From Thermobifida cellulosilytica TB100 (lineage in GTDB: Bacteria > Actinomycetota > Actinomycetes > Streptosporangiales > Streptosporangiaceae), in contig NZ_KQ950180.1 of assembly GCF_001517975.1 (NCBI RefSeq), forward strand, positions 3,038-67,037: a stretch of 64,000 bases of DNA, given 5' to 3'. This document shows, one piece after another, positions 1-64,000 of this stretch. Within the stretch, counting starts at the first letter, position 1. Every line of letters starts with the position of its first letter. The notes beneath the pieces were generated by a model. It did no database searches and was not told where the DNA came from. It worked only from the letters and a program-made list of their open reading frames with translations. Both the position numbers and the translations under genes were made by a program.

Positions 1-1326
1 GTCACGCAGTGGCTCAAGCAGGAGGGCGACACCGTCGAGTCGGGTGAGCCGCTCCTGGAGGTCTCGACCGACAAGGTCGACACCGAGATCCCCTCACCCG
101 TCTCCGGCGTGCTGACCAAGATCCTCGTCGGCGAGGACGAGACCGTCGAGGTCGGCGCCCAGATCGCGATCATCGGCAGCCCCGACGAGGCCCCCGCGGC
201 CCCGCCCGCTCCCGAACAGCAGCCCGAACCCACCCAGCCCGAGCCCGCACCGCAGGCCGCACCCGCACCGCAGCCCGCGGCCGAGCAGCAGCCGCAGCCC
301 CCCGCCCCGCAGGCCCGCCGCACCCGCGAGGAGGAGACCCCGACGGTGGACCTGGGGACGCTGAGCGGCACCGGGCGGCTGTCGGGGACCGACGCGACCA
401 GCGAGGGGTACGTGACCCCGCTGGTGCGCAAGCTCGCCGCCCAGGAGGGCGTGGACCTGTCCGAGGTCAGGGGCACCGGCGTGGGCGGACGCATCCGCAA
501 GAAGGACGTCCTGGAGGCCGCCCGGCGCAAGCGCGAGCAGCAGCGGGCCGCCGCGTCCCGGCCCGCGCCCGCCACGGCCGCGCCGCGCCGCACGGCCGAC
601 ACCTCCCTGCGGGGCCGCACCGAGACGATGTCGCGGCTGCGCCAGACCATCGCCGAGCGGATGGTGGAGTCGCTGCGCACCTCCGCGCAGCTCACCCAGG
701 TGGTCGAGGCGGACGTCACCAACATCGCGCGGCTGCGGGAGCAGGCCGCTGCGCGCTTCGCCTCGGTCGAGGGCGTGGAGCTGGGCTTCTTCCCGTTCTT
801 CGCGCTGGCCGCGGTCGAGGCGCTCAAGGCCCACCCCAAGCTCAACGCGGTCATCGACGGCACCGAGGTCACCTACCACAGCACCGAGAACCTCGCGGTG
901 GCGGTCTACACCGAGCAGGGCATGCTGGCCCCGGTGATCAAGGACGCCGGCAGCCTCAACCTGGGCGGCCTGGCCCGCAAGATCGCCGACCTGAGCGAGC
1001 GGGCGCACACCGCCCGCCTCGCCCCGGACGAGCTGAGCGGCGGCACCTTCACCATGGTCGACAGCGGCGCCAACGGCGCGCTGCTGGAGACGCCGATCAT
1101 CAACCAGCCGCAGGTGGCGGTCCTGAGCACCGGCACCGTGGTCAAGCGGCCGGTGGTGGTGGAGGACCCGCAACTGGGCGAGGTCATCACGGTCCGCTCG
1201 GTGGTGTACCTGTCGCTGAGCTACGACCACCGGCTCGTCGACGGCGCCGACGCCGCGCGCTTCCTCACCGACGTCAGGCAGCGTCTGGAGGAGGGCGCCT
1301 TCGAGGCCGCCCTGGGGCTGGACTAG
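1..1326 (+). CDS. sucB: Dihydrolipoamide succinyl-/acyltransferase (E2), 5' end outside window
   Basis: E2 core of a 2-oxo acid dehydrogenase complex. It transfers the acyl group from the lipoyl arm to CoA in the cytoplasm. The reading frame is open from base 1, so the start lies upstream and 441 residues are visible. They show the end of a lipoyl domain (lipoyl Lys about residue 25 in TDKVDTE), an Ala/Pro/Gln-rich hinge (about 60-110), a peripheral E3/E1-binding domain (about 137-173), and the acyltransferase domain ending in the DHRLVDG active-site motif (catalytic His about 410). lipB and lipA follow on the same strand, which fits supply of its cofactor. It could be the E2 of the 2-oxoglutarate, pyruvate or branched-chain complex. 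The sucB name rests on the usual actinobacterial order next to lipB-lipA. Confidence 0.9.
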   Translation, partial: VTQWLKQEGDTVESGEPLLEVSTDKVDTEIPSPVSGVLTKILVGEDETVEVGAQIAIIGSPDEAPAAPPAPEQQPEPTQPEPAPQAAPAPQPAAEQQPQPPAPQARRTREEETPTVDLGTLSGTGRLSGTDATSEGYVTPLVRKLAAQEGVDLSEVRGTGVGGRIRKKDVLEAARRKREQQRAAASRPAPATAAPRRTADTSLRGRTETMSRLRQTIAERMVESLRTSAQLTQVVEADVTNIARLREQAAARFASVEGVELGFFPFFALAAVEALKAHPKLNAVIDGTEVTYHSTENLAVAVYTEQGMLAPVIKDAGSLNLGGLARKIADLSERAHTARLAPDELSGGTFTMVDSGANGALLETPIINQPQVAVLSTGTVVKRPVVVEDPQLGEVITVRSVVYLSLSYDHRLVDGADAARFLTDVRQRLEEGAFEAALGLD

Positions 1327-1343
1327 GTCCGGCCGCGAACGCA

Positions 1344-1377
1344 CGGTGGGGCGGCACTGTCCCGTGCCGCCCCACCG
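1344..1377 (+). terminator. Rho-independent-type hairpin after the E2 gene
   Basis: A perfect 14-bp stem (1344-1357 with 1364-1377) and a six-base loop begin 18 bases after the E2 stop. There is no clear U-tract, which is common in high-GC actinobacteria. It separates the E2 gene from lipB. Confidence 0.75.
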
Positions 1378-1623
1378 CATACCCCACCATCATCCCCTGG
1401 TGATCCCCACCACCAAGGTCTTCGTGTCCCGGTTGCCGAGCAGCCGACACCGGGGCGCCCGTCGCGGCGAACCGCCGGACAAGCGCGATGTAATCAGACT
1501 ATCACCCACCGTCGCACTAGGGAGAGTTTCCGGGAAAACCTTCCCGCTTTCCGTCTTCTCCCCGCATGCGGCGGGCTCCGCTCGGCGCTCTCCGGGGCCG
1601 GGGCAGCGCATAAGGTGGAGGGC

Positions 1624-2325
1624 GTGAGTGAGCTCCTGTACCACTGGTTGGGCGAGACCCCCGTCCCCTACGAGGAGGGCTGGGAACTACAGCGGCAGCT
1701 CCACAGGCGCCGCGTCGCCGATCAACTGCCGGACACCGTGCTGCTCCTGGAGCACGAACCCGTCTACACCGCGGGCAAGCGGACCGGCCCGTGGGACCGT
1801 CCGCTGACCGACCCGGGCGCCCCGGTCGTCGACATCGACCGCGGCGGCAAGATCACCTGGCACGGCCCCGGCCAGCTCACCGCCTACCCGATCGTCAGGC
1901 TCCCGGCCCCCATGGACGTCGTCGCCTACGTGCGCGCGCTGGAGGAGGCGGTCATCCGGATGATCGGCGAGTTCGGGCTCGCCGGCATGCGGGTGGAGGG
2001 CCGCACCGGCGTATGGCTCGCCGCCGACCCCGGGCGGGGCCTGCCCGAGCGCAAGATCGCCGCGATCGGCTGCCGGGTCGCCAAGGGGGTGACGATGCAC
2101 GGGTTCGCGGTGAACTGCAACAACGACCTGTCGTGGTTCGACCGGATCGTGCCCTGCGGGATCTCCGACGCCGGAGTGACCTCGCTGACGGCCGAACTGG
2201 GTCGCGACGTCCGCGTGGGCGACATCCTGGCGGCCACCGAGCACCACCTGGCCGAGGTGCTCGGCGCGTCCAGCCACCGCAGAGTCGTCGGGTGGCCCGC
2301 GCTCCCCGAGCCCGTCGACGCCTGA
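1624..2325 (+). CDS. lipB: Octanoyltransferase LipB
   Basis: Moves octanoate from octanoyl-ACP to the lipoyl domains of E2 proteins and GcvH, which is the first step of lipoate synthesis. The 233 residues carry the family signatures [10 protein letters not shown] (about 79-88), the catalytic Lys region [19 protein letters not shown], and the IVPCGI catalytic Cys. The GTG at 1624 is chosen because a -10-like CATAAG at 1609-1614 would put the transcript start almost on it (leaderless). An in-frame GTG at 1615 has no better ribosome site. lipA begins 49 bases downstream, so the two probably form one operon. Confidence 0.93.
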
Positions 2326-2374
2326 GCCACGTCGACGGGTACGCGCCACAAGCGAAACGAAAGGAAGGCCGGCT

Positions 2375-3313
2375 GTGAGCATCGCTCCCGAGGGCCGCAA
2401 GCTGCTGCGGGTGGAGGCCCGCAACAGCGCGACTCCCATCGAGAAGAAGCCGCCGTGGATCAAGATCAAGGCGAGGATGGGGCCGGAGTACACCGAGCTG
2501 CACTCCCTGGTCAGGAACGAGGGCCTGCACACGGTGTGCCAGGAGGCCGGGTGCCCCAACATCTACGAGTGCTGGGAGGACCGGGAGGCCACCTTCCTCA
2601 TCGGCGGCGACCAGTGCACCCGGCGCTGCGACTTCTGCCAGATCGCCACGGGCAAGCCCGCCGCGCTGGACCGGGGCGAGCCGCTGCGGGTCGCCGAGTC
2701 GGTACGCACGATGGGCCTCAAGTACGCGACCGTCACCGGGGTGGCCCGCGACGACCTGGACGACGGCGGCGCGTGGCTGTACGCCGAGACGGTCCGCCAG
2801 ATCCACAAGCTGAACCCCGGCACCGGCGTCGAGCTGCTGATCCCCGACTTCAACGCCGACCCCGACCTGCTGGGCGAGGTGTTCGGCTCGCGTCCGGAGG
2901 TGCTGGCGCACAACATCGAGACGGTGCCGCGGATCTTCCGCCGCATCCGGCCCGGGTTCCGCTACGAGCGCTCCCTGGAGGTGATCACCCGCGCCCGCGA
3001 GGCGGGACTGGTCACCAAGTCCAACCTGATCCTGGGCATGGGCGAGACCCGCGAGGAGATCAGCCAGGCCATGCGCGACCTGCACGAGGCCGGCTGCGAC
3101 CTGCTCACCATCACCCAGTACCTGCGCCCCTCGAGGCTGCACCACCCGGTCGACCGCTGGGTCAAGCCGGAGGAGTTCGTGGAGCTGGGCCGGGAGGCCG
3201 AGGAGATCGGTTTCGCCGGGGTCATGTCGGGCCCGCTGGTGCGCTCCTCCTACCGGGCGGGACGGCTGTACCGGCAGGCGGTCGAGCGCCGCGGGGCGGC
3301 CGCCGCGTCCTGA
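2375..3313 (+). CDS. lipA: Lipoyl synthase LipA (radical SAM)
   Basis: Inserts two sulfurs into protein-bound octanoyl groups to form lipoyl. It is a radical-SAM enzyme with two 4Fe-4S clusters. The 312 residues show the N-terminal auxiliary-cluster cysteines ([12 protein letters not shown], about 47-58), the radical-SAM CxxxCxxC (CTRRCDFC, about 78-85), and the C-terminal GPLVRSSY region whose Ser ligates the auxiliary cluster. The GTG start has an AAGGAAGG ribosome site 7-8 bases upstream. It lies directly after lipB and completes the endogenous lipoylation pathway for the E2 upstream. Length is normal for the family. Confidence 0.96.
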
Positions 3314-3346
3314 GCCCGCAGCGGCGGTGACACCGGGGTGACACCG

Positions 3347-3384
3347 ATGTGAGACGGCGGCGGGGAACCGCCGCCGTCTCACAT
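3347..3384 (+). terminator. Strong hairpin terminator after lipA
   Basis: A perfect 17-bp stem (3347-3363 with 3368-3384) with a four-base GGAA loop lies between lipA and the DUF4191 gene. The next start codon is only 28 bases beyond it. The downstream gene therefore depends on read-through or on a very compact promoter between 3385 and 3411. Confidence 0.85.
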
Positions 3385-3411
3385 GTCCGCTTCCCGCCCT
3401 ATCCTTGAGGT

Positions 3412-4143
3412 ATGGCCAAGAAGCCCAAGGACACCAGGACCGCCCAGGCCGACTCGGCCAAGGGCGAGGCCGCCGCGAAGCAGCCCGGCAGGTTCAAGCA
3501 GTTCGGCATGGTCGTCAGGATCGTGCACCAGCACAGCCCGAAGAGCATCCCGATCGCGGTCGGGATCATGGTGGCGGTGCTGGCCGCAGCCGTCCTGATC
3601 GCCGTCCTCACGGGCTCCTGGCTGTACCCACTGCTGCTGGGCATCCCGCTGGCGGTGCTGGCGGGCCTGATCGCCTTCTCGCAGAGCGCGCAGAAGGTGC
3701 AGTACCGCCTGCTGGACGGCCAGCTCGGCGCAGGGCTGGCGATCCTCCAGAACCTGCGCGGCAACTGGACGGTCGACCCGGGAGTCAACGCCAACCGCAA
3801 CATGGACGTCGTGCACCGCGCGGTGGGCTACCCGGGTGTGGTGCTGGTCGGCGAGGGCGACCCGCAGCGGCTGAAGTCGCTGATCGCGGCGGAGCGCAAG
3901 CGCGTCATGCGGGTGGCCTACGACACGCCCATCTACGACGTGCAGGTCGGCAACGGCGAGGGCCAGGTCAAGGTCTCCGAACTGCAAAAGAGCCTCTTCA
4001 AGCTGCCCCGCAACCTGGACAAGCCGCAACTGACGGAGCTGCGCTACCGGCTCAAGGCGCTGCCCCCGGCCATGCAGGCCCCGCGCGGCCCCCTCCCCAA
4101 GGGCGTCAAGATGCCCAGGATGCCCCGTCCCAGGCAGCGCTGA
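3412..4143 (+). CDS. DUF4191 family membrane protein
   Basis: Conserved actinobacterial protein of unknown function (DUF4191), typically found next to lipA. The 243 residues have a Lys-rich cytoplasmic N-terminus (about 1-35), two transmembrane helices (about 46-66 and 70-88), and a soluble C-terminal domain (about 95-243) ending in a basic Met/Pro/Arg-rich tail. The ATG is preceded by TTGAGGT, a weak ribosome site. There is no enzymatic motif. The position after the lipoylation genes is conserved, but it proves no role. Confidence 0.85.
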   Translation: MAKKPKDTRTAQADSAKGEAAAKQPGRFKQFGMVVRIVHQHSPKSIPIAVGIMVAVLAAAVLIAVLTGSWLYPLLLGIPLAVLAGLIAFSQSAQKVQYRLLDGQLGAGLAILQNLRGNWTVDPGVNANRNMDVVHRAVGYPGVVLVGEGDPQRLKSLIAAERKRVMRVAYDTPIYDVQVGNGEGQVKVSELQKSLFKLPRNLDKPQLTELRYRLKALPPAMQAPRGPLPKGVKMPRMPRPRQR

Positions 4144-4159
4144 CCCGCTCCGAACGCGA

Positions 4160-4201
4160 CCGGCGCTGCCGGGGCCGCCCGCGCGGCCCCGGCAGCGCCG
4201 G
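4160..4201. terminator. Bidirectional hairpin between converging genes
   Basis: A perfect 19-bp stem (4160-4178 with 4183-4201) with a four-base loop sits between the converging DUF4191 and RDD genes. It is one of the strongest stems in the window and would serve both directions. Confidence 0.85.
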
Positions 4202-4219
4202 TTTCCGTCTGTCCCGTTC

Positions 4220-4708
4220 TCAGAAGCGCCGGTTGACCGTTCCGGCGGCGCGGTCGTGCAGGCCGCGCTGGTCGCGGTCGTAGACGACGGCGGGCAGCCC
4301 CAGGCACAGCAGGAGAGTCCGCACCAGCATCGCGACGGGCCACGGCCATCTCCGCTCGCCGGTGGCGGCGATGCGGATGCCGACCAGCCGCTTGCCCACG
4401 GTGGTGCCGAACAGGGTCAGCAGCGCGGCGGTCATCACCCCGAAGACCAGGAGCGGCAGCCACAGGGCCACTCCCTGGGGGGAGGCCGCCCCCGTGCCGG
4501 GCAGCAGCGGGGTGCCGAAGAGCAGCGCCGACAGGCAGTTCGCGAGAAACCAGTCGATCACCACGGCGGCCAGGCGGCGTCCGAAGCCGGGCACCGACCC
4601 CGGCCCCGTCTCGGGGAACCCCAGTCGGCTGCCCCGGTAGCGGAACTCGGTACCGTCCCCGCCCTCGGCGACTCCGGTCGGACCGTCGTGACCTTTCGAT
4701 TCACCCAT
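4220..4708 (-). CDS. RDD family membrane protein
   Basis: The 162-residue protein begins with an acidic soluble stretch (about 1-40), then carries the RDD domain. It shows GFGRRLAAVVIDWFL (the Arg-Asp signature), a second hydrophobic segment around 75-100, the TTVGKRLVGIRI loop, and a last helix near 125-140. RDD proteins are small multi-helix membrane proteins, sometimes ion or solute transporters. The function here is unknown. The ATG at 4708 has a GGTGAGGG-type ribosome site, and longer in-frame extensions lack one. It runs divergently from glnA, whose GlnR operator lies about 90-125 bases upstream of this start. Confidence 0.8.
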   Translation of the reverse strand: MGESKGHDGPTGVAEGGDGTEFRYRGSRLGFPETGPGSVPGFGRRLAAVVIDWFLANCLSALLFGTPLLPGTGAASPQGVALWLPLLVFGVMTAALLTLFGTTVGKRLVGIRIAATGERRWPWPVAMLVRTLLLCLGLPAVVYDRDQRGLHDRAAGTVNRRF

Positions 4709-4796
4709 GCCCTCACCGTACTGTCCTCCGGAGTTTGCGCTTTCTTGACCCGCAGAAACGGGGACCAGAGCCCGCAAACCGGAAAAGACCTCCGGC

Positions 4797-4834
4797 GTAA
4801 CATCCACGAAACATACGAGACACGGGTCGGAAAT
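4797..4834 (+). promoter_or_regulatory. Double GlnR box upstream of glnA
   Basis: Four 5-mers with six-base spacers match the GlnR operator pattern gTnAC-n6-GaAAC-n6-gTnAC-n6-GaAAC. They are GTAAC (4797-4801), GAAAC (4808-4812), GACAC (4819-4823) and GAAAT (4830-4834). The first pair matches exactly and the second pair is degenerate. GlnR is the OmpR-type nitrogen regulator of actinomycetes and classically controls glnA. The site lies 107 bases before the glnA start and could also act on the divergent RDD gene. Confidence 0.85.
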
Positions 4835-4940
4835 CGGCCGCTCCTAGCGTCGCATACGTAGCCGGGAGGTGGCGTGGGCGGATCTCTCGCGACGCGGCAA
4901 ACACCCGTCCCGCGGCCTTGGAACCTGCACGGAGGTAACC

Positions 4941-6365
<1,425 letters not shown>

Positions 6366-6443
6366 TCGCGCACCGCTCGGCACCGCACCGCGGGGCTTCG
6401 TGGCCGGGCTCCCGGTGCGCGCCGGGACGCGCCTGACGGCAGC

Positions 6444-6479
6444 GGCGGGGCCGCCCTCCTCCGGGAGGGCGGCCCCGCC
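6444..6479 (+). terminator. Hairpin terminator after glnA
   Basis: A perfect 16-bp stem (6444-6459 with 6464-6479) with a TCCG tetraloop starts 78 bases after the glnA stop. The following bases are CTCGTTGTC, weakly T-containing. Confidence 0.8.
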
Positions 6480-6658
6480 TCGTTGTCCCCACCCCGGCGG
6501 CCGGGCCTGCCGCGCCGTCGGCAGGCGTGGCCGCCTCCCGGGTACGCTCAGGTTCCCTGAGCCCCGGGTGCCGCTGCACGGCATGCCGCCCGGGGCGCGG
6601 TCGTTCTCCGGGCCCGGCAGGCCGCCGCGGGGAACCGCGAAAGAGCCGCTCCTGATCC

Positions 6659-6982
6659 TCAGTGCGCCGCGCCCAGTTCCAGGGCGGCGACGCCCGCGAT
6701 CACCAGGACGATGCCGACCACCTGGACCGGGGTGAGGGTGTCGCCGAGGAACAGGGCCCCGACGAGCGCGACCAGGGTGACGCCCAGCGCCGACCAGATG
6801 CCGTAGGCGACTCCCACGCCCATGCCCCGCTCGAGCACCAGGGAGAGCAGGTAGAACGCCGCTCCGTAGCACGTGAGCGCGACGACGGAGGGCAGCGGGC
6901 GGGTGAACCCCTCCGAGTACCGGAGCGAGAGCGTCCCGGTCACCTCGGTGAGGATCGCGCCGATGAGCAGCAGCCACTGCAT
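6659..6982 (-). CDS. Small multidrug resistance (SMR) family exporter
   Basis: Four-helix proton-coupled exporter of 107 residues, normal for the family. Helix 1 carries the essential membrane Glu (Glu13 in GAILTEVTG) that binds proton and cationic substrate. The GVAYGIWSALG segment in helix 3 resembles the Qac/EmrE subgroup rather than the guanidinium-exporting SugE subgroup. Helix 4 ends in VAALELG. The start is the ATG at 6982 with a CCCTGGGGGTT leader. It is divergent from glnE with about 140 bases between the two starts. The substrate is unknown. Confidence 0.88.
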   Translation of the reverse strand: MQWLLLIGAILTEVTGTLSLRYSEGFTRPLPSVVALTCYGAAFYLLSLVLERGMGVGVAYGIWSALGVTLVALVGALFLGDTLTPVQVVGIVLVIAGVAALELGAAH

Positions 6983-7005
6983 GGAACCCCCAGGGGGAAG
7001 CGTCG

Positions 7006-7033
7006 GAGGACAGACACCGCCCCAAGTGTCCTC
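7006..7033 (-). promoter_or_regulatory. Structured leader upstream of the SMR gene
   Basis: Seven bases (7006-7012) pair with 7027-7033. An inner five-base pairing (7013-7017 with 7026-7030) competes with this stem. The element is 24-51 bases before the SMR start, so it could be a leader switch or just a divergent-promoter inverted repeat. It does not match a guanidine riboswitch class. Confidence 0.25.
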
Positions 7034-7123
7034 TTTGTGGCTTATGACTGCCATGGCGGATTCGTTCCTTTCTTTCGCCCCTCGCACGCTCCCCACCGCG
7101 CCCCCGGCGGCTACCGTTGTGCT

Positions 7124-10100
7124 GTGGCGACTCGGGAAAGCTCTGGAATGGGTGTGGGCGCGCTGGCTCGCCGGGGGTTCGGCGACGCGACGCGCGCGGC
7201 GCAGTTGTTGCGGGAGGCGGGGCTGGACCCCGTCGTCCACGAGGCGGTCGTGGACGCGCTGGGCCGGGCGGCCGATCCGGACCTGGCGCTGCTGGGACTG
7301 GTCCGGATCCTGGAGCGCTCCGAGGAGACGGACCTGCTGGGCGCCCTGCTCGACGACGCCGACCTGCGCGAGCGCCTGGTCCAGGTGCTGGGGGCCAGCC
7401 GCGCGCTCGCCGACCACCTGGTGCGCCACCCCGGCGACTGGCGGGAGCTGCGCGGCGCCGACGCCGCCCGCGTGCCCGACGCCGAGGAGCTGCGCACGGG
7501 GCTGCTGCACGTGATCGGCGCCGACCCGTACTCCCCCGCCCCGGTGGCCGACCTGACGCAGGCCGACGCGGCCGAGGTGACGCACGCGCTGCGCCTGGCC
7601 TACCGGCGGCGGGTGCTGCGGCTGGCCGGGCGGGACCTCACCGGACTGCAAGACCTCAAGGAGGTCGCCGCCGAGCTGGCGGACCTGGCCGCGGCCGTGC
7701 TGGAGGGCTCCCTGGCCGTGGCCCGCGCCCGCCTCCCCGAGGACGCCGCGCGCTGCCGCCTGGCCGTGATCGGCATGGGCAAGTGCGGCGGCCGGGAGCT
7801 CAACTACGTCAGCGACGTGGACGTGGTCTTCGTCGCCGCGCCGGCCGAAGGCTGCGACGAGACCGCCGCGATGGAGTCCGCCACCCGGCTGGCCGCCGCG
7901 ATGATGGAGATCCCGCGGCAGACCGACGCCGAGGGCACCCTGTGGGAGGTGGACGCGGCGCTGCGTCCCGACGGCAGGAACGGGCCGCTGGTGCGTCCGC
8001 TGGCCGGGCACGTCGCCTACTACGAGCGCTGGGCCAAGACCTGGGAGTTCCAGGCGCTGCTGAAGGCCCGCCCGATCGCCGGGGACGCGGAGCTGGGCGC
8101 GGCCTACGTCAAGGCGATCAGCCCGATGGTGTGGCACGCTGCGAGCCGGCCGGACTTCGTCGAGGAGGTGCAGGCGATGCGCCGCCGGGTCGAGTCGCAC
8201 ATCCCGCGGGCCGAGGCCGACCGGGAGCTCAAGCTGGGCCGGGGCGGGCTGCGCGACATCGAGTTCGCGGTGCAGTTGCTGCAACTGGTCCACGGCCGCA
8301 GCGACGAGTCGCTGCGCTCCGGCAACACCCTGGAGGCGCTGGAGGCGCTGTCCCAGGGGGGCTACGTGGGCCGCCAGGACGCCGCCGACATGGCCGACTC
8401 CTACCGCTTCCTGCGCCGCGTGGAGCACCTGCTGCAACTGCACCGGCTGCGCCGCACCCACCTGCTGCCCGACTCGCGGACCGAGAACGGCCAGCAGGAG
8501 CTGCGTCGGCTGGGCCGGTCGCTGGGCTTCACCGCCAACCCGGTCGCCGACCTGACCGCCACCTGGCGGCGGCGCGCCGGCGAGGTGCGCCGCCTGCACG
8601 AGAAGCTGTTCTACCGGCCGCTGCTCAAGGCGGTGGCGCGGCTGCCCGAGGACGAGGTGCGGCTCTCCCCCGAGCAGGCGCGCACCCGGCTGGAGGCGCT
8701 GGGCTTCGTCGATCCGGCGGGGGCGCTGCGCCACCTGGAGGCCCTCACCTCCGGGGTGTCGCGGCGCGCGGCGATCCAGCGCACCCTGCTGCCGGTGATG
8801 CTGGGCTGGTTCGCCGACTCGCCCGACCCCGACGCCGGTCTGCTGGGCTTCCGCCAGGTCAGCGACGCGCTGGGGACCACCCCCTGGTACCTGCGGCTGC
8901 TCCGCGACGACGTGCGGGTGGCCGAGCGGATGGCCTACCTGCTGGGCACCAGCCGCTACGTCACTGACCTGCTGCTGCGCGCGCCGGAGGCGGTGGCGAT
9001 GCTCGCCGACGACGCCGACCTCGTGCAGCGCCGCACCGCGGAGCTGGTCACCGAGGCCGACGCGGCGCTGCGGCGGCACGACACGGCGGAGAACCAGGTG
9101 GCGGGGGTGCGGGCACTGCGCCGCCGCGAGCTGCTGCGCACGGCGGTGGCCGACCTGCTGGGGGTGACCGACATCGACGGGGTCGGCGACGCGCTGACCG
9201 CGATCGCGGCGGTCACCATCGACGCGGCGCTGCGCGCGGCGATCGAACGGGTGGCCCACCGGCGGGGCTCGGAGCCGTGCACCCGGATGTGCGTGATCGC
9301 GATGGGGCGGTTCGGCGGCAACGAGCTGAGCTACACCAGCGACGCCGACGTGATGTACGTGCACGACCCGCTGCCGGGGGCGGATCCGGCCGAGGCCGCG
9401 GCGACCGCGGAGGCGGTCGTGCGGGAGCTGTCCCGGCTGCTGGAGCTGCCCGCGGCAGAACCCCCGATGCGCCTGGACGCGGCGCTGCGCCCGGAGGGCC
9501 GCAACGGGCCGATGGTGCGGACCTTCGACTCCTACGCTGCCTACTACACCCGCTGGGCGGCGAACTGGGAGAGCCAGGCGCTGCTGCGCGCGATGCCGGT
9601 GGCCGGGGACGTCGAGCTGGGGCAGCGGTTCGTGGAGCTGATCGATCCGATCCGCTACCCGGACGGGGGTCCCAGCGACCAGGCGATCCGGGAGATCCGG
9701 CGGCTCAAGGCGCGCATGGAGGCCGAGCGGCTGCCGCGCGGCGCCGATCCGGCCCTGCACACGAAGCTGGGCCGGGGCGGGCTCTCGGACGTGGAGTGGG
9801 TGGTGCAACTGATCCAGTTGCGCCACGCCCACGCGGTTCCCGAGCTGCGCACGACGGGGACGCTGCAAGCGCTGAACGCGGCGGTGAGCAGCGGCCTGCT
9901 GGACCCCGACGACGGCGCGACGCTGGAGGTGGCCTGGCGGCTGGCGTCGCGGGTGCGCGGCGCGATCACCCTGGTCCGCGGCAAGGGCGGCGACTCCATC
10001 CCGACCGACCTGCGGGAGCGCACCGCCATCGCGGCCGCGCTGGGCTACCGCGCCGACAACGGCGAGGTGGGTCCGGGGGCGCGGATGACCGAGGAGTACC

Positions 10101-10156
10101 TCCGGGCCACCCGCCGGGCCCGCGTGGTGATGGAGCGCGTGTTCTACGACAGTTGA
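7124..10156 (+). CDS. glnE: Bifunctional glutamine synthetase adenylyltransferase/deadenylylase GlnE
   Basis: Adenylylates and deadenylylates the glnA product in response to nitrogen status. From GTG 7124 the protein is 1010 residues, the family length. A start at ATG 7148 is also possible. Two nucleotidyltransferase halves are visible. The first has GMGKCGGRELNYVSDVDVVF (about 217) and the second has AMGRFGGNELSYTSDADVMY (about 727). Each is followed by RNGPLVR/RNGPMVR and KLGRGGLRDIE/KLGRGGLSDVE helical segments. Both GG...SD.D active sites are intact, so both activities are expected. The nearby GSI-beta carries the target Tyr. There is no strong ribosome site, so translation may be leaderless. 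Confidence 0.96.
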   Translation: MATRESSGMGVGALARRGFGDATRAAQLLREAGLDPVVHEAVVDALGRAADPDLALLGLVRILERSEETDLLGALLDDADLRERLVQVLGASRALADHLVRHPGDWRELRGADAARVPDAEELRTGLLHVIGADPYSPAPVADLTQADAAEVTHALRLAYRRRVLRLAGRDLTGLQDLKEVAAELADLAAAVLEGSLAVARARLPEDAARCRLAVIGMGKCGGRELNYVSDVDVVFVAAPAEGCDETAAMESATRLAAAMMEIPRQTDAEGTLWEVDAALRPDGRNGPLVRPLAGHVAYYERWAKTWEFQALLKARPIAGDAELGAAYVKAISPMVWHAASRPDFVEEVQAMRRRVESHIPRAEADRELKLGRGGLRDIEFAVQLLQLVHGRSDESLRSGNTLEALEALSQGGYVGRQDAADMADSYRFLRRVEHLLQLHRLRRTHLLPDSRTENGQQELRRLGRSLGFTANPVADLTATWRRRAGEVRRLHEKLFYRPLLKAVARLPEDEVRLSPEQARTRLEALGFVDPAGALRHLEALTSGVSRRAAIQRTLLPVMLGWFADSPDPDAGLLGFRQVSDALGTTPWYLRLLRDDVRVAERMAYLLGTSRYVTDLLLRAPEAVAMLADDADLVQRRTAELVTEADAALRRHDTAENQVAGVRALRRRELLRTAVADLLGVTDIDGVGDALTAIAAVTIDAALRAAIERVAHRRGSEPCTRMCVIAMGRFGGNELSYTSDADVMYVHDPLPGADPAEAAATAEAVVRELSRLLELPAAEPPMRLDAALRPEGRNGPMVRTFDSYAAYYTRWAANWESQALLRAMPVAGDVELGQRFVELIDPIRYPDGGPSDQAIREIRRLKARMEAERLPRGADPALHTKLGRGGLSDVEWVVQLIQLRHAHAVPELRTTGTLQALNAAVSSGLLDPDDGATLEVAWRLASRVRGAITLVRGKGGDSIPTDLRERTAIAAALGYRADNGEVGPGARMTEEYLRATRRARVVMERVFYDS

Positions 10157-10326
10157 GCCGTGCCGGGGCGTCCGGCGCTCGGAGCCGGGCGGCGGCCTGC
10201 GCGTGCGACCGGCCCGCCGGGCAGGCGGGACTCCCGGGGCGGCGCCCGCCCCTGTCCCGGCGCCGTCGGGCGTCGCGCCGTGCGCCCGCCCGGGCCGGGC
10301 TCCCCCCTCTCACTCGAGCAGGTTTA

Positions 10327-10340
10327 CGCAAGCTGTTGCG
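10327..10340 (+). promoter_or_regulatory. Putative operator 1 of the amylase gene
   Basis: The inverted repeat CGCAA-GCTG-TTGCG is followed by another TTGCGG at 10345-10350. TTGC-rich palindromes are typical of LacI-family maltose regulators (MalR/Reg1 type). The regulator itself is not in the window. Confidence 0.4.
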
Positions 10341-10500
10341 GTTCTTGCGGAGTTTTCAAGCACCTGTCGCACCACTCCGTCCCCCGAATCCCCTCCCATG
10401 AACCCGACATAACTCCCATATAGTCGCATCTTTCGCCATCCATCACGACTCCGCACCGGGCGGTTCACAAACCAGGCACCGGTTGTTATCTTCGTCTCAC

Positions 10501-10548
10501 CCTGAAAGTTCTTGCAAGATTTTCGTTGCTTGCACGGACTCTTTCAGG
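10501..10548 (+). promoter_or_regulatory. Putative operator 2 of the amylase gene
   Basis: An 8-base inverted repeat (CCTGAAAG 10501-10508, CTTTCAGG 10541-10548) encloses the palindrome CTTGCAAG (10511-10518) and a further TTGC-TTGCAC. It ends 35 bases before the amylase start, where a repressor would block transcription. The resemblance to actinomycete maltose-regulator sites is by eye only. Confidence 0.45.
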
Positions 10549-10583
10549 CGTGTGTTTTCCCCGATCCGTATTGGAGCGTCTGT

Positions 10584-12407
10584 ATGGGAGTGCGCAGACC
10601 CCTGGCCGCGGTACTCGCGGCCGTCGCGGGCTTCGCGTCGCCCCTGGTTCCCCTGACCGTCGCGGCCTCCCCCGCTCATGCCGCGCCGGCCGGGAACCGG
10701 GACGTCATCGTCCACCTGTTCCAGTGGCGCTGGGAGTCGGTCGCCGAGGAGTGCGAGAGCACGCTGGGCCCCAACGGCTTCGGCGCGGTGCAGGTCTCCC
10801 CGCCCCAGGAGCACGTGGTGCTGGCCGGCGAGGGCTACCCCTGGTGGCAGGACTACCAGCCGGTCTCCTACGCGCTCGACCAGACCCGGCGCGGCACCCG
10901 CGCCGAGTTCGTCGACATGGTCGACACCTGCCGCGAGGCCGGGGTCAAGATCTACGTCGACGCGGTCGTCAACCACATGAGCGGCACCGGGTCCGTCGGC
11001 TCCGGGCCGGGCAGCGCGGGCTCGACCTACAGCAAGTACGACTACCCGGGCCTCTACCAGAGCCAGGACTTCAACGACTGCCGCCGCGACATCGCCGACT
11101 GGAACGACAAGTGGGAGGTGCAGCACTGCGAGCTGGTCGGCCTGTCCGACCTGAGAACCTCCTCCGACCACGTCCGCGACCGCATCGCCGACTACCTCAA
11201 CGAGCTGGTCGGCATCGGCGTGGCGGGCTTCCGCATCGACGCGGCCAAGCACATCCCCGAGGCCGACGTCCAGGCGATCCTCTCCCGGCTGGACGACGTC
11301 CACCCCGACTGGGGCGGCGGCAGGCCGTACGTCTTCCAGGAGGTCATCGCCGACGGCACGATCGGCACCGGCTCCTACACCCCCATGGGGGACGTCACCG
11401 AGTTCCAGTACCACCGCGACATCAGCCACGCCTTCGCCGACGGCAGCATCGCCCACCTGACCGGGCTGGGCGGCGGCCTGACCCCCGGCGACAAGGCCGT
11501 GGTGTTCGTGGCCAACCACGACACCCAGCGCAACGACCCGATCCTCACCCACGCCGACGGGGCCCGCTACGACCTGGCGCAGAAGTTCATGCTGGCCCAC
11601 CCCTACGGCACGCCCAAGGTGATGTCCAGCTACACCTGGTCCGGCGACCCCAGGACCGGCCCGCCGATGGACGCCGACGGCACCACCCGGCCCACCGACT
11701 GCTCCGCGGACCGCTGGGTGTGCGAGCACCGCGCGGTCGCGGGCATGGTGTCCTTCCACAACGCGGTGGCCGGACAGGGCATCGGCCCGTCCGTCACCGA
11801 CGGCAGCGGCCGCCTGGCCTTCGCCCGGGGCTCCGCCGGGTACGCCGCGTTCAACGCCACAAGCAGCGCCTGGACGCGCACCTTCACCACCGGCCTGCCC
11901 GACGGCACCTACTGCGACGTGGCCAACGGCACCTTCGTCGACGGCGTGTGCGACGCGCCCACCTACCAGGTGTCCGGCGGCCGGTTCACCGCCACCGTCC
12001 CGGCCGACGGCGCGGTCGCGCTGCACGTCGAGGCGCTGACCGAGTGCACCGACCCCGACGGCTGCGGCCCCGGGCAGCCCTCGGCGGGCGACGACTGCTC
12101 GGCCGTCGCCGCGCGCTTCGACGCCACCGTCACCACCTGGTACGGCCAGGAGGTCCGGGTGGTGGGCTCCATCCCCGAGCTGGGCTCCTGGAACCCCGCG
12201 AACGGGCTGCGGCTGAGCACCGACGCGGCCGCCTACCCGGTGTGGACGGGGCAGACCGCCCTGCCCGAGGGGGTCCCGTTCGAGTACAAGTACGTGAAGG
12301 TCAACCCCGACGACACCGTGGAGTGGGAGCACGGGGGCAACCGGTGGGCCACGGCCGACGGCGGCCCGGACTGCTCGCAGACCTTCACCGACTCCTGGCG
12401 GGAGTGA
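10584..12407 (+). CDS. Secreted alpha-amylase (GH13) with C-terminal CBM20
   Basis: Extracellular endo-amylase cutting alpha-1,4 bonds in starch. The 607 residues start at ATG 10584 (GGAG about 10 bases upstream) with a secretory signal: Arg-Arg, a hydrophobic Ala/Val/Leu core, and cleavage near AHA-AP about residue 34. The GH13 barrel shows VDAVVNHMS, the nucleophile Asp219 in GFRIDAAKH, the acid/base Glu253 in FQEVIADG, and Asp313 in FVANHDTQ. An all-beta domain follows. A CBM20 starch-binding module occupies about 503-607 (VVGSIPELGSWNP, WEHGGNR). It stands alone with its own operators and terminator. Thermobifida species secrete amylases of this architecture. Confidence 0.95.
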   Translation: MGVRRPLAAVLAAVAGFASPLVPLTVAASPAHAAPAGNRDVIVHLFQWRWESVAEECESTLGPNGFGAVQVSPPQEHVVLAGEGYPWWQDYQPVSYALDQTRRGTRAEFVDMVDTCREAGVKIYVDAVVNHMSGTGSVGSGPGSAGSTYSKYDYPGLYQSQDFNDCRRDIADWNDKWEVQHCELVGLSDLRTSSDHVRDRIADYLNELVGIGVAGFRIDAAKHIPEADVQAILSRLDDVHPDWGGGRPYVFQEVIADGTIGTGSYTPMGDVTEFQYHRDISHAFADGSIAHLTGLGGGLTPGDKAVVFVANHDTQRNDPILTHADGARYDLAQKFMLAHPYGTPKVMSSYTWSGDPRTGPPMDADGTTRPTDCSADRWVCEHRAVAGMVSFHNAVAGQGIGPSVTDGSGRLAFARGSAGYAAFNATSSAWTRTFTTGLPDGTYCDVANGTFVDGVCDAPTYQVSGGRFTATVPADGAVALHVEALTECTDPDGCGPGQPSAGDDCSAVAARFDATVTTWYGQEVRVVGSIPELGSWNPANGLRLSTDAAAYPVWTGQTALPEGVPFEYKYVKVNPDDTVEWEHGGNRWATADGGPDCSQTFTDSWRE

Positions 12408-12486
12408 ACCCTCCGGACCACCAAAGGCCCCGGCGGGCGGTGCCCCTCCCCGTGACGCCCCGCCCGCCGTGAGCGCCTCGTCCCGC

Positions 12487-12519
12487 GACGCCGCCCCGGT
12501 CCCCTCCCGGGGCGGCGTC
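12487..12519 (+). terminator. Hairpin terminator after the amylase
   Basis: A perfect 13-bp stem (12487-12499 with 12507-12519) with a seven-base loop lies 80 bases after the amylase stop and before the small membrane protein gene. Confidence 0.7.
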
Positions 12520-12568
12520 CCCGCCGCCACCCCACCTCGGAGAGAGGGCGGCGGCGGGAGGGGGTAAC

Positions 12569-12916
12569 GTGCGACGTATGGGAATTGTCTTGTCCGTACT
12601 CGTCTTCCTCCACCTGGTGACCATGGCCGGGATCGTCTCGGGATGGCTGATGCAGCAACTGGGCGGCTACGCCAACGCGCCCAAGGTGCTGCTGCACAGC
12701 GCGCTGACCCAGTTGGTCCTGGGTCTGCTGCTGGTGGGCGTCCGGGAGATGGGCGACCTCGGCTCCGTCGACCACGTCAAGATCGCAGTCAAGCTGGTGG
12801 TCAACATCGCGGTGATCGTGCTGGCCGTCCTCAACTCGCGCAAGCCCTCCTCGCGGCTGGCGCTGGCCGCCGGTCTGCTGACCCTGCTCAACGTCGGCGT
12901 GGCCGTGTTCTGGTGA
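12569..12916 (+). CDS. Small integral membrane protein, unknown function
   Basis: The 115 residues are mostly hydrophobic, with four likely helices: about 5-27, 40-60, 70-87 and 95-113. Loops are short. The fourth loop has NSRKPSSR. The GTG at 12569 is preceded by GGAGG at 12557-12561 with optimal spacing. An ATG at 12578 is the alternative. No family is recognised with confidence. It lies between a terminator and a convergent nadE and looks monocistronic. Confidence 0.75.
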   Translation: MRRMGIVLSVLVFLHLVTMAGIVSGWLMQQLGGYANAPKVLLHSALTQLVLGLLLVGVREMGDLGSVDHVKIAVKLVVNIAVIVLAVLNSRKPSSRLALAAGLLTLLNVGVAVFW

Positions 12917-12936
12917 CACGCGCCACCGAAGACGGC

Positions 12937-12976
12937 GACGGCGGCGGACCACCGCGACCGGTGGTCCGCCGCCGTC
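12937..12976. terminator. Bidirectional hairpin before nadE 3' end
   Basis: A perfect 17-bp stem (12937-12953 with 12960-12976) and six-base loop between converging genes. The distal arm lies 13 bases before the nadE stop. Confidence 0.85.
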
Positions 12977-12988
12977 TTCGTCACCGGG

Positions 12989-14740
12989 TCAGACCGTCCA
13001 CCGGCTGGTGATCGGCAGTCGGCGGTCCCGGCCGAAGTTGCGCTTGCTGATCTTGGGTCCCGGCGGGTACTGGCGGCGCTTGTACTCGGCCCGGTCGACC
13101 AGGCGGATCACCCGGTCCACCAGCGCGGGGTCGTGCCCGGCCGCGACCAGTTCGGCCCGGCCCAGGTCGGTGCCCACGTAGTCGTCCAGCAGCGCGTCCA
13201 GGACCTCGTACTCCGGCAGCGAGTCGGTGTCGAGCTGGCCGGGCCGCAGCTCGGCGCTGGGCGGCTTGGTGATGGAGTTCTCCGGGATCGGCGGGGTCTG
13301 GCCCCGGCGCTCGGCCTCGGCGTTGCGCCACCGCGCCAGCTCCCACACCAGGGTCTTCCAGACGTCCTTGATCGGCGCGAACCCGCCCGCGGAGTCGCCG
13401 TAGAGGGTGGAGTAGCCGGTCGCCAGCTCGCTCTTGTTGCCGGTGGTCAGCACCAGGTGGCCCTCCTGGTTGGACAGCGTCATCAGCAACTGTCCGCGCA
13501 CCCTGGCCTGTAGGTTCTCCGCGGCCAGCCCGTCCACCTCCACGGCCTGCTCGAACGCCTCCACCATCGGCCCCACCGGGATGATGCGCCCGTTGATGCC
13601 CTGGCGGCGCACCAGCTCCTCGGCGTCGGCGACCGAGTGGTCGCTGGAGTAGCGGCTCGGCATGAGCACCCCGTGGACCCGCTCGGGGCCGATCGCGTCG
13701 GCGGCGATGGTGGCGACCAGCGCCGAGTCGATGCCGCCGGACAGGCCGAGGACCACCGAGGAGAACCGGTTCTTGCGCACGTAGTCGCGGGTGGCCAGCA
13801 CCAGGGCCGCGTACACCTCGCCGAGGTCGTCGGTGTGCGGCGCCACCGGGGCGGGCAGCGGCTCGTAGGCGGGCACCGGCTGCTCGGACAGCAGGTGCCG
13901 CTCGATGGTGATGCCGCCGACCTCCGCCGCTCCGGTGTCCGGCGGTCCCGCCGTGTCCGGCAGTTCCAGGTCCACCACCAGCAGCGTCTCCTCGAAGCGG
14001 GGGGCGCGGGCCAGCAGGCTCCCGGAGGCGTCGACGACGAGGGAGTCACCGTCGAAGACGAGTTCGTCCTGGCCGCCGACCATGTTGACGTAGGCCAGGG
14101 CCGCCCCGGCCTCGCGGGCCCGGCGGGCGCACAGCTCCAGCCTGGTGTCGCTCTTGTCGCGCTCGTAGGGCGAGCCGTTCAGCACCACCAGCAGCGAGGC
14201 CCCGGACGCGCGCACCGCGGAGACCGGGCCGCCGTCCTGCCACAGGTCCTCGCAGACCACGAAGGCCGTGTCCACGCCGTGCAGCCGCACCACCGGCAGC
14301 ACGTTGCCGGGGACGAAGTGGCGGAACTCGTCGAAGACCCCGTAGTTGGGCAGGTGGTGCTTGGCGGAGGTGAAGACCGCCCGCCCCCGGTGCAGCAGTG
14401 CGACCGCGTTCTGCGGGGCGCCGACCGGCTGCCCCAGCGCGGTGGTCGTCCCTCCCCTGCGGCGTCCCAGGTAGCCGACGACGACGGGGAGGTCGCCCAG
14501 CCCGTCGGCGGCGAGCCGCCCGGCCAGGGCGTGCATGGCCTCGATGGAGGCGTCGACGAAGGTCCAACGCAGGGCGAGGTCCTCCACCGGGTATCCGGTG
14601 AGTACCATCTCGGGGAACACCACCAGGTGCGCCCCCGCCTCGGCGGCCCGACGCGCCTGGGCGCAGACGAGGCCGCAGTTTCCCTCCAGATCGCCCACGG
14701 TGGGGTTGACCTGGGCCATAGCGAGTCGCAGTTGTGCCAC
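12989..14740 (-). CDS. nadE: Glutamine-dependent NAD+ synthetase
   Basis: Amidates deamido-NAD to NAD with glutamine as nitrogen donor. The 583 residues form an N-terminal nitrilase-type glutaminase with the catalytic triad Glu44 (FPEMVLTGY), Lys127 (SAKHHLPNYG) and Cys163 (VCEDLW). A C-terminal synthetase has the PP-loop SGGIDS (about 331-336). Start GTG 14740 gives a protein beginning VAQLRLAMAQ, the normal family N-terminus, although no clear ribosome site precedes it. It is divergent from glnA2. The shared upstream region has a GlnR-type site, which suits a glutamine-consuming enzyme. Confidence 0.96.
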   Translation of the reverse strand: MAQLRLAMAQVNPTVGDLEGNCGLVCAQARRAAEAGAHLVVFPEMVLTGYPVEDLALRWTFVDASIEAMHALAGRLAADGLGDLPVVVGYLGRRRGGTTTALGQPVGAPQNAVALLHRGRAVFTSAKHHLPNYGVFDEFRHFVPGNVLPVVRLHGVDTAFVVCEDLWQDGGPVSAVRASGASLLVVLNGSPYERDKSDTRLELCARRAREAGAALAYVNMVGGQDELVFDGDSLVVDASGSLLARAPRFEETLLVVDLELPDTAGPPDTGAAEVGGITIERHLLSEQPVPAYEPLPAPVAPHTDDLGEVYAALVLATRDYVRKNRFSSVVLGLSGGIDSALVATIAADAIGPERVHGVLMPSRYSSDHSVADAEELVRRQGINGRIIPVGPMVEAFEQAVEVDGLAAENLQARVRGQLLMTLSNQEGHLVLTTGNKSELATGYSTLYGDSAGGFAPIKDVWKTLVWELARWRNAEAERRGQTPPIPENSITKPPSAELRPGQLDTDSLPEYEVLDALLDDYVGTDLGRAELVAAGHDPALVDRVIRLVDRAEYKRRQYPPGPKISKRNFGRDRRLPITSRWTV

Positions 14741-14856
14741 GGCTTCGAGCCTAACGCCCGGCCCCCTCCGCCCGGTACGCGCGGTCTCCTCCTGTGCCCC
14801 GCACGTCCGGTGTCGCCTCCCTCCTCCTCGGGTAGAGGCGGAAAGGAGAGGCCGGG

Positions 14857-14872
14857 TTAACGTCCCGGTAAC
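14857..14872 (+). promoter_or_regulatory. Single GlnR box between nadE and glnA2
   Basis: TTAAC (14857-14861), a six-base spacer, and GTAAC (14868-14872) fit one half of the GlnR pattern with correct spacing. The second pair seen at glnA is absent. It lies 78 bases before the glnA2 start. Confidence 0.6.
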
Positions 14873-14949
14873 GCCTTCAGGGCACACTGTCGGTGGGAGT
14901 CTGGTAAGAACGTCAGGCGTCCCGCGAAATCGAATGAGGAAGGTGGACC

Positions 14950-16311
14950 GTGAACCGACAGCAGGAATTCGTGCTCCGCACTCTTGAGGAGCGCGATATC
15001 CGCTTCGTGCGACTGTGGTTCACCGACGTGCTCGGGTACCTCAAGTCGGTTGCGGTGGCCCCCGCCGAGCTGGAGGCCGCCTTCGCCGAGGGCATCGGCT
15101 TCGACGGATCGGCGATCGAGGGCTTCGCCCGGGTCTACGAGTCGGACATGCTCGCCCAGCCCGATCCCACCACGTTCCAGGTGCTGCCGTGGCGCAACGA
15201 GCCGCACGGGACGGCGCGCATGTACTGCGACATCCTGCTGCCCGACGGCTCGCCGAGCTACGCCGACCCGCGCAACGTGCTCAAGCGGCAGTTGAGCCGG
15301 GCCTCCGACCTGGGGTTCACGTTCTACACCCACCCCGAGATCGAGTTCTACCTGCTGAAGAAGAAGCCCGAGTACGGCGAGTTCCCGGAGCCGAACGACG
15401 ACGGCGGCTACTTCGACCACACTCCGCACAACAGCGCGCACGACTTCCGCCGCAACGCGATCATGATGCTGGAGGACATGGGCATCTCGGTGGAGTTCAG
15501 CCACCACGAGGGCGGCCCGGGCCAGCAGGAGATCGACCTGCGCTACGCCGACGCGCTGACCACCGCCGACAACATCATGACCTTCCGGCTGGTCATGAAG
15601 GAGGTCGCCCTGGAGCAGGGCGTCTACGCCACCTTCATGCCCAAGCCGTTCACCGAGTTCCCCGGCTCCGGCATGCACACGCACCTGTCGCTGTTCGAGG
15701 GCGACCGCAACGCCTTCTACGAGCCGGGGGCCGAGTACCAGCTCTCCAAGATCGGCCGCGGGTTCATCGCGGGCCTGCTGCGGCACGCCGCCGAGATCAC
15801 GGCGGTGTGCAACCAGTTCGTCAACTCCTACAAGCGGCTGTGGGGCAACGCCGCGGCCTCGGCCGGGGCCGGCGGCGAGGCGCCCGCCTACATCTGCTGG
15901 GGGCACAACAACCGCTCCGCGCTGGTGCGGGTGCCGATGTACAAGCCGCGCAAGGGCAACTCCACCCGGATCGAGTTCCGTTCGCTGGACTCCGCGTGCA
16001 ACCCCTACCTGGCCTTCGCGGTGATCCTGGCGGCCGGGCTGAAGGGGATCGAGGAGGGCTACGAGCTTCCTCCGGGCGCCTCCGACGACGTGTGGGCGCT
16101 GACCGACGCCGAGCGGCGGGCGCTGGGCATCACCCCGCTGCCGCAGAGCCTGGACGAGGCGCTGCGGGCGATGGAGAACAGCGAGCTGGTCGCCGAGGCG
16201 CTGGGCGAGCACGTGTTCGACTTCTTCCTGCGCAACAAGAAGGCGGAGTGGCAGGAGTACCGCCGCCAGGTCACCCCCTTCGAGTTGCAGCGCTACCTGC
16301 CGACGCTCTGA
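14950..16311 (+). CDS. glnA2: Glutamine synthetase-like protein, GSI-alpha type (GlnA2)
   Basis: The 453 residues are closely similar to mycobacterial GlnA2 at the N-terminus (QQEFVLRTLEERDIRFVRLW). GS motifs are present: GFDGSAIEGF, HPEIEFY, SHHEGGPGQQEID, GSGMHTHLS, NQFVNSYKR and NNRSALVRVP. The LYxLPPEE adenylylation segment is replaced by GYELPPGASDDVW, so GlnE control is not expected. GlnA2 enzymes may make glutamine poorly, and some relatives act on polyamines or other amino acids. The GTG start has AGGAAGGTG upstream. A GlnR box precedes it. Confidence 0.93.
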   Translation: MNRQQEFVLRTLEERDIRFVRLWFTDVLGYLKSVAVAPAELEAAFAEGIGFDGSAIEGFARVYESDMLAQPDPTTFQVLPWRNEPHGTARMYCDILLPDGSPSYADPRNVLKRQLSRASDLGFTFYTHPEIEFYLLKKKPEYGEFPEPNDDGGYFDHTPHNSAHDFRRNAIMMLEDMGISVEFSHHEGGPGQQEIDLRYADALTTADNIMTFRLVMKEVALEQGVYATFMPKPFTEFPGSGMHTHLSLFEGDRNAFYEPGAEYQLSKIGRGFIAGLLRHAAEITAVCNQFVNSYKRLWGNAAASAGAGGEAPAYICWGHNNRSALVRVPMYKPRKGNSTRIEFRSLDSACNPYLAFAVILAAGLKGIEEGYELPPGASDDVWALTDAERRALGITPLPQSLDEALRAMENSELVAEALGEHVFDFFLRNKKAEWQEYRRQVTPFELQRYLPTL

Positions 16312-16318
16312 TCCCGTC

Positions 16319-16348
16319 CGGCCGCGGCGCAACCGACCGCCGCGGCCG
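16319..16348 (+). terminator. Hairpin after glnA2
   Basis: An 11-bp stem (16319-16329 with 16338-16348) and eight-base loop begin eight bases after the glnA2 stop. Confidence 0.65.
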
Positions 16349-16574
16349 TCCGCGGCCGCGCCGTCCTCCCCGAGCGGGCCGCCCCACCGCGCACCTGCGG
16401 TGACCCGTTTTCTGCATACCAGGAGGGTTTGGGGTAGCAAATCGGTTTCATCTGGTAGAACAACGCAAATCATGCGTGCCATGATGAGAACGTCCGGCGC
16501 GTCCGCGCCGACCGCGACCGACAACGTCCGGGGACGCCTCCACGGCGCTTCGAGACAACGGAGGAAACGCACAG

Positions 16575-17417
16575 ATGAACCCCAAGACCCCCGCTCCTGC
16601 CCTGTACGGCGGCGCTTCGAACCGCCGCGTCACCGTCCACGACCTCGCCCTGGCCAAGCAGCGCGGTGAGCGCTGGCCCATGCTCACCGCCTACGACGCG
16701 CTGACGGCGCGGATCTTCGACGAGGCGGGCATCCCGGTCCTGCTGGTGGGCGACTCCGCCGCCATGGTCGTCTTCGGCTACGACTCCACCATCCCGGTCA
16801 CCCTCGACGACCTGGTGCCGCTGACCGCCGCGGTGTCGCGGGCGGCCAAGCGGGCGCTGGTCGTGGCCGACCTGCCCTTCGGCTCCTACCAGTCCGGCCC
16901 CGAGCAGGCGCTGGCCTCGGCCGCCCGGCTGATGAAGGAGGGCGGAGCCCAGGCCGTCAAACTGGAGGGCGGCCACCGGGTCACCCCCCAGGTGGAGGCG
17001 CTGACCTCCGCGGGCGTGCCGGTGATGGGCCACATCGGGCTGACCCCGCAGTCGGTCAACACCCTGGGCGGCTACCGCGTGCAGGGGCGCGGCCACGAGG
17101 CGGCCGAGACCCTGCTGTCGGACGCCAAGGAGCTGGAGCGGGCGGGCGCCTTCGCCGTGGTCCTGGAGTGCGTCCCGGCCCGGCTGGGCGCCGAGATCAC
17201 CCGGCAGCTCACCATTCCGACCATCGGCATCGGCGCGGGGCCGGACACCGACGCCCAGGTGCTGGTGTGGCAGGACATGGCCGGGCTGTCGCCGAAGGTG
17301 GCCAAGTTCGTCAAGCCCTACTCCGACCTCGCCACCCAGTTGCGCAACGCCGCCACGAGCTTCGCCGACGAGGTGGTGTCCGGGGTGTTCCCGGACGAGC
17401 AGCACTCCTACGCCTGA
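16575..17417 (+). CDS. panB: 3-methyl-2-oxobutanoate hydroxymethyltransferase
   Basis: First step of pantothenate (CoA) synthesis: it adds a hydroxymethyl group from methylene-tetrahydrofolate to 2-oxoisovalerate. The 280 residues show the family segments [37 protein letters not shown] (Mg-binding Asp), [15 protein letters not shown] and ECVPARLG. Start ATG 16575 follows ACGGAGGAAAC. It is monocistronic: 263 bases of upstream region and a strong palindrome after it. The remaining pan genes are not in the window. Confidence 0.96.
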
Positions 17418-17443
17418 GCCCGGCGCGGCTCCGGTCTCCACGT

Positions 17444-17473
17444 CCCGCGGCGGCCCGGCCGGGCCGCCGCGGG
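17444..17473 (+). terminator. Palindromic terminator after panB
   Basis: A perfect 30-base palindrome (two 15-base arms) starts 26 bases after the panB stop and is followed by TTCCGTTGTCC. Confidence 0.75.
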
Positions 17474-17494
17474 TTCCGTTGTCCGCCCCAGAAA

Positions 17495-17507
17495 ACTACT
17501 CAGTAGT
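17495..17507 (+). promoter_or_regulatory. Short palindromic operator before the F420-type oxidoreductase
   Basis: ACTACT-C-AGTAGT is a perfect 6+6 inverted repeat with a one-base centre. It sits in a short AT-rich patch 43 bases before the LLM gene start, and a -10-like TAGCAT overlaps its right edge. The size and position suit a repressor site, but the cognate regulator is not identified. Confidence 0.45.
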
Positions 17508-17550
17508 AGCATGATCGGGATCCTGGCGCACCGGACAGCGGAGGCTTCCC

Positions 17551-18588
17551 ATGCAGATCTCCATGCCCCTGAACTACTCGGGGGACATCAAGAAGACCGT
17601 CGACCAGGTGGTCGAGCTGGAGAAGGTCGGCCTGGACACCGTGTGGGTGGCCGAGCTCTACGGCTTCGACGCCGTCTCCCTGATGGGCTACCTGGCCGCC
17701 CGCACCGAGCGGGTGCAGATCGGTTCGGCGATCCTGCCGCTGTACTCCCGCACCCCCACCCTGATCGCGCAGACCGCCGCCGGCCTAGACTACCTCTCCG
17801 ACGGCCGCGCCGTCCTCGGCCTGGGAGCCAGCGGACCGCAGGTCATCGAGGGCTGGCACGGAGTGCCCTACACCACGCCGCTGGCCCGCACCCGCGAGGT
17901 CATCGAGATCTGCCGCAAGGTGTGGGCGCGCCGCGGCCCGCTCACCCACGAGGGCCGGGTCTTCACCCTGCCGCTGCCGCCGGGGGAGGGCACCGGCCTG
18001 GGCAAGCCGCTCAAGATCATCAACCACCCGGTACGCGACGACATCCCGGTCTTCGTGGCCTCCCTGGGCGCCAAGAACGTCGAGATGACCGCGGAGATCG
18101 CCGACGGCTGGCTGCCCCACCTGTTCATCCCGGAGAAGGCCGCCGCCGTGTGGGGCGACGCGCTGGCCGCGGGCCGCGCCAAGCGCTCCCCCGAACTGGG
18201 CGAGCTCCAGATCGCCGCGGGCGGCATGATCGCGATCGGCGAGGGGCCGGAGACCAAGAAGCTGCTGGACCTCGCCCGCCCCATGATCGCGCTGTACGTC
18301 GGCGGCATGGGCGCCAAGGGCAAGAACTTCTACAACTCGGTGGCCCGGCGCTACGGCTACGAGGAGGCCGCCGAGAAGATCCAGGACCTCTATCTGTCGG
18401 GGAAGAAGGAGGAGGCCGCGGCCGCGGTGCCCGAGGAGATGGTGGAGCTGACCAACCTGGTCGGCCCCGAGTCCTACGTCCGCGAGCGGATCGAGGCGTT
18501 CCGCGAGGCCGGGGTCACCCACCTCAACCTGGTCCCCGTCGCCGACGACCCGGTCGCGCTGATCGAGAAGGTCAGGGGCTGGCTCTGA
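17551..18588 (+). CDS. LLM-class flavin-dependent oxidoreductase, probably F420-dependent
   Basis: Luciferase-like TIM-barrel oxidoreductase of 345 residues. The features are MNYSGDI near the N-terminus, GLDTVWVAELYGFDA, GSAILPLYSRTPTLIAQTAA, GRAVLGLGASGPQVIEGWHG and PVFVASLGAKNVEM, typical of the F420-dependent branch. Actinobacterial members reduce or oxidise varied substrates with coenzyme F420, and this substrate is unknown. The start ATG has GCGGAGG nine bases upstream. An F420:NADPH oxidoreductase is encoded convergently just downstream and could recycle its cofactor. Confidence 0.88.
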   Translation: MQISMPLNYSGDIKKTVDQVVELEKVGLDTVWVAELYGFDAVSLMGYLAARTERVQIGSAILPLYSRTPTLIAQTAAGLDYLSDGRAVLGLGASGPQVIEGWHGVPYTTPLARTREVIEICRKVWARRGPLTHEGRVFTLPLPPGEGTGLGKPLKIINHPVRDDIPVFVASLGAKNVEMTAEIADGWLPHLFIPEKAAAVWGDALAAGRAKRSPELGELQIAAGGMIAIGEGPETKKLLDLARPMIALYVGGMGAKGKNFYNSVARRYGYEEAAEKIQDLYLSGKKEEAAAAVPEEMVELTNLVGPESYVRERIEAFREAGVTHLNLVPVADDPVALIEKVRGWL

Positions 18589-18599
18589 GCCGCCCCTCC

Positions 18600-18635
18600 G
18601 CCGTGCCGCCCGCCGCACCGCAGGGGCGGCACGGC
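18600..18635. terminator. Hairpin between converging F420 genes
   Basis: A 12-bp stem (18600-18611 with 18624-18635) with a 12-base loop begins 11 bases after the LLM gene stop. Confidence 0.6.
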
Positions 18636-18830
18636 CGGCCCGCGCCCCGGTACGGCACTGCGGCGGCCCGTCCGGCCGCCGCTGCGGGATCCCACCGCCC
18701 CCGGTCCCGGCAGGCCCCGCCGCCGTCCCCTCGGCGCCGGGGCCTGCCCGCCGTACCCTCTCCTGGCAGGCGCGGCGGACGGGGCTCCCGGCACGCGGCG
18801 CCGGGCCGCGACGGACCCGGGGCCCGCGGC

Positions 18831-19517
18831 TCAGACGTCGGTGATGCGGATGCCCGCGTGCGCCTTGTAGCGGCGGTTGATCGAGATCAGGTTCGCGGTG
18901 AACGCCTCGACCTGATGGGCGTTGCGCAGCCGTCCGCCGTAGATGCCGCGCACGCCGGGGATGCGGGAGGCCAGGGCGCGCACGACGTCGGTGGCCTCCC
19001 GGTCGTCGCCGAGCACCAGCACGTCCAGGTCCACCTCGGCGACCTCCGGGTCGAGCAGGACCACGGCGGAGACGTGGTGGAAGGCGGCCACGACCCGGCT
19101 GTCCGGCAGGACCGCGGCGGCCTGCTCGGCGGCGCTGCCCTCCTCGACCGGGAGCGCGTAGGCGCCGCGCTTGTCGAAGCCCAGCGGGTTGACGCAGTCG
19201 ATGACGATCTTGCCCGCCAGGACGTCCTTCAGCGACTCCAGCAGGGCGCGGTGGCCGTCCCAGGGAACGGCGACGATCACGACGTCGCCGGCCTGGGCCG
19301 CGGCCGCGTTGTCCGCGCCGCGCACCGGAAGGCCGCCGCCGAGCTCCTCGGCGACGGCCTGGGCGCGCTCGGCGCTGCGGGAGCCGAGGATGACCTCGTG
19401 CCCGGCCATCGCGAACCGGCGGGCCAGTCCGCGTCCCTGGTCGCCGGTACCGCCCAGCACGGCGATGGACAGACCGGAGACGTCGGGCAGATCGTGCGGA
19501 GAACTCTGTTGTGTCAT
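18831..19517 (-). CDS. npdG: F420:NADPH oxidoreductase
   Basis: Exchanges hydride between NADPH and coenzyme F420, supplying reduced F420. The 228-residue Rossmann protein has the NADP-binding loop IAVLGGTGDQGRGLARR (about 17-33) and the basic SRSAERA after beta-2 that selects NADP. It also has VPWDGH, the CVNPLGFDK region and ISINRRYKAHAGIRIT at the C-terminus. An enzyme of this family from Thermobifida fusca is well characterised as thermostable. The ATG at 19517 is preferred over an in-frame ATG at 19529, but neither has a good ribosome site. It converges on the LLM oxidoreductase. Confidence 0.93.
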   Translation of the reverse strand: MTQQSSPHDLPDVSGLSIAVLGGTGDQGRGLARRFAMAGHEVILGSRSAERAQAVAEELGGGLPVRGADNAAAAQAGDVVIVAVPWDGHRALLESLKDVLAGKIVIDCVNPLGFDKRGAYALPVEEGSAAEQAAAVLPDSRVVAAFHHVSAVVLLDPEVAEVDLDVLVLGDDREATDVVRALASRIPGVRGIYGGRLRNAHQVEAFTANLISINRRYKAHAGIRITDV

Positions 19518-19586
19518 AACTATGATCATGTCAGCCGCGGTGGCGGCGGCTGCGCCCGGACCCCCGTTTACCAGGAAAGATCTTCG

Positions 19587-19811
19587 TCACCACTCGTTCC
19601 AGGCGCGGTCTTCCTCCTCCCACTGCTCGTTGCGCTCCCGGGCCCGGGCCATGGCCGCCTCGGCTGAGGCCCGGTCGGGATAGGGGCCCAGCCGGTCCTT
19701 GTTGGGACTGCCCGGACCGCGTTCGACCTGCCCGGTCTTGAGCGAGTACCACCACTTGTCCGCGCCGTCCTCCGGTTCGGGCAGGATGTCCCGCCCCAGT
19801 CCGCTGCTCAC
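19587..19811 (-). CDS. Small SPOR-like protein, 74 residues
   Basis: A conserved type of short actinobacterial protein next to map. It has the pattern WWYSLKTGQVERGPG, then DRLGPYPDRASAEAAMARA, then RNEQWEEEDRAWNEW, resembling a minimal SPOR-like fold with an acidic, Trp-rich tail. The GTG at 19811 has GGGAGG five bases upstream. The open frame continues further upstream, but only into unrelated sequence. It is divergent from map with 37 bases between starts. The function is unknown and no secretion signal is seen. Confidence 0.85.
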   Translation of the reverse strand: MSSGLGRDILPEPEDGADKWWYSLKTGQVERGPGSPNKDRLGPYPDRASAEAAMARARERNEQWEEEDRAWNEW

Positions 19812-19834
19812 GGACGCCTCCCGTCGTCGCTGAC

Positions 19835-19840
19835 TACACT
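19835..19840 (+). promoter_or_regulatory. -10 element giving a leaderless map transcript
   Basis: TACACT ends eight bases before the map ATG, which has no ribosome site. The expected transcript start therefore falls on or next to the ATG. Confidence 0.55.
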
Positions 19841-19848
19841 CGTATTCC

Positions 19849-20700
19849 ATGACTACCCCGCTGGTTCCCGGGCGTATCTCGCCCAGACGAACGGTCCCGC
19901 CGTCCATCCCGCGCCCCGAGTACGTGGGCAAGAAACACCCGGTCGAGGGCGTGCTGGGCGATGTGCAGACTCCGGAGACCATCGAGGCCATGCGGGTGGC
20001 CGGCCGGATCGCGGCGCAGGCGCTGGAGGAGGTCGGCAAGCACGTCCGGCCCGGCGTCACCACCGACGAGCTCGACCGCATCGGCCACGAGTTCCTCTGC
20101 GACCACGGCGCCTACCCCAGCCCGCTGGGCTACAAGGGGTTCCCCAAGTCGCTGTGCACCTCGATCAACGAGGTCATCTGCCACGGCATCCCCGACGACA
20201 CCGTCATCTCCGAGGGTGACATCGTCAACGTCGACGTCACCGCCTACATCCACGGCGTGCACGGCGACACCAACGCCACCTTCCTGGCCGGGGAGGTCGA
20301 CGAGGAGTCCCGGCTGCTGGTGGAGCGCACCCGCGAGGCCCTGATGCGCGGCATCAAGGCGTGCCGTCCGGGGCGGCAGATCAACGTGATCGGCCGGGTC
20401 ATCGAGTCCTACGCCAAGCGCTTCGGCTACGGCGTGGTGCGCGACTTCACCGGCCACGGCGTGGGGCCGGAGTTCCACTCGGGGCTGATCGTCCCGCACT
20501 ACGACGACCCGCGCGCCGACACCGTGATGGTCCCCGGCATGACCTTCACCATCGAGCCGATGATCACCCTGGGCACCATCGAGTACGAGGTGTGGGAGGA
20601 CGGCTGGACCGCGGTGACCAAGGACCGCAAGCGCACCGCCCAGTTCGAGCACACCCTCGTGATCACCGAGGATGGCGCGGAGATCCTGACGCTGCCCTGA
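19849..20700 (+). CDS. map: Methionine aminopeptidase type I
   Basis: Removes the N-terminal Met from nascent proteins in the cytoplasm using two metals. The 283 residues include a Pro-rich N-terminal extension with PxxP motifs (about 1-35), as in mycobacterial MetAP1c, that may contact the ribosome. The catalytic domain has [18 protein letters not shown] (Asp ligand), [10 protein letters not shown] (Asp), GHGVGPEFH (His), FTIEPMI (Glu) and QFEHTLVIT (Glu). All five ligands are present. Translation is probably leaderless. A GC-rich hairpin follows. Confidence 0.96.
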
Positions 20701-20742
20701 CCGCCCGCCGCGGCGTGCCCCGCCCCGCCGCTCGCTCCCTTC

Positions 20743-20787
20743 CCGCGGCCCCGGACCGGCGCGGCCCCGCCCGGTCCGGGGCCGCGG
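20743..20787 (+). terminator. Hairpin terminator after map
   Basis: A 17-bp stem (20743-20759 with 20771-20787) and 11-base loop begin 43 bases after the map stop. Confidence 0.75.
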
Positions 20788-21230
20788 CCGTCAGCGGCGG
20801 GCGGACCGGTGCGGCGGCGCGCTCGGGCACGAAGAGACCGCCCGTGCCCCGCGGCCCCGACATGATCCCCACGAGCATGCCGGGCGCCACCGGGGCCAGG
20901 GACACCGCGGACGGGCCACGGCGCCCAGGTCCGGCACTGGACACCGAGCAGTCGGCGCCAGACGGCCACGCCGGAACGGGCGGTTGGAACGAAGCATATG
21001 CGCAGCCGGGCGAGGGCTCGGCTCCGTCCGCGGCCCGCCCGGTCCGGGCGGTCGTCCGGGAAGGCGGGGTTGCGGCCGACCGCAAGCCCGCGAGCAGGGA
21101 CCTCCGCCGGGCGCTGACCGCACCCGGCCAGCGCTCCCGCCCGGCGGTCCGCAGCCGAGCGGTGTCCCGCACCGCCCCGGGCGGTTCCCCCTCCAGACCG
21201 CTGACCTCCACCACTCGCCAAAAACCGTCT

Positions 21231-21247
21231 GGAACCGCTACGGTTCC
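21231..21247 (+). promoter_or_regulatory. Compact hairpin at the start of the DUF457 gene
   Basis: GGAACCG-CTA-CGGTTCC is a perfect 7-bp stem with a three-base loop. It ends four bases before the ATG and replaces any ribosome site. It could be an operator or an RNA hairpin that limits initiation. Confidence 0.4.
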
Positions 21248-21251
21248 GCCC

Positions 21252-21965
21252 ATGATGGGGCATTCTCACGCCCTCAGCGGCGTGGTCGGTTGGATGGCTG
21301 TCGTTCCGTTGCTCAACCAGGTCGACGTCTTCGGCGTCACCTTGGACCTGGGGCCCGGCGAGATCATCGCGGGCGGTCTGGTCTGCGCGGGAGCCGCGCT
21401 CATTCCCGACCTGGACCACAAGAGCGCCACCATCACCAAGACCTACGGGGTCTTCACCGAGACGCTGGGGGCGTTCTTCAACTGGGCGTTCGGCGGCCAC
21501 CGCAACGGCACCCACTCCCTGCTGTTCGCACTGCTGATGGGCGGGCTCGCGCAACTGCTGGTGTGGTGGTCGGAGCTGGCCGCCCAGGTGTTCGTGTTCC
21601 TGCTGATCGGCATCGCGCTGAACGGACTGGGCTACGGCATGGAGAAGAACCGCGTGGCCGCCGAGTTCATCAACGCGCTGGCCACGGCGGGCATCACCCT
21701 GGCGCTGTACTCCTCCGGGACGAACTACTCCTGGCTCGGCCTGGCCGTGTGCTACGGCTGCCTGCTGCACTTCGTCGGCGACATGGCCACCGAGATGGGG
21801 GTGCCGCTGCTGTGGCCGTTCTGGAAGTACCGGTTCGGGCAGAACATCGGCTTCAAGACCGACGGGCCGGTGGAGCGCAAGGTCATCACCCCCATGCTCA
21901 CGATCGCGATCGTGCTCATGTCGATCTACCTGTTCCCGTGGCCCGACCTCATCCCCGACCTGTGA
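21252..21965 (+). CDS. YdjM/DUF457-type membrane-bound metal-dependent hydrolase
   Basis: The 237 residues carry the family signature: MGHSHALSG at the N-terminus (metal His), AALIPDLDHKSAT (Asp-x-Asp-His), GHRNGTHSLLF (His pair) and HFVGDMATEMGV (His/Asp). Hydrophobic helices lie between, with four to five transmembrane segments. Members are called metal-dependent hydrolases or LexA-regulated YdjM, but the reaction is not established. Two ATGs (21252, 21255) are possible. There is no ribosome site; a perfect hairpin lies just before the start. Confidence 0.85.
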   Translation: MMGHSHALSGVVGWMAVVPLLNQVDVFGVTLDLGPGEIIAGGLVCAGAALIPDLDHKSATITKTYGVFTETLGAFFNWAFGGHRNGTHSLLFALLMGGLAQLLVWWSELAAQVFVFLLIGIALNGLGYGMEKNRVAAEFINALATAGITLALYSSGTNYSWLGLAVCYGCLLHFVGDMATEMGVPLLWPFWKYRFGQNIGFKTDGPVERKVITPMLTIAIVLMSIYLFPWPDLIPDL

Positions 21966-22156
21966 GGCCGCCCGGTTGCCGGGGCCGGCTCCGGCGGGCG
22001 GGCTGAGGGCGGGGCGCCCGCCCGGAAGGCCCCGGGCCGCACGCCTCCCGTCACGTACGGCGCCCCGGGCGCCGGGGCACCGGCCGCCTCCGTTTCGGAC
22101 GGGAAAACCACCCTCCCTTTACCGTCCTCTTACCCGGAGCGGAGAGGTCTCCCGGT

Positions 22157-22825
22157 GTGACCGCCCCACCTCCCCTTTCCGTCCCCCTCGACGAGTTCGT
22201 GCTCCGCTACCCGAGACACTGCCTGGTCCTGCTCGGCGGCCTCCCGGGAGCGGGCAAGAGCACCCTGCTGGGCCGCCTCTACGGCCTGACGGGGGCCGAG
22301 ACCGCCACGGTGCGCACCGGCGACGGAGCCCACGTCGTCGACTCCCTGCAATCCCGCAACCGGCTCACCCCGCTCCTGGGAGCCCTCCCCTACCCGCTGT
22401 GGCGGTGGGTCACCCACCTGCTGCACTACCTGCGCGTCCTGGCCGCGCTGTGCGGGGGCGGCCCGGTCATCGTGCACGACGCGGGCACCCGCCGCGCGGT
22501 GCGCCTGCTGTTCGCGCTGTACTGCCGCCTGACCGGAGCCGAACTCCACCTGCTGTTCGTCGCCGCCGCTCCGGCCGAGGCCCTCCTCGGGCAGATCACC
22601 CGCGGCCGCAGGGTCGGCAGACGCAGCTTCCGCGGGCACGTGCGCCGGTGGCGGGCCCTGCTCGACGCCGTCGCGCGCGACCCCCGCGACGCGGTGCCCG
22701 AGGCCCGCTCCCTGGTGCTGCTCAACCGCGCCGAGGCCGCCCTGCTGCGCCGGATCGACTTCGGCCCCCGGCCGCACCTGAGCGCCTGCCCGGCGCACCG
22801 CTCCGGTCGGTCCGCGGCCGTCTGA
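22157..22825 (+). CDS. P-loop ATPase/kinase-like protein
   Basis: The 222 residues have a clear Walker A (GGLPGAGKST, about 27-36) after a beta strand (HCLVLLG). A hydrophobic strand with GPVIVHDAG (about 101-109) may serve as Walker B. An Arg-rich lid (RGRRVGRRSFRGHVRRW, about 155-171) follows. The arrangement resembles small nucleotide or sugar kinases and zeta-toxin-like folds, but no precise family is recognised. GTG 22157 follows GGAGAGGTCT. It stands between two membrane-protein genes on the same strand with 191 and 56 bases between. The function is unknown. Confidence 0.75.
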   Translation: MTAPPPLSVPLDEFVLRYPRHCLVLLGGLPGAGKSTLLGRLYGLTGAETATVRTGDGAHVVDSLQSRNRLTPLLGALPYPLWRWVTHLLHYLRVLAALCGGGPVIVHDAGTRRAVRLLFALYCRLTGAELHLLFVAAAPAEALLGQITRGRRVGRRSFRGHVRRWRALLDAVARDPRDAVPEARSLVLLNRAEAALLRRIDFGPRPHLSACPAHRSGRSAAV

Positions 22826-22881
22826 GCCGCCACACCCGGCCCCGGACCGCGGTACCGGTCCGGCAGTGGGACAATCGTCCG

Positions 22882-23292
22882 GTGATCTCGCTGCTCACCA
22901 CTATCGCCATCTTCGGAGTCGGCGGCGTCGTGCTCAACGTCGCCCTTCAGGGACTGCTGCTCGCCCTCGTCGGCCGCTCGGCCCGGACGGGTCCGCGCGT
23001 CGTCTCGGGGGCGGCCATCGCCCTGCTGCTCGTCGCCCTGCCCGCGCTGGGCGCCGTCCGCCTGCTGGCCGACGTCCCCCAGGCGGGGTTCGCCTCGGCC
23101 TTCACCACGGCGTTCTGCGTGGCCCTGCTGATCCTCGGCTCGACCCTGCTCTTCTCCGCGCTGCTCGCCCGGCGCGCCGCGCAGTCCGAGGCGCTGCCGC
23201 GCCTGTCGGGACCGGCCGTGTACCTGGGCTCGCTGGGCGTGTGCGTGCTGGTGGGCCTCCTCGGCGCGGTCGTCGCCGTTCTCCTCGTCTGA
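22882..23292 (+). CDS. Small four-helix membrane protein, unknown function
   Basis: The 136 residues are almost entirely hydrophobic with four predicted helices: about 3-27, 40-60, 70-95 and 108-134. They are linked by short Arg-containing loops (GRSARTGPR, ARRAAQSEALPR). The GTG at 22882 gives a natural membrane-protein N-terminus (VISLLTTIAIFG). It follows the P-loop gene by 56 bases and may be cotranscribed. No family is recognised. Confidence 0.7.
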   Translation: MISLLTTIAIFGVGGVVLNVALQGLLLALVGRSARTGPRVVSGAAIALLLVALPALGAVRLLADVPQAGFASAFTTAFCVALLILGSTLLFSALLARRAAQSEALPRLSGPAVYLGSLGVCVLVGLLGAVVAVLLV

Positions 23293-23303
23293 GCCGCAGC
23301 CGG

Positions 23304-23358
23304 GCGGAGCGGGCCGCCCCGGACGGCCGTGCGACCGGCCCGGGGCGGCCCGCTCCGC
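23304..23358. terminator. Bidirectional hairpin between converging genes
   Basis: An 18-bp perfect stem (23304-23321 with 23341-23358), extended one pair inward, lies between the small membrane protein and the CopD/CtaG gene. Confidence 0.8.
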
Positions 23359-23375
23359 CGGGTGCGGGATCCGGT

Positions 23376-25430
23376 TCAGCGCTGCTGGCGCTGCTCCTGC
23401 TCCCTGGCGCGGCGGTCCAGGGAGGCCAGGTAGGCGTTGTAGGCGTCCAGGTCGGCGTCCTCGGAGCCGCCGCGGCGGCTGTGGCGCTCGCGGCGGCGCT
23501 CGGCGCGCTCCTCGTCGCGGGACCACTGCACGACCAGCGCGATCAGCACCAGCATGGTGGGGACCTCGCCGATGGCCCAGGCCACCCCGCCGCCCGCGTA
23601 CTGGTCGTCGGCGAGGCTCTCCAGCCACGGCACGTCGAACTGGCCGTAGTACTCCATGCCCAGCGGCGCCGACTGCATCATGATCGCCACGCCGAAGAAG
23701 GCGTGGAAGCCCATCGCCAGCAGCAGCAGCACGATCCGCAGCAGGAAGGGGACCTTCCTCGGGGCGGGGTCCACTCCGATGATGATCCAGTAGAACAGGA
23801 ACCCCGAGAGCAGGAAGTGCACGTTCATGTACATGTGCCCGAGGTGGTCCTGCATGAGCGTGCCGAACAGCGGGGTGAAGTAGAGCGCGTAGACGCTGAG
23901 GACGAACATGGGGGTGGCGAAGCCCGGGTGCGTCACCAGCCGCGAGTACCCGCTGTGCAGGAAGACGGTGAGCCACTCGCGGGGCCCCCGGTCGCCGCGC
24001 CGGCGGGCGGGCCGCAGGGCGCGCAGCGCCAGCGTCGCCGGCGCGCCGAGCACCAGCAGGATCGGCACCAGCATGGACAGCACCATGTGCTGCACCATGT
24101 GCACGCTGAACAGCACGTAGGAGTAGGTGCCCACTCCGGTGAACAGGACCGCGCCCAGCGCCAGCAGACCGGCCAGCCACGCGACGGTCCGCCCCCACGG
24201 CCAGGTGTCGCCGCGGCGGCGCAGCCGGACCACGGCCGCCAGGTAGAGGCCGCCCAGCACGGCGACGACCAGGATGAAGAACAGGTCGGGCCGCCACAGC
24301 GTGAGCAGGGTCCGCACGCCCATGGGCGGCGGCAGGGCGAAGCCGGTGAGGTTGCGGAAGGCGTCCGTGGCCTGCGTCAGGTCCGGCGGTGGGGCGGTGC
24401 GGCTGAGCGCGGCGGCCAGCCCCATCGCCGCGGCCATGAGCGCGACCTCGACCGCGGCGAAGCGCAGGAACAGGCGGCGCCCCGGCTCCTCGGCGATGCG
24501 GGGGACGGTGCGGGTGCGGTGCACCCAGCCCAGTGCGCCCAGGGCGAGGAAGGCCGCGACCTTGGCGAGCATCACCTGTCCGTAGGCGGTGGTGAACAGC
24601 TCCGCGGCGGCGGAGAGGCGGCTTGCGGCGCTGGCCAGGCCGCTGAGGGCCACGCCGATCCAGGCCCACAGCGCCAGCGTGCTGAACCGCCGCACCGCGA
24701 CGGGCACGTGCTCGCCGGTGCCGCGCAGGGCGTGGAAGAGCAGTGCGGCCAGGCCGCCCACCCACAGCGAGACGGACAGCACGTGCGCGGACAGGCCGAC
24801 GACCGCCATCTCGTGGTTGCCCGCGGAGGAGGCGTGCCCGGTGAGCGCGGGCGGCAGCATCCCGACCAGGGCGAGGCCGGTGAGCAGGGCCGTTCCCGAG
24901 GCGCTGACGACGGTGCGCCCGGTGAGGGCCACCCCGAGGGCGATCAGCAGGGCCAGGGTCCACCCGATGCCCTGGGGCACCGAGCTGGCGTAGCTGGTGA
25001 TCTCGTTGCCGAGGATCTCCGTGACCGGCCGCCCCAGGATGTCGGAGAGCTGGAAGACGAGCGCGGCGCCGGCCGACGCCGCCCACACCAGGGCCGCCCA
25101 GGAGGCGGCGCGCACGTACCCCTGGGCCTGCCCGCCGAGGGCGGTCCGCTCCAGCGGGATCAGGAACACCGCGAGCACCAGCAGCCCGACCGTGAGCGCG
25201 GCGGAGACGTCCACGGTGGTCTTGGCGACCGGCAGCCCCCAGCGGGTGAGTGTGCCGGGGTCGGGCAGGCCGGGGGTGATCTGGGGGTATCCGGCGCCGC
25301 CCAGCAGCAGGGCGAGGATCAGCGCGACCAGGCAGGCCGCCGCCGACGCCGCGGCGACCAGCACGACGGCCTCGCCCGTGCCGGGTGTGTCGGTCCTGGG
25401 TCGTTGGTTACCGGGGGAAGCCACGTCCAC
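23376..25430 (-). CDS. CopD-CtaG fusion: copper transport / cytochrome c oxidase assembly membrane protein
   Basis: A 684-residue membrane protein with two modules. The N-terminal part (about 20-350) matches CopD copper-uptake proteins, with helices and conserved His such as GHASSAGNHEMAVVGLSAHV. The C-terminal part (about 375-655) is a Caa3-type CtaG domain (VHMVQHMVLSMLVPILLVLGAP, HLGHMYMNVHFLLSG) that helps deliver copper to cytochrome oxidase. A charged Arg/Glu-rich tail ends it. Such fusions are common in actinobacteria. Start GTG 25430 is listed. GTG 25424 has better spacing from a GGAG and is equally likely. A 46-residue membrane peptide gene precedes it by 19 bases. Confidence 0.9.
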   Translation of the reverse strand: MDVASPGNQRPRTDTPGTGEAVVLVAAASAAACLVALILALLLGGAGYPQITPGLPDPGTLTRWGLPVAKTTVDVSAALTVGLLVLAVFLIPLERTALGGQAQGYVRAASWAALVWAASAGAALVFQLSDILGRPVTEILGNEITSYASSVPQGIGWTLALLIALGVALTGRTVVSASGTALLTGLALVGMLPPALTGHASSAGNHEMAVVGLSAHVLSVSLWVGGLAALLFHALRGTGEHVPVAVRRFSTLALWAWIGVALSGLASAASRLSAAAELFTTAYGQVMLAKVAAFLALGALGWVHRTRTVPRIAEEPGRRLFLRFAAVEVALMAAAMGLAAALSRTAPPPDLTQATDAFRNLTGFALPPPMGVRTLLTLWRPDLFFILVVAVLGGLYLAAVVRLRRRGDTWPWGRTVAWLAGLLALGAVLFTGVGTYSYVLFSVHMVQHMVLSMLVPILLVLGAPATLALRALRPARRRGDRGPREWLTVFLHSGYSRLVTHPGFATPMFVLSVYALYFTPLFGTLMQDHLGHMYMNVHFLLSGFLFYWIIIGVDPAPRKVPFLLRIVLLLLAMGFHAFFGVAIMMQSAPLGMEYYGQFDVPWLESLADDQYAGGGVAWAIGEVPTMLVLIALVVQWSRDEERAERRRERHSRRGGSEDADLDAYNAYLASLDRRAREQEQRQQR

Positions 25431-25449
25431 GCTCCGTCGTCGAACGTCC

Positions 25450-25590
25450 TCACGTCCTGCGGCGACTGCTGATCACCGCGGCGGCGATCCCCGCACCGAC
25501 CAGTACCCCGAGCGCTCCCCACAGCCACGACGCGGCCGTCTCGGCCGCGTCACCGAAGAACCAGACCAGGATGTTCAGTGCGGACACCAC
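25450..25590 (-). CDS. 46-residue single-helix membrane peptide
   Basis: A short reading frame from GTG 25590 (or 25587) to TGA with strong third-position G/C. It encodes an N-terminal aromatic/hydrophobic stretch (LNILVWFFGDAAETAASWLW), a Gly/Ala/Val helix, and a basic SSRRRT tail typical of a cytoplasmic end. GAGG lies just before the start. It ends 19 bases before the CopD-CtaG start, so the two are probably translated from one message. It is not a recognised family. It could be a small oxidase-assembly partner, which is inference from position only. Confidence 0.6.
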   Translation of the reverse strand: MVSALNILVWFFGDAAETAASWLWGALGVLVGAGIAAAVISSRRRT

Positions 25591-25910
25591 CTCGGACAAG
25601 CCTAAGCGAACGACTACAAGCCGTCGTACCCCCCTGCCCCGACACTATACGTAGGGGCGCTGCCGCGTTCCGGAGGCGCCTGCGGGCCAGAAACTCGGCC
25701 CAGGTGTGTCGAAAAGCCCGCGCTCTTCCCGAATGCCGGGGACAATGGCGCACAGCGGCACGACCTGCCGGTGTCGGTGCCCGGGCCGGACGTCGGCGCC
25801 GCGGTACGGTCGATCCGCCGGGAACCGACGCCCGACCCGCGTCGCACGGTCCGCGAGGCCCGGCACCGGGACGGGCCCGACTGTCGGCGACAACCACGCA
25901 AGGGGGCCAG
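25591..25910. other. Divergent intergenic region
   Basis: No gene is seen. It separates the CopD-CtaG unit from the amidohydrolase homologue. An AT-richer patch at 25600-25660 with CCCC...GGGG elements (GTACCCCCC at 25624-25632, GTAGGGG at 25651-25657) probably holds the promoter for the leftward genes. The last ten bases carry the AAGGGGG ribosome site of the rightward gene. Confidence 0.5.
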
Positions 25911-27209
25911 GTGCGCCAATTCGATCTCGTCATCCGATCCCGACGCGCGGTCACACCGACGGGTGTGGGTCCGGCCGCGGTCGCCGTCCTCGACGGGCGT
26001 ATCGCCGCGGTCGCCGACCACTCCGCCGACCTGCCCTGCCGGGAGGAGACCGATCTGGGCGAGGTCGCGTTGCTGCCCGGGATGGTGGACGTCGACGTGG
26101 CGGTGCAGGCTCCCGGACAACTGCTGTCCCAGGGGTACGCGCACACCACGCGCGCCGCCGCGGCCGGGGGCGTCACCACCCTCGTCGTGGCCCCGGCGCC
26201 CGCCAGCCCCGCGATCACCTCCACCGACGCGCTCCGCGCCCACCTGCACGCCTCGGCGAGCGACTGCGCCGTCCACGTCGCCTTCCTCGGCGGGGTCACC
26301 CCGCGCAGCGGCCCCGCCGAACTGGCGGACCTGCGCGCCAACGGCGTGGTGGGGTTCGCCTGCTCGCTGTCGGACGGGGGCGGCGCGGACCTGCCCGCCC
26401 TCGACGACATCCACCTGGGCAAGAGCATGGCCGAGGTGGCGACGATGGGCGTGCCGCTGGTGGTGCACGCCGAGGACGCCGGGGAACTGGGCACCCCGGT
26501 GGGGCCGAGCAACAGCGCGCTGCTGGCCGCGCGCCCGCCCCGGGCGGAGCGGCGCGGGCTGGAACGGGTGCTCGCCGCCGCACGGAGCAGCGGCGCCCGG
26601 GTGCACATCGCGCCGTTCGTGGCGGCCGAGTGCGCGGCGATCCTCGCCGCCGCGCGGGCCGTCGGCATCCCGGTGAGCGCCCAGACCAGTCCGCACTACC
26701 TGTGCCTGCCCGCCGAGCACGTGCCCGACAGCGACCCCGCCTACCGCTGCCGCCCGCCGCTGCGCTCCGACGCCAACCGCGGTGCGCTGTGGAACGCCCT
26801 GCTGCGCGGTTCGGGTCCCTCCGGGGAGACCGTCGTCGGCTCGGTGGGCTCGGGGCACCGGCCGGGCACCGGCATCGCGGCGATCCGGTGGAGCCTGCCC
26901 GCGCTGTGGACCGCGGCCCGGCGCCGCGGGTGCGGACTGGCCGAGCTGAGCCTGTGGACCGCGCAGCGCCCCGCGGAGCTGGTGGGGCTGGCCACCAAGG
27001 GCGCCGTCGAGGCGGGCCGCGACGCGGACCTGGTCGCCTTCGACCCCGACACCCACCAGGTGGTCCCCGCCTCCGACACCAGCCCGTACGCGGGGAGACG
27101 CCTGCAAGGGAGGGTGCTGGGCACGTGGGTGTCCGGCACCGCGGTGCCCTCCGAGCCCGACAAGGACCCCTCGCCGCGCGGCGGCCCCCTGCTGGCCGCC
27201 TACCACTAG
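25911..27209 (+). CDS. Cyclic amidohydrolase homologue (allantoinase/dihydroorotase type) with lost metal ligands
   Basis: The 432 residues have the whole amidohydrolase fold of the allantoinase/dihydroorotase group: FDLVIRS start, LLPGMVD, RAAAAGGVTT, VVGFACS, VVHAED, AQTSPHYL, RCRPPLRSDANR, and a GRDADLVAFDP end strand. The metal centre is gone. The usual HxH after the first strand is Asp62-Val-Ala64, the carboxylated Lys is Ala150, the fourth-strand His is Pro235, and the SDH aspartate is missing (GSGHRP). Only His186 remains. GTG 25911 follows AAGGGGG. Hydrolysis of a ring amide is unlikely, so this is probably a pseudoenzyme with a binding or structural role. The frame is intact with normal codon use. 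The next gene is 250 bases downstream. Confidence 0.85.
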   Translation: MRQFDLVIRSRRAVTPTGVGPAAVAVLDGRIAAVADHSADLPCREETDLGEVALLPGMVDVDVAVQAPGQLLSQGYAHTTRAAAAGGVTTLVVAPAPASPAITSTDALRAHLHASASDCAVHVAFLGGVTPRSGPAELADLRANGVVGFACSLSDGGGADLPALDDIHLGKSMAEVATMGVPLVVHAEDAGELGTPVGPSNSALLAARPPRAERRGLERVLAAARSSGARVHIAPFVAAECAAILAAARAVGIPVSAQTSPHYLCLPAEHVPDSDPAYRCRPPLRSDANRGALWNALLRGSGPSGETVVGSVGSGHRPGTGIAAIRWSLPALWTAARRRGCGLAELSLWTAQRPAELVGLATKGAVEAGRDADLVAFDPDTHQVVPASDTSPYAGRRLQGRVLGTWVSGTAVPSEPDKDPSPRGGPLLAAYH

Positions 27210-27459
27210 GCGGCCGGGGCGGCCCGCACGGCGTGGCCTGGGCCCGCTCCACCGCTCCCGGCCGCCGCGCCCCGATCCCGCGTCCGCCGCGTGCGGGGCG
27301 GTGCGCTCCTGCGTGTCCGTCCGCGGCCGGAGCACGGGATCTGCGGCGGCGGGTGCCCCTGACCGGTGGTGTTCGGTCCGGTGGAGCGGATACCGTCGGG
27401 GATGAGAAGAACGGCCGGTTCCGCGGCCGCGACCCAGGTGTTCGGGAGGCGACAGGTCA

Positions 27460-28578
27460 GTGGCACGCACGGAGCCGACGACCCTCACCCGCGTGGCGGC
27501 CGTGGAGATGCGTCTGGTGCGGCTGCCCCGGCCGCGGCAGCGGTCCGGCGGCTGCGGCCGCTTCGTGCGGCACATCCTGGTCCGGGTGCGCGACGACGCG
27601 GGGACCAGCGGCTGGGGGGAGATCCCCGACGCCGACGACTCCCTGTGGGAGGCCCTGGTGACCGCCTACGCCCCGGCGCTGGTGGGGTACCGCTGGCAGC
27701 GGCCCACCGAGGCCGCGACGGCCTGGCGGTCGCTGGCCTACCGGCCCGCCGTGGCGGCCGCGCTGGACACCGCCTGCTGGGACCTGTGGAGCCGCCAGCG
27801 CGGCACCCCGCTGGCGCACGCGCTGGGCGGGGTCCGCACCGCCGTCGCCACCGGGGTCACGCTGGGGCCGCAGCCCTCCGTGGAGTCACTGATCCGCGAG
27901 GTGAACCGGCAGGTCAGCGCGGGGCACAAGCGCATCCGCCTGGCGATCGCCCCCGGCTGGGACGTGGAGGCGGTGCGCGCCGTGCACGAGACCTACCCGT
28001 TCCTCGTCCTCCAGGTGGACGGGGGCGGCCGCTACACCGAGAGCCCTGAGGACCTGGCCGCGCTGCGTGCCCTGGACGACTACGGGCTGCTCGCCGTCGA
28101 GCAGCCCTTCCCCGCCGACGACCTCGCCGCCCACGCCCGGCTCAGCCGCGCCCTGCGCACCCCGGTGGCGCTGGACGACTCCGCCGACTCCCTGGAGCGG
28201 CTGGACGAGGCGATCCGGCTGGGGGCGGGCTCCGCGCTGAACCTGCGGATCGTGCGGATGGGCGGGCTCACCCCGGCGCGGCGCGCCCACGACCGGGCGG
28301 TGGACGCCGGCTGGCAGGTGTGGTGCGGGTCCGACCACGAGTCGGGGCTGGGCCGGGCCGCGGTCGTGGCGCTGGCCTCGCTGCCCGGTGCGGCGCTGCC
28401 GTGCGAGATGCCTCCGGCGGGTGAGCGCTTCGCGCACGACCTGGTGCTTCCGGCGGTGCGGGCGCACGACGGCGTGGCGGCGGTCCCGCTCACCCGTCCT
28501 GGGCTGGGACACGAGGTGGACGAGCGCACCGTCGAGGCGCTGACGGTGCGCTCGGCGTCGCTGGGCCTCCTCGACTGA
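27460..28578 (+). CDS. Enolase-superfamily homologue (OSBS/NAAAR type) lacking both catalytic lysines
   Basis: The 372 residues align along their whole length with N-acylamino-acid racemase/o-succinylbenzoate synthase proteins. Metal ligands are kept: Asp187 (LQVDGGG), Glu214 (VEQPF) and Asp239 (ALDDS). The second-strand KxK motif is Arg160-Leu-Ala162 (RLAIAPGWD), and the sixth-strand Lys is Arg263 (NLRIVRMGG). Without those two lysines the family's proton abstraction cannot occur in the usual way. The GTG start has GGGAGG about 10 bases upstream. It sits between an amidohydrolase homologue and a dioxygenase homologue that have also lost active sites, and its stop is six bases from the end of the latter, convergent. 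Confidence 0.85.
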   Translation: MARTEPTTLTRVAAVEMRLVRLPRPRQRSGGCGRFVRHILVRVRDDAGTSGWGEIPDADDSLWEALVTAYAPALVGYRWQRPTEAATAWRSLAYRPAVAAALDTACWDLWSRQRGTPLAHALGGVRTAVATGVTLGPQPSVESLIREVNRQVSAGHKRIRLAIAPGWDVEAVRAVHETYPFLVLQVDGGGRYTESPEDLAALRALDDYGLLAVEQPFPADDLAAHARLSRALRTPVALDDSADSLERLDEAIRLGAGSALNLRIVRMGGLTPARRAHDRAVDAGWQVWCGSDHESGLGRAAVVALASLPGAALPCEMPPAGERFAHDLVLPAVRAHDGVAAVPLTRPGLGHEVDERTVEALTVRSASLGLLD

Positions 28579-28584
28579 GCGGGG

Positions 28585-29535
28585 TCAGGCCCCCGGACCG
28601 GTGAGGTCCCAGCCGCGCCGGTCGGCGAGGTGGGCGGCGACGGTCACCGGGTCGTACCTGGCGGGGCGCTGCTCGTCCACGCAGGTGGGCAGCGGGGTCA
28701 CGAGGGCGTCGAAGTCCCCGTCGTGGAAGAAGGTGGCCATCCGGCAGCGGTCCCGGCTGTCCGCCCCGGACGGGGGGACGACGCGGTAGACGGGCGAGAC
28801 CCAGCGGTCGTTGGTCCAGCGCGCCAGCAGGTCGCCGACGTTGACCAGGACGGCGTCCCCTTCGGGGACGACGCGGTGCCAGCGGCCGTCGTCGCCCCGG
28901 TACTGCACGCACGGCTCCGGGGTGGCCCGGCGGATGGTGAGGATGCCCGCGTCGGTGCGCTCCGGCGTGGGCGCCGGAGGGTTCTCGATGCGGAGCACGT
29001 CGAGGGAGTGCCCGGTGTAGGTGTGGAAGAACCCCTCGGGCAGGTTCAGGGTGACGGCGAAGATCCGGGTGAGCCGACGGGCCAACTGTCGGACCGCCTC
29101 GAACCACGCCATCATCTGGTGGCGGAACCGCGGCAGGGCCGCCGGCCAGAGGTTCTCGGGGTAGTGCGCGGAGGGCAGGGCCAGGTCGCGGTAGTCGTCG
29201 GCCTGGGTGCCGATGGTGAAGGACTCGGCTGGGCGGAGTCCGGGCGCGACGGGGAACGACCGGTAGCCGCGGTCGATCCAGGCCGCGGGGGCGCCGACGG
29301 CCTGCTTGGCCCGGTCGTTCAGGGCGAAGAAGGTGTCCATCGCCCGTTCCAGTCCGTTCACGACGGGGTCGGGAATCTTGTGCCCGGCGATCTGGAGCAG
29401 TCCGGTCTCCGTGGCCGCGGCGTCCACCTGTGCGGCGATGGAGGCGCGGTGACGTGCCGAGCCCATCTCCCAGCGGGAGATGTTGATCACTGGTACGTGG
29501 AGGGGTCGTCCGGTCGCCTCGACCGAGTGAGTCAT
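28585..29535 (-). CDS. Isopenicillin-N-synthase-family homologue with lost iron ligands
   Basis: The 316 residues follow the 2-oxoglutarate/Fe(II) oxygenase pattern: N-terminal PVINISRWEM, then ESFTIGTQADDYRD, LRIENPPAP, VLVNVGDLLARWTNDRW, ATFFHDGDFDALVTPLPTCV. The iron triad should be HxD...H. Here the HTDxG segment reads Arg193-Thr-Asp195-Ala-Gly, and the distal His in the xxHRV segment is Tyr250 (SPVYRVV). Only the Asp remains, so normal ferrous-iron catalysis is doubtful. The ATG at 29535 follows AGAGG. It points away from the AT-rich region at 29.76-29.98 kb. Its role is unknown. Confidence 0.85.
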   Translation of the reverse strand: MTHSVEATGRPLHVPVINISRWEMGSARHRASIAAQVDAAATETGLLQIAGHKIPDPVVNGLERAMDTFFALNDRAKQAVGAPAAWIDRGYRSFPVAPGLRPAESFTIGTQADDYRDLALPSAHYPENLWPAALPRFRHQMMAWFEAVRQLARRLTRIFAVTLNLPEGFFHTYTGHSLDVLRIENPPAPTPERTDAGILTIRRATPEPCVQYRGDDGRWHRVVPEGDAVLVNVGDLLARWTNDRWVSPVYRVVPPSGADSRDRCRMATFFHDGDFDALVTPLPTCVDEQRPARYDPVTVAAHLADRRGWDLTGPGA

Positions 29536-29978
29536 GGTCCTCTACCTCGCTGTGGAAGACCCGGCACGGCTGAGGGCGCCCTCCCGGGTGCTGGTGGCCG
29601 CGTCCTCATAGGCGCGGATGGCCGTCCCGGTGCGGGAGGTCCGCGCGGTCGTGCTGCGGCCCGGCTCTCGTGGTGGTGCTGGACCGCACACCGCATGCAC
29701 CGGCCTCCCTTCGTCACTCCCCGCCGTCGACCCACATCCCGTGGGTAGTCGGTCACGGACCGTTTATCGTGACACTAGGAAGCTTTGGTTTCCGTTCTGT
29801 CAACTTGCGTAACGGGACTGTTTCGCAACTACGCAGTCCCGGAGGTCGCCCCATGATCGGTGGTTCACTATTTCCCTATGCGCCGGGATTGCTCCGCTGC
29901 AATTTCACTGCGTCGTATTGCCGCGGGGACTCCGCTCCGGAATGATCAGAAACCCCTCCTCCGCAGAAAGGAAGACCT
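29536..29978. other. Intergenic region with an AT-rich core
   Basis: No gene is supported. From about 29755 to 29990 the base composition falls clearly below the surroundings, and one 8-bp hairpin is present (29813-29841). It presumably holds promoters for the dioxygenase homologue (leftward) and the HicB-like gene (rightward). Confidence 0.55.
29813..29841 (+). promoter_or_regulatory. Hairpin in the leader of the HicB-like gene
   Basis: CGGGACTG (29813-29820) pairs with CAGTCCCG (29834-29841) across a 13-base loop. An overlapping alternative pairing GCGTA/TACGC is possible (29807-29811 with 29830-29834). Attenuator or operator; no known class. Confidence 0.35.
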
Positions 29979-30350
29979 GTGGCGTTGTACGAGGTACGCG
30001 CCCGCAAATGGGAGAACGGCTGGGAGCTCCGCGTCCCCGACGTGGGGGTCACCTGGTCGCCGACTCTGGGTGACGCCCCCGCGCGGGCCAGGGAGTTCAT
30101 CTCCGCCCAGCTCGACCGGGAGGAGCGCACCGTCCACGTCGACCTGCAACCGCACGTGAGCGAGGAGCTCGACCAGTTGGCGGTCGAGGCCCGGCGTGCG
30201 CTGCACATCGCCGACGAGGCCGTGCGCACCGCCTCGGCCAAGCTGAGGGAGATCGTTCAGGGGCTCTCCGCCGCCGGGCTGCCGCTGCCCGACGTCGCCC
30301 AGTACCTCGGCGTCCCCCAGCAGCGCCTGGAGGAGCTGCTCCGGGACTGA
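29979..30350 (+). CDS. HicB-like small protein with C-terminal helix-turn-helix
   Basis: The 123 residues start with a short beta-rich domain (ALYEVRARKWENGWELRVPDVGVTW) that resembles the HicB antitoxin fold. A charged helical linker (about 50-95) follows. A segment like a helix-turn-helix ends it (LPLPDVAQYLGVPQQRLEEL, about 101-120). GTG 29979 has an AAAGGAAG ribosome site. No HicA-like toxin flanks it, so a toxin-antitoxin role is not supported. A small DNA-binding regulator is the better guess. Confidence 0.65.
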   Translation: MALYEVRARKWENGWELRVPDVGVTWSPTLGDAPARAREFISAQLDREERTVHVDLQPHVSEELDQLAVEARRALHIADEAVRTASAKLREIVQGLSAAGLPLPDVAQYLGVPQQRLEELLRD

Positions 30351-30505
30351 GGCGGCCTCCGCGGGCCCGGCCGACCGCCCCCAGGTCCGCGGGGCCCCCC
30401 ACGACCGCCCTTTTCCGGGCGGTACTGTAGCCCATGACACATACCATCCAGTCGGTCTGTCGGCGGCGCGGCCGCCGCGGACGGGAGGAGAAAGGGTCGC
30501 CCAGC

Positions 30506-30961
30506 ATGCAGGAGTTCGCCGACGTCCACGCGCTGGCCGCCGCCAAGGGCAGCCACCTGGGGCACAGCCCCTGGCACACCGTCACCCAGGAGCAGGTCGA
30601 CCGGTTCGCCGACGCCACCGGCGACCACCAGTGGATCCACGTGGACGTGGAACGCGCCGCCGCCGGGCCGTTCGGCGGCACCATCGCGCACGGCTTCCTC
30701 TCCCTGTCCCTGCTGCCGATGTTCTCCTGGCAGGTCTACCGCCTGCGCAAGGCCCCGGCCATGGCCATCAACTACGGCCTGAACCGGGTCCGCTTCCTGC
30801 AACCGGTGCGGGTGGGCTCGCGCGTCCGCGACGGCCTCGAACTGGTCGACGCCGCGGAGAACGCCAAGGGCATCCTGCTGACCATGCGGCACGAGGTCGA
30901 GATCGAGGGCGGGGAGCGTCCCGCCCTCGTCGCCGAGGCGCTGAGCCTGGTCGTCCCCTGA
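30506..30961 (+). CDS. MaoC-family hydratase (R-specific enoyl-CoA hydratase type)
   Basis: The 151-residue hot-dog-fold protein has the hydratase-2 motif FADATGDHQWIHVD (catalytic Asp and His, about 35-48) and GGTIAHGFLSLSL. It is close in size and sequence to mycobacterial Rv0130-type hydratases. It adds water to a trans-2-enoyl-CoA to give the R-hydroxyacyl-CoA. ATG 30506 is chosen because upstream residues (Arg-rich) are not family-like, and AAAGGG lies upstream. It stands alone, 197 bases before sodA. Confidence 0.88.
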   Translation: MQEFADVHALAAAKGSHLGHSPWHTVTQEQVDRFADATGDHQWIHVDVERAAAGPFGGTIAHGFLSLSLLPMFSWQVYRLRKAPAMAINYGLNRVRFLQPVRVGSRVRDGLELVDAAENAKGILLTMRHEVEIEGGERPALVAEALSLVVP

Positions 30962-31158
30962 CCCGGCCGCGCCCGGTCCGGTGCGGGACCCGGCAGGCAT
31001 GAGGAGAACGGCGGAGGGTAGCGGGCGGCCGGCGGCCGCCGCCGCAGCCCCTGCCCCAGAGGCGATGCCGGAGGGGAATCCCTCCGGCTGATAGTTTTCT
31101 GTGTAGCGATCTTTCGCAGGGGTCAACTGTCAGATCTCTAGAACTGGAAGGTGCGTAG

Positions 31159-31773
31159 ATGTCCGCGCCGTACTCGCTTCCGGAACTGCCCTACGACTAC
31201 TCCGCGCTGGAGCCGTGGATCTCGGGCCAGATCATGGAGCTGCACCACGACAAGCACCACGCCGCCTACGTCAAGGGCGCCAACGACGCTCTGGAGCAGT
31301 TGGCGGAGGCTCGGGAGAAGGGCGACCTGGGCAAGATCAACCTGCTGCAGAAGAACCTCGCCTTCAACCTGGCCGGGCACGTGAACCACACGGTGTTCTG
31401 GCCGAACCTGTCGCCGGACGGCGGCGACAAGCCCGAGGGCGAGCTGGGTGCCGCCATCGACGACGCCTTCGGCTCCTTCGACGCCTTCCGCGCCCACTTC
31501 AACGCCGCGGCCACCGGCATCCAGGGCTCCGGCTGGGCCATCCTGGCCTGGGACATCCTCGGCCAGCGGCTCATCATCGAGCAGCTCTACGACCACCAGG
31601 GCAACCTGGCGGCCGGCTCCTACCCGCTGCTCATGCTGGACATGTGGGAGCACGCCTTCTACTTGCAGTACAAGAACGTCAAGGCCGACTACGTCAAGGC
31701 GTTCTGGAACGTCGTGAACTGGGCCGACGTCGCCCGGCGCTTCGAGGACGCCCGCAAGGTCGCCCTCGGCTGA
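31159..31773 (+). CDS. sodA: Superoxide dismutase (Fe/Mn)
   Basis: Converts superoxide to oxygen and peroxide in the cytoplasm. The 204 residues show the ligand regions [12 protein letters not shown] (His about 29), [10 protein letters not shown] (His about 76), and [13 protein letters not shown] (Asp/His about 162-166). A His occupies the second-shell position in LYDHQGNL, where Mn enzymes of enterobacteria have Gln. This is as in mycobacterial Fe or cambialistic enzymes, so metal choice is uncertain. The ATG follows GGAAGGTGCG. A strong terminator follows. Confidence 0.95.
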
Positions 31774-31797
31774 CCCGGTTCCGCGCACTGACGCGAC

Positions 31798-31829
31798 AGG
31801 GGCGGTGCTCCGCACGGAGCACCGCCCCT
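31798..31829. terminator. Hairpin between sodA and the HAD gene
   Basis: A 15-bp stem (31798-31812 with 31815-31829; the tip relaxes into the loop) lies 25 bases after sodA and before the convergent HAD gene. Confidence 0.8.
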
Positions 31830-31846
31830 CCGTCGTCCTCGGGCAC

Positions 31847-32521
31847 TCAGGCGAGCAGCATCCGCACCGCCTCGCCCAGCGAGTCGGCCACCGGGTGGCC
31901 GGTCTCCTCCAGCCGCTCCCGGCTCATCAGCCCCGTGCTGACCAGGATCGCGCGGGCGCCCGCCGCGCGGGCGGCGTGCGCGTCGTCGTCGATGTCGCCG
32001 ATGAGCACCACCGTGGCCGGGTCGATGTCCTGTGCTGCCAGGTGGTCGACCAGGTGCTCGGCCTTGGAGTCGGCGTCGGTGTCGTAGCGCCGCCCGTCCA
32101 CCCTGGTGAAGTGCGGCACCAGGCCGTGCTCGGTGATCACCGGGACCAGGTGGTCGTGCGCGGCCATGGACAGCAGCGACTGCGACCCTCCCGCCCCGCG
32201 CCAGGTGTGCAGCGTCTCCAGCGCGCCGTCGGCCAGCCGGCAGGAGGGCAGCAGGTTCCGGTAGTGGCTGTCGTAGGCGGTGTTGAGCCGCGCCCACTCC
32301 TCTGGGGTGAGGGGCCTGCCCAGCAGTTCCTCGTAGAAGGGCACCAGCGGGCGGCGGAAGATCCGCCGCCACTCCTCCAGCTCCACGGGGGGTCGGCCGA
32401 ACAGCGCGCACACGTGGTTGGCCGCGGCCAGGTTGGCGTGGTTGTCGTCGAGGAGGGTGCCGTTCCAGTCCCACACGATGTGTCGGACGCCCTCGCGCAA
32501 GGTCGGGAATCGCTCTTCCAC
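31847..32521 (-). CDS. HAD-family phosphatase (phosphoglycolate-phosphatase-like)
   Basis: The 224 residues hold the HAD motifs: motif I IVWDWNGTLLDDN (nucleophile Asp about 18 and Asp about 20, with Trp between), motif II Ser in LLSMAAH, the Lys of SKAEHL, and motif IV VLIGDIDDDAHAARAAG. A helical cap lies between I and II. The substrate is unknown. Start GTG 32521 is chosen because a -10-like TAGAGT ends seven bases before it (leaderless). An upstream TTG (32548) is possible. Confidence 0.85.
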   Translation of the reverse strand: MEERFPTLREGVRHIVWDWNGTLLDDNHANLAAANHVCALFGRPPVELEEWRRIFRRPLVPFYEELLGRPLTPEEWARLNTAYDSHYRNLLPSCRLADGALETLHTWRGAGGSQSLLSMAAHDHLVPVITEHGLVPHFTRVDGRRYDTDADSKAEHLVDHLAAQDIDPATVVLIGDIDDDAHAARAAGARAILVSTGLMSRERLEETGHPVADSLGEAVRMLLA

Positions 32522-32528
32522 GTCCCGT

Positions 32529-32534
32529 ACTCTA
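32529..32534 (-). promoter_or_regulatory. -10 element for a leaderless HAD transcript
   Basis: On the minus strand TAGAGT lies seven bases before GTG 32521, which lacks a ribosome site. This is the same arrangement as at map. Confidence 0.4.
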
Positions 32535-32566
32535 GGCGCCCGAGGCAAACGTCCGGGAACGCGAGC

Positions 32567-33190
32567 TCACCCGCGGCGGCCCCGGCCGGACCCGCCGCCC
32601 GCCTCCGCGGCCCGGTCGCGCCGCCGCCCGTAGGACCACCCCGCGAGCCATCCCAGGGCCACGACCGCCACCACGACCAGCAGCAGGATCAGCACCGGCA
32701 GCAGGACGGCGAGCAGGGCCGTCACCGCGCTGACGGCGTCCTCGGCGGTGCTGACCACGGGCGCGCCCACACCCCCGCTGGCGCTGTTGACCATCATGCG
32801 GGTCACCGCCTTGGCGGCGTGGAAGAACAGCGCGATGACCGCCCCCACGACGATCATCCACACCCCGCCCCCGGAGTCGGCCGCGGCGACGTCCGCGTCG
32901 CCGCTCACCGCGGTCCCGCTGGCGCCGAAGACGATGCCGCCCGCCGTCGGCCGGATGACCGTCTGGAGCACGTCGTTGAGGTGGTCCAGGATCGGGATCT
33001 TGTCGGCCAGGAGCTCCACGACCAGGAGGACCGTGAGGATGCCCAGCGCCCAGGGGTCCTCCAGCCACTGCCACCCGCCGGACAGCGACAGCACGTCGGT
33101 GTAGCGGGAGAGCAGGCCCGCGACGAGCAGGGGGATGTAGGCGTTCAGTCCGGCCGAGGAGGCCATGCCGATCGCGGTCAGTATCTCCAC
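32567..33190 (-). CDS. DUF4126 family membrane protein
   Basis: The 207 residues start with the DUF4126 signature (AIGMASSAGLNAYIPLLVAGLL). Helices lie at about 5-28, 48-62, 110-128 and 160-188. The loop LADKIPILDHLNDVLQTVIR is typical of the family. A Gly/Arg-rich cytoplasmic tail follows. The function of the family is unknown. The GTG start at 33190 has GAAGG at rather long spacing. It is upstream of the HAD gene on the same strand, with 45 bases between. Confidence 0.85.
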   Translation of the reverse strand: MEILTAIGMASSAGLNAYIPLLVAGLLSRYTDVLSLSGGWQWLEDPWALGILTVLLVVELLADKIPILDHLNDVLQTVIRPTAGGIVFGASGTAVSGDADVAAADSGGGVWMIVVGAVIALFFHAAKAVTRMMVNSASGGVGAPVVSTAEDAVSAVTALLAVLLPVLILLLVVVAVVALGWLAGWSYGRRRDRAAEAGGGSGRGRRG

Positions 33191-33307
33191 TGTGTGGCGC
33201 CTTCTGGTCGGTCGCCCCGCACGGAGGCGATGGGGAGGTTCATCCCCGTTTGATGCCGACCGGGCCGCCGGGGTTCCCGCGTCCGCGGCGGATCCGCAGC
33301 AGGCCGC

Positions 33308-33562
33308 CTACTGCCGGTACCCCTCCACCTGGTCCCGGGGGCGGGGGTGCGCCTCGTCGGGGTCTCCCCCGAACTCCTCCCTGGCCCGCCGCTGGCGCAG
33401 CAGGTCCCAGCACTGGTCCAGGGTGGTCTCCAGCTCCCTGATGCGGTCGCGCTCGGCCGGGGTGAGCCGGTGCCCGCGCTGCTCCCTCAGGTCGCGCTCC
33501 TCGGTCACGAGCTCACCGATGCGCCGGATGAGCTCCACCTCGTGCCCGCTCTGTCCGCTCAT
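33308..33562 (-). CDS. DUF2630 family protein
   Basis: Helical 84-residue actinobacterial protein with the family pattern IGELVTEERDLREQ, then LDQCWDLLRQRRAREEFG and DPDEAHPRP...VEGYRQ. It is probably a coiled-coil hairpin; no enzymatic residues. ATG 33562 is preceded by ATGGGGG. The 117 bases between it and the DUF4126 gene hold no other feature. The function is unknown. Confidence 0.88.
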   Translation of the reverse strand: MSGQSGHEVELIRRIGELVTEERDLREQRGHRLTPAERDRIRELETTLDQCWDLLRQRRAREEFGGDPDEAHPRPRDQVEGYRQ

Positions 33563-33753
33563 GCCCCCATGCTCGACCGCCCCGCCCGGCAGGGCAAGCG
33601 CGCAACGCGGGGTTTCCGCAGATCACTGGTTGTCTGGCAGGGTATGTCCCACAGGTCGGATTGGCCGGGGCAGGCGGGGGAACACCCTCTTCACGCCGCC
33701 GCACGCCCCGCCGTCCGGCGATCCCCCGTCCCCCCACCCTTCCGGGAGCCCTG

Positions 33754-34359
33754 GTGAAGATCTACGCCGACCGTCCGCTGCGCCTCTGCGTGCAACTGCT
33801 GTGCGACGTCCTCGCGATCGCCTGGATCGCGCTGTGGGTGAAGGCCGCGACGGCCCTGCACGAGGCGCTCAGCGCGCTGGCGCGCCCCGGCGTCCTCCTG
33901 GAGGACGCGGGCGAGGGTCTGAGCACCCACATGGAGGCCGCGGCCGAGGCGGCGCGGGAGGTGCCGTTCGTGGGCGAGCAGTTGGCCGAGCCGTTCGTGA
34001 GCATGGGCGCGACCGGCGAGGACCTGAGCTCGGCCGGGGTGGGCTTCCAGCAGACCGTGGCCGAACTGGCCCTGACGCTGTCGCTGGCCGTCGCGGTCCT
34101 GCCCGCGGTGGCCGCGCTGGGGCTGTGGCTGCCGGCGCGGATCCGCTGGATCCGGCGGGCCTCGCAGGCCCGCGGGCTGCGCCGGGCGCCCGGGGGGACC
34201 GGGACCCGGCTGCTGGCGCTGCGCGCGCTGACGACGGCGCCGGTGGGCGCGCTGAGCCGCGTCCACGCCGACCCGGTGGACGCGTGGCAGCGCGGGGACG
34301 AGCGGGTCGTGGCGGAGCTGGCCGCCCTGGAGCTGCGGCGGCTCGGCCTGCGGTCCTGA
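33754..34359 (+). CDS. Two-helix membrane protein, unknown function
   Basis: The 201 residues begin KIYADRPLRLCVQLLCDVLAI with a first transmembrane helix (about 8-30). An amphipathic region (about 40-105) follows, then a second helix (about 112-138), then a basic cytoplasmic C-terminus. GTG 33754 follows CGGGAG. An in-frame extension to 33661 is Pro/Arg-rich and is excluded. It looks like a conserved actinobacterial membrane protein, but no family name is certain. Confidence 0.78.
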   Translation: MKIYADRPLRLCVQLLCDVLAIAWIALWVKAATALHEALSALARPGVLLEDAGEGLSTHMEAAAEAAREVPFVGEQLAEPFVSMGATGEDLSSAGVGFQQTVAELALTLSLAVAVLPAVAALGLWLPARIRWIRRASQARGLRRAPGGTGTRLLALRALTTAPVGALSRVHADPVDAWQRGDERVVAELAALELRRLGLRS

Positions 34360-34454
34360 GCGCCCGGGCCGGGACACGCGGGCGGATCAGCGACGATGGA
34401 GCGACCGCGCCCTCCGCGGTCGGGAAGTGACCGTCTCCGGAGCCCACTCCGGAT

Positions 34455-34471
34455 ATACCCGTAGGGGGTAT
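34455..34471 (+). promoter_or_regulatory. CsoR operator overlapping the csoR -10
   Basis: ATACCC-n5-GGGTAT is a perfect 6+6 inverted repeat inside ATACCCGTAGGGGGTAT, the same layout as copper-responsive CsoR operators. A consensus -10 TATGAT (34469-34474) overlaps its right end, so bound repressor would block RNA polymerase. It lies 41 bases before the csoR ATG: autoregulation. Confidence 0.8.
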
Positions 34472-34512
34472 GATTGGCCGAGGAAGCGACCAGCCGACAG
34501 GAGAACACCGCG

Positions 34513-34800
34513 ATGGCCGCCTACGGCTACCACGACAACAAGCGGCGGCATCTGAACCGACTGCGCCGGATCGAGGGGCAGGTGCGCGGCCTGCAACGGA
34601 TGGTCGAGGACGACGCCTACTGCATCGACATCCTCACCCAGACCTCCGCGGTGACCAAGGCGCTGCGCTCCTTCGCCCTGTCGCTGCTGGACGAGCACCT
34701 CAAGCACTGCGTGGCCCACGCGCTCGCCGACGGCGGCGCCGAGGCCGACGCGAAGGTGCGCGAGGCGTCCGAGGCGATCGCGCGGCTGGTCCGCTCCTGA
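34513..34800 (+). CDS. csoR: Copper-sensing repressor CsoR
   Basis: All-helical DUF156 metal-sensitive repressor of 95 residues. The Cu(I) ligands Cys-x-His-x-Cys are present: Cys in DDAYCIDILTQ (about 37), then His and Cys in HLKHCVAH (about 62-66). The N-terminal RIEGQVRGLQRM helix is conserved. ATG 34513 has AGGAGA at good spacing; an upstream TTG (34474) overlaps the -10 and is rejected. copZ follows 35 bases later. Copper binding would release the operator and express both genes. Confidence 0.93.
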   Translation: MAAYGYHDNKRRHLNRLRRIEGQVRGLQRMVEDDAYCIDILTQTSAVTKALRSFALSLLDEHLKHCVAHALADGGAEADAKVREASEAIARLVRS

Positions 34801-34835
34801 CCGATGTGGACACCGATCGAGAGACGAGGGTCGCC

Positions 34836-35042
34836 ATGGCCAGCACCACCATCACCGTCACCGGCATGACCTGCGGACACTGCGTGAGCTCGGTGAAGGA
34901 GGAGATCGGCGAACTGCCGGGCGTGACCGACGTGCGCGTGGACCTGGCGAGCGGACGGGTCGAGATCGACAGCGCGGCCCCGCTCGACGCCGAGCAGCTC
35001 CGCTCCGCTGTGGCCGAGGCCGGCTACGAGGTGGTCGCCTGA
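34836..35042 (+). CDS. copZ: Copper chaperone (HMA domain)
   Basis: A 68-residue single heavy-metal-associated domain with the metal site MTCGHC (about 11-16) and the typical beta-alpha-beta pattern ending GYEVV. It carries Cu(I) in the cytoplasm to an exporting ATPase or to CsoR. It is cotranscribed with csoR (35-base gap, GACGAGGG ribosome site). The usual partner copA is absent here. Confidence 0.93.
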   Translation: MASTTITVTGMTCGHCVSSVKEEIGELPGVTDVRVDLASGRVEIDSAAPLDAEQLRSAVAEAGYEVVA

Positions 35043-35134
35043 CCGTACGGCCGTAGACCGCACGGGCGCCGCACCCGCTCCGTCCCGCGCTCCCCGCGGG
35101 GCGGTGCCGGGCGGCGCCCGTGCCGTCCGTACGG
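35043..35134. terminator. Bidirectional two-layer hairpin after copZ
   Basis: An inner 13-bp stem (35060-35072 with 35111-35123) is enclosed by an 8-bp outer stem (35043-35050 with 35127-35134). It lies between copZ and the convergent oxidoreductase. Confidence 0.65.
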
Positions 35135-35143
35135 GGCGGCCCC

Positions 35144-36496
35144 TCACTCCCCCAGCGCCAGGCTCACCTTCTCCCTGGCCTGCTCGGGCTTCAGGTAGCG
35201 GGAGTACTCCTCGATGTCCACCAGCGTCTCGATGCTGCGGTTGAGGAAGCCCAGCCGGCAGACCTCGCCGCCGAGCAGCGCCCGGATGCCCCAGTTGACG
35301 GCCACCCGCGTCCGGGCGGGGCCGGAGGGCACCGAGTACAGGTGGTAGGCCCTGGTCAGCGCCAGCGCGGGGGAGCCGGTGATCTCCACGCCGAGCGGGC
35401 GGGCCACCGCGTCGCGGCCGCTGAGGTCCACCAGCAGGCCGAGGTCGCGGTGGTGGTACTCCCTGCCCGGGCGTCCCAGCAGCGACGCGACGACGTTGTC
35501 CGCGGCCACCGGGCCCTGCCGGGAGGCGTGCTGCGCCGTGGGCGGGCAGAACGCGCCGTCGTCCTTGCTCAGGTCGGGGACGGCCGCGGAGTCGCCGATG
35601 CCGAAGATCTCCGGGTGCCCCGGGACCGCCAGGTCCGGGCCCACCAGGAGCTTGCCGCGCTCGGTGGGCAGGCCGGTGGCGGCGATGAGCGGGCTCGGCG
35701 CGGTCCCGGCGGTCCAGATCAGCGTCCGGCAGGGCAGCACCCGGTCGTCGGTGAGGGTCACCTTGTCCTGGGTCACCTCGCGGACGGTGACCTCCAGCGC
35801 CACCTGGATGCCGCGTGCGCGCAGCAGTTCCAGGGCGCTGCGCCCCAGGGTCTCGCCCAGCTCCGGCATCAGGCGGGGCGCGATGTCCACCAGGTGCCAC
35901 TGGATGTGCCGGTGCAGGTCCGGGTAGAGCTTGCACGCCTCCTCGCACAGCAGCTCCATCGAGGCCGCCGTCTCCACGCCGGTGTAGCCGCCGCCCACCA
36001 CGACGAAGGTGCAGCGCTCGTCGCGCTCGGCGGGGTCGTCGCTGGCGTGGGCCAGCTCCAGTTGGGCCAGCACGTGGTCGCGCAGGTAGACCGCCTCGGC
36101 GAGGTTCTTGTTGCCGCGGCCGTGCTCCATGAGGCCGGGGATGTCGAAGGTGCGGGTGACGCTTCCCGGCGCCAGGACGAGCCGGTCGTAGCGTTCGTAG
36201 CTGTACTCCCCCGAGATCTTGCGCACCACGACCGTGCGCCGCTCGACGTCGACCCCGAGGGCCGCGCCGGGGACGATCCGGGTGCGGCGGAGCTTGCGGT
36301 GCAGGGAGACGGCGATCGACTGCGGGGTCAGCAGCCCCGAGGCCACCTGGGGGAGCAGCGGCTGGTAGAGCATGTAGTCGTTGGGCGCGACCAGCACCAG
36401 TTCGGCCCTGCCCTGCGGAATTCTGCGTTCCAGTCGGCGCAGCGCGTTCAGTCCCGCGAACCCCGCGCCGACCACGACGATGCGTGGCCGTGTCAT
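35144..36496 (-). CDS. NAD(P)/FAD oxidoreductase, type II NADH dehydrogenase-like
   Basis: The 450 residues have an FAD-binding GAGFAGLNALRRL (about 9-21), the QPLLPQVASG quinone-side region, the second Rossmann VVVGGGYTGVETAASM (NAD binding), and IFGIGDSAAV near the FAD. The C-terminal region ends in an amphipathic segment that could bind the membrane. NDH-2 enzymes pass electrons from NADH to quinone without pumping protons. Substrate preference cannot be read from the sequence. ATG 36496 has AGGGGGT upstream. A TetR gene is 74 bases upstream on the same strand. Confidence 0.85.
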   Translation of the reverse strand: MTRPRIVVVGAGFAGLNALRRLERRIPQGRAELVLVAPNDYMLYQPLLPQVASGLLTPQSIAVSLHRKLRRTRIVPGAALGVDVERRTVVVRKISGEYSYERYDRLVLAPGSVTRTFDIPGLMEHGRGNKNLAEAVYLRDHVLAQLELAHASDDPAERDERCTFVVVGGGYTGVETAASMELLCEEACKLYPDLHRHIQWHLVDIAPRLMPELGETLGRSALELLRARGIQVALEVTVREVTQDKVTLTDDRVLPCRTLIWTAGTAPSPLIAATGLPTERGKLLVGPDLAVPGHPEIFGIGDSAAVPDLSKDDGAFCPPTAQHASRQGPVAADNVVASLLGRPGREYHHRDLGLLVDLSGRDAVARPLGVEITGSPALALTRAYHLYSVPSGPARTRVAVNWGIRALLGGEVCRLGFLNRSIETLVDIEEYSRYLKPEQAREKVSLALGE

Positions 36497-36570
36497 CGTC
36501 GGACCCCCTGTCAGTCGGACGTTCGCCGTGCCCGCTGCCCGCGGGCCGGGGGGCCAAACGTGGCGCCGTG

Positions 36571-37143
36571 CTACTCCGCGGCGGTGAGCAGCGCCGTCCG
36601 GGCCATCCGGAACAGCAGGTCGGCCATCCGGTCCCGGTCGAGTTCTCCCGCGCTGTGCGGGGTGGAGTTGAGCAGGCCGAACACCGCGTGCAGCGCGGTG
36701 CGCAGCACCGGCTCGGCGGTGCCGGGGCGCAGCCGGGCCAGCACGGCCACCCACTGCTCCACGTAGGCGCGCTGGAGCCTGCGGATGCGGTGCCGCGGCT
36801 CGGGCGGGACGCTGCCCAGTTCGCGGTCGTGCACGGTGATCAGCGCCGGCTCGTCCAGGGCGAAGGCGATGTGGCCGTGCAGCAGGGCGTCCAGGGCGTC
36901 GGCGGGGTCGGGGTGGGCGGCGACGCGGTCCTCTCCCCCGTGCAGCAGCCGCTCGCTGATGTCGAGCAGGACCTCGGCGAGCAGCGCCTCCTTGCTGGGG
37001 AAGTGCCGGTACAGGGCGGGGCCGGTGGTGCCGACCGCCCGGCCCAGGTCCTCGATGGACACGCCGCGGAAGCCGCGTTCGGCGAAGAGTTCGGCGGCGG
37101 CGCGCAGAATGGCCTCCCGACGTCCCGCCCCGCTGTTCCGCAC
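36571..37143 (-). CDS. TetR-family regulator of the divergent acyl-CoA operon
   Basis: The 190 residues carry the TetR helix-turn-helix (AAAELFAERGFRGVSIEDLG, then AVGTTGPALYRHFPSKEALL) and a ligand-binding domain. It resembles regulators that flank leucine/branched-chain acyl-CoA clusters, such as mycobacterial BkaR-type proteins. The start GTG 37143 has GGAGGT five bases upstream, much better than the TTG at 37179. It is divergent from the carboxylase operon with an inverted-repeat operator between, so repression of that operon and of itself is likely. Confidence 0.88.
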   Translation of the reverse strand: MRNSGAGRREAILRAAAELFAERGFRGVSIEDLGRAVGTTGPALYRHFPSKEALLAEVLLDISERLLHGGEDRVAAHPDPADALDALLHGHIAFALDEPALITVHDRELGSVPPEPRHRIRRLQRAYVEQWVAVLARLRPGTAEPVLRTALHAVFGLLNSTPHSAGELDRDRMADLLFRMARTALLTAAE

Positions 37144-37183
37144 CGTCGCACCTCCGTCCGCCTCGGTCCTGGACGCCAATGTT

Positions 37184-37205
37184 AACAGTGACTAACATCA
37201 CTGTT
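37184..37205 (+). promoter_or_regulatory. TetR operator between regulator and carboxylase operon
   Basis: AACAGTG (37184-37190) and CACTGTT (37199-37205) form a perfect 7+7 inverted repeat with an eight-base ACTAACAT centre. They lie in an AT-rich patch with further GTTAA copies (37181, 37205, 37217). The site ends 32 bases before the carboxylase start. Confidence 0.7.
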
Positions 37206-37237
37206 GTTAATGCTCATTAACAATGTGGGGAGGGACG

Positions 37238-38863
37238 ATGAGCGGCCCGTCCGTGCTCACCTCCGCCGTGGACCCGTCCAGCCCGGCCTTCCGGGCCAAC
37301 GCCGAGGTCAACCGCGTCCTGGCCGCCGAACTGCGGCGCCACCTGGCCGCCGCGGCGCTGGGCGGCCCCGAGCAGGCCCGCAGGCGCCACCGGGCGCGCG
37401 GCAAGCTGCTGCCCCGGGAGCGCGTGGACGCCCTCCTCGACCCGGGGTCGCCGTTCCTGGAGCTGTCGCCGCTGGCCGCCCACGGGATGTACGGGCCCGA
37501 CGGCCGCGACGCGCCCGCCGCCGGGATCATCACCGGGGTGGGGCGGGTCGCGGGCCGCGAGGTCGTGGTGGTGGCCAACGACGCCACCGTGAAGGGCGGC
37601 AGCTACTACCCGATGACCGTCAAGAAGCACCTGCGCGCCCAGGAGGTGGCGCTGCACAACCGCCTGCCGTGCATCTACCTCGTCGACTCCGGCGGCGCCT
37701 TCCTGCCCATGCAGGACGAGGTCTTCCCCGACCGCGAGCACTTCGGCCGCATCTTCTACAACCAGGCCACCATGTCCCGGCTGGGCATCCCGCAGATCGC
37801 CGCAGTGCTGGGCTCGTGCACCGCGGGCGGCGCCTACGTGCCCGCCATGAGCGACGAGGCGGTGATCGTCCGCGAGCAAGGCACCGTCTTCCTGGGCGGG
37901 CCGCCGCTGGTGAAGGCCGCCACCGGCGAGGTCGTCACCGCCGAGGAGCTGGGCGGCGGCGACGTGCACGCCCGCGTCTCCGGCGTGGTCGACCACCTCG
38001 CCGACGACGACGCGCACGCGCTGGACATCGTCCGCCGGATCGTCGCCACCCTCGGCCCCCGCCCGGCCCCCGCCTGGGAGGTCCGCGCCCCGCGGCCGCC
38101 CGCGGCCGACCCCGCCGACCTGTACGGCATCGTCCCCGCCGACACCCGCACCCCCTACGACGTGCGCGAGGTGATCGCGCGGATCGTCGACGGCAGCGAG
38201 TTCACCGAGTTCAAGGCCGAGTACGGCCCCACCCTGGTCACCGGGTTCGCGCACGTCCACGGCCACCCGGTGGGGGTGGTCGCCAACAACGGCATCCTGT
38301 TCTCGGAGTCCGCGCTGAAGGGCGCGCACTTCGTCGAGCTGTGCGACCGGCGCTCCGTGCCGCTGCTGTTCCTACAGAACATCTCCGGCTTCATGGTGGG
38401 CCGCGACTACGAGGCCGGGGGGATCGCCAAGCACGGCGCGAAGATGGTCACCGCCGTGGCCTGCGCCCGCGTCCCCAAGTTCACCGTCGTCATCGGCGGC
38501 TCCTTCGGCGCGGGCAACTACAGCATGTGCGGCCGCGCCTACTCGCCGCGCTTCCTGTGGATGTGGCCCAACGCGCGGATCTCCGTCATGGGGGGCGAGC
38601 AGGCCGCGGCCGTGCTGGCCACGGTGCGCCGCGACCAGATGGCCGCGCGCGGCGAGGAGTGGACGGCCGAGGCCGAGGAGGCGTTCAAGGCCCCCATCCG
38701 GGCCCGCTACGAGGAGCAGGGCAGCCCCTACTACTCCACCGCGCGACTGTGGGACGACGGGGTCATCGACCCGGTCGACACCCGCACCGTGCTCGGGCTG
38801 GCGCTGTCCGCGGCCCGGCACGCCCCGCTGGAACCGGTGGGCTACGGCGTCTTCCGCATGTAG
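37238..38863 (+). CDS. accD1: Methylcrotonyl-CoA-type carboxylase, beta (carboxyltransferase) subunit
   Basis: Transfers CO2 from carboxybiotin to an acyl-CoA. The 541 residues have the two crotonase-like halves of biotin-dependent carboxyltransferases: [31 protein letters not shown], the [12 protein letters not shown] motif, then [26 protein letters not shown]. The last segment is characteristic of methylcrotonyl-CoA carboxylase (leucine breakdown) rather than propionyl-CoA carboxylase. ATG 37238 follows GGGGAGG. The alpha subunit gene starts 23 bases after its stop, in the same order as mycobacterial accD1-accA1-fadE19. Confidence 0.92.
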
Positions 38864-38886
38864 CCAGACAAGGAACGGAGCCCGCG

Positions 38887-40986
38887 ATGACGACCTTCCC
38901 CACCCCGCTGTCCGGGTCCCCCGCCGTGCTGGTGGCCAACCGGGGCGAGATCGCGGTGCGGATCATCCGCACCCTGCGGCGACTGGCGCTGCGCGCGGTG
39001 GCCGTGTACAGCGACGCCGACGCCGACGCGCCCCACGTGCGCGCCGCCGACACCGCGCTGCGCGTGCCCGACTACCTGGACGCCGCCGCGATCGTCGAGG
39101 CCGCCCTGTCCGCGGGGGCCGACCTGGTCCACCCCGGCTACGGCTTCCTGGCGGAGAACGCCGCCTTCGCGCGGGCCTGCGCCGCGGCGGGACTGGTCTT
39201 CGTCGGCCCGCCGCCGGAGGCCGTGGAGGCGATGGGCGACAAGATCCGCGCCAAGCGCACCGCGGCCGCCGCGGGGGTGCCGCTGCTGCCCGGCTTCGCC
39301 GAGACCCCGGGCCGCCCCATGTCCGACGCGGAGCTGGCCGCCGCGGCCGAACGGGTCGGCTACCCGCTGCTGCTCAAGCCGTCGGCGGGCGGCGGCGGCA
39401 AGGGCATGCGCCTGGTGCGCCGGGCCGCCGAACTGGCGGAGGCCGCCGCGGCGGCGCGCCGGGAGGCCCGGGCGGCGTTCGGCGACGCCACCCTGCTGGC
39501 GGAGCGGTTCGTGGAGCATCCGCGCCACATCGAGGTGCAGGTCCTCGCCGACGCCCACGGCAACGTCGTGCACCTGGGGGAACGCGAGTGCAGCCTCCAG
39601 CGCCGCCACCAGAAGATCGTGGAGGAGGCCCCCTCCCCGCTGCTCACCCCGGACCGGCGCGCCGCGATGGGGCGGGCCGCGGTGGCCGCCGCCCGGGCCT
39701 GCGGCTACGTGGGCGCGGGCACCGTGGAGTTCGTCGTGCCCGCCGCGGACGCGGCCGTGCCCGGCACGGACGCGGACCACTTCTTCCTGGAGATGAACAC
39801 CCGCCTCCAGGTGGAGCACCCGGTCACCGAGGAGGTGGTCACGATCCGCGGTGTGCGCGGCATCGACCTGGTGGAGGCGCAACTGCGCATCGCCCTGGGC
39901 GAGGAGCTGCCGTTCGCCCAGGACGACGTCTCCTGGACCGGCCACGCCCTGGAGTGCCGGATCTACGCCGAGGACCCGGCCCGGGGCTTCCTGCCCACCG
40001 GGGGCCGGGTACTGCGGTGGGAGGAGCCCGCCGGGCCGGGCGTGCGGGTGGACTCCGGGATCGCCGGGGGCGGCGTCGTCACCTCCGCCTACGATCCGCT
40101 GCTGGCCAAGGTCACCGTGTGGGACGCCGACCGGGCGGGCGCGCTGCGGCGGGCCGACGCCGCCCTGGCCCGCACCACGCTGCTGGGCTGCGGGGCCAAC
40201 ACCGCGTTCCTGCGCGCCCTGCTGGCCCGCCCCGAGGTGGCCGCCGGGGACCTGAGCACCGGCCTGGTCGAACGGCTGCGCCCGGAGCTGACCGCCGACG
40301 CGGGGGCGGACGAGGAGGTGCTGGCCGCCGCGGCCCTGGACCGGCAGCTCGGCCTGCGCCCTCCCGCCGGGGAGGCGAACCGCTTCGCCGTGCCCGACGG
40401 CTGGCGGATCGGCGGCCCCGCCTGGACCGTGTGGCGGCTGCACCCCGCCGGGGGCGACGCCGTCGCGGTCCGGGTCCGCGCCGAGCCCGGCTCGCCGGAC
40501 CGCTTCCAGGTGCGGGTGGGCGACGGCGCGCCCGTCGCCGCCTCCGCAACCCGCACCGCCGACGGCCGCGGCCTGCACGTCGTCTACGGCGGGCGCGCCC
40601 ACGACTACGCCCGCGCCGAGCACGGGCGCGACCTGTGGCTGGGCCGCGGCGGGGCGGCCTGGCACATCCGGGAGGAGGCCCGTACGGCCCCGCTGCGGAC
40701 GCCGGAGGCGCACGCCGACGGCGTGCTGCGCAGCCCCATGCCCGGCACGGTGCTGGCCGTGCCGGCCGTCCTGGGCGGCGCCGTGCGGGCGGGCGCGACG
40801 GTCGCCGTGGTCGAGGCCATGAAGATGGAGCACCCCGTCACCGCGCCGTTCGACGGCACCATTACCGAACTGCGTGTCCGCCCCGGGCAGTCGGTGGCCA
40901 TGGACGACCTCCTGGCCGTCGTCGCCCGGGCGTCCGGTCCGCAACCGGACCGCTCGGCGTCCACCACCACCGAGGAGCAGAGCTGA
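38887..40986 (+). CDS. accA1: Acyl-CoA carboxylase alpha subunit (biotin carboxylase + BCCP)
   Basis: Carboxylates its own biotin using ATP and bicarbonate for the beta subunit upstream. The 699 residues have the biotin carboxylase N-domain (VLVANRGEIAVRIIRTLRRL), the ATP-grasp loop (KPSAGGGGKGMRLV), ERECSLQRRHQK, EMNTRLQVEHPVTE, a linker domain, and a C-terminal biotinyl domain with the biotin Lys in VEAMKMEHPV (about 639-648). The last codon overlaps the next start as TGATG, so translation is coupled. Confidence 0.94.
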   Translation: MTTFPTPLSGSPAVLVANRGEIAVRIIRTLRRLALRAVAVYSDADADAPHVRAADTALRVPDYLDAAAIVEAALSAGADLVHPGYGFLAENAAFARACAAAGLVFVGPPPEAVEAMGDKIRAKRTAAAAGVPLLPGFAETPGRPMSDAELAAAAERVGYPLLLKPSAGGGGKGMRLVRRAAELAEAAAAARREARAAFGDATLLAERFVEHPRHIEVQVLADAHGNVVHLGERECSLQRRHQKIVEEAPSPLLTPDRRAAMGRAAVAAARACGYVGAGTVEFVVPAADAAVPGTDADHFFLEMNTRLQVEHPVTEEVVTIRGVRGIDLVEAQLRIALGEELPFAQDDVSWTGHALECRIYAEDPARGFLPTGGRVLRWEEPAGPGVRVDSGIAGGGVVTSAYDPLLAKVTVWDADRAGALRRADAALARTTLLGCGANTAFLRALLARPEVAAGDLSTGLVERLRPELTADAGADEEVLAAAALDRQLGLRPPAGEANRFAVPDGWRIGGPAWTVWRLHPAGGDAVAVRVRAEPGSPDRFQVRVGDGAPVAASATRTADGRGLHVVYGGRAHDYARAEHGRDLWLGRGGAAWHIREEARTAPLRTPEAHADGVLRSPMPGTVLAVPAVLGGAVRAGATVAVVEAMKMEHPVTAPFDGTITELRVRPGQSVAMDDLLAVVARASGPQPDRSASTTTEEQS

Positions 40987-42140
40987 TGTCGTACCGTCTC
41001 AGCCCGGAACACGAAGAGCTGCGCCGCACCGTCGCGGAGTTCGCCCGCACCGAGGTGGCGCCCGTCATCGGCGACTACTACGAGCGCGCCGCCTTCCCCT
41101 ACGACATCGTCGCGAAGATGGGCCGGATGGGCCTGTTCGGGCTGCCCTTCCCGGAGGAGGTGGGCGGCATGGGCGGCGACTACTTCGCGCTCTGCCTGGC
41201 CCTGGAGGAGCTGGCGCGGGTGGACTCCTCGGTGGCGATCACCCTGGAGGCGGCGGTGTCGCTGGGGGCGATGCCGATCCACCGCTTCGGCAGCCCCGAG
41301 CAGCAGGCGACCTGGCTGCCCCGGCTCTGCTCGGGCGAGGCGCTGGGCGCGTTCGGGCTGACCGAGCCCGACGGCGGCTCCGACGCCGGAGCCACCCGCA
41401 CCACGGCCCGGCTCGACGGCGGCCAGTGGGTGATCGACGGGACCAAGTGCTTCATCACCAACTCCGGCACCGCCATCACGGCCCTGGTCACGGTGACCGC
41501 GGTGACCGGCAGGCGGCCCGACGGGCGCCCGGAGATCTCCGCGATCATCGTCCCCTCGGGTACCCCGGGCCTGTCCGTGGGGCAGAAGTACTCCAAGGTC
41601 GGCTGGAGCGCGTCGGACACCCGCGAACTGGTCTTCGCCGACTGCCGGGTGCCCGAGGACCACCTGCTGGGCGAGCGGGGCCGCGGCTACGCGCAGTTCC
41701 TGCGCATCCTGGACGAGGGGCGCATCGCCATCGCCGCGCTGGCGGTGGGCCTGGCCCAGGGCTGCGTGGACGAGAGCCTGCGCCACGCGGGCGAACGGGT
41801 CGCCTTCGGCCGGCAGATCGGCCACTACCAGGCGATCCAGTTCAAGATCGCGGACATGGCGGCCCGGGTGCACACCGCCCGCCTGGCCTACTACGACGCG
41901 GCCGCGCGCATGCTGGCCGGGGAGCCGTTCAAGAAGGAGGCGGCCATCGCCAAGCTGGTGGCCTCCAACGCGGCCATGGACAACGCCCGCGACGCCACGC
42001 AGATCTTCGGCGGCTACGGGTTCATGAACGAGTTCCCCGTGGGCCGGTTCTACCGCGACGCCAAGATCCTGGAGGTGGGCGAGGGCACCTCGGAGATCCA
42101 GCGCATGCTCATCGCCCGCGAGCTGGGGCTTCCCGCCTGA
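40986..42140 (+). CDS. Acyl-CoA dehydrogenase (isovaleryl-/branched-chain type)
   Basis: FAD enzyme that introduces the 2,3 double bond into an acyl-CoA, giving the substrate for the carboxylase encoded upstream. The 384 residues show FGLTEPDGGSDAGATRT (FAD/substrate), the KYSKVGWSASDTRELVF segment, FGRQIGHYQAIQFKIADM, and QIFGGYGFMNEFPVGRFYRDA ending in GEGTSEIQRMLIAREL. The family's catalytic Glu position falls in the last segment. It overlaps the alpha subunit by one base, completing a leucine-type operon. Exact acyl chain preference is not certain. Confidence 0.92.
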   Translation: MSYRLSPEHEELRRTVAEFARTEVAPVIGDYYERAAFPYDIVAKMGRMGLFGLPFPEEVGGMGGDYFALCLALEELARVDSSVAITLEAAVSLGAMPIHRFGSPEQQATWLPRLCSGEALGAFGLTEPDGGSDAGATRTTARLDGGQWVIDGTKCFITNSGTAITALVTVTAVTGRRPDGRPEISAIIVPSGTPGLSVGQKYSKVGWSASDTRELVFADCRVPEDHLLGERGRGYAQFLRILDEGRIAIAALAVGLAQGCVDESLRHAGERVAFGRQIGHYQAIQFKIADMAARVHTARLAYYDAAARMLAGEPFKKEAAIAKLVASNAAMDNARDATQIFGGYGFMNEFPVGRFYRDAKILEVGEGTSEIQRMLIARELGLPA

Positions 42141-42156
42141 ACCGGGGCGGTCGGGC

Positions 42157-44234
42157 TCAGGCCGGGTCTCCGGCGTCGCCGCTCCCGGACCGCGCCCCCG
42201 CCTCGCCGTGGCCCTCCCCCGTCTGCCGGTACAGGCCGCAGGCGTGGGCGAGCGCGGCCGCGGCCTCCTCGAACCGCCCCGCCTCCCGCAGCGCCAGCCC
42301 GAGGTTGCGCCAGGAGCCCGCCTCGCCGTGCATGTCCCCCGTCTGCCGGTACAGGCCGCAGGCGCGGGTGTGGGCGTCGACCGCCTCCTCGACGCGCCCT
42401 GCCCGCCGCAGCACGACGCCGAGGTCGTGCCAGGCCGCCGCCTTGCCGTGCATGTCCCCCGTCTGCCGGTACAGGCCGCAGGCGCGGGCGAGCGCGGCCG
42501 CGGCCTCCTCGAACCGCCCCGCCTCCCGCAGCGCCAGCCCGAGGTTGCGCCAGGAGCCCACCTCGCTGGAGGGGTCCTCCAGGCGGTGGAAGATCCGGCG
42601 GGCGCGGGTGTGGGCGTCGGCCGCCTCGTCGAACCGTCCGGTTTCGCGCAGCGCCAGGCCGAGGTTGTTCCACGCCCCCGCCTCGCCGTGGGGGTCGTCC
42701 GTCTGCCGGTGCAGGTCGCGGGCGCGGGTGAGCGCGGCCACGGCCTCCGCGTACCGCCGCGCCTGCTGGAGCACGGCGCCGAGGTTGTTCCAGGCCGCCG
42801 CCTCGGCGGCCCGGTCGCCGGCCGCGTGGGCGGCGGCCAGGGCGGAGCGGGCGACTTTCTCCCAGTCCCCGAAACGGCGCCCGTGGTAGAGGTACCGGGC
42901 CAGGTGCCCGGGCAGGGCGACGGCCGCGCGGGCGTGGCCGAGCGCGGGGGCGGCCAGAGCGGCGGCCACCAGGGCGTCTCCCTCCCGGTCCAGCCACGCC
43001 AGCGCCTCCTCCCGGGAGGCGAACGGCCCGTCGGGAGCCTGCCGGCCGGGCAGGGCCCGCAGGCGGGCGTCGGCGGCACCGGCGGTGTCGGTGTAGTGGT
43101 CCAGCAGCCGTGCCAGCGCCCGGCCGCGGTCCCGGTGGGGGTGGGCGGCGGCGTGGTCGGCGAGCAGGTCGTGCACGCCCACCGCCCCGGGGCGGGCCGG
43201 GTGAGCAGGCGCGCGGCCGCCAGCTCGCCCAGCGCCTCCTCTGCCTCGTGCCGGGTGAGGCCGGTCAGCACCGCGGCCGCGGCGGTGGAGACGCTCGGCC
43301 CGGGAGCGGAGGCGACCAGGAGGAGCACCCGCGCCCGGTCCGGGGCCGGTCCGGTGAGGCAGACGTCGAGCAGGGCCCGCAGCGCCCGGGGCTGCTCCCC
43401 GTCCTCATCTGTCCGCGAGGCGGCCTGCTCCAGCCGTCCGGCCAGGCCCGCCGGGGTCAGGCCGGGGCTGCGGGCCAGGTGGGCGGCGGCGATCTCCAGC
43501 GCCAACGGCAGGCGCCCACACAGCCCGGCCAGGCGGTCCAGCCCTTCCCGGTCGCGGGCGCGTACGTCGTCGCTGCGCAGGGAGGAGGACAGCAGCTCCC
43601 GGGCCGCCTCGGGGGTGAGGGCGGCCAGGTCCACGCAGCGGACGCCGGTCAGGGAGTGCAGGCCGCGCCGTCCGGGGGCCACCAGGCGGTGCCCGCCCGG
43701 CCCCGGCAGCAGGGGACGCACCTGGTCGGCGCTGCGGGCGTTGTCGGCCACCACCAGCACCGGGCGCTGCTGCTCGTCGGCGCGGGACAGGGCGGCCAGG
43801 GTGGACCGGTAGCACGCGGCCCGCTCCTCCAGGCCGGGCGGAACGCGCTCGGGGTCCACCCCGGCCTGGTGCAGCAGCACCTCCAGGGCCTCCTCCGCGG
43901 ACAGGGGTTCGGCGCCGGGGGCGTGGCCGCGCAGGTCCACGCACAGCTCCGCGCAGAACCACCCCCGGTGGCGGGCGACCGCACCGGCGGCCGCCACCAG
44001 AGCGGTCTTGCCCGTCCCGCCCGGAGCCGACACCACCGTGCCGGTCTTCCCGTCCCGCTCCGCCCCGGCGGGGGCGAGCCAGTCCAGCAGCGCCGCCAGC
44101 TCCTCCGTCCTCCCCACCAGTGTTGCGGGAGGCGGCAGGAGGGGCAGCGCCGCGGCCCGCAGCCCGGTCAGGTCGATCCGGGTGTCGGGGGTGGGGCGCC
44201 CGGAGTCCTCGCCCTGCTGTCCGCCGCCGGTCAC
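42157..44234 (-). pseudogene. STAND (NB-ARC-like) ATPase with TPR repeats, split by a one-base frameshift
   Basis: The N-terminal frame, from GTG 44234 with GGGAGG five bases upstream, has LVGRTEELAALLDWLAP and Walker A SAPGGTGKTALV. It continues with Walker B VLVVADNARS and the winged-helix part to LLTRPAPGRW near 43179. The family sequence then continues in another frame as GVHDLLADHA from 43176 down to 42157. One G is missing in a run at 43178-43180. The tail holds five nearly identical 40-residue TPRs. Intact, the protein would be about 692 residues. STAND ATPases are signal-sensing switches in regulation, immunity or cell death. Either a real recent mutation or an assembly error explains the break. 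Confidence 0.8.
42206..42800 (-). repeat. 120-base tandem repeats encoding TPRs
   Basis: Five 120-base units, each one 40-residue TPR. The 60-base segments starting at 42241 and 42481 are almost identical, and a 30-base core recurs at 42214, 42334 and 42454. DNA-level identity exceeds what protein conservation needs, which points to recent duplication or gene conversion. Confidence 0.8.
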
Positions 44235-44949
44235 CGGAGCCTCCCGCCCGGTGCCGGGGCGAGCCCGGCGCGCACGTCCCGGCCCGCGCGGACCTCCCGC
44301 GCACGGGTCCGCTCCCCGACCGGGGAGGCGCCCCGGCGCGTCCCCGGCGTCAGCGGCCCTTCGGCCCGTGCGTCTTCCATGTGTCGACCACCGCCCCGCT
44401 GCTGGTTCCGAGAGAGTGCAGCAGGTGCCGGGGCGGGCCGACGGTCGGACCGTGACCGGGACCGCCGCGCCCGCACCCGGGCCTCCCCTCACTCCACGCG
44501 GGCGATTGTGTCCTATTTACGGAGATATGGACAGTTTTTAATGGGGGCAGGAACCGGGTGGCCGGACCGGCGGCACCCGCCCTCCGGCGCCGCGGGGCTT
44601 CCCCGCCACGGACACGCGGACCGCGGCGGGCCTGCCTGCTCCGCGGAACCGTCGGAAGCCCTCGGAGCGAGGCGAGCAGGCCCGGGCACGCGCCTTGCCC
44701 CGGGCGTCCTCAGACCGGTGCTCGTCGGCCTCGGCGAGGTTGCGGTGGTAGCGGGCCTGGCCGTCCCCGCCCGCCGCCGTTCTGCTCCGCCCCGCACCGG
44801 GCTGCGGGGTACCGGAAGCCGACGCCCCCACGAACCGGTCCCCGGGGCCCCGCTCCCGGAGCAGGGCACCGCGGAGCACAGCACGGGGGCCGCCGCTCCC
44901 GTGGGCCGGTGGCGCCGCAGCGCGCCGGGGCGGCCCCGCCGCGCCGGGC
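44235..44949. other. Gene-poor stretch between two repeat ATPases
   Basis: No credible gene. Long open frames exist on both strands but are low-complexity Arg/Pro/Gly. A short leftward stretch around 44670-44760 translates to a TPR-like fragment (ARYHRNLAEADEHRSED) with good codon use, possibly a decayed relic. An AT-rich patch at 44505-44545 may be a promoter or junction. Confidence 0.4.
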
Positions 44950-46866
44950 TCAGTCCTCCTCGGCCCGGCTCCACCACTCCACCGCCTCCACCACCCTCCC
45001 CTGCTCCTCGCACAGCCCGGCCAGCGCGCGCATGGCGCCGACGTGGCCGTCCTCGGCGGCGCGCCGGTACCACTCCTCGGCCTCGGCGGTCCGCCCCCGC
45101 GACTGGAGCAGCGTGCCGAGGCCGACCATGGCGTCGGCGTCACCGGAAGCGGCGGCGCGGCGCAGCAGGCTCTCGTCCGCACCGGCCTCCTCCCGCTGCC
45201 GGAGCAGGTAGTCGAGGGCGTCCATGGCGTCGGGGTTTCCGGCGGCCGCGGCGCGGTGCCACCAGACCTCGGCCTCGGCGGTCTTTCCGCGCTGGTGGAG
45301 CAGCACGCCGAGGTTGTACATCGCCTCGTCCCGGCCCCTCTCGGCGGCGCGCCGCTGCCACTCCTCGGCCTCGGCGGTCCGCCCCCGCGACTGGAGCAGC
45401 ACGCCCAGGTTGTACATGGCGGTGGTGTCGCCGTCTTGGGCGGCTTTCCGGTACCACTGTTCGGCCTCCGTCTCCTCCCCCCGCTCCGCGAGCAGGAGGC
45501 CGAGGCTGTTCATGGCCCGGGGGTTTCCTGCCGTGGCGGCGCGTCTCCAGGCGGCCTCGGCGATGGGAAGAAGGTCGTGGTCGTAGGCGGCCCAGCCGAT
45601 GGAGGTGTGGACGGCCGGGTCGGCGGTGTGCTCCAGGGCCAGGTGCCACAGGCCCTCGGGAAGGGGGGTGGTGGTCCGGTCGACGAGGTAGTCGAAGGGC
45701 CGCCAGGCCGTGGGCGGGGTGTCGGCGGTGGCGGGCAGCAGCAGGCCGCAGGTGCCCTCGTGGACACGGGCGGCCCAGGCCAGGGCCTGCTCGAAGGGCT
45801 CGGGGCGCAGCACGGCGGGCAGGTCGTAGAGCTCGTGGGCGGCCTCCAGCAGATCCCGGTCGGCGTGTTCGACGCCGATACGGGCCAGGTCCACGCAGGC
45901 GGCCACCACCCAAAACGCCCGCGGATGCCCGCCCTCGCCGACGGACAGCTCCCGCTGGGCCTGCCACAGGTCGTACAGGGCCGGCGCCGAGGACAGGTAC
46001 TCGCCCACCCCGTGGCCGCGGCCGTCGCGCTGGCGACGCGCCGCCTCGACCACCGCGGCGTCCCCGCTGGCCTGCGCGCGCTCCAGCTCCGCCTCACTCC
46101 ACCGGCGGGCGATCTCCACCGGGTCGGCCTCGCGCAGCAGGCCCTGCTCCTCCTCGCCGAGGCGCAGACCGGGCACGGCGTGCTCCGCGGGGCCGGGGTC
46201 GGTGAGGCGGGCGTAGGCGCCCCGGCGCAGGGTGGCCACCACCACCGCGCCCGCCCGGCGGAACCGCTCCAGCAGGGAGTTGGTGAGCCGGGTGCCTTCG
46301 TTGAGGTGCTTGTCGAGGTCGTCCAGCCACACCACCGCCCGTCTGCTGCTTTCCCGGATGCGGGCGGCGACGGCGTCTGCGAGGCGGGTCAGGTCGGCCC
46401 CCGGGTCGGGCACGTACACGTCCCGGTCGGCGAAGCGGGCGGCCACCGCCTGCCAGGCCGCCCGGGTCTTGCCCGCCGCGGACGGCCCCACCGCCAGCAC
46501 GAGCGTCCCGTGCTCGACCGCCCGGTCCAGCCGCCGGGCCAGCTCGAGGTCGCAGTCGCGCGCCACGTAGGCGGGCAGGCCGTCCCTGGAGCGGTGCACG
46601 CCCACCCGCAGCGGGTCCACCTCGGCCACCGGCGCCGACCACCACTCCCGGTGGCGCTGCGGTCCGGCTGCCGCACCCCGCGCGCGGGGGCGCAGGGCCC
46701 AGCCCCACAGGCCCGCCGACAGCAGGAGCGCGGCGGGGACCGCGAGCCAGCCGAGGGGCACCGCTGCCGGTCCCGGCTGGTCTTCGGCCGTCCACAGCAC
46801 CGCGGCCGCGGCGGCCAGGAGCACGGTGGTCGCCAGCGCGACAGGAATTTTCACAGACCTGCCCAT
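44950..46866 (-). CDS. Membrane-anchored P-loop ATPase with Sel1-like repeats
   Basis: The 638 residues begin with two transmembrane helices (about 8-25 and 38-58). A cytoplasmic P-loop domain follows with Walker A GPSAAGKTRAAW (about 128-139) and Walker B RRAVVWLDDLDKH (about 174-186), plus an arginine-rich ATLRRGAYARL segment. About six Sel1-like repeats of 36 residues end it (AMYNLGVLLQSRGRTAEAEEW pattern). This is a STAND-like switch tethered to the membrane. ATG 46866 lacks a strong ribosome site. It lies next to a second repeat ATPase of different type; the function is unknown. Confidence 0.8.
   Translation of the reverse strand: MGRSVKIPVALATTVLLAAAAAVLWTAEDQPGPAAVPLGWLAVPAALLLSAGLWGWALRPRARGAAAGPQRHREWWSAPVAEVDPLRVGVHRSRDGLPAYVARDCDLELARRLDRAVEHGTLVLAVGPSAAGKTRAAWQAVAARFADRDVYVPDPGADLTRLADAVAARIRESSRRAVVWLDDLDKHLNEGTRLTNSLLERFRRAGAVVVATLRRGAYARLTDPGPAEHAVPGLRLGEEEQGLLREADPVEIARRWSEAELERAQASGDAAVVEAARRQRDGRGHGVGEYLSSAPALYDLWQAQRELSVGEGGHPRAFWVVAACVDLARIGVEHADRDLLEAAHELYDLPAVLRPEPFEQALAWAARVHEGTCGLLLPATADTPPTAWRPFDYLVDRTTTPLPEGLWHLALEHTADPAVHTSIGWAAYDHDLLPIAEAAWRRAATAGNPRAMNSLGLLLAERGEETEAEQWYRKAAQDGDTTAMYNLGVLLQSRGRTAEAEEWQRRAAERGRDEAMYNLGVLLHQRGKTAEAEVWWHRAAAAGNPDAMDALDYLLRQREEAGADESLLRRAAASGDADAMVGLGTLLQSRGRTAEAEEWYRRAAEDGHVGAMRALAGLCEEQGRVVEAVEWWSRAEED
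45055..45430 (-). repeat. Repeats of about 108 bases encoding Sel1-like units
   Basis: Near-identical segments of more than 40 bases recur around 45055-45115 and 45346-45410, each one Sel1-like repeat, with a partial copy near 45240-45310. Confidence 0.65.
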
Positions 46867-47123
46867 AACGCCACGTTTCCACCAAACTCCGGCCCTGGCG
46901 AGACGTCCACCCCGAATTCGTCACTCGCCTCGACCACTCTCCCACGGTCCGTGACCGCACGTCCGCGGGGCCGTCCCGTGGCGGCCCGCGGCTTTCCGGC
47001 CGCCCGCACAGGAGCGCCCCGGGTCGGCGACCCGGGGCGCGGAGGACCGGAGCGGCGCAAGGCGTCCCGGCCGCCCCTGCCGGAACGCGGCGGTGCGGGT
47101 GCCCGCGGTCCGGTCCGCGGCCG

Positions 47124-47558
47124 TCAGGAGACGTGGTCGGCGGGGCCGGACTTGATCGCCTCGACCAGGCGGCCGACCTGCTCCTCGGGCAGGTGCTGGG
47201 CGAGGTCGGCCTCGCTGACGATGCCGACCAGCGTGCGGTTCTCGATCACCGGCAGCCGTTTGATCTTGTGCTGGATCATCTCCTGCAACACGGTCTCGAT
47301 GTCGGCCTGGGCGTCGACGTAGAACGGCTTGCCCTGGGCGAGCTCGATCGCGCTACAGGCGTCCGGGTCCTTGCCCTCCGCCAGGCACTTCACCACGATG
47401 TCGCGGTCGGTGATGATGCCCTTCAGCTTGCCGTCCTCTCCGCAGATGGGCAGCGCGCCCACCCCCAGGTCGCGCATCATGCGGGCCGCCTCGGTCAGGT
47501 TGACGTTCGCGTCGACGCACGTGGCGCCCCGGTGCATGACATCCTTGGCGGTGGTCAT
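47124..47558 (-). CDS. Two-CBS-domain protein
   Basis: The 144 residues form one CBS pair: repeat 1 has DVMHRGATCVDANVNLTEAARMM... GALPI and GIITDRDIV; repeat 2 has KIKRLPVIENRTLVGIVSEADLA. Stand-alone CBS pairs bind adenine nucleotides as energy sensors. Close relatives include the mycobacterial hypoxia protein Hrp1. ATG 47558 follows AAGGGGGG. It is monocistronic in appearance. The ligand is unknown. Confidence 0.9.
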   Translation of the reverse strand: MTTAKDVMHRGATCVDANVNLTEAARMMRDLGVGALPICGEDGKLKGIITDRDIVVKCLAEGKDPDACSAIELAQGKPFYVDAQADIETVLQEMIQHKIKRLPVIENRTLVGIVSEADLAQHLPEEQVGRLVEAIKSGPADHVS

Positions 47559-47687
47559 GGATTCCCCCCTTGTGCTGGCGTTCCCGCACTCCTGTGTCCT
47601 CCCGTAGCGGGAACACGGGGCCCCTACCCACCAACCGCGACAGCATCCATCCAGAGGGCAAACCGCACACCGGCTGCCGCGGCTGTC

Positions 47688-48479
47688 TCAGCGGCGGCGG
47701 CAGATCATGATCTCGGTGGTCGGGCTCTCCGTCCGCGACCGCACCAGGCGCCGTTCCAGCGGGTAGAGGGCGGCCCCGGCGAGCCACCCGGTCGGCTCGG
47801 TGAGCGTGGCGGCGCGCAGCACCCCGCCCCACGCCTTGCGCCACAGCGTCCCCGCGTCGACCTGGGCGTTCATGAGCACCAGGAACGGGGAGCGGTGCAC
47901 CACGTCGAAACCGGCCCGGTCCAGTCGTGCGGTGATCCAGCCGATCGGCCGGTTGACCTGGTTGACGCCGCGCTGCGCCGGACGGTGCAGGAAGTTCTCC
48001 GAGAACACGAAGTAGCCGCCGGGGCGCACCAGGCGGGCGACGGACTCCACGGCGGCGGTGTAGCGGTCGTCGTCGGTGATGTGGAAGAGCACGTCCATGC
48101 AGGAGACCGCGTCGAAGTCGGCCCCGGCGAACGTGTCCCCCGGCTCGGCGACGTCCAGGCGTTCGAAGCGCAGCGCGGGGAAGTGGTCGCGCAGCCGCGC
48201 CACGGCCGCCTCGGTCAGGTCGCTGCCGGTGATCGAGGCGGCGCCCAACTGCTGCCAGGCGCGGACGTAGAAGCCGGTCCCCGAGCCCACGTCGAGCACG
48301 CGCGCGCGGGTCCAGTCCACGTCGAGGGCGCCCACCCGGTCCAGGAACACCTCCCGGCGCACCCGGTACATCCACTCGTTGAACGACCTGCCCAGAGCCC
48401 GGTAGCCGACACCGGTCTCCGTCCAGTCCGCCGCCAGGCGCTCCTCCCAGAAGGCCCTGCGTTCGTCTTGGGAAGTCAT
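47688..48479 (-). CDS. Class I SAM-dependent methyltransferase
   Basis: The 263 residues show motif I VLDVGSGTGFYVRAW (about 58-72), an acidic post-I GSDLTEAAV, DAVSCMDVLFHITDD (motif IV region) and RPGGYFVFSENF. The N-terminal part AFWEERLAADWTETGVGYRALG suggests a small-molecule or lipid methyltransferase. ATG 48479 is chosen over the extended frame to 48533. It is 106 bases downstream of cvnD on the same strand, separated by a weak hairpin. The substrate is unknown. Confidence 0.82.
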   Translation of the reverse strand: MTSQDERRAFWEERLAADWTETGVGYRALGRSFNEWMYRVRREVFLDRVGALDVDWTRARVLDVGSGTGFYVRAWQQLGAASITGSDLTEAAVARLRDHFPALRFERLDVAEPGDTFAGADFDAVSCMDVLFHITDDDRYTAAVESVARLVRPGGYFVFSENFLHRPAQRGVNQVNRPIGWITARLDRAGFDVVHRSPFLVLMNAQVDAGTLWRKAWGGVLRAATLTEPTGWLAGAALYPLERRLVRSRTESPTTEIMICRRR

Positions 48480-48541
48480 GCCCGCATGATTCCCCGTCGC
48501 CGTCGGCAGGTCCAGCATCCCGCGCCGGAGCACGGCAAAGG

Positions 48542-48574
48542 AGCGGGGTACGGCTCGTCCGGCCGAACCCCGCT
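48542..48574 (-). terminator. Weak hairpin between cvnD and the methyltransferase
   Basis: An 8-bp stem (48542-48549 with 48567-48574) with a long loop. In the minus direction it is followed by CCTTTG. Partial termination is plausible. Confidence 0.4.
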
Positions 48575-48585
48575 GTCCTTCTCAT

Positions 48586-49224
48586 CTAGCGCCAGGAGGG
48601 GTGACCGCCGGTGGAGGTGGTCTCGGCGGAGGCGTCGCCGATCGCGATGGCGTGCTCGACCAGCCGGATCAGGGTGGCCTTGGTGGAGGCCCTGTCCCGC
48701 GCGTCGCACTGCACGATCGGGATGTCCTCGCTGAGCGTGAGGGCGTCCCGCACCTCGCTGATGGAGTGGGGGTAGTAGGAGTCGAAGCCGTTGATCGCCA
48801 CGATGAACGGCAGCTTCGCCTCTTCGAAGTAGTCGATGGCCGGGAAGCAGTCCGCCAGCCGCCGGGTGTCGACCAGGACCACGGCTCCGATGGCGCCCTT
48901 GACCAGGTCGTCCCACATGAACCAGAAGCGGTGCTGTCCGGGGGTGCCGAACAGGTAGAGGATGAGGTCGGAGTCGAGGGAGACCCGACCGAAGTCCATG
49001 GCGACCGTGGTCGTCTGCTTGTCCGGCGTCTTGGCCAGGTCGTCGACGCCGACGCTGGCGCTGGTCATGACCGCTTCGGTGGTCAGTGGAACGATCTCGG
49101 AGACCGACCCCACAAACGTCGTCTTACCGACGCCGAAGCCCCCGGCGACGACGATCTTCACCGACGTCATCGCGTTCGCCACAGCACCGCCCTCGTCGGC
49201 CGGGCTAGAGCTTGCGAAGTCCAC
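48586..49224 (-). CDS. cvnD: Conservon GTPase CvnD
   Basis: Ras-like GTP-binding protein of 212 residues at the end of a cvnABCD conservon. P-loop GGFGVGKTTFVG (about 28-39), switch region with TTEAVMT, LYLFGTPGQHRFWFMWDDL (G3-like DxxG replaced by GTPGQ), and NGFDSYYP in the G4 position. GTG 49224 overlaps the cvnC stop by about 20 bases and gives the VDFASS start usual in streptomycete CvnD. It probably relays state from CvnA through CvnB and CvnC at the membrane. Confidence 0.93.
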   Translation of the reverse strand: MDFASSSPADEGGAVANAMTSVKIVVAGGFGVGKTTFVGSVSEIVPLTTEAVMTSASVGVDDLAKTPDKQTTTVAMDFGRVSLDSDLILYLFGTPGQHRFWFMWDDLVKGAIGAVVLVDTRRLADCFPAIDYFEEAKLPFIVAINGFDSYYPHSISEVRDALTLSEDIPIVQCDARDRASTKATLIRLVEHAIAIGDASAETTSTGGHPSWR

Positions 49225-49702
49225 TGAGTACCCTTTCAAGCAGGTTGACGTTGGGTCGGCTGTCGGTGTTCAGCGACGACCTAATCTGCACAAGACCCTG
49301 TTCTGCCATGTCTGCCACCAGGACCCGGGCAACACCGAGCGGGATCCGGCACAGGGCGGAGATCTCCGCCACCGAACGCCACTCCTGGCACAGGTCGCTG
49401 ATCGCCTGGCATTCGGGGGTGAGGGTCCCGAACTCGCTGCGCGCTGTCGCCGTCGTGGAGATCAGCGCCTCCAGCGGCAGCTGAGTCTTGGGCCTGGTCC
49501 GGCCTCGGGTCACCGCATAGGGGCGGACCAGCGAACTCGGTGCGTTCTCACTGATCGACCACTGTTGTCCGGTGACCTGCTGGGGGGATTGCGTCATCTC
49601 CCCACCGGTCAGGGGATCGGGCAGCGGCTTGGGCGCGCTGGCTGACGGGGAATCGCCGAACCACGAGGCGCTCCCGGGGTCTCTACCGTGAGGTGGTGCC
49701 AC
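49205..49702 (-). CDS. cvnC: Conservon protein CvnC (DUF742)
   Basis: The 165-residue DUF742 protein has SSLVRPYAVTRGRTRP, LPLEALISTT, CQEWRSVAEISALCRIPLGVARVLVADM (a winged-helix-like segment) and LLERVLSGLRKL at the end. The N-terminal 60 residues are variable and Pro/Ser-rich. Start GTG 49702 is five bases after AGGAGG; GTG 49705 is adjacent. It overlaps cvnD. In conservons it bridges the roadblock protein and the GTPase. Confidence 0.92.
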   Translation of the reverse strand: MAPPHGRDPGSASWFGDSPSASAPKPLPDPLTGGEMTQSPQQVTGQQWSISENAPSSLVRPYAVTRGRTRPKTQLPLEALISTTATARSEFGTLTPECQAISDLCQEWRSVAEISALCRIPLGVARVLVADMAEQGLVQIRSSLNTDSRPNVNLLERVLSGLRKL

Positions 49703-49725
49703 CACTTCCTCCTGTCGGTGGTGGG

Positions 49726-50127
49726 TCAGTGGATACCCGACGTGCGCGCCGCCGGGGTCAGCGCCCGGCCGGCCCGCTCGACGAGCAGGGTCATCTCGTA
49801 ACCGACCAAGCCGAGATCGCATTCCGCGGCAGCGAGTACCGCGAGACACGATCCGTCGCTGATCGCCATGATAAGGAGCAATCCACGCTCCATCTCGACC
49901 ACGGTCTGGGCGACCGCTCCGCCCTCGAAGACCCGGGCCGCGCCCTGGGTGAGGCTGGAGAGACCGGAGGCGATCGCAGCGAGCTGGTCGGCCCGATCGG
50001 TGGGGAATCCGGCTGAGGCCGCCAACGGTAGACCATCCGACGACACCACGATCGCGTGCGCCACGTCGGGCACACGGTTGGCGAAGTCAGTGATCAGCCA
50101 GTTGAGTTCGTTCACCGGTTGACTCAT
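49726..50127 (-). CDS. cvnB: Conservon roadblock/LC7 protein CvnB
   Basis: The 133-residue roadblock-domain protein has NWLITDFANRVPDVAHAIVVSSDGLPLAAS and a beta-rich middle, and it ends LLVERAGRALTPAAR. It is expected to form dimers and modulate the GTPase CvnD. ATG 50127 has CAGGAGAG upstream. It lies between cvnA and cvnC with short gaps (201 and 23 bases). Confidence 0.94.
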   Translation of the reverse strand: MSQPVNELNWLITDFANRVPDVAHAIVVSSDGLPLAASAGFPTDRADQLAAIASGLSSLTQGAARVFEGGAVAQTVVEMERGLLLIMAISDGSCLAVLAAAECDLGLVGYEMTLLVERAGRALTPAARTSGIH

Positions 50128-50328
50128 CTGCTCTCCTGTCGGTCCCAGCCTTTGCATCGACCGATCTGGTAAACGGCCGACAGCCGAGAGTTTCTCGCGG
50201 ATGACTTGATGGCGATCCCATGTCCGAGAAGTGCAGATGATGTTAATTCATTACTCATCTGGTATCCACTCCTCGCTGACGGCCCATGATGCCTCTCCGT
50301 CATGGGACACCGACCTTCAAAACGGACA

Positions 50329-53300
50329 CTACTCCTCCCGGTGCGAACGCTTGTTCAAGGCGTCGCGTCCCTGGCGGATGCCCTGCTGGAAACTGGAGAA
50401 CCGGCTGCGCACCCGGTCTGCGGACCGCGAGGTGATCTGCTTGAAGTTCTCCGGCGTCGGGACGGTTCCCGGGACCAGGTTGGCCTTGGGGACCCGCTTG
50501 GGCAGGCCCGACGCGGTGATCCCGCCCGCGATCGGCTCGCTGACCCGCTCGGCAGCGGTCTTCCAGCCGACGTCGGCCGCGGAGCGCCACTCGTCCTCGG
50601 GACGGGTCTGTCCGGAGGTGCTGCCGGCCGGAGGGGTGGTGCCGAGTCCGTCGGGGGTGTTGACGGCGGTGATCGGACCGGTCTCGGTCACCGGGACCGC
50701 CGGGTTGACGGTGCGGCGGCGGAACCAGTTCGACTCGATGGAGTCGAAGATCGGCAGCGGCTCGTCGGGCTCGTGCTCCGGGGAGGGGGGGATGATCGTG
50801 TTCTGGCTGCCGCCACCCGTCCCGTACCGCTTGGACAGGTAGGCGGTGGAGCCGTAGCCCTCGCGGACCTCCGGACGGTCCGAGGCCCCGCTGCTCGTGT
50901 AGGGCTTGTTCAGCGGGCTCTGCCAGTTGCGGCTCTCCCCGCCGAGCCGGCTCGGCCCGCCGAGCGGGTGGGCGGAGCGCTGCTCGGGCCGGTCCACGGA
51001 GTAGCCGTAGACCTGCCGGCGGTCGGAGCGCGCGGGCTCCGCCGGAGCGGGCCGCGGAGGCTCCGCCGCGGGCGGCGGGGTCACCGGGCTCTCGTGCTGC
51101 GGTGCGGGAGAGGGCGCCGACTGGGCCGCGGCGCGGGCGCGCTTGGCCCACCCGGCGTCCCACAGGTCCTGGCCGCTGGGCGGGTGCTCCGGCGGACGCT
51201 CCTGCTGGGAGCGCTGTGCGGCGCGCGTGGCCGGGTCGGGGCGCTTGGGCAGACCGGACGGCGTGCTGGTGCGCTCCCAGATCGGACGGTCGTTGCCCTC
51301 CGGCGGCTGCCACACGCTGTCGGCGGGGTCGGCGGGCGCCGGCGAGGACGCGAAGGCCGCGGTGGCCTCGGCGTAGGTGTCCGGCACCGCTCCCCGAGAC
51401 GGGCCGAGCGCCGGGGTGGCGGGCTCGATCGGGGTGATGAGCAGGTCGTGGGGGAGGGTCACGGCCGCGGTGATGCCGCCGTTGTGGGCGGCGCTGAGCC
51501 GCACCCTGATGCCGTGCCGGTTGGCCAGGCGGCTGACCACGAACAGGCCCATGCGGCGGGAGACCGCGACGTCGATGAGCGGCGGCTCGGCGAGCCGCTG
51601 GTTGGCGCTCTCGATCTCCTCCGGCGGCATGCCGATGCCCGAGTCGGTGATCTCGACGACGACCTCGCCGCCGTCCATCACCTGGGCGGTGACCGAGACC
51701 TGGGTGTCCTGCGAGGAGAAGATGGTGGCGTTCTCCACCAGCTCCGCGATGAGGTGGATGACGTCGTTGACCGGGCGGCCCAGGACCGAGACGTGCGAGG
51801 GGGCGCGGACGTTGACCCGCGCGTACTGCTCCACCTCGGAGACCGCGGCGCGCAGCACGTCGACCAGCGGGACCGGCTGGGCCCACTTGCGGGTGTTGTC
51901 CTGGCCGGAGAGCACCAGCAGGTTCTCGTTGTTGCGGCGCATGCGGGTGGCCAGGTGGTCGAGCTGGAACAGCTCGGCCAGGCGCTCGTCGTCCTGCTCG
52001 CCCTGCTCCAGGCGCTCGATGAGGCGGAGCTGCCGCTCCACCAGGCTCTGGCTGCGCCGGGAGAGGTTGACGAACATCGCGTTGACGTTGGTGCGCAGCG
52101 CGGCCTCGTCGGAGGCCAGCCGCAGCGCGGCGCGGTGGACCTCGTCGAAGGAGCGGGCCACCTCGCCGAACTCGTCGGCGGAGTCGATCTCGATCGGGGT
52201 GATCTTCACCTCGCCCGGCCGCACGTTGGTCTCCCGCATCCGGCCGATGGCGTCGGGCAGGTCCTTGGCGGCGATGCGCGTGGCACTGTCGCGCAGCACG
52301 CGCAGCGGGACGACCATGGTGCGCGCCACCCACGAGGTGGTCAGGACGACGAAGACGAGCACGAGGAGCACGCCGAGGCTGTCCAGCAGCAGCAGGGAGC
52401 GGCCGCTCTCCTTGTGCTGGGTCGCCTCGGTGCGGACCGTCGTGGCCAGGGAGCTCTCGACCTGGGCCAGGCTCTCCATGGCGCTGAGGGCCGTCTCCTC
52501 GTAGGTCTCCGGGCCGTCGCCGTCGGTGAGGCCGGTCAGCGCCCGGCCGTCCTCGGCCCGCAGCAGGGCGCGCAGGCGCATGGTGCCCAGGCGGCTGACG
52601 TCCAGGCCGCCGTAGTTGTCGTCCAGCAGCGCCTCCTGCTCGGGAGTGGCGCTGTTGCGGAAGTTCCGGATCTCGTTGTTGTAGCGCGCCTGGGTGTTCT
52701 CGATGGCCTCCCGGACGCCGCCCGACATCGAACCGCGGATCAGGGAGTGCAGCATCAGCGCGGTCTCGTAGGACTGGTCGTCGCGGGCCCGGCCGAGCGA
52801 GCTGAGCGCGCGGATGCTCTCCCGCAGCGTCGAGGACCGGTCGGTGGTGTTGGCCAGCGTCTCGACGAAGTCGGTGAGGGTGTCGATGATCTGGCGGTAC
52901 TTGGTGACCGCCGGGAGCATCGTGACCCGGGTGTTGGCGACCTCCTCGCGGACGCCGTTGAGTTTCTCCAGGGCCTCCAGCATGGACTCGAGCCGGTCCT
53001 GGACCACCGGGTCCCCCGGGTCGCCCAGCTCGTTGGCGCCCGCGCGGACGTCGTTGAGCTCCTGGTCGACGACCTTCTGCTGCTCTTGCAGCGCGACCGC
53101 GCGCTCGTCGGAGCGCCGGTCGGGGTTGGGGTTGTCGGCGATGTAGGCGGCGACGAGCATCCGCTCGTGGCCCAGCTCGTTGCCCAACTGCACGATTTCC
53201 TCGGCGAGGATCACCATCGCCTCGGTGCGCTCGTGCCTGAAGGTGATCAGAGCGCTGTCGGAGATCCTGATGACGCCCAGGAGCAGAGCCGCCGCCGTGG

Positions 53301-53451
53301 GAACGACCACGAGCGCCACCAGCCGGGAACGGACGCGCCAGTTCCGGGGGTGCCACCGTCTGGCGGGGCGCTTGGCCGCGGCCTCCTTTTCGGTCTGCTC
53401 CGGCACATCGTCGTGGGCATCAGCGCCGTTGTTCGTCGCTCGTGTCGACAC
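50329..53451 (-). CDS. cvnA: Conservon sensor kinase-like protein CvnA
   Basis: Large membrane sensor of 1040 residues. A cytoplasmic charged N-terminus is followed by helix 1 (RLVALVVVPTAAALLLG, about 43-60), an extracellular all-helical nitrate/nitrite-sensor-like domain (about 65-345), and helix 2 (LGVLLVLVFVVLTTSWVA). HAMP, a dimer region (VNAMFVNLSRRSQSLVERQL) and an HATPase domain with VIHLIAELVENAT and ITDSGIGMP follow. A Pro-rich tail of about 350 residues ends it. GTG 53451 is preferred (GAGGG before it) over TTG 53463. First gene of cvnABCD; the sensed signal is unknown. Confidence 0.92.
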   Translation of the reverse strand: MSTRATNNGADAHDDVPEQTEKEAAAKRPARRWHPRNWRVRSRLVALVVVPTAAALLLGVIRISDSALITFRHERTEAMVILAEEIVQLGNELGHERMLVAAYIADNPNPDRRSDERAVALQEQQKVVDQELNDVRAGANELGDPGDPVVQDRLESMLEALEKLNGVREEVANTRVTMLPAVTKYRQIIDTLTDFVETLANTTDRSSTLRESIRALSSLGRARDDQSYETALMLHSLIRGSMSGGVREAIENTQARYNNEIRNFRNSATPEQEALLDDNYGGLDVSRLGTMRLRALLRAEDGRALTGLTDGDGPETYEETALSAMESLAQVESSLATTVRTEATQHKESGRSLLLLDSLGVLLVLVFVVLTTSWVARTMVVPLRVLRDSATRIAAKDLPDAIGRMRETNVRPGEVKITPIEIDSADEFGEVARSFDEVHRAALRLASDEAALRTNVNAMFVNLSRRSQSLVERQLRLIERLEQGEQDDERLAELFQLDHLATRMRRNNENLLVLSGQDNTRKWAQPVPLVDVLRAAVSEVEQYARVNVRAPSHVSVLGRPVNDVIHLIAELVENATIFSSQDTQVSVTAQVMDGGEVVVEITDSGIGMPPEEIESANQRLAEPPLIDVAVSRRMGLFVVSRLANRHGIRVRLSAAHNGGITAAVTLPHDLLITPIEPATPALGPSRGAVPDTYAEATAAFASSPAPADPADSVWQPPEGNDRPIWERTSTPSGLPKRPDPATRAAQRSQQERPPEHPPSGQDLWDAGWAKRARAAAQSAPSPAPQHESPVTPPPAAEPPRPAPAEPARSDRRQVYGYSVDRPEQRSAHPLGGPSRLGGESRNWQSPLNKPYTSSGASDRPEVREGYGSTAYLSKRYGTGGGSQNTIIPPSPEHEPDEPLPIFDSIESNWFRRRTVNPAVPVTETGPITAVNTPDGLGTTPPAGSTSGQTRPEDEWRSAADVGWKTAAERVSEPIAGGITASGLPKRVPKANLVPGTVPTPENFKQITSRSADRVRSRFSSFQQGIRQGRDALNKRSHREE

Positions 53452-53937
53452 GGACCCTCGCAACCTTTCGTGTCACCGCCTGGGGCCCCGGGGGCGAGCC
53501 CCATGGGGGTGGGTACCGGACAGCACCACCCGGCCCGCTGTGAAGCCACAGTGTGCCGTCTGAGGTGTCATGTGTATGGAACCCGGTATCGGGAAGAGAG
53601 AACTCGTCGCCGCAGGACGCACCTCAGGGGGCTTGAGGTGTCACGCGACGCTGTACCGGGAACAGCGTGCGTGAGCTGTTAGCGTACCAATCAGGACAGA
53701 TGACCCGCACTACCCTGATCGTCCCTAATCACCGGAGTTACCTACGACCGGTTTATACCGTCCAGCCCGACTGGTCCAGTCTTTCCAGGCTGTTTAGGCC
53801 GAAATTCTCCCCGTCACAGGACCGGTCGACGCCCATTCCAGCACATGGATAACTTTTTGCCCACGCCCCGTCCCCAGGCTGGGGAAAACCCGGCGGTGGC
53901 CGGACCTCCGGAATTGGGACGGGCGCGGGCGACCGGC
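53452..53937. other. Upstream region of the conservon
   Basis: No gene is supported. Composition drops at 53570-53780 (AT-richer, TAAT and TATA-like stretches), which suits the cvnA promoter on the minus strand. No palindrome longer than a few bases stands out. The part after 53850 is the 3' flank of the FAH-like gene. Confidence 0.5.
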
Positions 53938-54624
53938 TCAGGTGCCCGTATCCGTCCCGACCCGAAGCTCGAAGGAGCCCAGCGGTCCCGCCTCCACGAA
54001 GAACTCCGCCCCGGCGGCGACCGGGCCGGTCCGCGCGGGCAGCGAGCCGACCGGCTCCGTGCCCGCCCCGGGGGCCCGCCACGGGCCGTCCCCGAGCACG
54101 CCCTGCGCCGCCGGGAGGTCGTCCACGCTCACGGAGACGGCGAGTGCGGCGCCGTCGGCCTCCTCCGCGGTGACCAGTGCCGGCCCCAGGGTCAGCGCGA
54201 CCGGCTCCCCCTCCCCCGCGGTCCACAGGCAGGCCGGGGTGTACCCGGCGACCTGTCCCGTGCCGTACCGGAACGCGACCGCGCCCACTTCCGCGACCAG
54301 TTCCCGCTCCCCGGCCGGGAGCACCACGCCGTCGTCGGTGCCGCGCACCAGGCCCGGGGGGACGGCCACGGGCTCCCGCCCCGCGCGGTGCAGGACGACG
54401 GGCCGGTCGGGGACCAGCGGGGCGCACAGCCGCGTCTCGAACTCCACGATGATCTCCACGGGAGCCTCCAGCGCGCGGCGGTGGGCGGCCGCCAGCGCGT
54501 CGGCTCCGCCGGCCAGCAGCCCGGGGACGTCCTCGCCGCCCGGACAGCCGAAGACACAGCCGTCGTCCACCACTCCCGGCCGCCGCTCGCCCCCGCTCGG
54601 GGAGAGATAGGTGACCCAGCGCAT
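53938..54624 (-). CDS. Fumarylacetoacetate-hydrolase-like protein, degenerate
   Basis: The 228 residues begin MRWVTYLSPSGGERRPGVVDD, as in the N-terminal domain of FAH-family proteins. They continue in a FAH-like order: RLCAPLVPDRPVVL, EVGAVAFRYG, VAGYTPACLW, LTLGPALVTAEEADG and a beta-rich end. The usual metal triad is not visible. The AGYTxxNDVS segment reads AGYTPACLW, and the ExE pair is incomplete. Catalytic activity is doubtful. ATG 54624 follows AGGGGGTGG. Monocistronic; the role is unknown. Confidence 0.6.
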   Translation of the reverse strand: MRWVTYLSPSGGERRPGVVDDGCVFGCPGGEDVPGLLAGGADALAAAHRRALEAPVEIIVEFETRLCAPLVPDRPVVLHRAGREPVAVPPGLVRGTDDGVVLPAGERELVAEVGAVAFRYGTGQVAGYTPACLWTAGEGEPVALTLGPALVTAEEADGAALAVSVSVDDLPAAQGVLGDGPWRAPGAGTEPVGSLPARTGPVAAGAEFFVEAGPLGSFELRVGTDTGT

Positions 54625-54732
54625 CGTCCACCCCCTGCCGTCCGGGTCCGCCGCCGTCGCGGACACCGGTCCTGGAGGAAACCTACCGGCTCCGGTCCGC
54701 GGCGCCCGGACGGGAGGCGCCGGACGGCACGC

Positions 54733-54975
54733 TCACAGCGGATTGTGCTCCTTGCCGGTGCCGCCGCACATGCGGCACCGCTCCAGCACCCGGACCCAGC
54801 CGATCACCCCGTCGGCGTCGCGTCTGGGCCGCTCCGGCCGCCACTGGCCGGTCCCGCCGCAGCAGCGGCACGGATAGTCGGACCGGCTGCACCACTCGCA
54901 CCCGTCCACCGCACACCGCGTGAGGAGCGTCTCCACCGGCTCCTGCCCGTCCCCTGTCGTCGTTTTCTCCACCAT
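54733..54975 (-). CDS. Small zinc-ribbon protein with DnaJ-type CxxCxGxG motifs
   Basis: The 80 residues contain CAVDGCEWC, CRCCGGTGQW and CRMCGGTGKEHNP. The last two are classic DnaJ central-domain CxxCxGxG units, separated by a Trp/Arg-rich spacer. One or two zinc ions are likely bound. No J-domain is present. It is not obviously operonic with either neighbour. Such stand-alone proteins occur in actinobacteria, with unknown roles. Confidence 0.75.
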   Translation of the reverse strand: MVEKTTTGDGQEPVETLLTRCAVDGCEWCSRSDYPCRCCGGTGQWRPERPRRDADGVIGWVRVLERCRMCGGTGKEHNPL

Positions 54976-55046
54976 TCTCAGAGGTCAGCGTGGCACAGCG
55001 GGGGCGGCCCCGTCCACCGCCGGAACGGGGTCGCCGCCGGGCGGGA

Positions 55047-56069
55047 TCACCCGGACTCCCGGATCATCAGGTGGGTCTCCAGAACCAGCCGGACCGGCTC
55101 CCTGGTCTCGCCCGTGATGCGGTCGACCAGGAGGCGCGCCATCTCCCGCCCCATCAGTTCGGTGGGCTGGTTGACGCTGCTCATCGGCGGCTCGGCGTGC
55201 TCGGCCACGGTCGAGTCGTCGTAGCCGATCACGGCGACGTCCTTGGGCACGTTGCGCCCCGCCGCGCGCAGCTCCCGCAGCGCCGCCAGCCCCATCAGGT
55301 CGGAGGCCGCGAACACCGCGTCCAGGTCCGGGTGGCGCTCCAGCAGCTCCCGCATGGCGGCCACGCCGCTGTCGTAGGTGAAGTCGCCGTAGCTGACCAG
55401 GCTCTCGTCGTACTCCAGTCCGGCGTCGAGCAGCGCCTCGCGGTATCCCTGGAGACGTTCCACGCCGGCGACCATGTCCTGGGAGCCGGCGATGGTGGTG
55501 ATGCGGCGGTGGCCGGTCTCGATCAGGCGCTGGGTGGCCTGGCGGCCCCCGCCGATGTTGTCGATGTCGACGTAGGACACCTGCTCCTCGGGGACGCCGA
55601 GCGGCCGGCCGCCGTAGACGTAGGGCACCCCGGCCTCGTCGAGCATCTGCGGCAGCGGGTCGTCGCGGTGCGGCGACAGCAGCAGGACCCCGTCGACGTG
55701 CTGGCCCGCCAGGTAGCCGCCCAGCCGCTCGTGCTCGGCTCCGGAGCGGCCGGTGGCCAGCACGAACTGGAAGCCCCGGTCGGACAGTGCCACGCCCACG
55801 CCGAGGACGATCCCGGCGTAGAAGGGTTCGGCGAAGAGCCGCTGGTTGTCCTCTGCCACCACCAGGGCCACGGTGTCGGTGCGTCTGGTGACCAGGGTGC
55901 GGGCCGCCCGGTTGGGCACGTAGCCCAGCTCCTTGATCGCCCTCTTCACTGCCTCCCGTGTGGTCGGGCTCACCTGGTCGGAGCCGTTGATCACGCGGGA
56001 CACCGTCCCGCGGCCGACTCCTGCCAGGGCAGCCACCATCTCCAGTGTCGGACGCCGCCGACGCTCCAT
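55047..56069 (-). CDS. celR: LacI-family cellulase/cellobiose repressor CelR
   Basis: DNA-binding repressor that in Thermobifida fusca controls cellulase genes and is released by cellobiose. The 340 residues start at ATG 56069, after GGGGAAGAGG. They show the LacI HTH (TLEMVAALAGVGRGTVSRVI, then NGSDQVSPTTREAV) and the hinge YVPNRAARTLVTRR. The periplasmic-binding-like sugar domain has FAEPFYAGIVLGV, GVLLLSPHRDD and AVFAASDLMGLAAL. It lies 107 bases downstream of bglC on the same strand, so the operon it represses lies immediately upstream of it. The match to remembered T. fusca CelR is very close. Confidence 0.96.
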   Translation of the reverse strand: MERRRRPTLEMVAALAGVGRGTVSRVINGSDQVSPTTREAVKRAIKELGYVPNRAARTLVTRRTDTVALVVAEDNQRLFAEPFYAGIVLGVGVALSDRGFQFVLATGRSGAEHERLGGYLAGQHVDGVLLLSPHRDDPLPQMLDEAGVPYVYGGRPLGVPEEQVSYVDIDNIGGGRQATQRLIETGHRRITTIAGSQDMVAGVERLQGYREALLDAGLEYDESLVSYGDFTYDSGVAAMRELLERHPDLDAVFAASDLMGLAALRELRAAGRNVPKDVAVIGYDDSTVAEHAEPPMSSVNQPTELMGREMARLLVDRITGETREPVRLVLETHLMIRESG

Positions 56070-56092
56070 CCTCTTCCCCCAACCCACGACCA

Positions 56093-56149
56093 CGCCGTCC
56101 CGGTGGCCTCCTTGTCTCTATTTCTATCTTGGAAGTCACCGGGACGGCG
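56093..56149 (-). promoter_or_regulatory. Inverted repeat between bglC and celR
   Basis: A 13-bp stem (56093-56105 with 56137-56149) with a 31-base AT-rich loop sits 24-80 bases before the celR start. The loop contains -10-like sequences (TAGAAAT, TAGAGA on the minus strand). It may combine bglC termination with a celR promoter. Confidence 0.45.
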
Positions 56150-56175
56150 AGGTTCTGACCTTGTTATCGGAGCTG

Positions 56176-57630
56176 CTACTGCTGCCCGACGATGCCTCCG
56201 GCCCGGACGACCCGCGAGTACCACAGGCCGCTGTCCTTGACCGTGCGGACCTGGCTCTCGTAGTCCACGTGCACGATGCCGAAGCGCTTGCCGTAGCCCA
56301 GCGCCCACTCGAAGTTGTCCAGCAGCGACCAGGCGAAGTAGCCCTTGAGCGGCACCCCGGCCTCGATCGCGGCGTGCACCGCGCGCAGGTGCGCGTCCAG
56401 GTAGGCGATGCGCTCGGTGTCGTGCACCGCGCCGTCGACGACCTTGTCGTCGAAGGCGGCGCCGTTCTCGGTCACGTAGAGCGTCAGCCCCGGGTAGTCG
56501 TTGGCCAGCCGGGTGAGCGTGTCGTACATGCCGCTGGCGTCGATCGGCCAGCCCATGGCGGTGACCGGGAGGCCGGGGTCGACGTCGACGACGTGCTCGC
56601 TGCCCACCGACGGCGAGTAGTCCTCCGAGGGCAGCCGGTCGGAGCCTCCGTTCTCCCGGTTGCCCGACACCCAACTGGGGTTGTAGAAGTTGACGCCCAT
56701 CATGTCGAGCGGCGTGGAGATGATCTCCAGGTCGCCGTCCTTGACGAAGCCGTAGTCGCTGATCCCGGAGACGTCGGCGAGCAGGTCCTCCGGGTAGCGG
56801 CCCTTCACCAGGGGTTCGGTGAAGATGCGGTTGCGCAGCGCGTCGATGCGGCGCGCGGCGTCCCGGTCGGCCTCGCTGTCGGTGTAGGGGCGCACCGTGG
56901 TCTGGTTGTGCACGATGCCGACCTTCGGGGCGTGGCCGGCCTGGCGGCCCAGCTCCCGGATGGCGTTGGCGGCCAGGCCGTGGCCCAGCATCAGGTGGTG
57001 CGCGGCGGCCAGCGCGGCGGCGGGCTCGCGGCGGCCCGGGGCGTGCACGCCCGAGGCGTAGCCGAGGAAGGCCGAGCACCACGGCTCGTTGAGGGTGTTC
57101 CAGTGGGTGATCCGGTCGCCCAGACGGGAGTAGACGATCTCCGCGTAGTCGGCGAAGCGCTTGGCGGTGTCCCGGTTGGGCCAGCCGCCCTCGTCCTCCA
57201 GGGCCTGGGGCAGGTCCCAGTGGTAGAGGGTCGGCCACGGGTCGATGCCGGCCTCCAGCACGCAGTCCACGAGCCGGTCGTAGAAGTCCAGACCGGCCTC
57301 CAGAGGCTTGCCCTTGCCCTCGGGCTGGATGCGCGGCCAGGCGATGGAGAAGCGGTAGGCGCCGACGCCCAGGTCCCGCATGAGCGCGACGTCGTCGCGG
57401 TAGCGGTGGTAGTGGTCGCAGGCGGGGTCGCCGGTGTCACCGTTCTCGACCTTGCCGGGGGTGGCGCAGAAGGTGTCCCAGATGCTGGGGCCGCGGCCGT
57501 CTTCCGTGGTGGCGCCCTCGATCTGGAACGAGGCGGTGGCCACCCCCCACACGAAGTCCTCGGGGAAATGAATGTCCGGTTTTGGTTCCTCCTCGGTCTG
57601 GCCGAGCGAGGCTGTCGACTGCGAGGTCAC
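56176..57630 (-). CDS. bglC: Beta-glucosidase (GH1) BglC, intracellular
   Basis: Cleaves imported cellobiose and short cellodextrins to glucose in the cytoplasm; no signal peptide. The 484 residues (same length as T. fusca BglC) carry FPEDFVWGVATASFQIEGA, the acid/base Glu in NTLNEPWCSAFLGYASG (about 178), the nucleophile Glu in LYVTENGAAFDD (about 388), and aglycone-side WSLLDNFEWA. GTG 57630 overlaps the bglB stop as GTGA, so translation is coupled. Last gene of the CelR-controlled operon. Confidence 0.97.
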   Translation of the reverse strand: MTSQSTASLGQTEEEPKPDIHFPEDFVWGVATASFQIEGATTEDGRGPSIWDTFCATPGKVENGDTGDPACDHYHRYRDDVALMRDLGVGAYRFSIAWPRIQPEGKGKPLEAGLDFYDRLVDCVLEAGIDPWPTLYHWDLPQALEDEGGWPNRDTAKRFADYAEIVYSRLGDRITHWNTLNEPWCSAFLGYASGVHAPGRREPAAALAAAHHLMLGHGLAANAIRELGRQAGHAPKVGIVHNQTTVRPYTDSEADRDAARRIDALRNRIFTEPLVKGRYPEDLLADVSGISDYGFVKDGDLEIISTPLDMMGVNFYNPSWVSGNRENGGSDRLPSEDYSPSVGSEHVVDVDPGLPVTAMGWPIDASGMYDTLTRLANDYPGLTLYVTENGAAFDDKVVDGAVHDTERIAYLDAHLRAVHAAIEAGVPLKGYFAWSLLDNFEWALGYGKRFGIVHVDYESQVRTVKDSGLWYSRVVRAGGIVGQQ

Positions 57631-58541
57631 TTGATGGCCCCTTCCATGATCCGGCCGATCAGTTGACGGCCGAGGACGAAGAACAGAATGAGCAGGGGGA
57701 GTGTGGCGACGACGGACCCGGTGAACATGAGCGCGAAGTCACGCGAGTACGCCGACTGGTTGAGCTGGTTGATGGCGATCTGGACCGTCGGGTTGGCCGG
57801 GGTCAGCACCGCCAGCGCCCAGGTGAACTCGTTCCACTGCGTCATGAACGTCAGCAGGCCGAGCACGACCATCGCGGGCCGGAGCGCGGGCAGGACCACG
57901 CTCCAGTAGATGCGGAAGGTGGAGCAGCCGTCCATGCGGGCCGCTTCCAGCAGTTCGTCGGGGATCGCCTGGACGCAGTACTGCCGCATCATGAACACGC
58001 CGAAGCCGCTGACCATGAAGGGCACGATGATCGCGATGATCTGCCCGCGCCAGCCGAACCACTCCATGAGCATCAGCAGCGGGATGATTCCCATCTGCAC
58101 GGGCACGGCCATGGTCAGCACCACGCCCACGGCGGCGGCGTTGCGGCCCTTGAACCTCAGCTTGGCCAGGGCGAAGCCGGCCAGCGAGGAGAAGAACACC
58201 ACCGACAGGGCGAGGACGGTGGCCGACACCGCCGAGTTGATCAGACCGAGCGTGAAGTTGGCGGAGGTGTTGGCGAAGAGGCGTTCCAGGTTGTCCAGGA
58301 AGTTGCCGCCGGGCCACATGTAGGGCGGGCGGGCGGAGGCGGCGGCGGAGTCGCGGGTGGCCACGACGAACATCCACCACAGGGGGAAGAAGGAGAGCAG
58401 GACGGTGAGGGAGAGCCCGATGTAGGTCAGCGGGGTCGCCTCGGGCACCCCGGTGCTGCCCTTGTTCTTCCGCTTCTTCTCGGCGGGCTGGGGCGCCGCG
58501 GGGGCGGTGCCCTTGGGCGGAGTCAGGGTGGTGGTCATCAT
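57627..58541 (-). CDS. bglB: Cellobiose ABC transporter permease (MalG-like)
   Basis: Inner-membrane permease of 304 residues with six predicted helices after a Pro/Lys-rich cytoplasmic N-terminus. The EAA loop is LLEAARMDGCSTFRIYWSVVLP (starting about residue 195; key residues EAA and G), which contacts the ATPase. N-terminal helix SLTVLLSFFPLWWMFVVA. ATGATG start preceded by AAGGGGG; it overlaps the bglA stop (ATGA). No ATPase gene is nearby, so a shared MsiK-type ATPase elsewhere is expected. Confidence 0.95.
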   Translation of the reverse strand: MMTTTLTPPKGTAPAAPQPAEKKRKNKGSTGVPEATPLTYIGLSLTVLLSFFPLWWMFVVATRDSAAASARPPYMWPGGNFLDNLERLFANTSANFTLGLINSAVSATVLALSVVFFSSLAGFALAKLRFKGRNAAAVGVVLTMAVPVQMGIIPLLMLMEWFGWRGQIIAIIVPFMVSGFGVFMMRQYCVQAIPDELLEAARMDGCSTFRIYWSVVLPALRPAMVVLGLLTFMTQWNEFTWALAVLTPANPTVQIAINQLNQSAYSRDFALMFTGSVVATLPLLILFFVLGRQLIGRIMEGAIK

Positions 58542-59524
58542 GCCCCCTTGATCCTGCTGCTGAGCAGCGCGTTGAGTGCGCTGAGCACCACGACGAGCAT
58601 GAACAGCGTCCAGGCGATCGCGGAGCCGTAGCCGTAGTTGTTGAAGCGGAACGCCTCCTCGAAGATCAGCATCATCGTGGTCTGGAACTGTCCCTGCGTG
58701 CCGCCGGCGACACCACCGAAGATCACCGGCTCGGTGAACAGTTGCATCTGGCCGATCGTGGAGACGATCACGGTGAAGATGATGGTGGGCCGCAGCATCG
58801 GGACGGTGATCTGCCAGAACTGGCGGGTCCGGGACGCTCCGTCGATGGAGGCGGCCTCGTAGATGTCCCTGGGGATGGCCGACATGGCCGCCAGGTAGAT
58901 CAGCGCGTTGTAGCCGGTCCAGCGCCAGTCGACCATGACCGCGATGGCGACCCAGGAGCTGAAGGTGCCGCCCTGCCAGTTGATCGGGTCGATCCCGAAG
59001 AAGCCCAGGGCGTAGTTGATGAGGCCGAACTGGGTGCCGAAGAGCTGGGAGAAGACGATCGCGACGGCCGCGACAGAGGTCAGGTAGGGCAGCAGCAGGC
59101 CCATCCGGAAGAAGTTGACCGCGCGGACCTTGCGGCTGAGCGTGTCGGCCAGGTACATGGCCAGCAGCAGCTGCGGGACGACGGCGATGACGAAGATGCC
59201 GAAGGTGTTGTACAGCGAGTTCCAGAACTTGCCGTCCTGGACCAGCCGGACGTAGTTGTCGAGCCCGACGAAGCCCTGGTTGCCGCCCAGCAGCGTCCAG
59301 TCGTGCAGCGACACCCAGACGGTGTAGACCAGGGGGAACAGGCCGAAGATCGCGAAGAGGATGAAGAAGGGAGAGATGAACAGGTAGGGGGAGACCTTCA
59401 GGTCGAGCCGGGTCCAGAAGATCTGCCTGCGCTCCCGCTTGGCGTTGGCGTCGTTCCCGGGCGGGGAGAGGACCGGTTCCTCCTTGCCCCCGGGCGGTGC
59501 GCCGCCGTGGCTGAGAAGAGTCAC
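58538..59524 (-). CDS. bglA: Cellobiose ABC transporter permease (MalF-like)
   Basis: Partner permease of 328 residues with a cytoplasmic N-terminus (about 1-45) and six helices, starting PYLFISPFFILFAIFGLFPLVYTVW. The EAA loop YEAASIDGASRTRQFWQITVP has the conserved Glu-Ala-Ala and Gly. The start GTG 59524 has AGGAG seven bases upstream. It follows the binding-protein gene after 235 bases containing a long hairpin, a common way to lower permease levels relative to the binding protein. Confidence 0.95.
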   Translation of the reverse strand: MTLLSHGGAPPGGKEEPVLSPPGNDANAKRERRQIFWTRLDLKVSPYLFISPFFILFAIFGLFPLVYTVWVSLHDWTLLGGNQGFVGLDNYVRLVQDGKFWNSLYNTFGIFVIAVVPQLLLAMYLADTLSRKVRAVNFFRMGLLLPYLTSVAAVAIVFSQLFGTQFGLINYALGFFGIDPINWQGGTFSSWVAIAVMVDWRWTGYNALIYLAAMSAIPRDIYEAASIDGASRTRQFWQITVPMLRPTIIFTVIVSTIGQMQLFTEPVIFGGVAGGTQGQFQTTMMLIFEEAFRFNNYGYGSAIAWTLFMLVVVLSALNALLSSRIKGA

Positions 59525-59660
59525 GTCAAGCGCTCCTCGTCTAAGAGAGATCAGATGTCAGATGGATAGAGAGGAGACGGCCCGTCCGAGCCGTTCGGGG
59601 GTGGAGGCTTCGGGGAGGTGGGGACAAGCCGTCTGACGGAGATGCTCCGTACGGGGTTGG

Positions 59661-59719
59661 CGCGGACCCGCCCCGCGGGGTCGGCCGCCGCTGCGGGCGG
59701 AGGGCGGGGCGGGTCCGCG
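59661..59719 (-). terminator. Intercistronic hairpin between binding protein and bglA
   Basis: A perfect 16-bp stem (59661-59676 with 59704-59719) with a 27-base loop begins 41 bases after the binding-protein stop. Because bglA-bglC continue on the same strand, it probably stabilises the first message and attenuates the rest. Confidence 0.65.
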
Positions 59720-59759
59720 TGTGGTCGTCACGGCCGGCGGAGTTCCGGCCGCTGGCCTG

Positions 59760-61061
59760 TTACTGGCCGGAGGCGCGCTTGGCACCCTCGATCGCCTGGT
59801 TCCAGGCCTCCTCCGGGGAGACCTGTCCCTGCTCCATGGCCTCCAGGGCCTTGCGGAACTCCTCGGAGACCTGGGCGTTGTGGATGCCGTAGTAGACCGG
59901 CTTCAGCTCCTTGGCGGTGGTGGCGTAGATCTCGCCGACCGGGGCCTCGTTGAAGTACTCGCGGGTGAACTCGGTGACGGCCGGGTCCTCCAGGGCCTGC
60001 GGCGAGGAGGGCAGCGTGTTGGCGGCGTTCCACGCGGAGATCTGGCCCTCGGGGCTGGTCAGGAACATGGCCAGCTTGGCGGCCTCCTCCGGGTGCTCGC
60101 TCTGGGTGGTCACCGCGAGCCAGGAGCCGCCCCAGTTGCCGCCCTCGCCGGGAACGCTGGCGACGTCCCACTGGTCGCGGCCGCTCTCACCGGCGGTGTT
60201 CTCGATGTGGCCGAGCATCCAGGCCGGGCAGGGCAGGGTCGCGAAGACGTTGTTCTGGATGCCGGCGTTCCACTCGTCGGACCACATCGGCAGGTTGGCG
60301 GAGAGGCCCTCGTCGACCATCTTCTCCACCAGGGCCCAACTGTCCTTGATCACCGGGTTGGTCTCGGCGACCAGGTTGTTGTCGGTGTCGAAGAAGGTGT
60401 GGCTGCCGCTCTGGGCGTTGATGGCGTTGAAGTAGGGGGTGACCGTGGAGATGAAGGACGCCCCGGTGTCGGCCTTCTGGAACTTCTTGCCGACCTCGAT
60501 GAAGTCGTCCCAGGTCTCCCAGCTCGCGCTGACCTCTTCACGGTCGGTGGGCAGGCCCGCGTCCTCGAAGAGGGTCTTGTTGTAGCACATGCTCATGCCG
60601 CCGATGTCGGTGCCCAGACCGAAGATCTCCCCGTTCGGGCCCTTGCCCATCTCCCACTTCCAGGGCAGGAAGTTCTCCTCCAGGTCGGCCGCACCGTACT
60701 CGGCGAGGTCGACGAAGTTGTCGCCCTGGCTGAGGAAGAACTGCTGGACGATGCCCTCCTCGATGGCGACGATGTCGCCCGCACCGCTGCCGGCGGCGAT
60801 GTTCTGCTGGAGCTGCGGCACGTAGTCGGCGTTCAGGTCGGTGACGTTGTTCTCTTCGATGACGATGTTCGGGTTCTCTTCCATGTACTGCTCGAAGAGC
60901 TCGTCGTACCCGAACACACCGAAGGTGTCGACGGTCAGGGTGATCTTGCCGTCCTCGGCCGCGTCGTCCCCGCCGCCGCTACACGCCGCGGTGCTGAGGA
61001 GAGTGACCACTCCCAGTGTCGCAGCGGCCATCTTCCAGTGCCGACGTTCAAAAGTTCGCAT
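59760..61061 (-). CDS. Cello-oligosaccharide-binding lipoprotein of the ABC transporter
   Basis: Extracellular solute-binding protein (family 1, MalE-like) of 433 residues. It has a lipoprotein signal with basic RRHWK, a hydrophobic core and the lipobox LLSTAAC (Cys about 27), then an acidic linker GGGDDAAEDG. The mature domain has FGVFGYDELFEQYMEENPNI, YNKTLFEDAGLP, and GGSWLAVTTQSEHPEEAAKL. The ATG at 61061 has GAGGGG eight bases upstream. The CelR box lies 61 bases before the start. First gene of the cellobiose operon. Confidence 0.95.
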   Translation of the reverse strand: MRTFERRHWKMAAATLGVVTLLSTAACSGGGDDAAEDGKITLTVDTFGVFGYDELFEQYMEENPNIVIEENNVTDLNADYVPQLQQNIAAGSGAGDIVAIEEGIVQQFFLSQGDNFVDLAEYGAADLEENFLPWKWEMGKGPNGEIFGLGTDIGGMSMCYNKTLFEDAGLPTDREEVSASWETWDDFIEVGKKFQKADTGASFISTVTPYFNAINAQSGSHTFFDTDNNLVAETNPVIKDSWALVEKMVDEGLSANLPMWSDEWNAGIQNNVFATLPCPAWMLGHIENTAGESGRDQWDVASVPGEGGNWGGSWLAVTTQSEHPEEAAKLAMFLTSPEGQISAWNAANTLPSSPQALEDPAVTEFTREYFNEAPVGEIYATTAKELKPVYYGIHNAQVSEEFRKALEAMEQGQVSPEEAWNQAIEGAKRASGQ

Positions 61062-61121
61062 GTGTGCGACCCCTCGCTCAGAGTGGAATGTCTTGGATCG
61101 CGTCCCTTGGATCCCCCGCTT

Positions 61122-61137
61122 TGGGAGCGCTCCCAAG
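61122..61137 (-). promoter_or_regulatory. CelR box
   Basis: The sequence TGGGAGCGCTCCCA, the established 14-base CelR operator, is extended to a 16-base palindrome by flanking T and A. It lies just downstream of the predicted -10, over the transcript start, where a bound repressor blocks transcription. Confidence 0.95.
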
Positions 61138-61138
61138 A

Positions 61139-61168
61139 GCGTGGCCCACACCACTGTGATCCGTCAAT
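61139..61168 (-). promoter_or_regulatory. Probable promoter of the cellobiose operon
   Basis: On the minus strand a -35 TTGACG (61163-61168) and a -10-like CACGCT (61139-61144) are 18 bases apart and abut the CelR box. Confidence 0.5.
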
Positions 61169-61457
61169 CCCGGATCCCGCCTGCGCAACACAACCGTTAC
61201 CTGAAACACCTTGCACACCGCCCAGTAACCCCTCAGGCCCCGCAAAAGCACAGGGAGAACGGGTGGTGAACGAAACTTTTCGCCCTGCCGCCCGCCCCGA
61301 AAGCCCCGCCGAACCGCGGCCGGAGGCCGGATCCGGCCCCGCCGGAAGACGGGGACCGCACGGCCCGAAGGACCGCCGCCGGCGCCGCCTTCTCCCCGGT
61401 CACCGCATGTGCGGCGCCCCGCCTCCCGGCTGCGGGGCGCCCGGCACAGCCGCAATC

Positions 61458-61479
61458 TGTGATGTAGATCACGCATAAT
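61458..61479 (+). promoter_or_regulatory. CRP site and -10 of the coiled-coil cell-wall gene
   Basis: TGTGA-TGTAGA-TCACG matches the CRP consensus (core GTGA-n6-TCAC perfect). CATAAT one base later is a good -10, so the site covers the -35 region. Actinobacterial CRP proteins control cell-wall-active proteins such as mycobacterial rpfA. Confidence 0.75.
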
Positions 61480-61653
61480 TTCCGTTTTCTCCCACAGAGG
61501 CGCCTAAACTCGATATCCGCCGAGTGTGTGGTGGCTGCCCGCCCCTGGACTGTCCCGGGTCGGCCCCCTCGGCCCATCCCAGAAGCAGGGGCCCGCTTCC
61601 CGTCGGGCGGCCGACGCCGCCCCAGGACCTCTGTGCGACCGAGGAGCGAAGAA

Positions 61654-62727
61654 GTGCTGCCCAAGCATTCGAGCGGCGACGGCCGAGAAGACCCCTACGC
61701 CGATTTCTGGGCGCCCGATCCGACCGACGGAACCTGGCGCGACCACCTGGCAGACCTCGTCGAATCCCTCACCCCCCGCGCGGGCCGCCCCAGCCGCCTC
61801 CCGAGGGCCGCCGCGGCGCTCTCCCTCGTCCTGGCCGCGACCTCCCTCTCCGTCCCCGCCGCACCCGCGGCCGCCGCGGCCCCCGCCGCCCCGGTGGCGC
61901 CGACCGAGAGCCTGGACTCCCTGCTGGAACGGGCGGACGCGCTGAGCGAGGAGTACAACGGCGAGCTCCGCGACATGGAGGCCGTCATCGCGGAGGCCGA
62001 GCAGGCCCAGGAGCGCGCCGACGCCACCCGCAAGGAGGTCGACGAGGCCCGCGAGCAGGTCCGCTACCTGGCCGTCGCCACCTACACCAGCAGCGGACTG
62101 GACCCGGCGCTGAGCCTGCTGCTCTCCGCCGAACCGCAGGAGATCATCGACACCGCCACCGTGGTCGACCACCTCACCCACACCAACAGCGACAAGATCT
62201 CCTACCTGGTCGAGGCGATGGAGCGCGACGAGAAGGCGCAGGCCAACGCCGAGGAGAAACTGGAGGCGGTCGAGGCGGACCTCGACGAGCTGGAGGCGCG
62301 CCGCTGGGAGGTCCGCCGACTCATCGCCGACTACCCGGTGCAGCAGATGGGGCCGCCCGACAACCTCACCCCGCGGACGCGCCAGATGCGGGACCTCATC
62401 ATCGAGAAGTTCGGCCGCAACGACGAGAACGGCGGGGTCGGCTGCTACCGCCCCAACGGCGGCTGGGTGGTCGGCGAGCACCCCAAGGGGCGGGCCTGCG
62501 ACTTCATGGTCAACCCCAACGGGCAGATGCCCACCCCCGAGCAGCAGGCGCACGGCCAGGCGATCGCCGACTGGGCGGTCGAGCACGCCGAGGACCTCGG
62601 CATCATGTACGTCATCTGGCGCCAGGAGATCTGGGACATCCGGCGCAACAACGGCTGGCGCCCCATGGCGGACCGCGGCAGCATCACCGAGAACCACTAC
62701 GACCACGTGCACATCTCGATGTTCTGA
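61654..62727 (+). CDS. Secreted coiled-coil protein with C-terminal VanY-like/ARB_07466-type domain
   Basis: The 357 residues have an unusual N-terminal cytoplasmic stretch (about 1-45) before a signal-like hydrophobic segment (AAALSLVLAATSLSVPAAPAA). A long coiled coil follows (about 85-225, Glu/Ala/Arg heptads). The C-terminal domain has RACDFMVNPNG and YDHVHISMF, the His/Asp pattern of D,D-peptidase-like folds. It may act on or bind peptidoglycan, like actinobacterial NlpC-type coiled-coil proteins. GTG 61654 follows GAGGAG. A CRP site controls its promoter. Confidence 0.8.
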   Translation: MLPKHSSGDGREDPYADFWAPDPTDGTWRDHLADLVESLTPRAGRPSRLPRAAAALSLVLAATSLSVPAAPAAAAAPAAPVAPTESLDSLLERADALSEEYNGELRDMEAVIAEAEQAQERADATRKEVDEAREQVRYLAVATYTSSGLDPALSLLLSAEPQEIIDTATVVDHLTHTNSDKISYLVEAMERDEKAQANAEEKLEAVEADLDELEARRWEVRRLIADYPVQQMGPPDNLTPRTRQMRDLIIEKFGRNDENGGVGCYRPNGGWVVGEHPKGRACDFMVNPNGQMPTPEQQAHGQAIADWAVEHAEDLGIMYVIWRQEIWDIRRNNGWRPMADRGSITENHYDHVHISMF

Positions 62728-62734
62728 CCGCCGG

Positions 62735-62760
62735 GCGGGGCGGCCCCGGGGCCGCCCCGC
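62735..62760. terminator. Palindromic terminator between converging genes
   Basis: A perfect 26-base palindrome immediately after the coiled-coil gene stop and directly before the stop of the small leftward gene. Confidence 0.75.
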
Positions 62761-62910
62761 TCAGCCGCCGAACACCGGCGCGTACATCCAGGCGGTGCAC
62801 CTGACGCAGACGGCGAGCACCGCCGCGATCGCGCCGAGGAAGACGAGCCAGGACAGCAGTCCGTGCCTGGGCGGTCCGTCGTACTCGGGCGGCTCCGGGT
62901 GAGACGGCAT
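62761..62910 (-). CDS. 49-residue single-helix membrane protein
   Basis: N-terminal hydrophilic segment MPSHPEPPEYDGPPRHG, one transmembrane helix (LLSWLVFLGAIAAVLAVCVR) and a short CTAWMYAPVFGG tail. ATG 62910 has GGGGAGAGG directly upstream, and an in-frame start at 62946 has none. The Pro-rich cytoplasmic start and Cys pair near the helix end are its only notable features. The function is unknown. Confidence 0.7.
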   Translation of the reverse strand: MPSHPEPPEYDGPPRHGLLSWLVFLGAIAAVLAVCVRCTAWMYAPVFGG

Positions 62911-63396
62911 CCTCTCCCCCTGGGCTTCCGTCCTCACAGCGGCCACCCTACGTCCGCGGTCTCCGACGCTCCAGAGGACTCGCCTGGTCCGGCCAGACAG
63001 GTTTGGCGGCGCCCGCGGACGTCACGGGACCGAATAGGACGTTTTCCGCGGTCAGCGGAAGAGACGCAGGTCACCTCGCTACTTCACGGACGACGGGGCG
63101 GTCTTTTTCACTCGTTTCCGGACGTCCGCCCACCTCGGAGATCGCAATAGGACAACGATTCGACACCAGTGAGCACCGTGTGTTCCAAAAGGATGACAAT
63201 TCCCCCCTTTTTGCCCCCGGTGGTCCTGGCTGGCTTCATTCTTATTGAAGATAAGATCTCAAAGCTTTGTCATCAGCGCAGGGCTTCGACCCGGCCGAGC
63301 CGCCGTCCTCAGCGGTCCCGGGAGAACACCAGTGGAACCGCGAACGAGTCAACGCGCGTCCCAGTCCTGACGTAAGCAGCTCGCGCGAGGGGAGTC
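62911..63396. other. Promoter region of the Pro/Gly-rich membrane protein
   Basis: No gene is supported. The stretch 63010-63280 is markedly AT-richer than the genome, with a C/T-rich run (CCCCCCTTTTT about 63203-63213) and small AT hairpins near 63240-63260. No riboswitch class is recognised. It presumably holds the promoter of the last gene. Confidence 0.5.
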
Positions 63397-64000
63397 ATGA
63401 GCGACAACGGACCCTACACCCAGCCACCCCAGTACCCCGGTGGCGAGGGCAACTCAGGTGGGCAGCCCGGAGCGTACGGAGGCGCCTACGGCCAGGGCGG
63501 GCACCCCGCTCCCAACCCCGGGGGACAGCCCGGGCCCGGACCCAACACCGGGGGGCAGCCCTCTTTCGGCACCGGCGGACAGCCCGGGTACCCGGGCGGC
63601 CCCTACCCGCAGCCCCCCTACGGGGACGGGGGAACCGGTGGACAGCAGCCCCCCGGGTACGCCTCGGGTCCGTATCCGGGCATGGGCGGTCCGCAGTACC
63701 ACCAGGCCAACCAGCCCCCCTACCCCCAGGGCTACCCCCCGGCGCAGCCCCCGCAGTCCGGGAAGAGCAGCGCGGGCCTGTGGATCGTGATCGCCGGTGG
63801 CGTGGTCATCGTCCTGCTGATCGTCGCGGTCGTCGTGGTGCTGTTCAGCCGGGGCGGCGGCGAGCCCCCGGCGGCCGGCGGGCAGACCCAGCAGACCCAG
63901 GCGCCCGGCTCCCAGGGCGACGAGCCGGGCAGCGGCGGGGGCGGTGACGCCACTCCCTCCTCCGACGGTCCGCCGTACTCGCCGCCCGAGGACCCCTGCT
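63397..64000 (+). CDS. Pro/Gly/Gln-rich membrane protein, 3' end outside window
   Basis: Partial; 201 residues are visible and the frame is open at base 64000. A cytoplasmic low-complexity N-terminus (about 1-123) repeats GGQPG, PPYP and YPxG units. One transmembrane helix follows (GLWIVIAGGVVIVLLIVAVVVVLF, about 126-149). Then comes an extracellular Gly/Pro/Gln linker with ASP/GLU. This layout is common among actinobacterial membrane-anchored proteins whose extracellular domain lies beyond the linker. ATG 63397 has GAGGGGAG upstream. Confidence 0.8.
   Translation, partial: MSDNGPYTQPPQYPGGEGNSGGQPGAYGGAYGQGGHPAPNPGGQPGPGPNTGGQPSFGTGGQPGYPGGPYPQPPYGDGGTGGQQPPGYASGPYPGMGGPQYHQANQPPYPQGYPPAQPPQSGKSSAGLWIVIAGGVVIVLLIVAVVVVLFSRGGGEPPAAGGQTQQTQAPGSQGDEPGSGGGGDATPSSDGPPYSPPEDPC

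Follow-up and report, generated by a model that had tools for sequence, protein, structure and literature searches.

Organization of the locus

In the 64,000-nucleotide stretch of Thermobifida cellulosilytica TB100 DNA analysed here (the window), a complete minus-strand open reading frame begins with ATG at 29535, ends with a TGA stop at 28585 and is intact throughout. Its 316-residue product matches the Pfam families DIOX_N (6e-14) and 2OG-FeII_Oxy (1e-10), and its scores of 53.1 and 41.9 bits against the curated cut-offs of 27.3 and 23 place it in the isopenicillin-N-synthase (IPNS)-like structural family. The closest solved sequences are the ancestral ethylene-forming enzyme 9ovh, the Pseudomonas aeruginosa IPNS-like protein 6jyv and CC_0200 (3oox), while NCBIfam assigned no family to the protein. 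The features discussed below are as follows.

25578..27209, plus: allantoinase-like pseudoenzyme (alignment; start probably near 25890)
27460..28578, plus: N-acylamino-acid racemase/OSBS-like pseudoenzyme (alignment), hereafter enolase-like
28585..29535, minus: DIOX_N/2OG-FeII_Oxy putative pseudoenzyme, 316 aa (Pfam, alignment, AlphaFold2, Foldseek)
28957..28959, minus: Arg193 codon CGC, replacing the first iron-binding His (codon read directly; homologue alignment)
28951..28953, minus: Asp195 codon GAC, the sole triad residue left (codon read directly; homologue alignment)
28786..28788, minus: Tyr250 codon TAC, replacing the second iron-binding His (codon read directly; homologue alignment)
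28738..28746, minus: Cys264-Arg265-Met266, replacing the 2-oxoglutarate (2OG)-binding Arg-x-Ser (alignment and codons)
28957..28983, minus: shortened loop ahead of HxD, without the GMG motif (alignment; models)

A promoter scan found none, which says little for an organism of this kind. Literature searches found no description of the protein or the locus, their coverage being partial and unable to prove absence. Co-transcription of the 2OG-like gene with the enolase-like gene was rejected, because the two genes converge.

Loss of the iron and 2OG ligands

Homologues were gathered from related genomes and from a genome collection. The alignment comprised 129 sequences, with the window protein and a few duplicate records counted in. 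Locus L092, which has a stop within the chosen range, was left out of a further alignment. At the positions of the family's His-Asp-His triad (HTD...H) the window protein has R193-D195-Y250 (RTD...Y), and hence lacks the HxD/E...H motif. The Arg-x-Ser motif for 2OG binding is lost as well, with C264-R265-M266 in the place of RRS. The preliminary description had read the triad as Arg193/Asp195/Tyr250 and had called the alignment secure. The codons CGC, GAC and TAC and the alignment bear out the first reading; the second holds too, as both the HxD strand and the GDLLARWTNDRW block, which is untouched in the window protein, can be matched across the 129 sequences and with solved 2OG oxygenases. 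Outside the Nocardiopsaceae clade of the window, His is nearly invariant at positions 193 and 250 (115/116 homologues at 193 and 116/116 at 250). Asp195 and Ser266 are each kept in 116/116 of these homologues, and Arg264 in all 90 of them that have at least 35% identity. The sole outside-clade exception at 193 is a Rhodococcus sp. (L129), where Arg replaces the first iron His and the rest of the site is kept. Arg193 also occurs in the orthologues of the congener G001 and of Actinorugispora endophytica. Tyr250 was seen in the window alone, that is, in one genome, and the relatives have His or Phe.

The earlier claim that the surrounding segments are otherwise very typical did not survive. From 75 canonical homologues, 90 invariant positions were defined at a 95% threshold; the window protein keeps 57 of them, and 33 are changed or deleted. 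The losses cluster at residues 184-213 (12/16 versus 21/74 elsewhere, Fisher p = 0.0007), a p value to be read as descriptive because both the threshold and the segment were picked after the alignment was seen. The loop ahead of HxD is about 12 residues below the family consensus, a shortening common to the window protein, the congener G001 and Actinorugispora, and around residue 95 a second loop lacks about 9 residues compared with the Nocardiopsis ansamitocini orthologue. Substrate-loop positions are altered too. Thus the protein is homologous to an enzyme family and essential catalytic residues are absent, as in a pseudoenzyme. It should be pointed out that the loss of RxS, the shortened loops and the metal or catalytic residue losses in both neighbouring genes were missing from the preliminary description.

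Graded loss among positional orthologues

Eight positional orthologues in one Nocardiopsaceae clade show a graded loss of the ligands. Clade members carry the 2OG-like and enolase-like genes as tail-to-tail neighbours, with the allantoinase-like gene and a CopD/CtaG gene farther on; for G331 the gene order was read in part, with the enolase-like gene adjoining the 2OG-like gene on the same contig. The triads and the outer RxS residues are given below.

N. ansamitocini: triad H-D-H; outer RxS residues R, S
Marinactinospora: triad H-D-H; outer RxS residues R, A
Congener G001: triad R-D-H; outer RxS residues H, S
Actinorugispora: triad R-D-H; outer RxS residues H, S
N. trehalosi: triad R-D-H; outer RxS residues W, S
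G331: triad H-E-F; outer RxS residues W, A
G332: triad Y-E-F; outer RxS residues W, A
Window: triad R-D-Y; outer RxS residues C, M

In a tree built without the ligand columns, the eight sequences formed one clade with a support of 100/100. The minimum numbers of changes on this tree were 4 at position 193 (one of them in the unrelated Rhodococcus), 1 at 195, 2 at 250, 4 at 264 (at least one of which may fall among distant outgroup rows) and 3 at 266.

The N. ansamitocini orthologue (L052/L148) resembles the window protein in its syntenic position, in sequence (55% identity) and in predicted fold. Unlike the window protein, it retains H-D-H, RRS and 79/90 invariant positions, and judged by these residues it is presumably active.

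The gene is patchy in the family and is absent from the syntenic site in two of the three congeners. In G002 it is cleanly missing. The G003 site (L146:7911-9017, minus) holds a 368-aa ORF, which on inspection of the sequence was read as an IS605-type TnpB.

Two further genes differ around the locus. An alanine dehydrogenase (ald) gene is present at the position corresponding to 27209-27460 in 8/8 compared relatives, the three congeners included; it is missing from that interval here, and a search of the whole window genome gave no hit. Four relatives (L052:5385-7700, L053:5573-7837, L055:5559-7808 and L149:9403-10641) have a NAGPA-type (phosphodiester glycosidase) gene that is divergent from the 2OG-like gene; neither the window nor the examined stretches of the three congeners and Actinorugispora yielded a match.

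Predicted fold and selection

AlphaFold2 predicted a confident model for the window protein (mean pLDDT 91.2, pTM 0.90), and the corresponding values for the N. ansamitocini orthologue were 87.5 and 0.88. The predicted fold is a double-stranded beta-helix, with a TM-score of about 0.8 to thymine-7-hydroxylase (T7H) and IPNS. The best solved structures found by Foldseek for the window model were T7H, CC_0200 and IPNS. A short strand ahead of HxD (residues 210-213) in the model of the intact orthologue is absent from that of the window protein.

The dN/dS ratios were calculated by the Nei-Gojobori method with bootstrap intervals. The window gene gave 0.42 (0.29-0.59) versus G001 and 0.45 (0.32-0.63) versus Actinorugispora; other clade pairs gave 0.38-0.48, and for every clade pair the interval stayed well short of 1. 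Eleven canonical pairs gave 0.11-0.34, and the neighbouring genes of the window genome and G001 0.10-0.42, all of these values being inflated by GC-rich codon bias. Hence purifying selection on the window gene is relaxed but real, and neutrality is excluded; such selection does not reveal which property is selected, and a recent loss of function would still leave older constraint visible in dN/dS.

Neighbouring pseudoenzymes

The allantoinase-like protein aligns to Escherichia coli allantoinase. Of the six positions that serve as metal ligands in this enzyme family, five are replaced in the window (HxH to DxA, the carboxylated Lys to Ala, His to Pro and Asp to Gly), and the His of HAED alone remains. 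All 30 orthologues, which come from genomes of the same family, have these five residues replaced as well: the first His by Asp or Asn, the second His by Ala, Gly, Val or Thr, the Lys by His, Ala, Arg, Gln or Ser, and the third His by Pro and the Asp by Gly in all 30. Four outgroup proteins keep the full ligand set.

The enolase-like protein aligns to N-acylamino-acid racemases and carries RxA for KxK and Arg for the opposite Lys. None of its 30 orthologues has Lys at any of these three positions: Arg takes the first place of KxK in all of them and the place of the opposite Lys in 23. Of two metal-binding Asp positions, one is conserved in only 20/30 orthologues and the other in 10/30. All catalytic Lys and metal Asp residues are kept by three outgroup proteins. 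The losses in the two neighbouring genes are older and more uniform than those in the 2OG-like gene.

The most interesting part of the locus is this run of three disabled metalloenzymes of unrelated descent, which raises the testable question of why such folds stand side by side. Annotation by family only would call all three proteins active enzymes. A joint non-catalytic ligand-sensing or scaffold module of the three in Nocardiopsaceae is conceivable, yet we regard it as rather doubtful.

A probable folded pseudoenzyme with a presumed non-catalytic role

The ancestor of the window protein would have been an ordinary Fe(II)/2OG oxygenase of the IPNS-like (DIOX_N) family. Genes near the canonical homologues encode a xanthine/uracil permease family protein, NIL and Bmp/PnrA-type ABC transporters, GntR regulators and amidohydrolases. 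Together with the structural likeness to T7H, these neighbours suggest that the ancestral substrate was probably a nucleobase-like heterocycle.

We consider it likely that the window protein is a folded pseudoenzyme. Within one Nocardiopsaceae lineage, iron ligands, 2OG-anchoring residues and the loops around them disappeared stepwise, while the remaining fold stayed. With two of the three iron ligands and the 2OG anchor missing, the window protein is very unlikely to carry out Fe/2OG chemistry. The recurrent change of His to Arg beside a retained Asp suggests that the positive charge of Arg193 stands in for the iron, with a salt bridge to Asp195 probably replacing the metal and holding the empty site together; chance recurrence is also possible, because the change needs a single base (CAC to CGC). 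The remaining role would most likely be the non-catalytic binding of a ligand or a protein partner, dispensable in some species. Binding of a ligand without iron, as put forward in the preliminary description, thus stands as an inference, drawn from the persistence of the fold and of some of its conserved core under purifying selection.

The main rival to a non-catalytic binding role is a decaying gene: catalysis would have gone, selection would be weakening, and what survives would be a functionless open frame that has yet to acquire stops. The gene may be on its way out, since it is missing in one congener and a transposase-like gene occupies the site in another. Its patchy distribution fits such decay, and so do the dN/dS, about twice that of the canonical relatives, and the disappearance of ald and the NAGPA-like gene, adjacent in relatives. 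However, the frame is intact in every clade member, the dN/dS intervals remain well below 1, and the divergence resembles that of neighbouring genes of the same genomes. Moreover, the losses cluster at the active site and are not evenly spread, and the predicted model is well folded. Decay is judged improbable.

That the protein is still an enzyme, with Asp195, Tyr250 and other residues binding a different metal or with a metal-free chemistry such as isomerisation or cyclisation, is far harder to sustain. Asp195 is retained, Tyr can in principle be a metal ligand and the predicted fold is intact, but Tyr250 is confined to the window, the 2OG anchor and the strand ahead of HxD are lost, and the substrate-loop positions are altered. 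The different metal set proposed in the preliminary description likewise seems not to hold, as no new His/Cys/Asp/Glu cluster is evident in the sequence, RxS is lost and the HxD strand is shortened in the model. A sequencing or assembly error is scarcely credible: Tyr250 is one C-to-T change away from His and occurs in one genome only, but error is refuted for Arg193 by its independent presence in the congener and Actinorugispora, and the changes at 264 and 266 and the loop deletions point the same way in an intact frame.

Comparison with known systems

Non-catalytic metalloenzyme folds without metal ligands have been described in bacterial clusters, as a competitor for PesX (PMC13060819) and as a partner for MetCb (PMC11271267). 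Like the folded pseudoenzyme proposed here, both have lost the metal ligands; unlike it, they have different folds and each works beside an active homologue. A PF03171 search of the window genome found no second such protein, so the pattern of an inactive subunit beside an active homologue is not directly transferable, and an active paralogue as a heterodimer partner (MetCb- or CorD-like) is disfavoured. As far as it is cited in PMC13060819, CorB-CorD pairs an Fe/alpha-KG enzyme with an inactive homologue in a heterodimer, whereas no active paralogue is encoded in the window genome.

The IPNS/DIOX_N Fe(II)/2OG oxygenases, such as thymine-7-hydroxylase (5C3P-S), CC_0200 (3OOX) and the P. aeruginosa protein (6JYV), share the fold, the domain order and the core motifs with the window protein. 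They carry HxD...H and RxS, whereas the window protein has RxD...Y, has lost RxS and has two shortened loops. At one genome position the orthologues form a natural series from the intact triad to R-D-H, H-E-F, Y-E-F and R-D-Y, which makes it possible to test in what order iron and 2OG binding were lost and with what effects.
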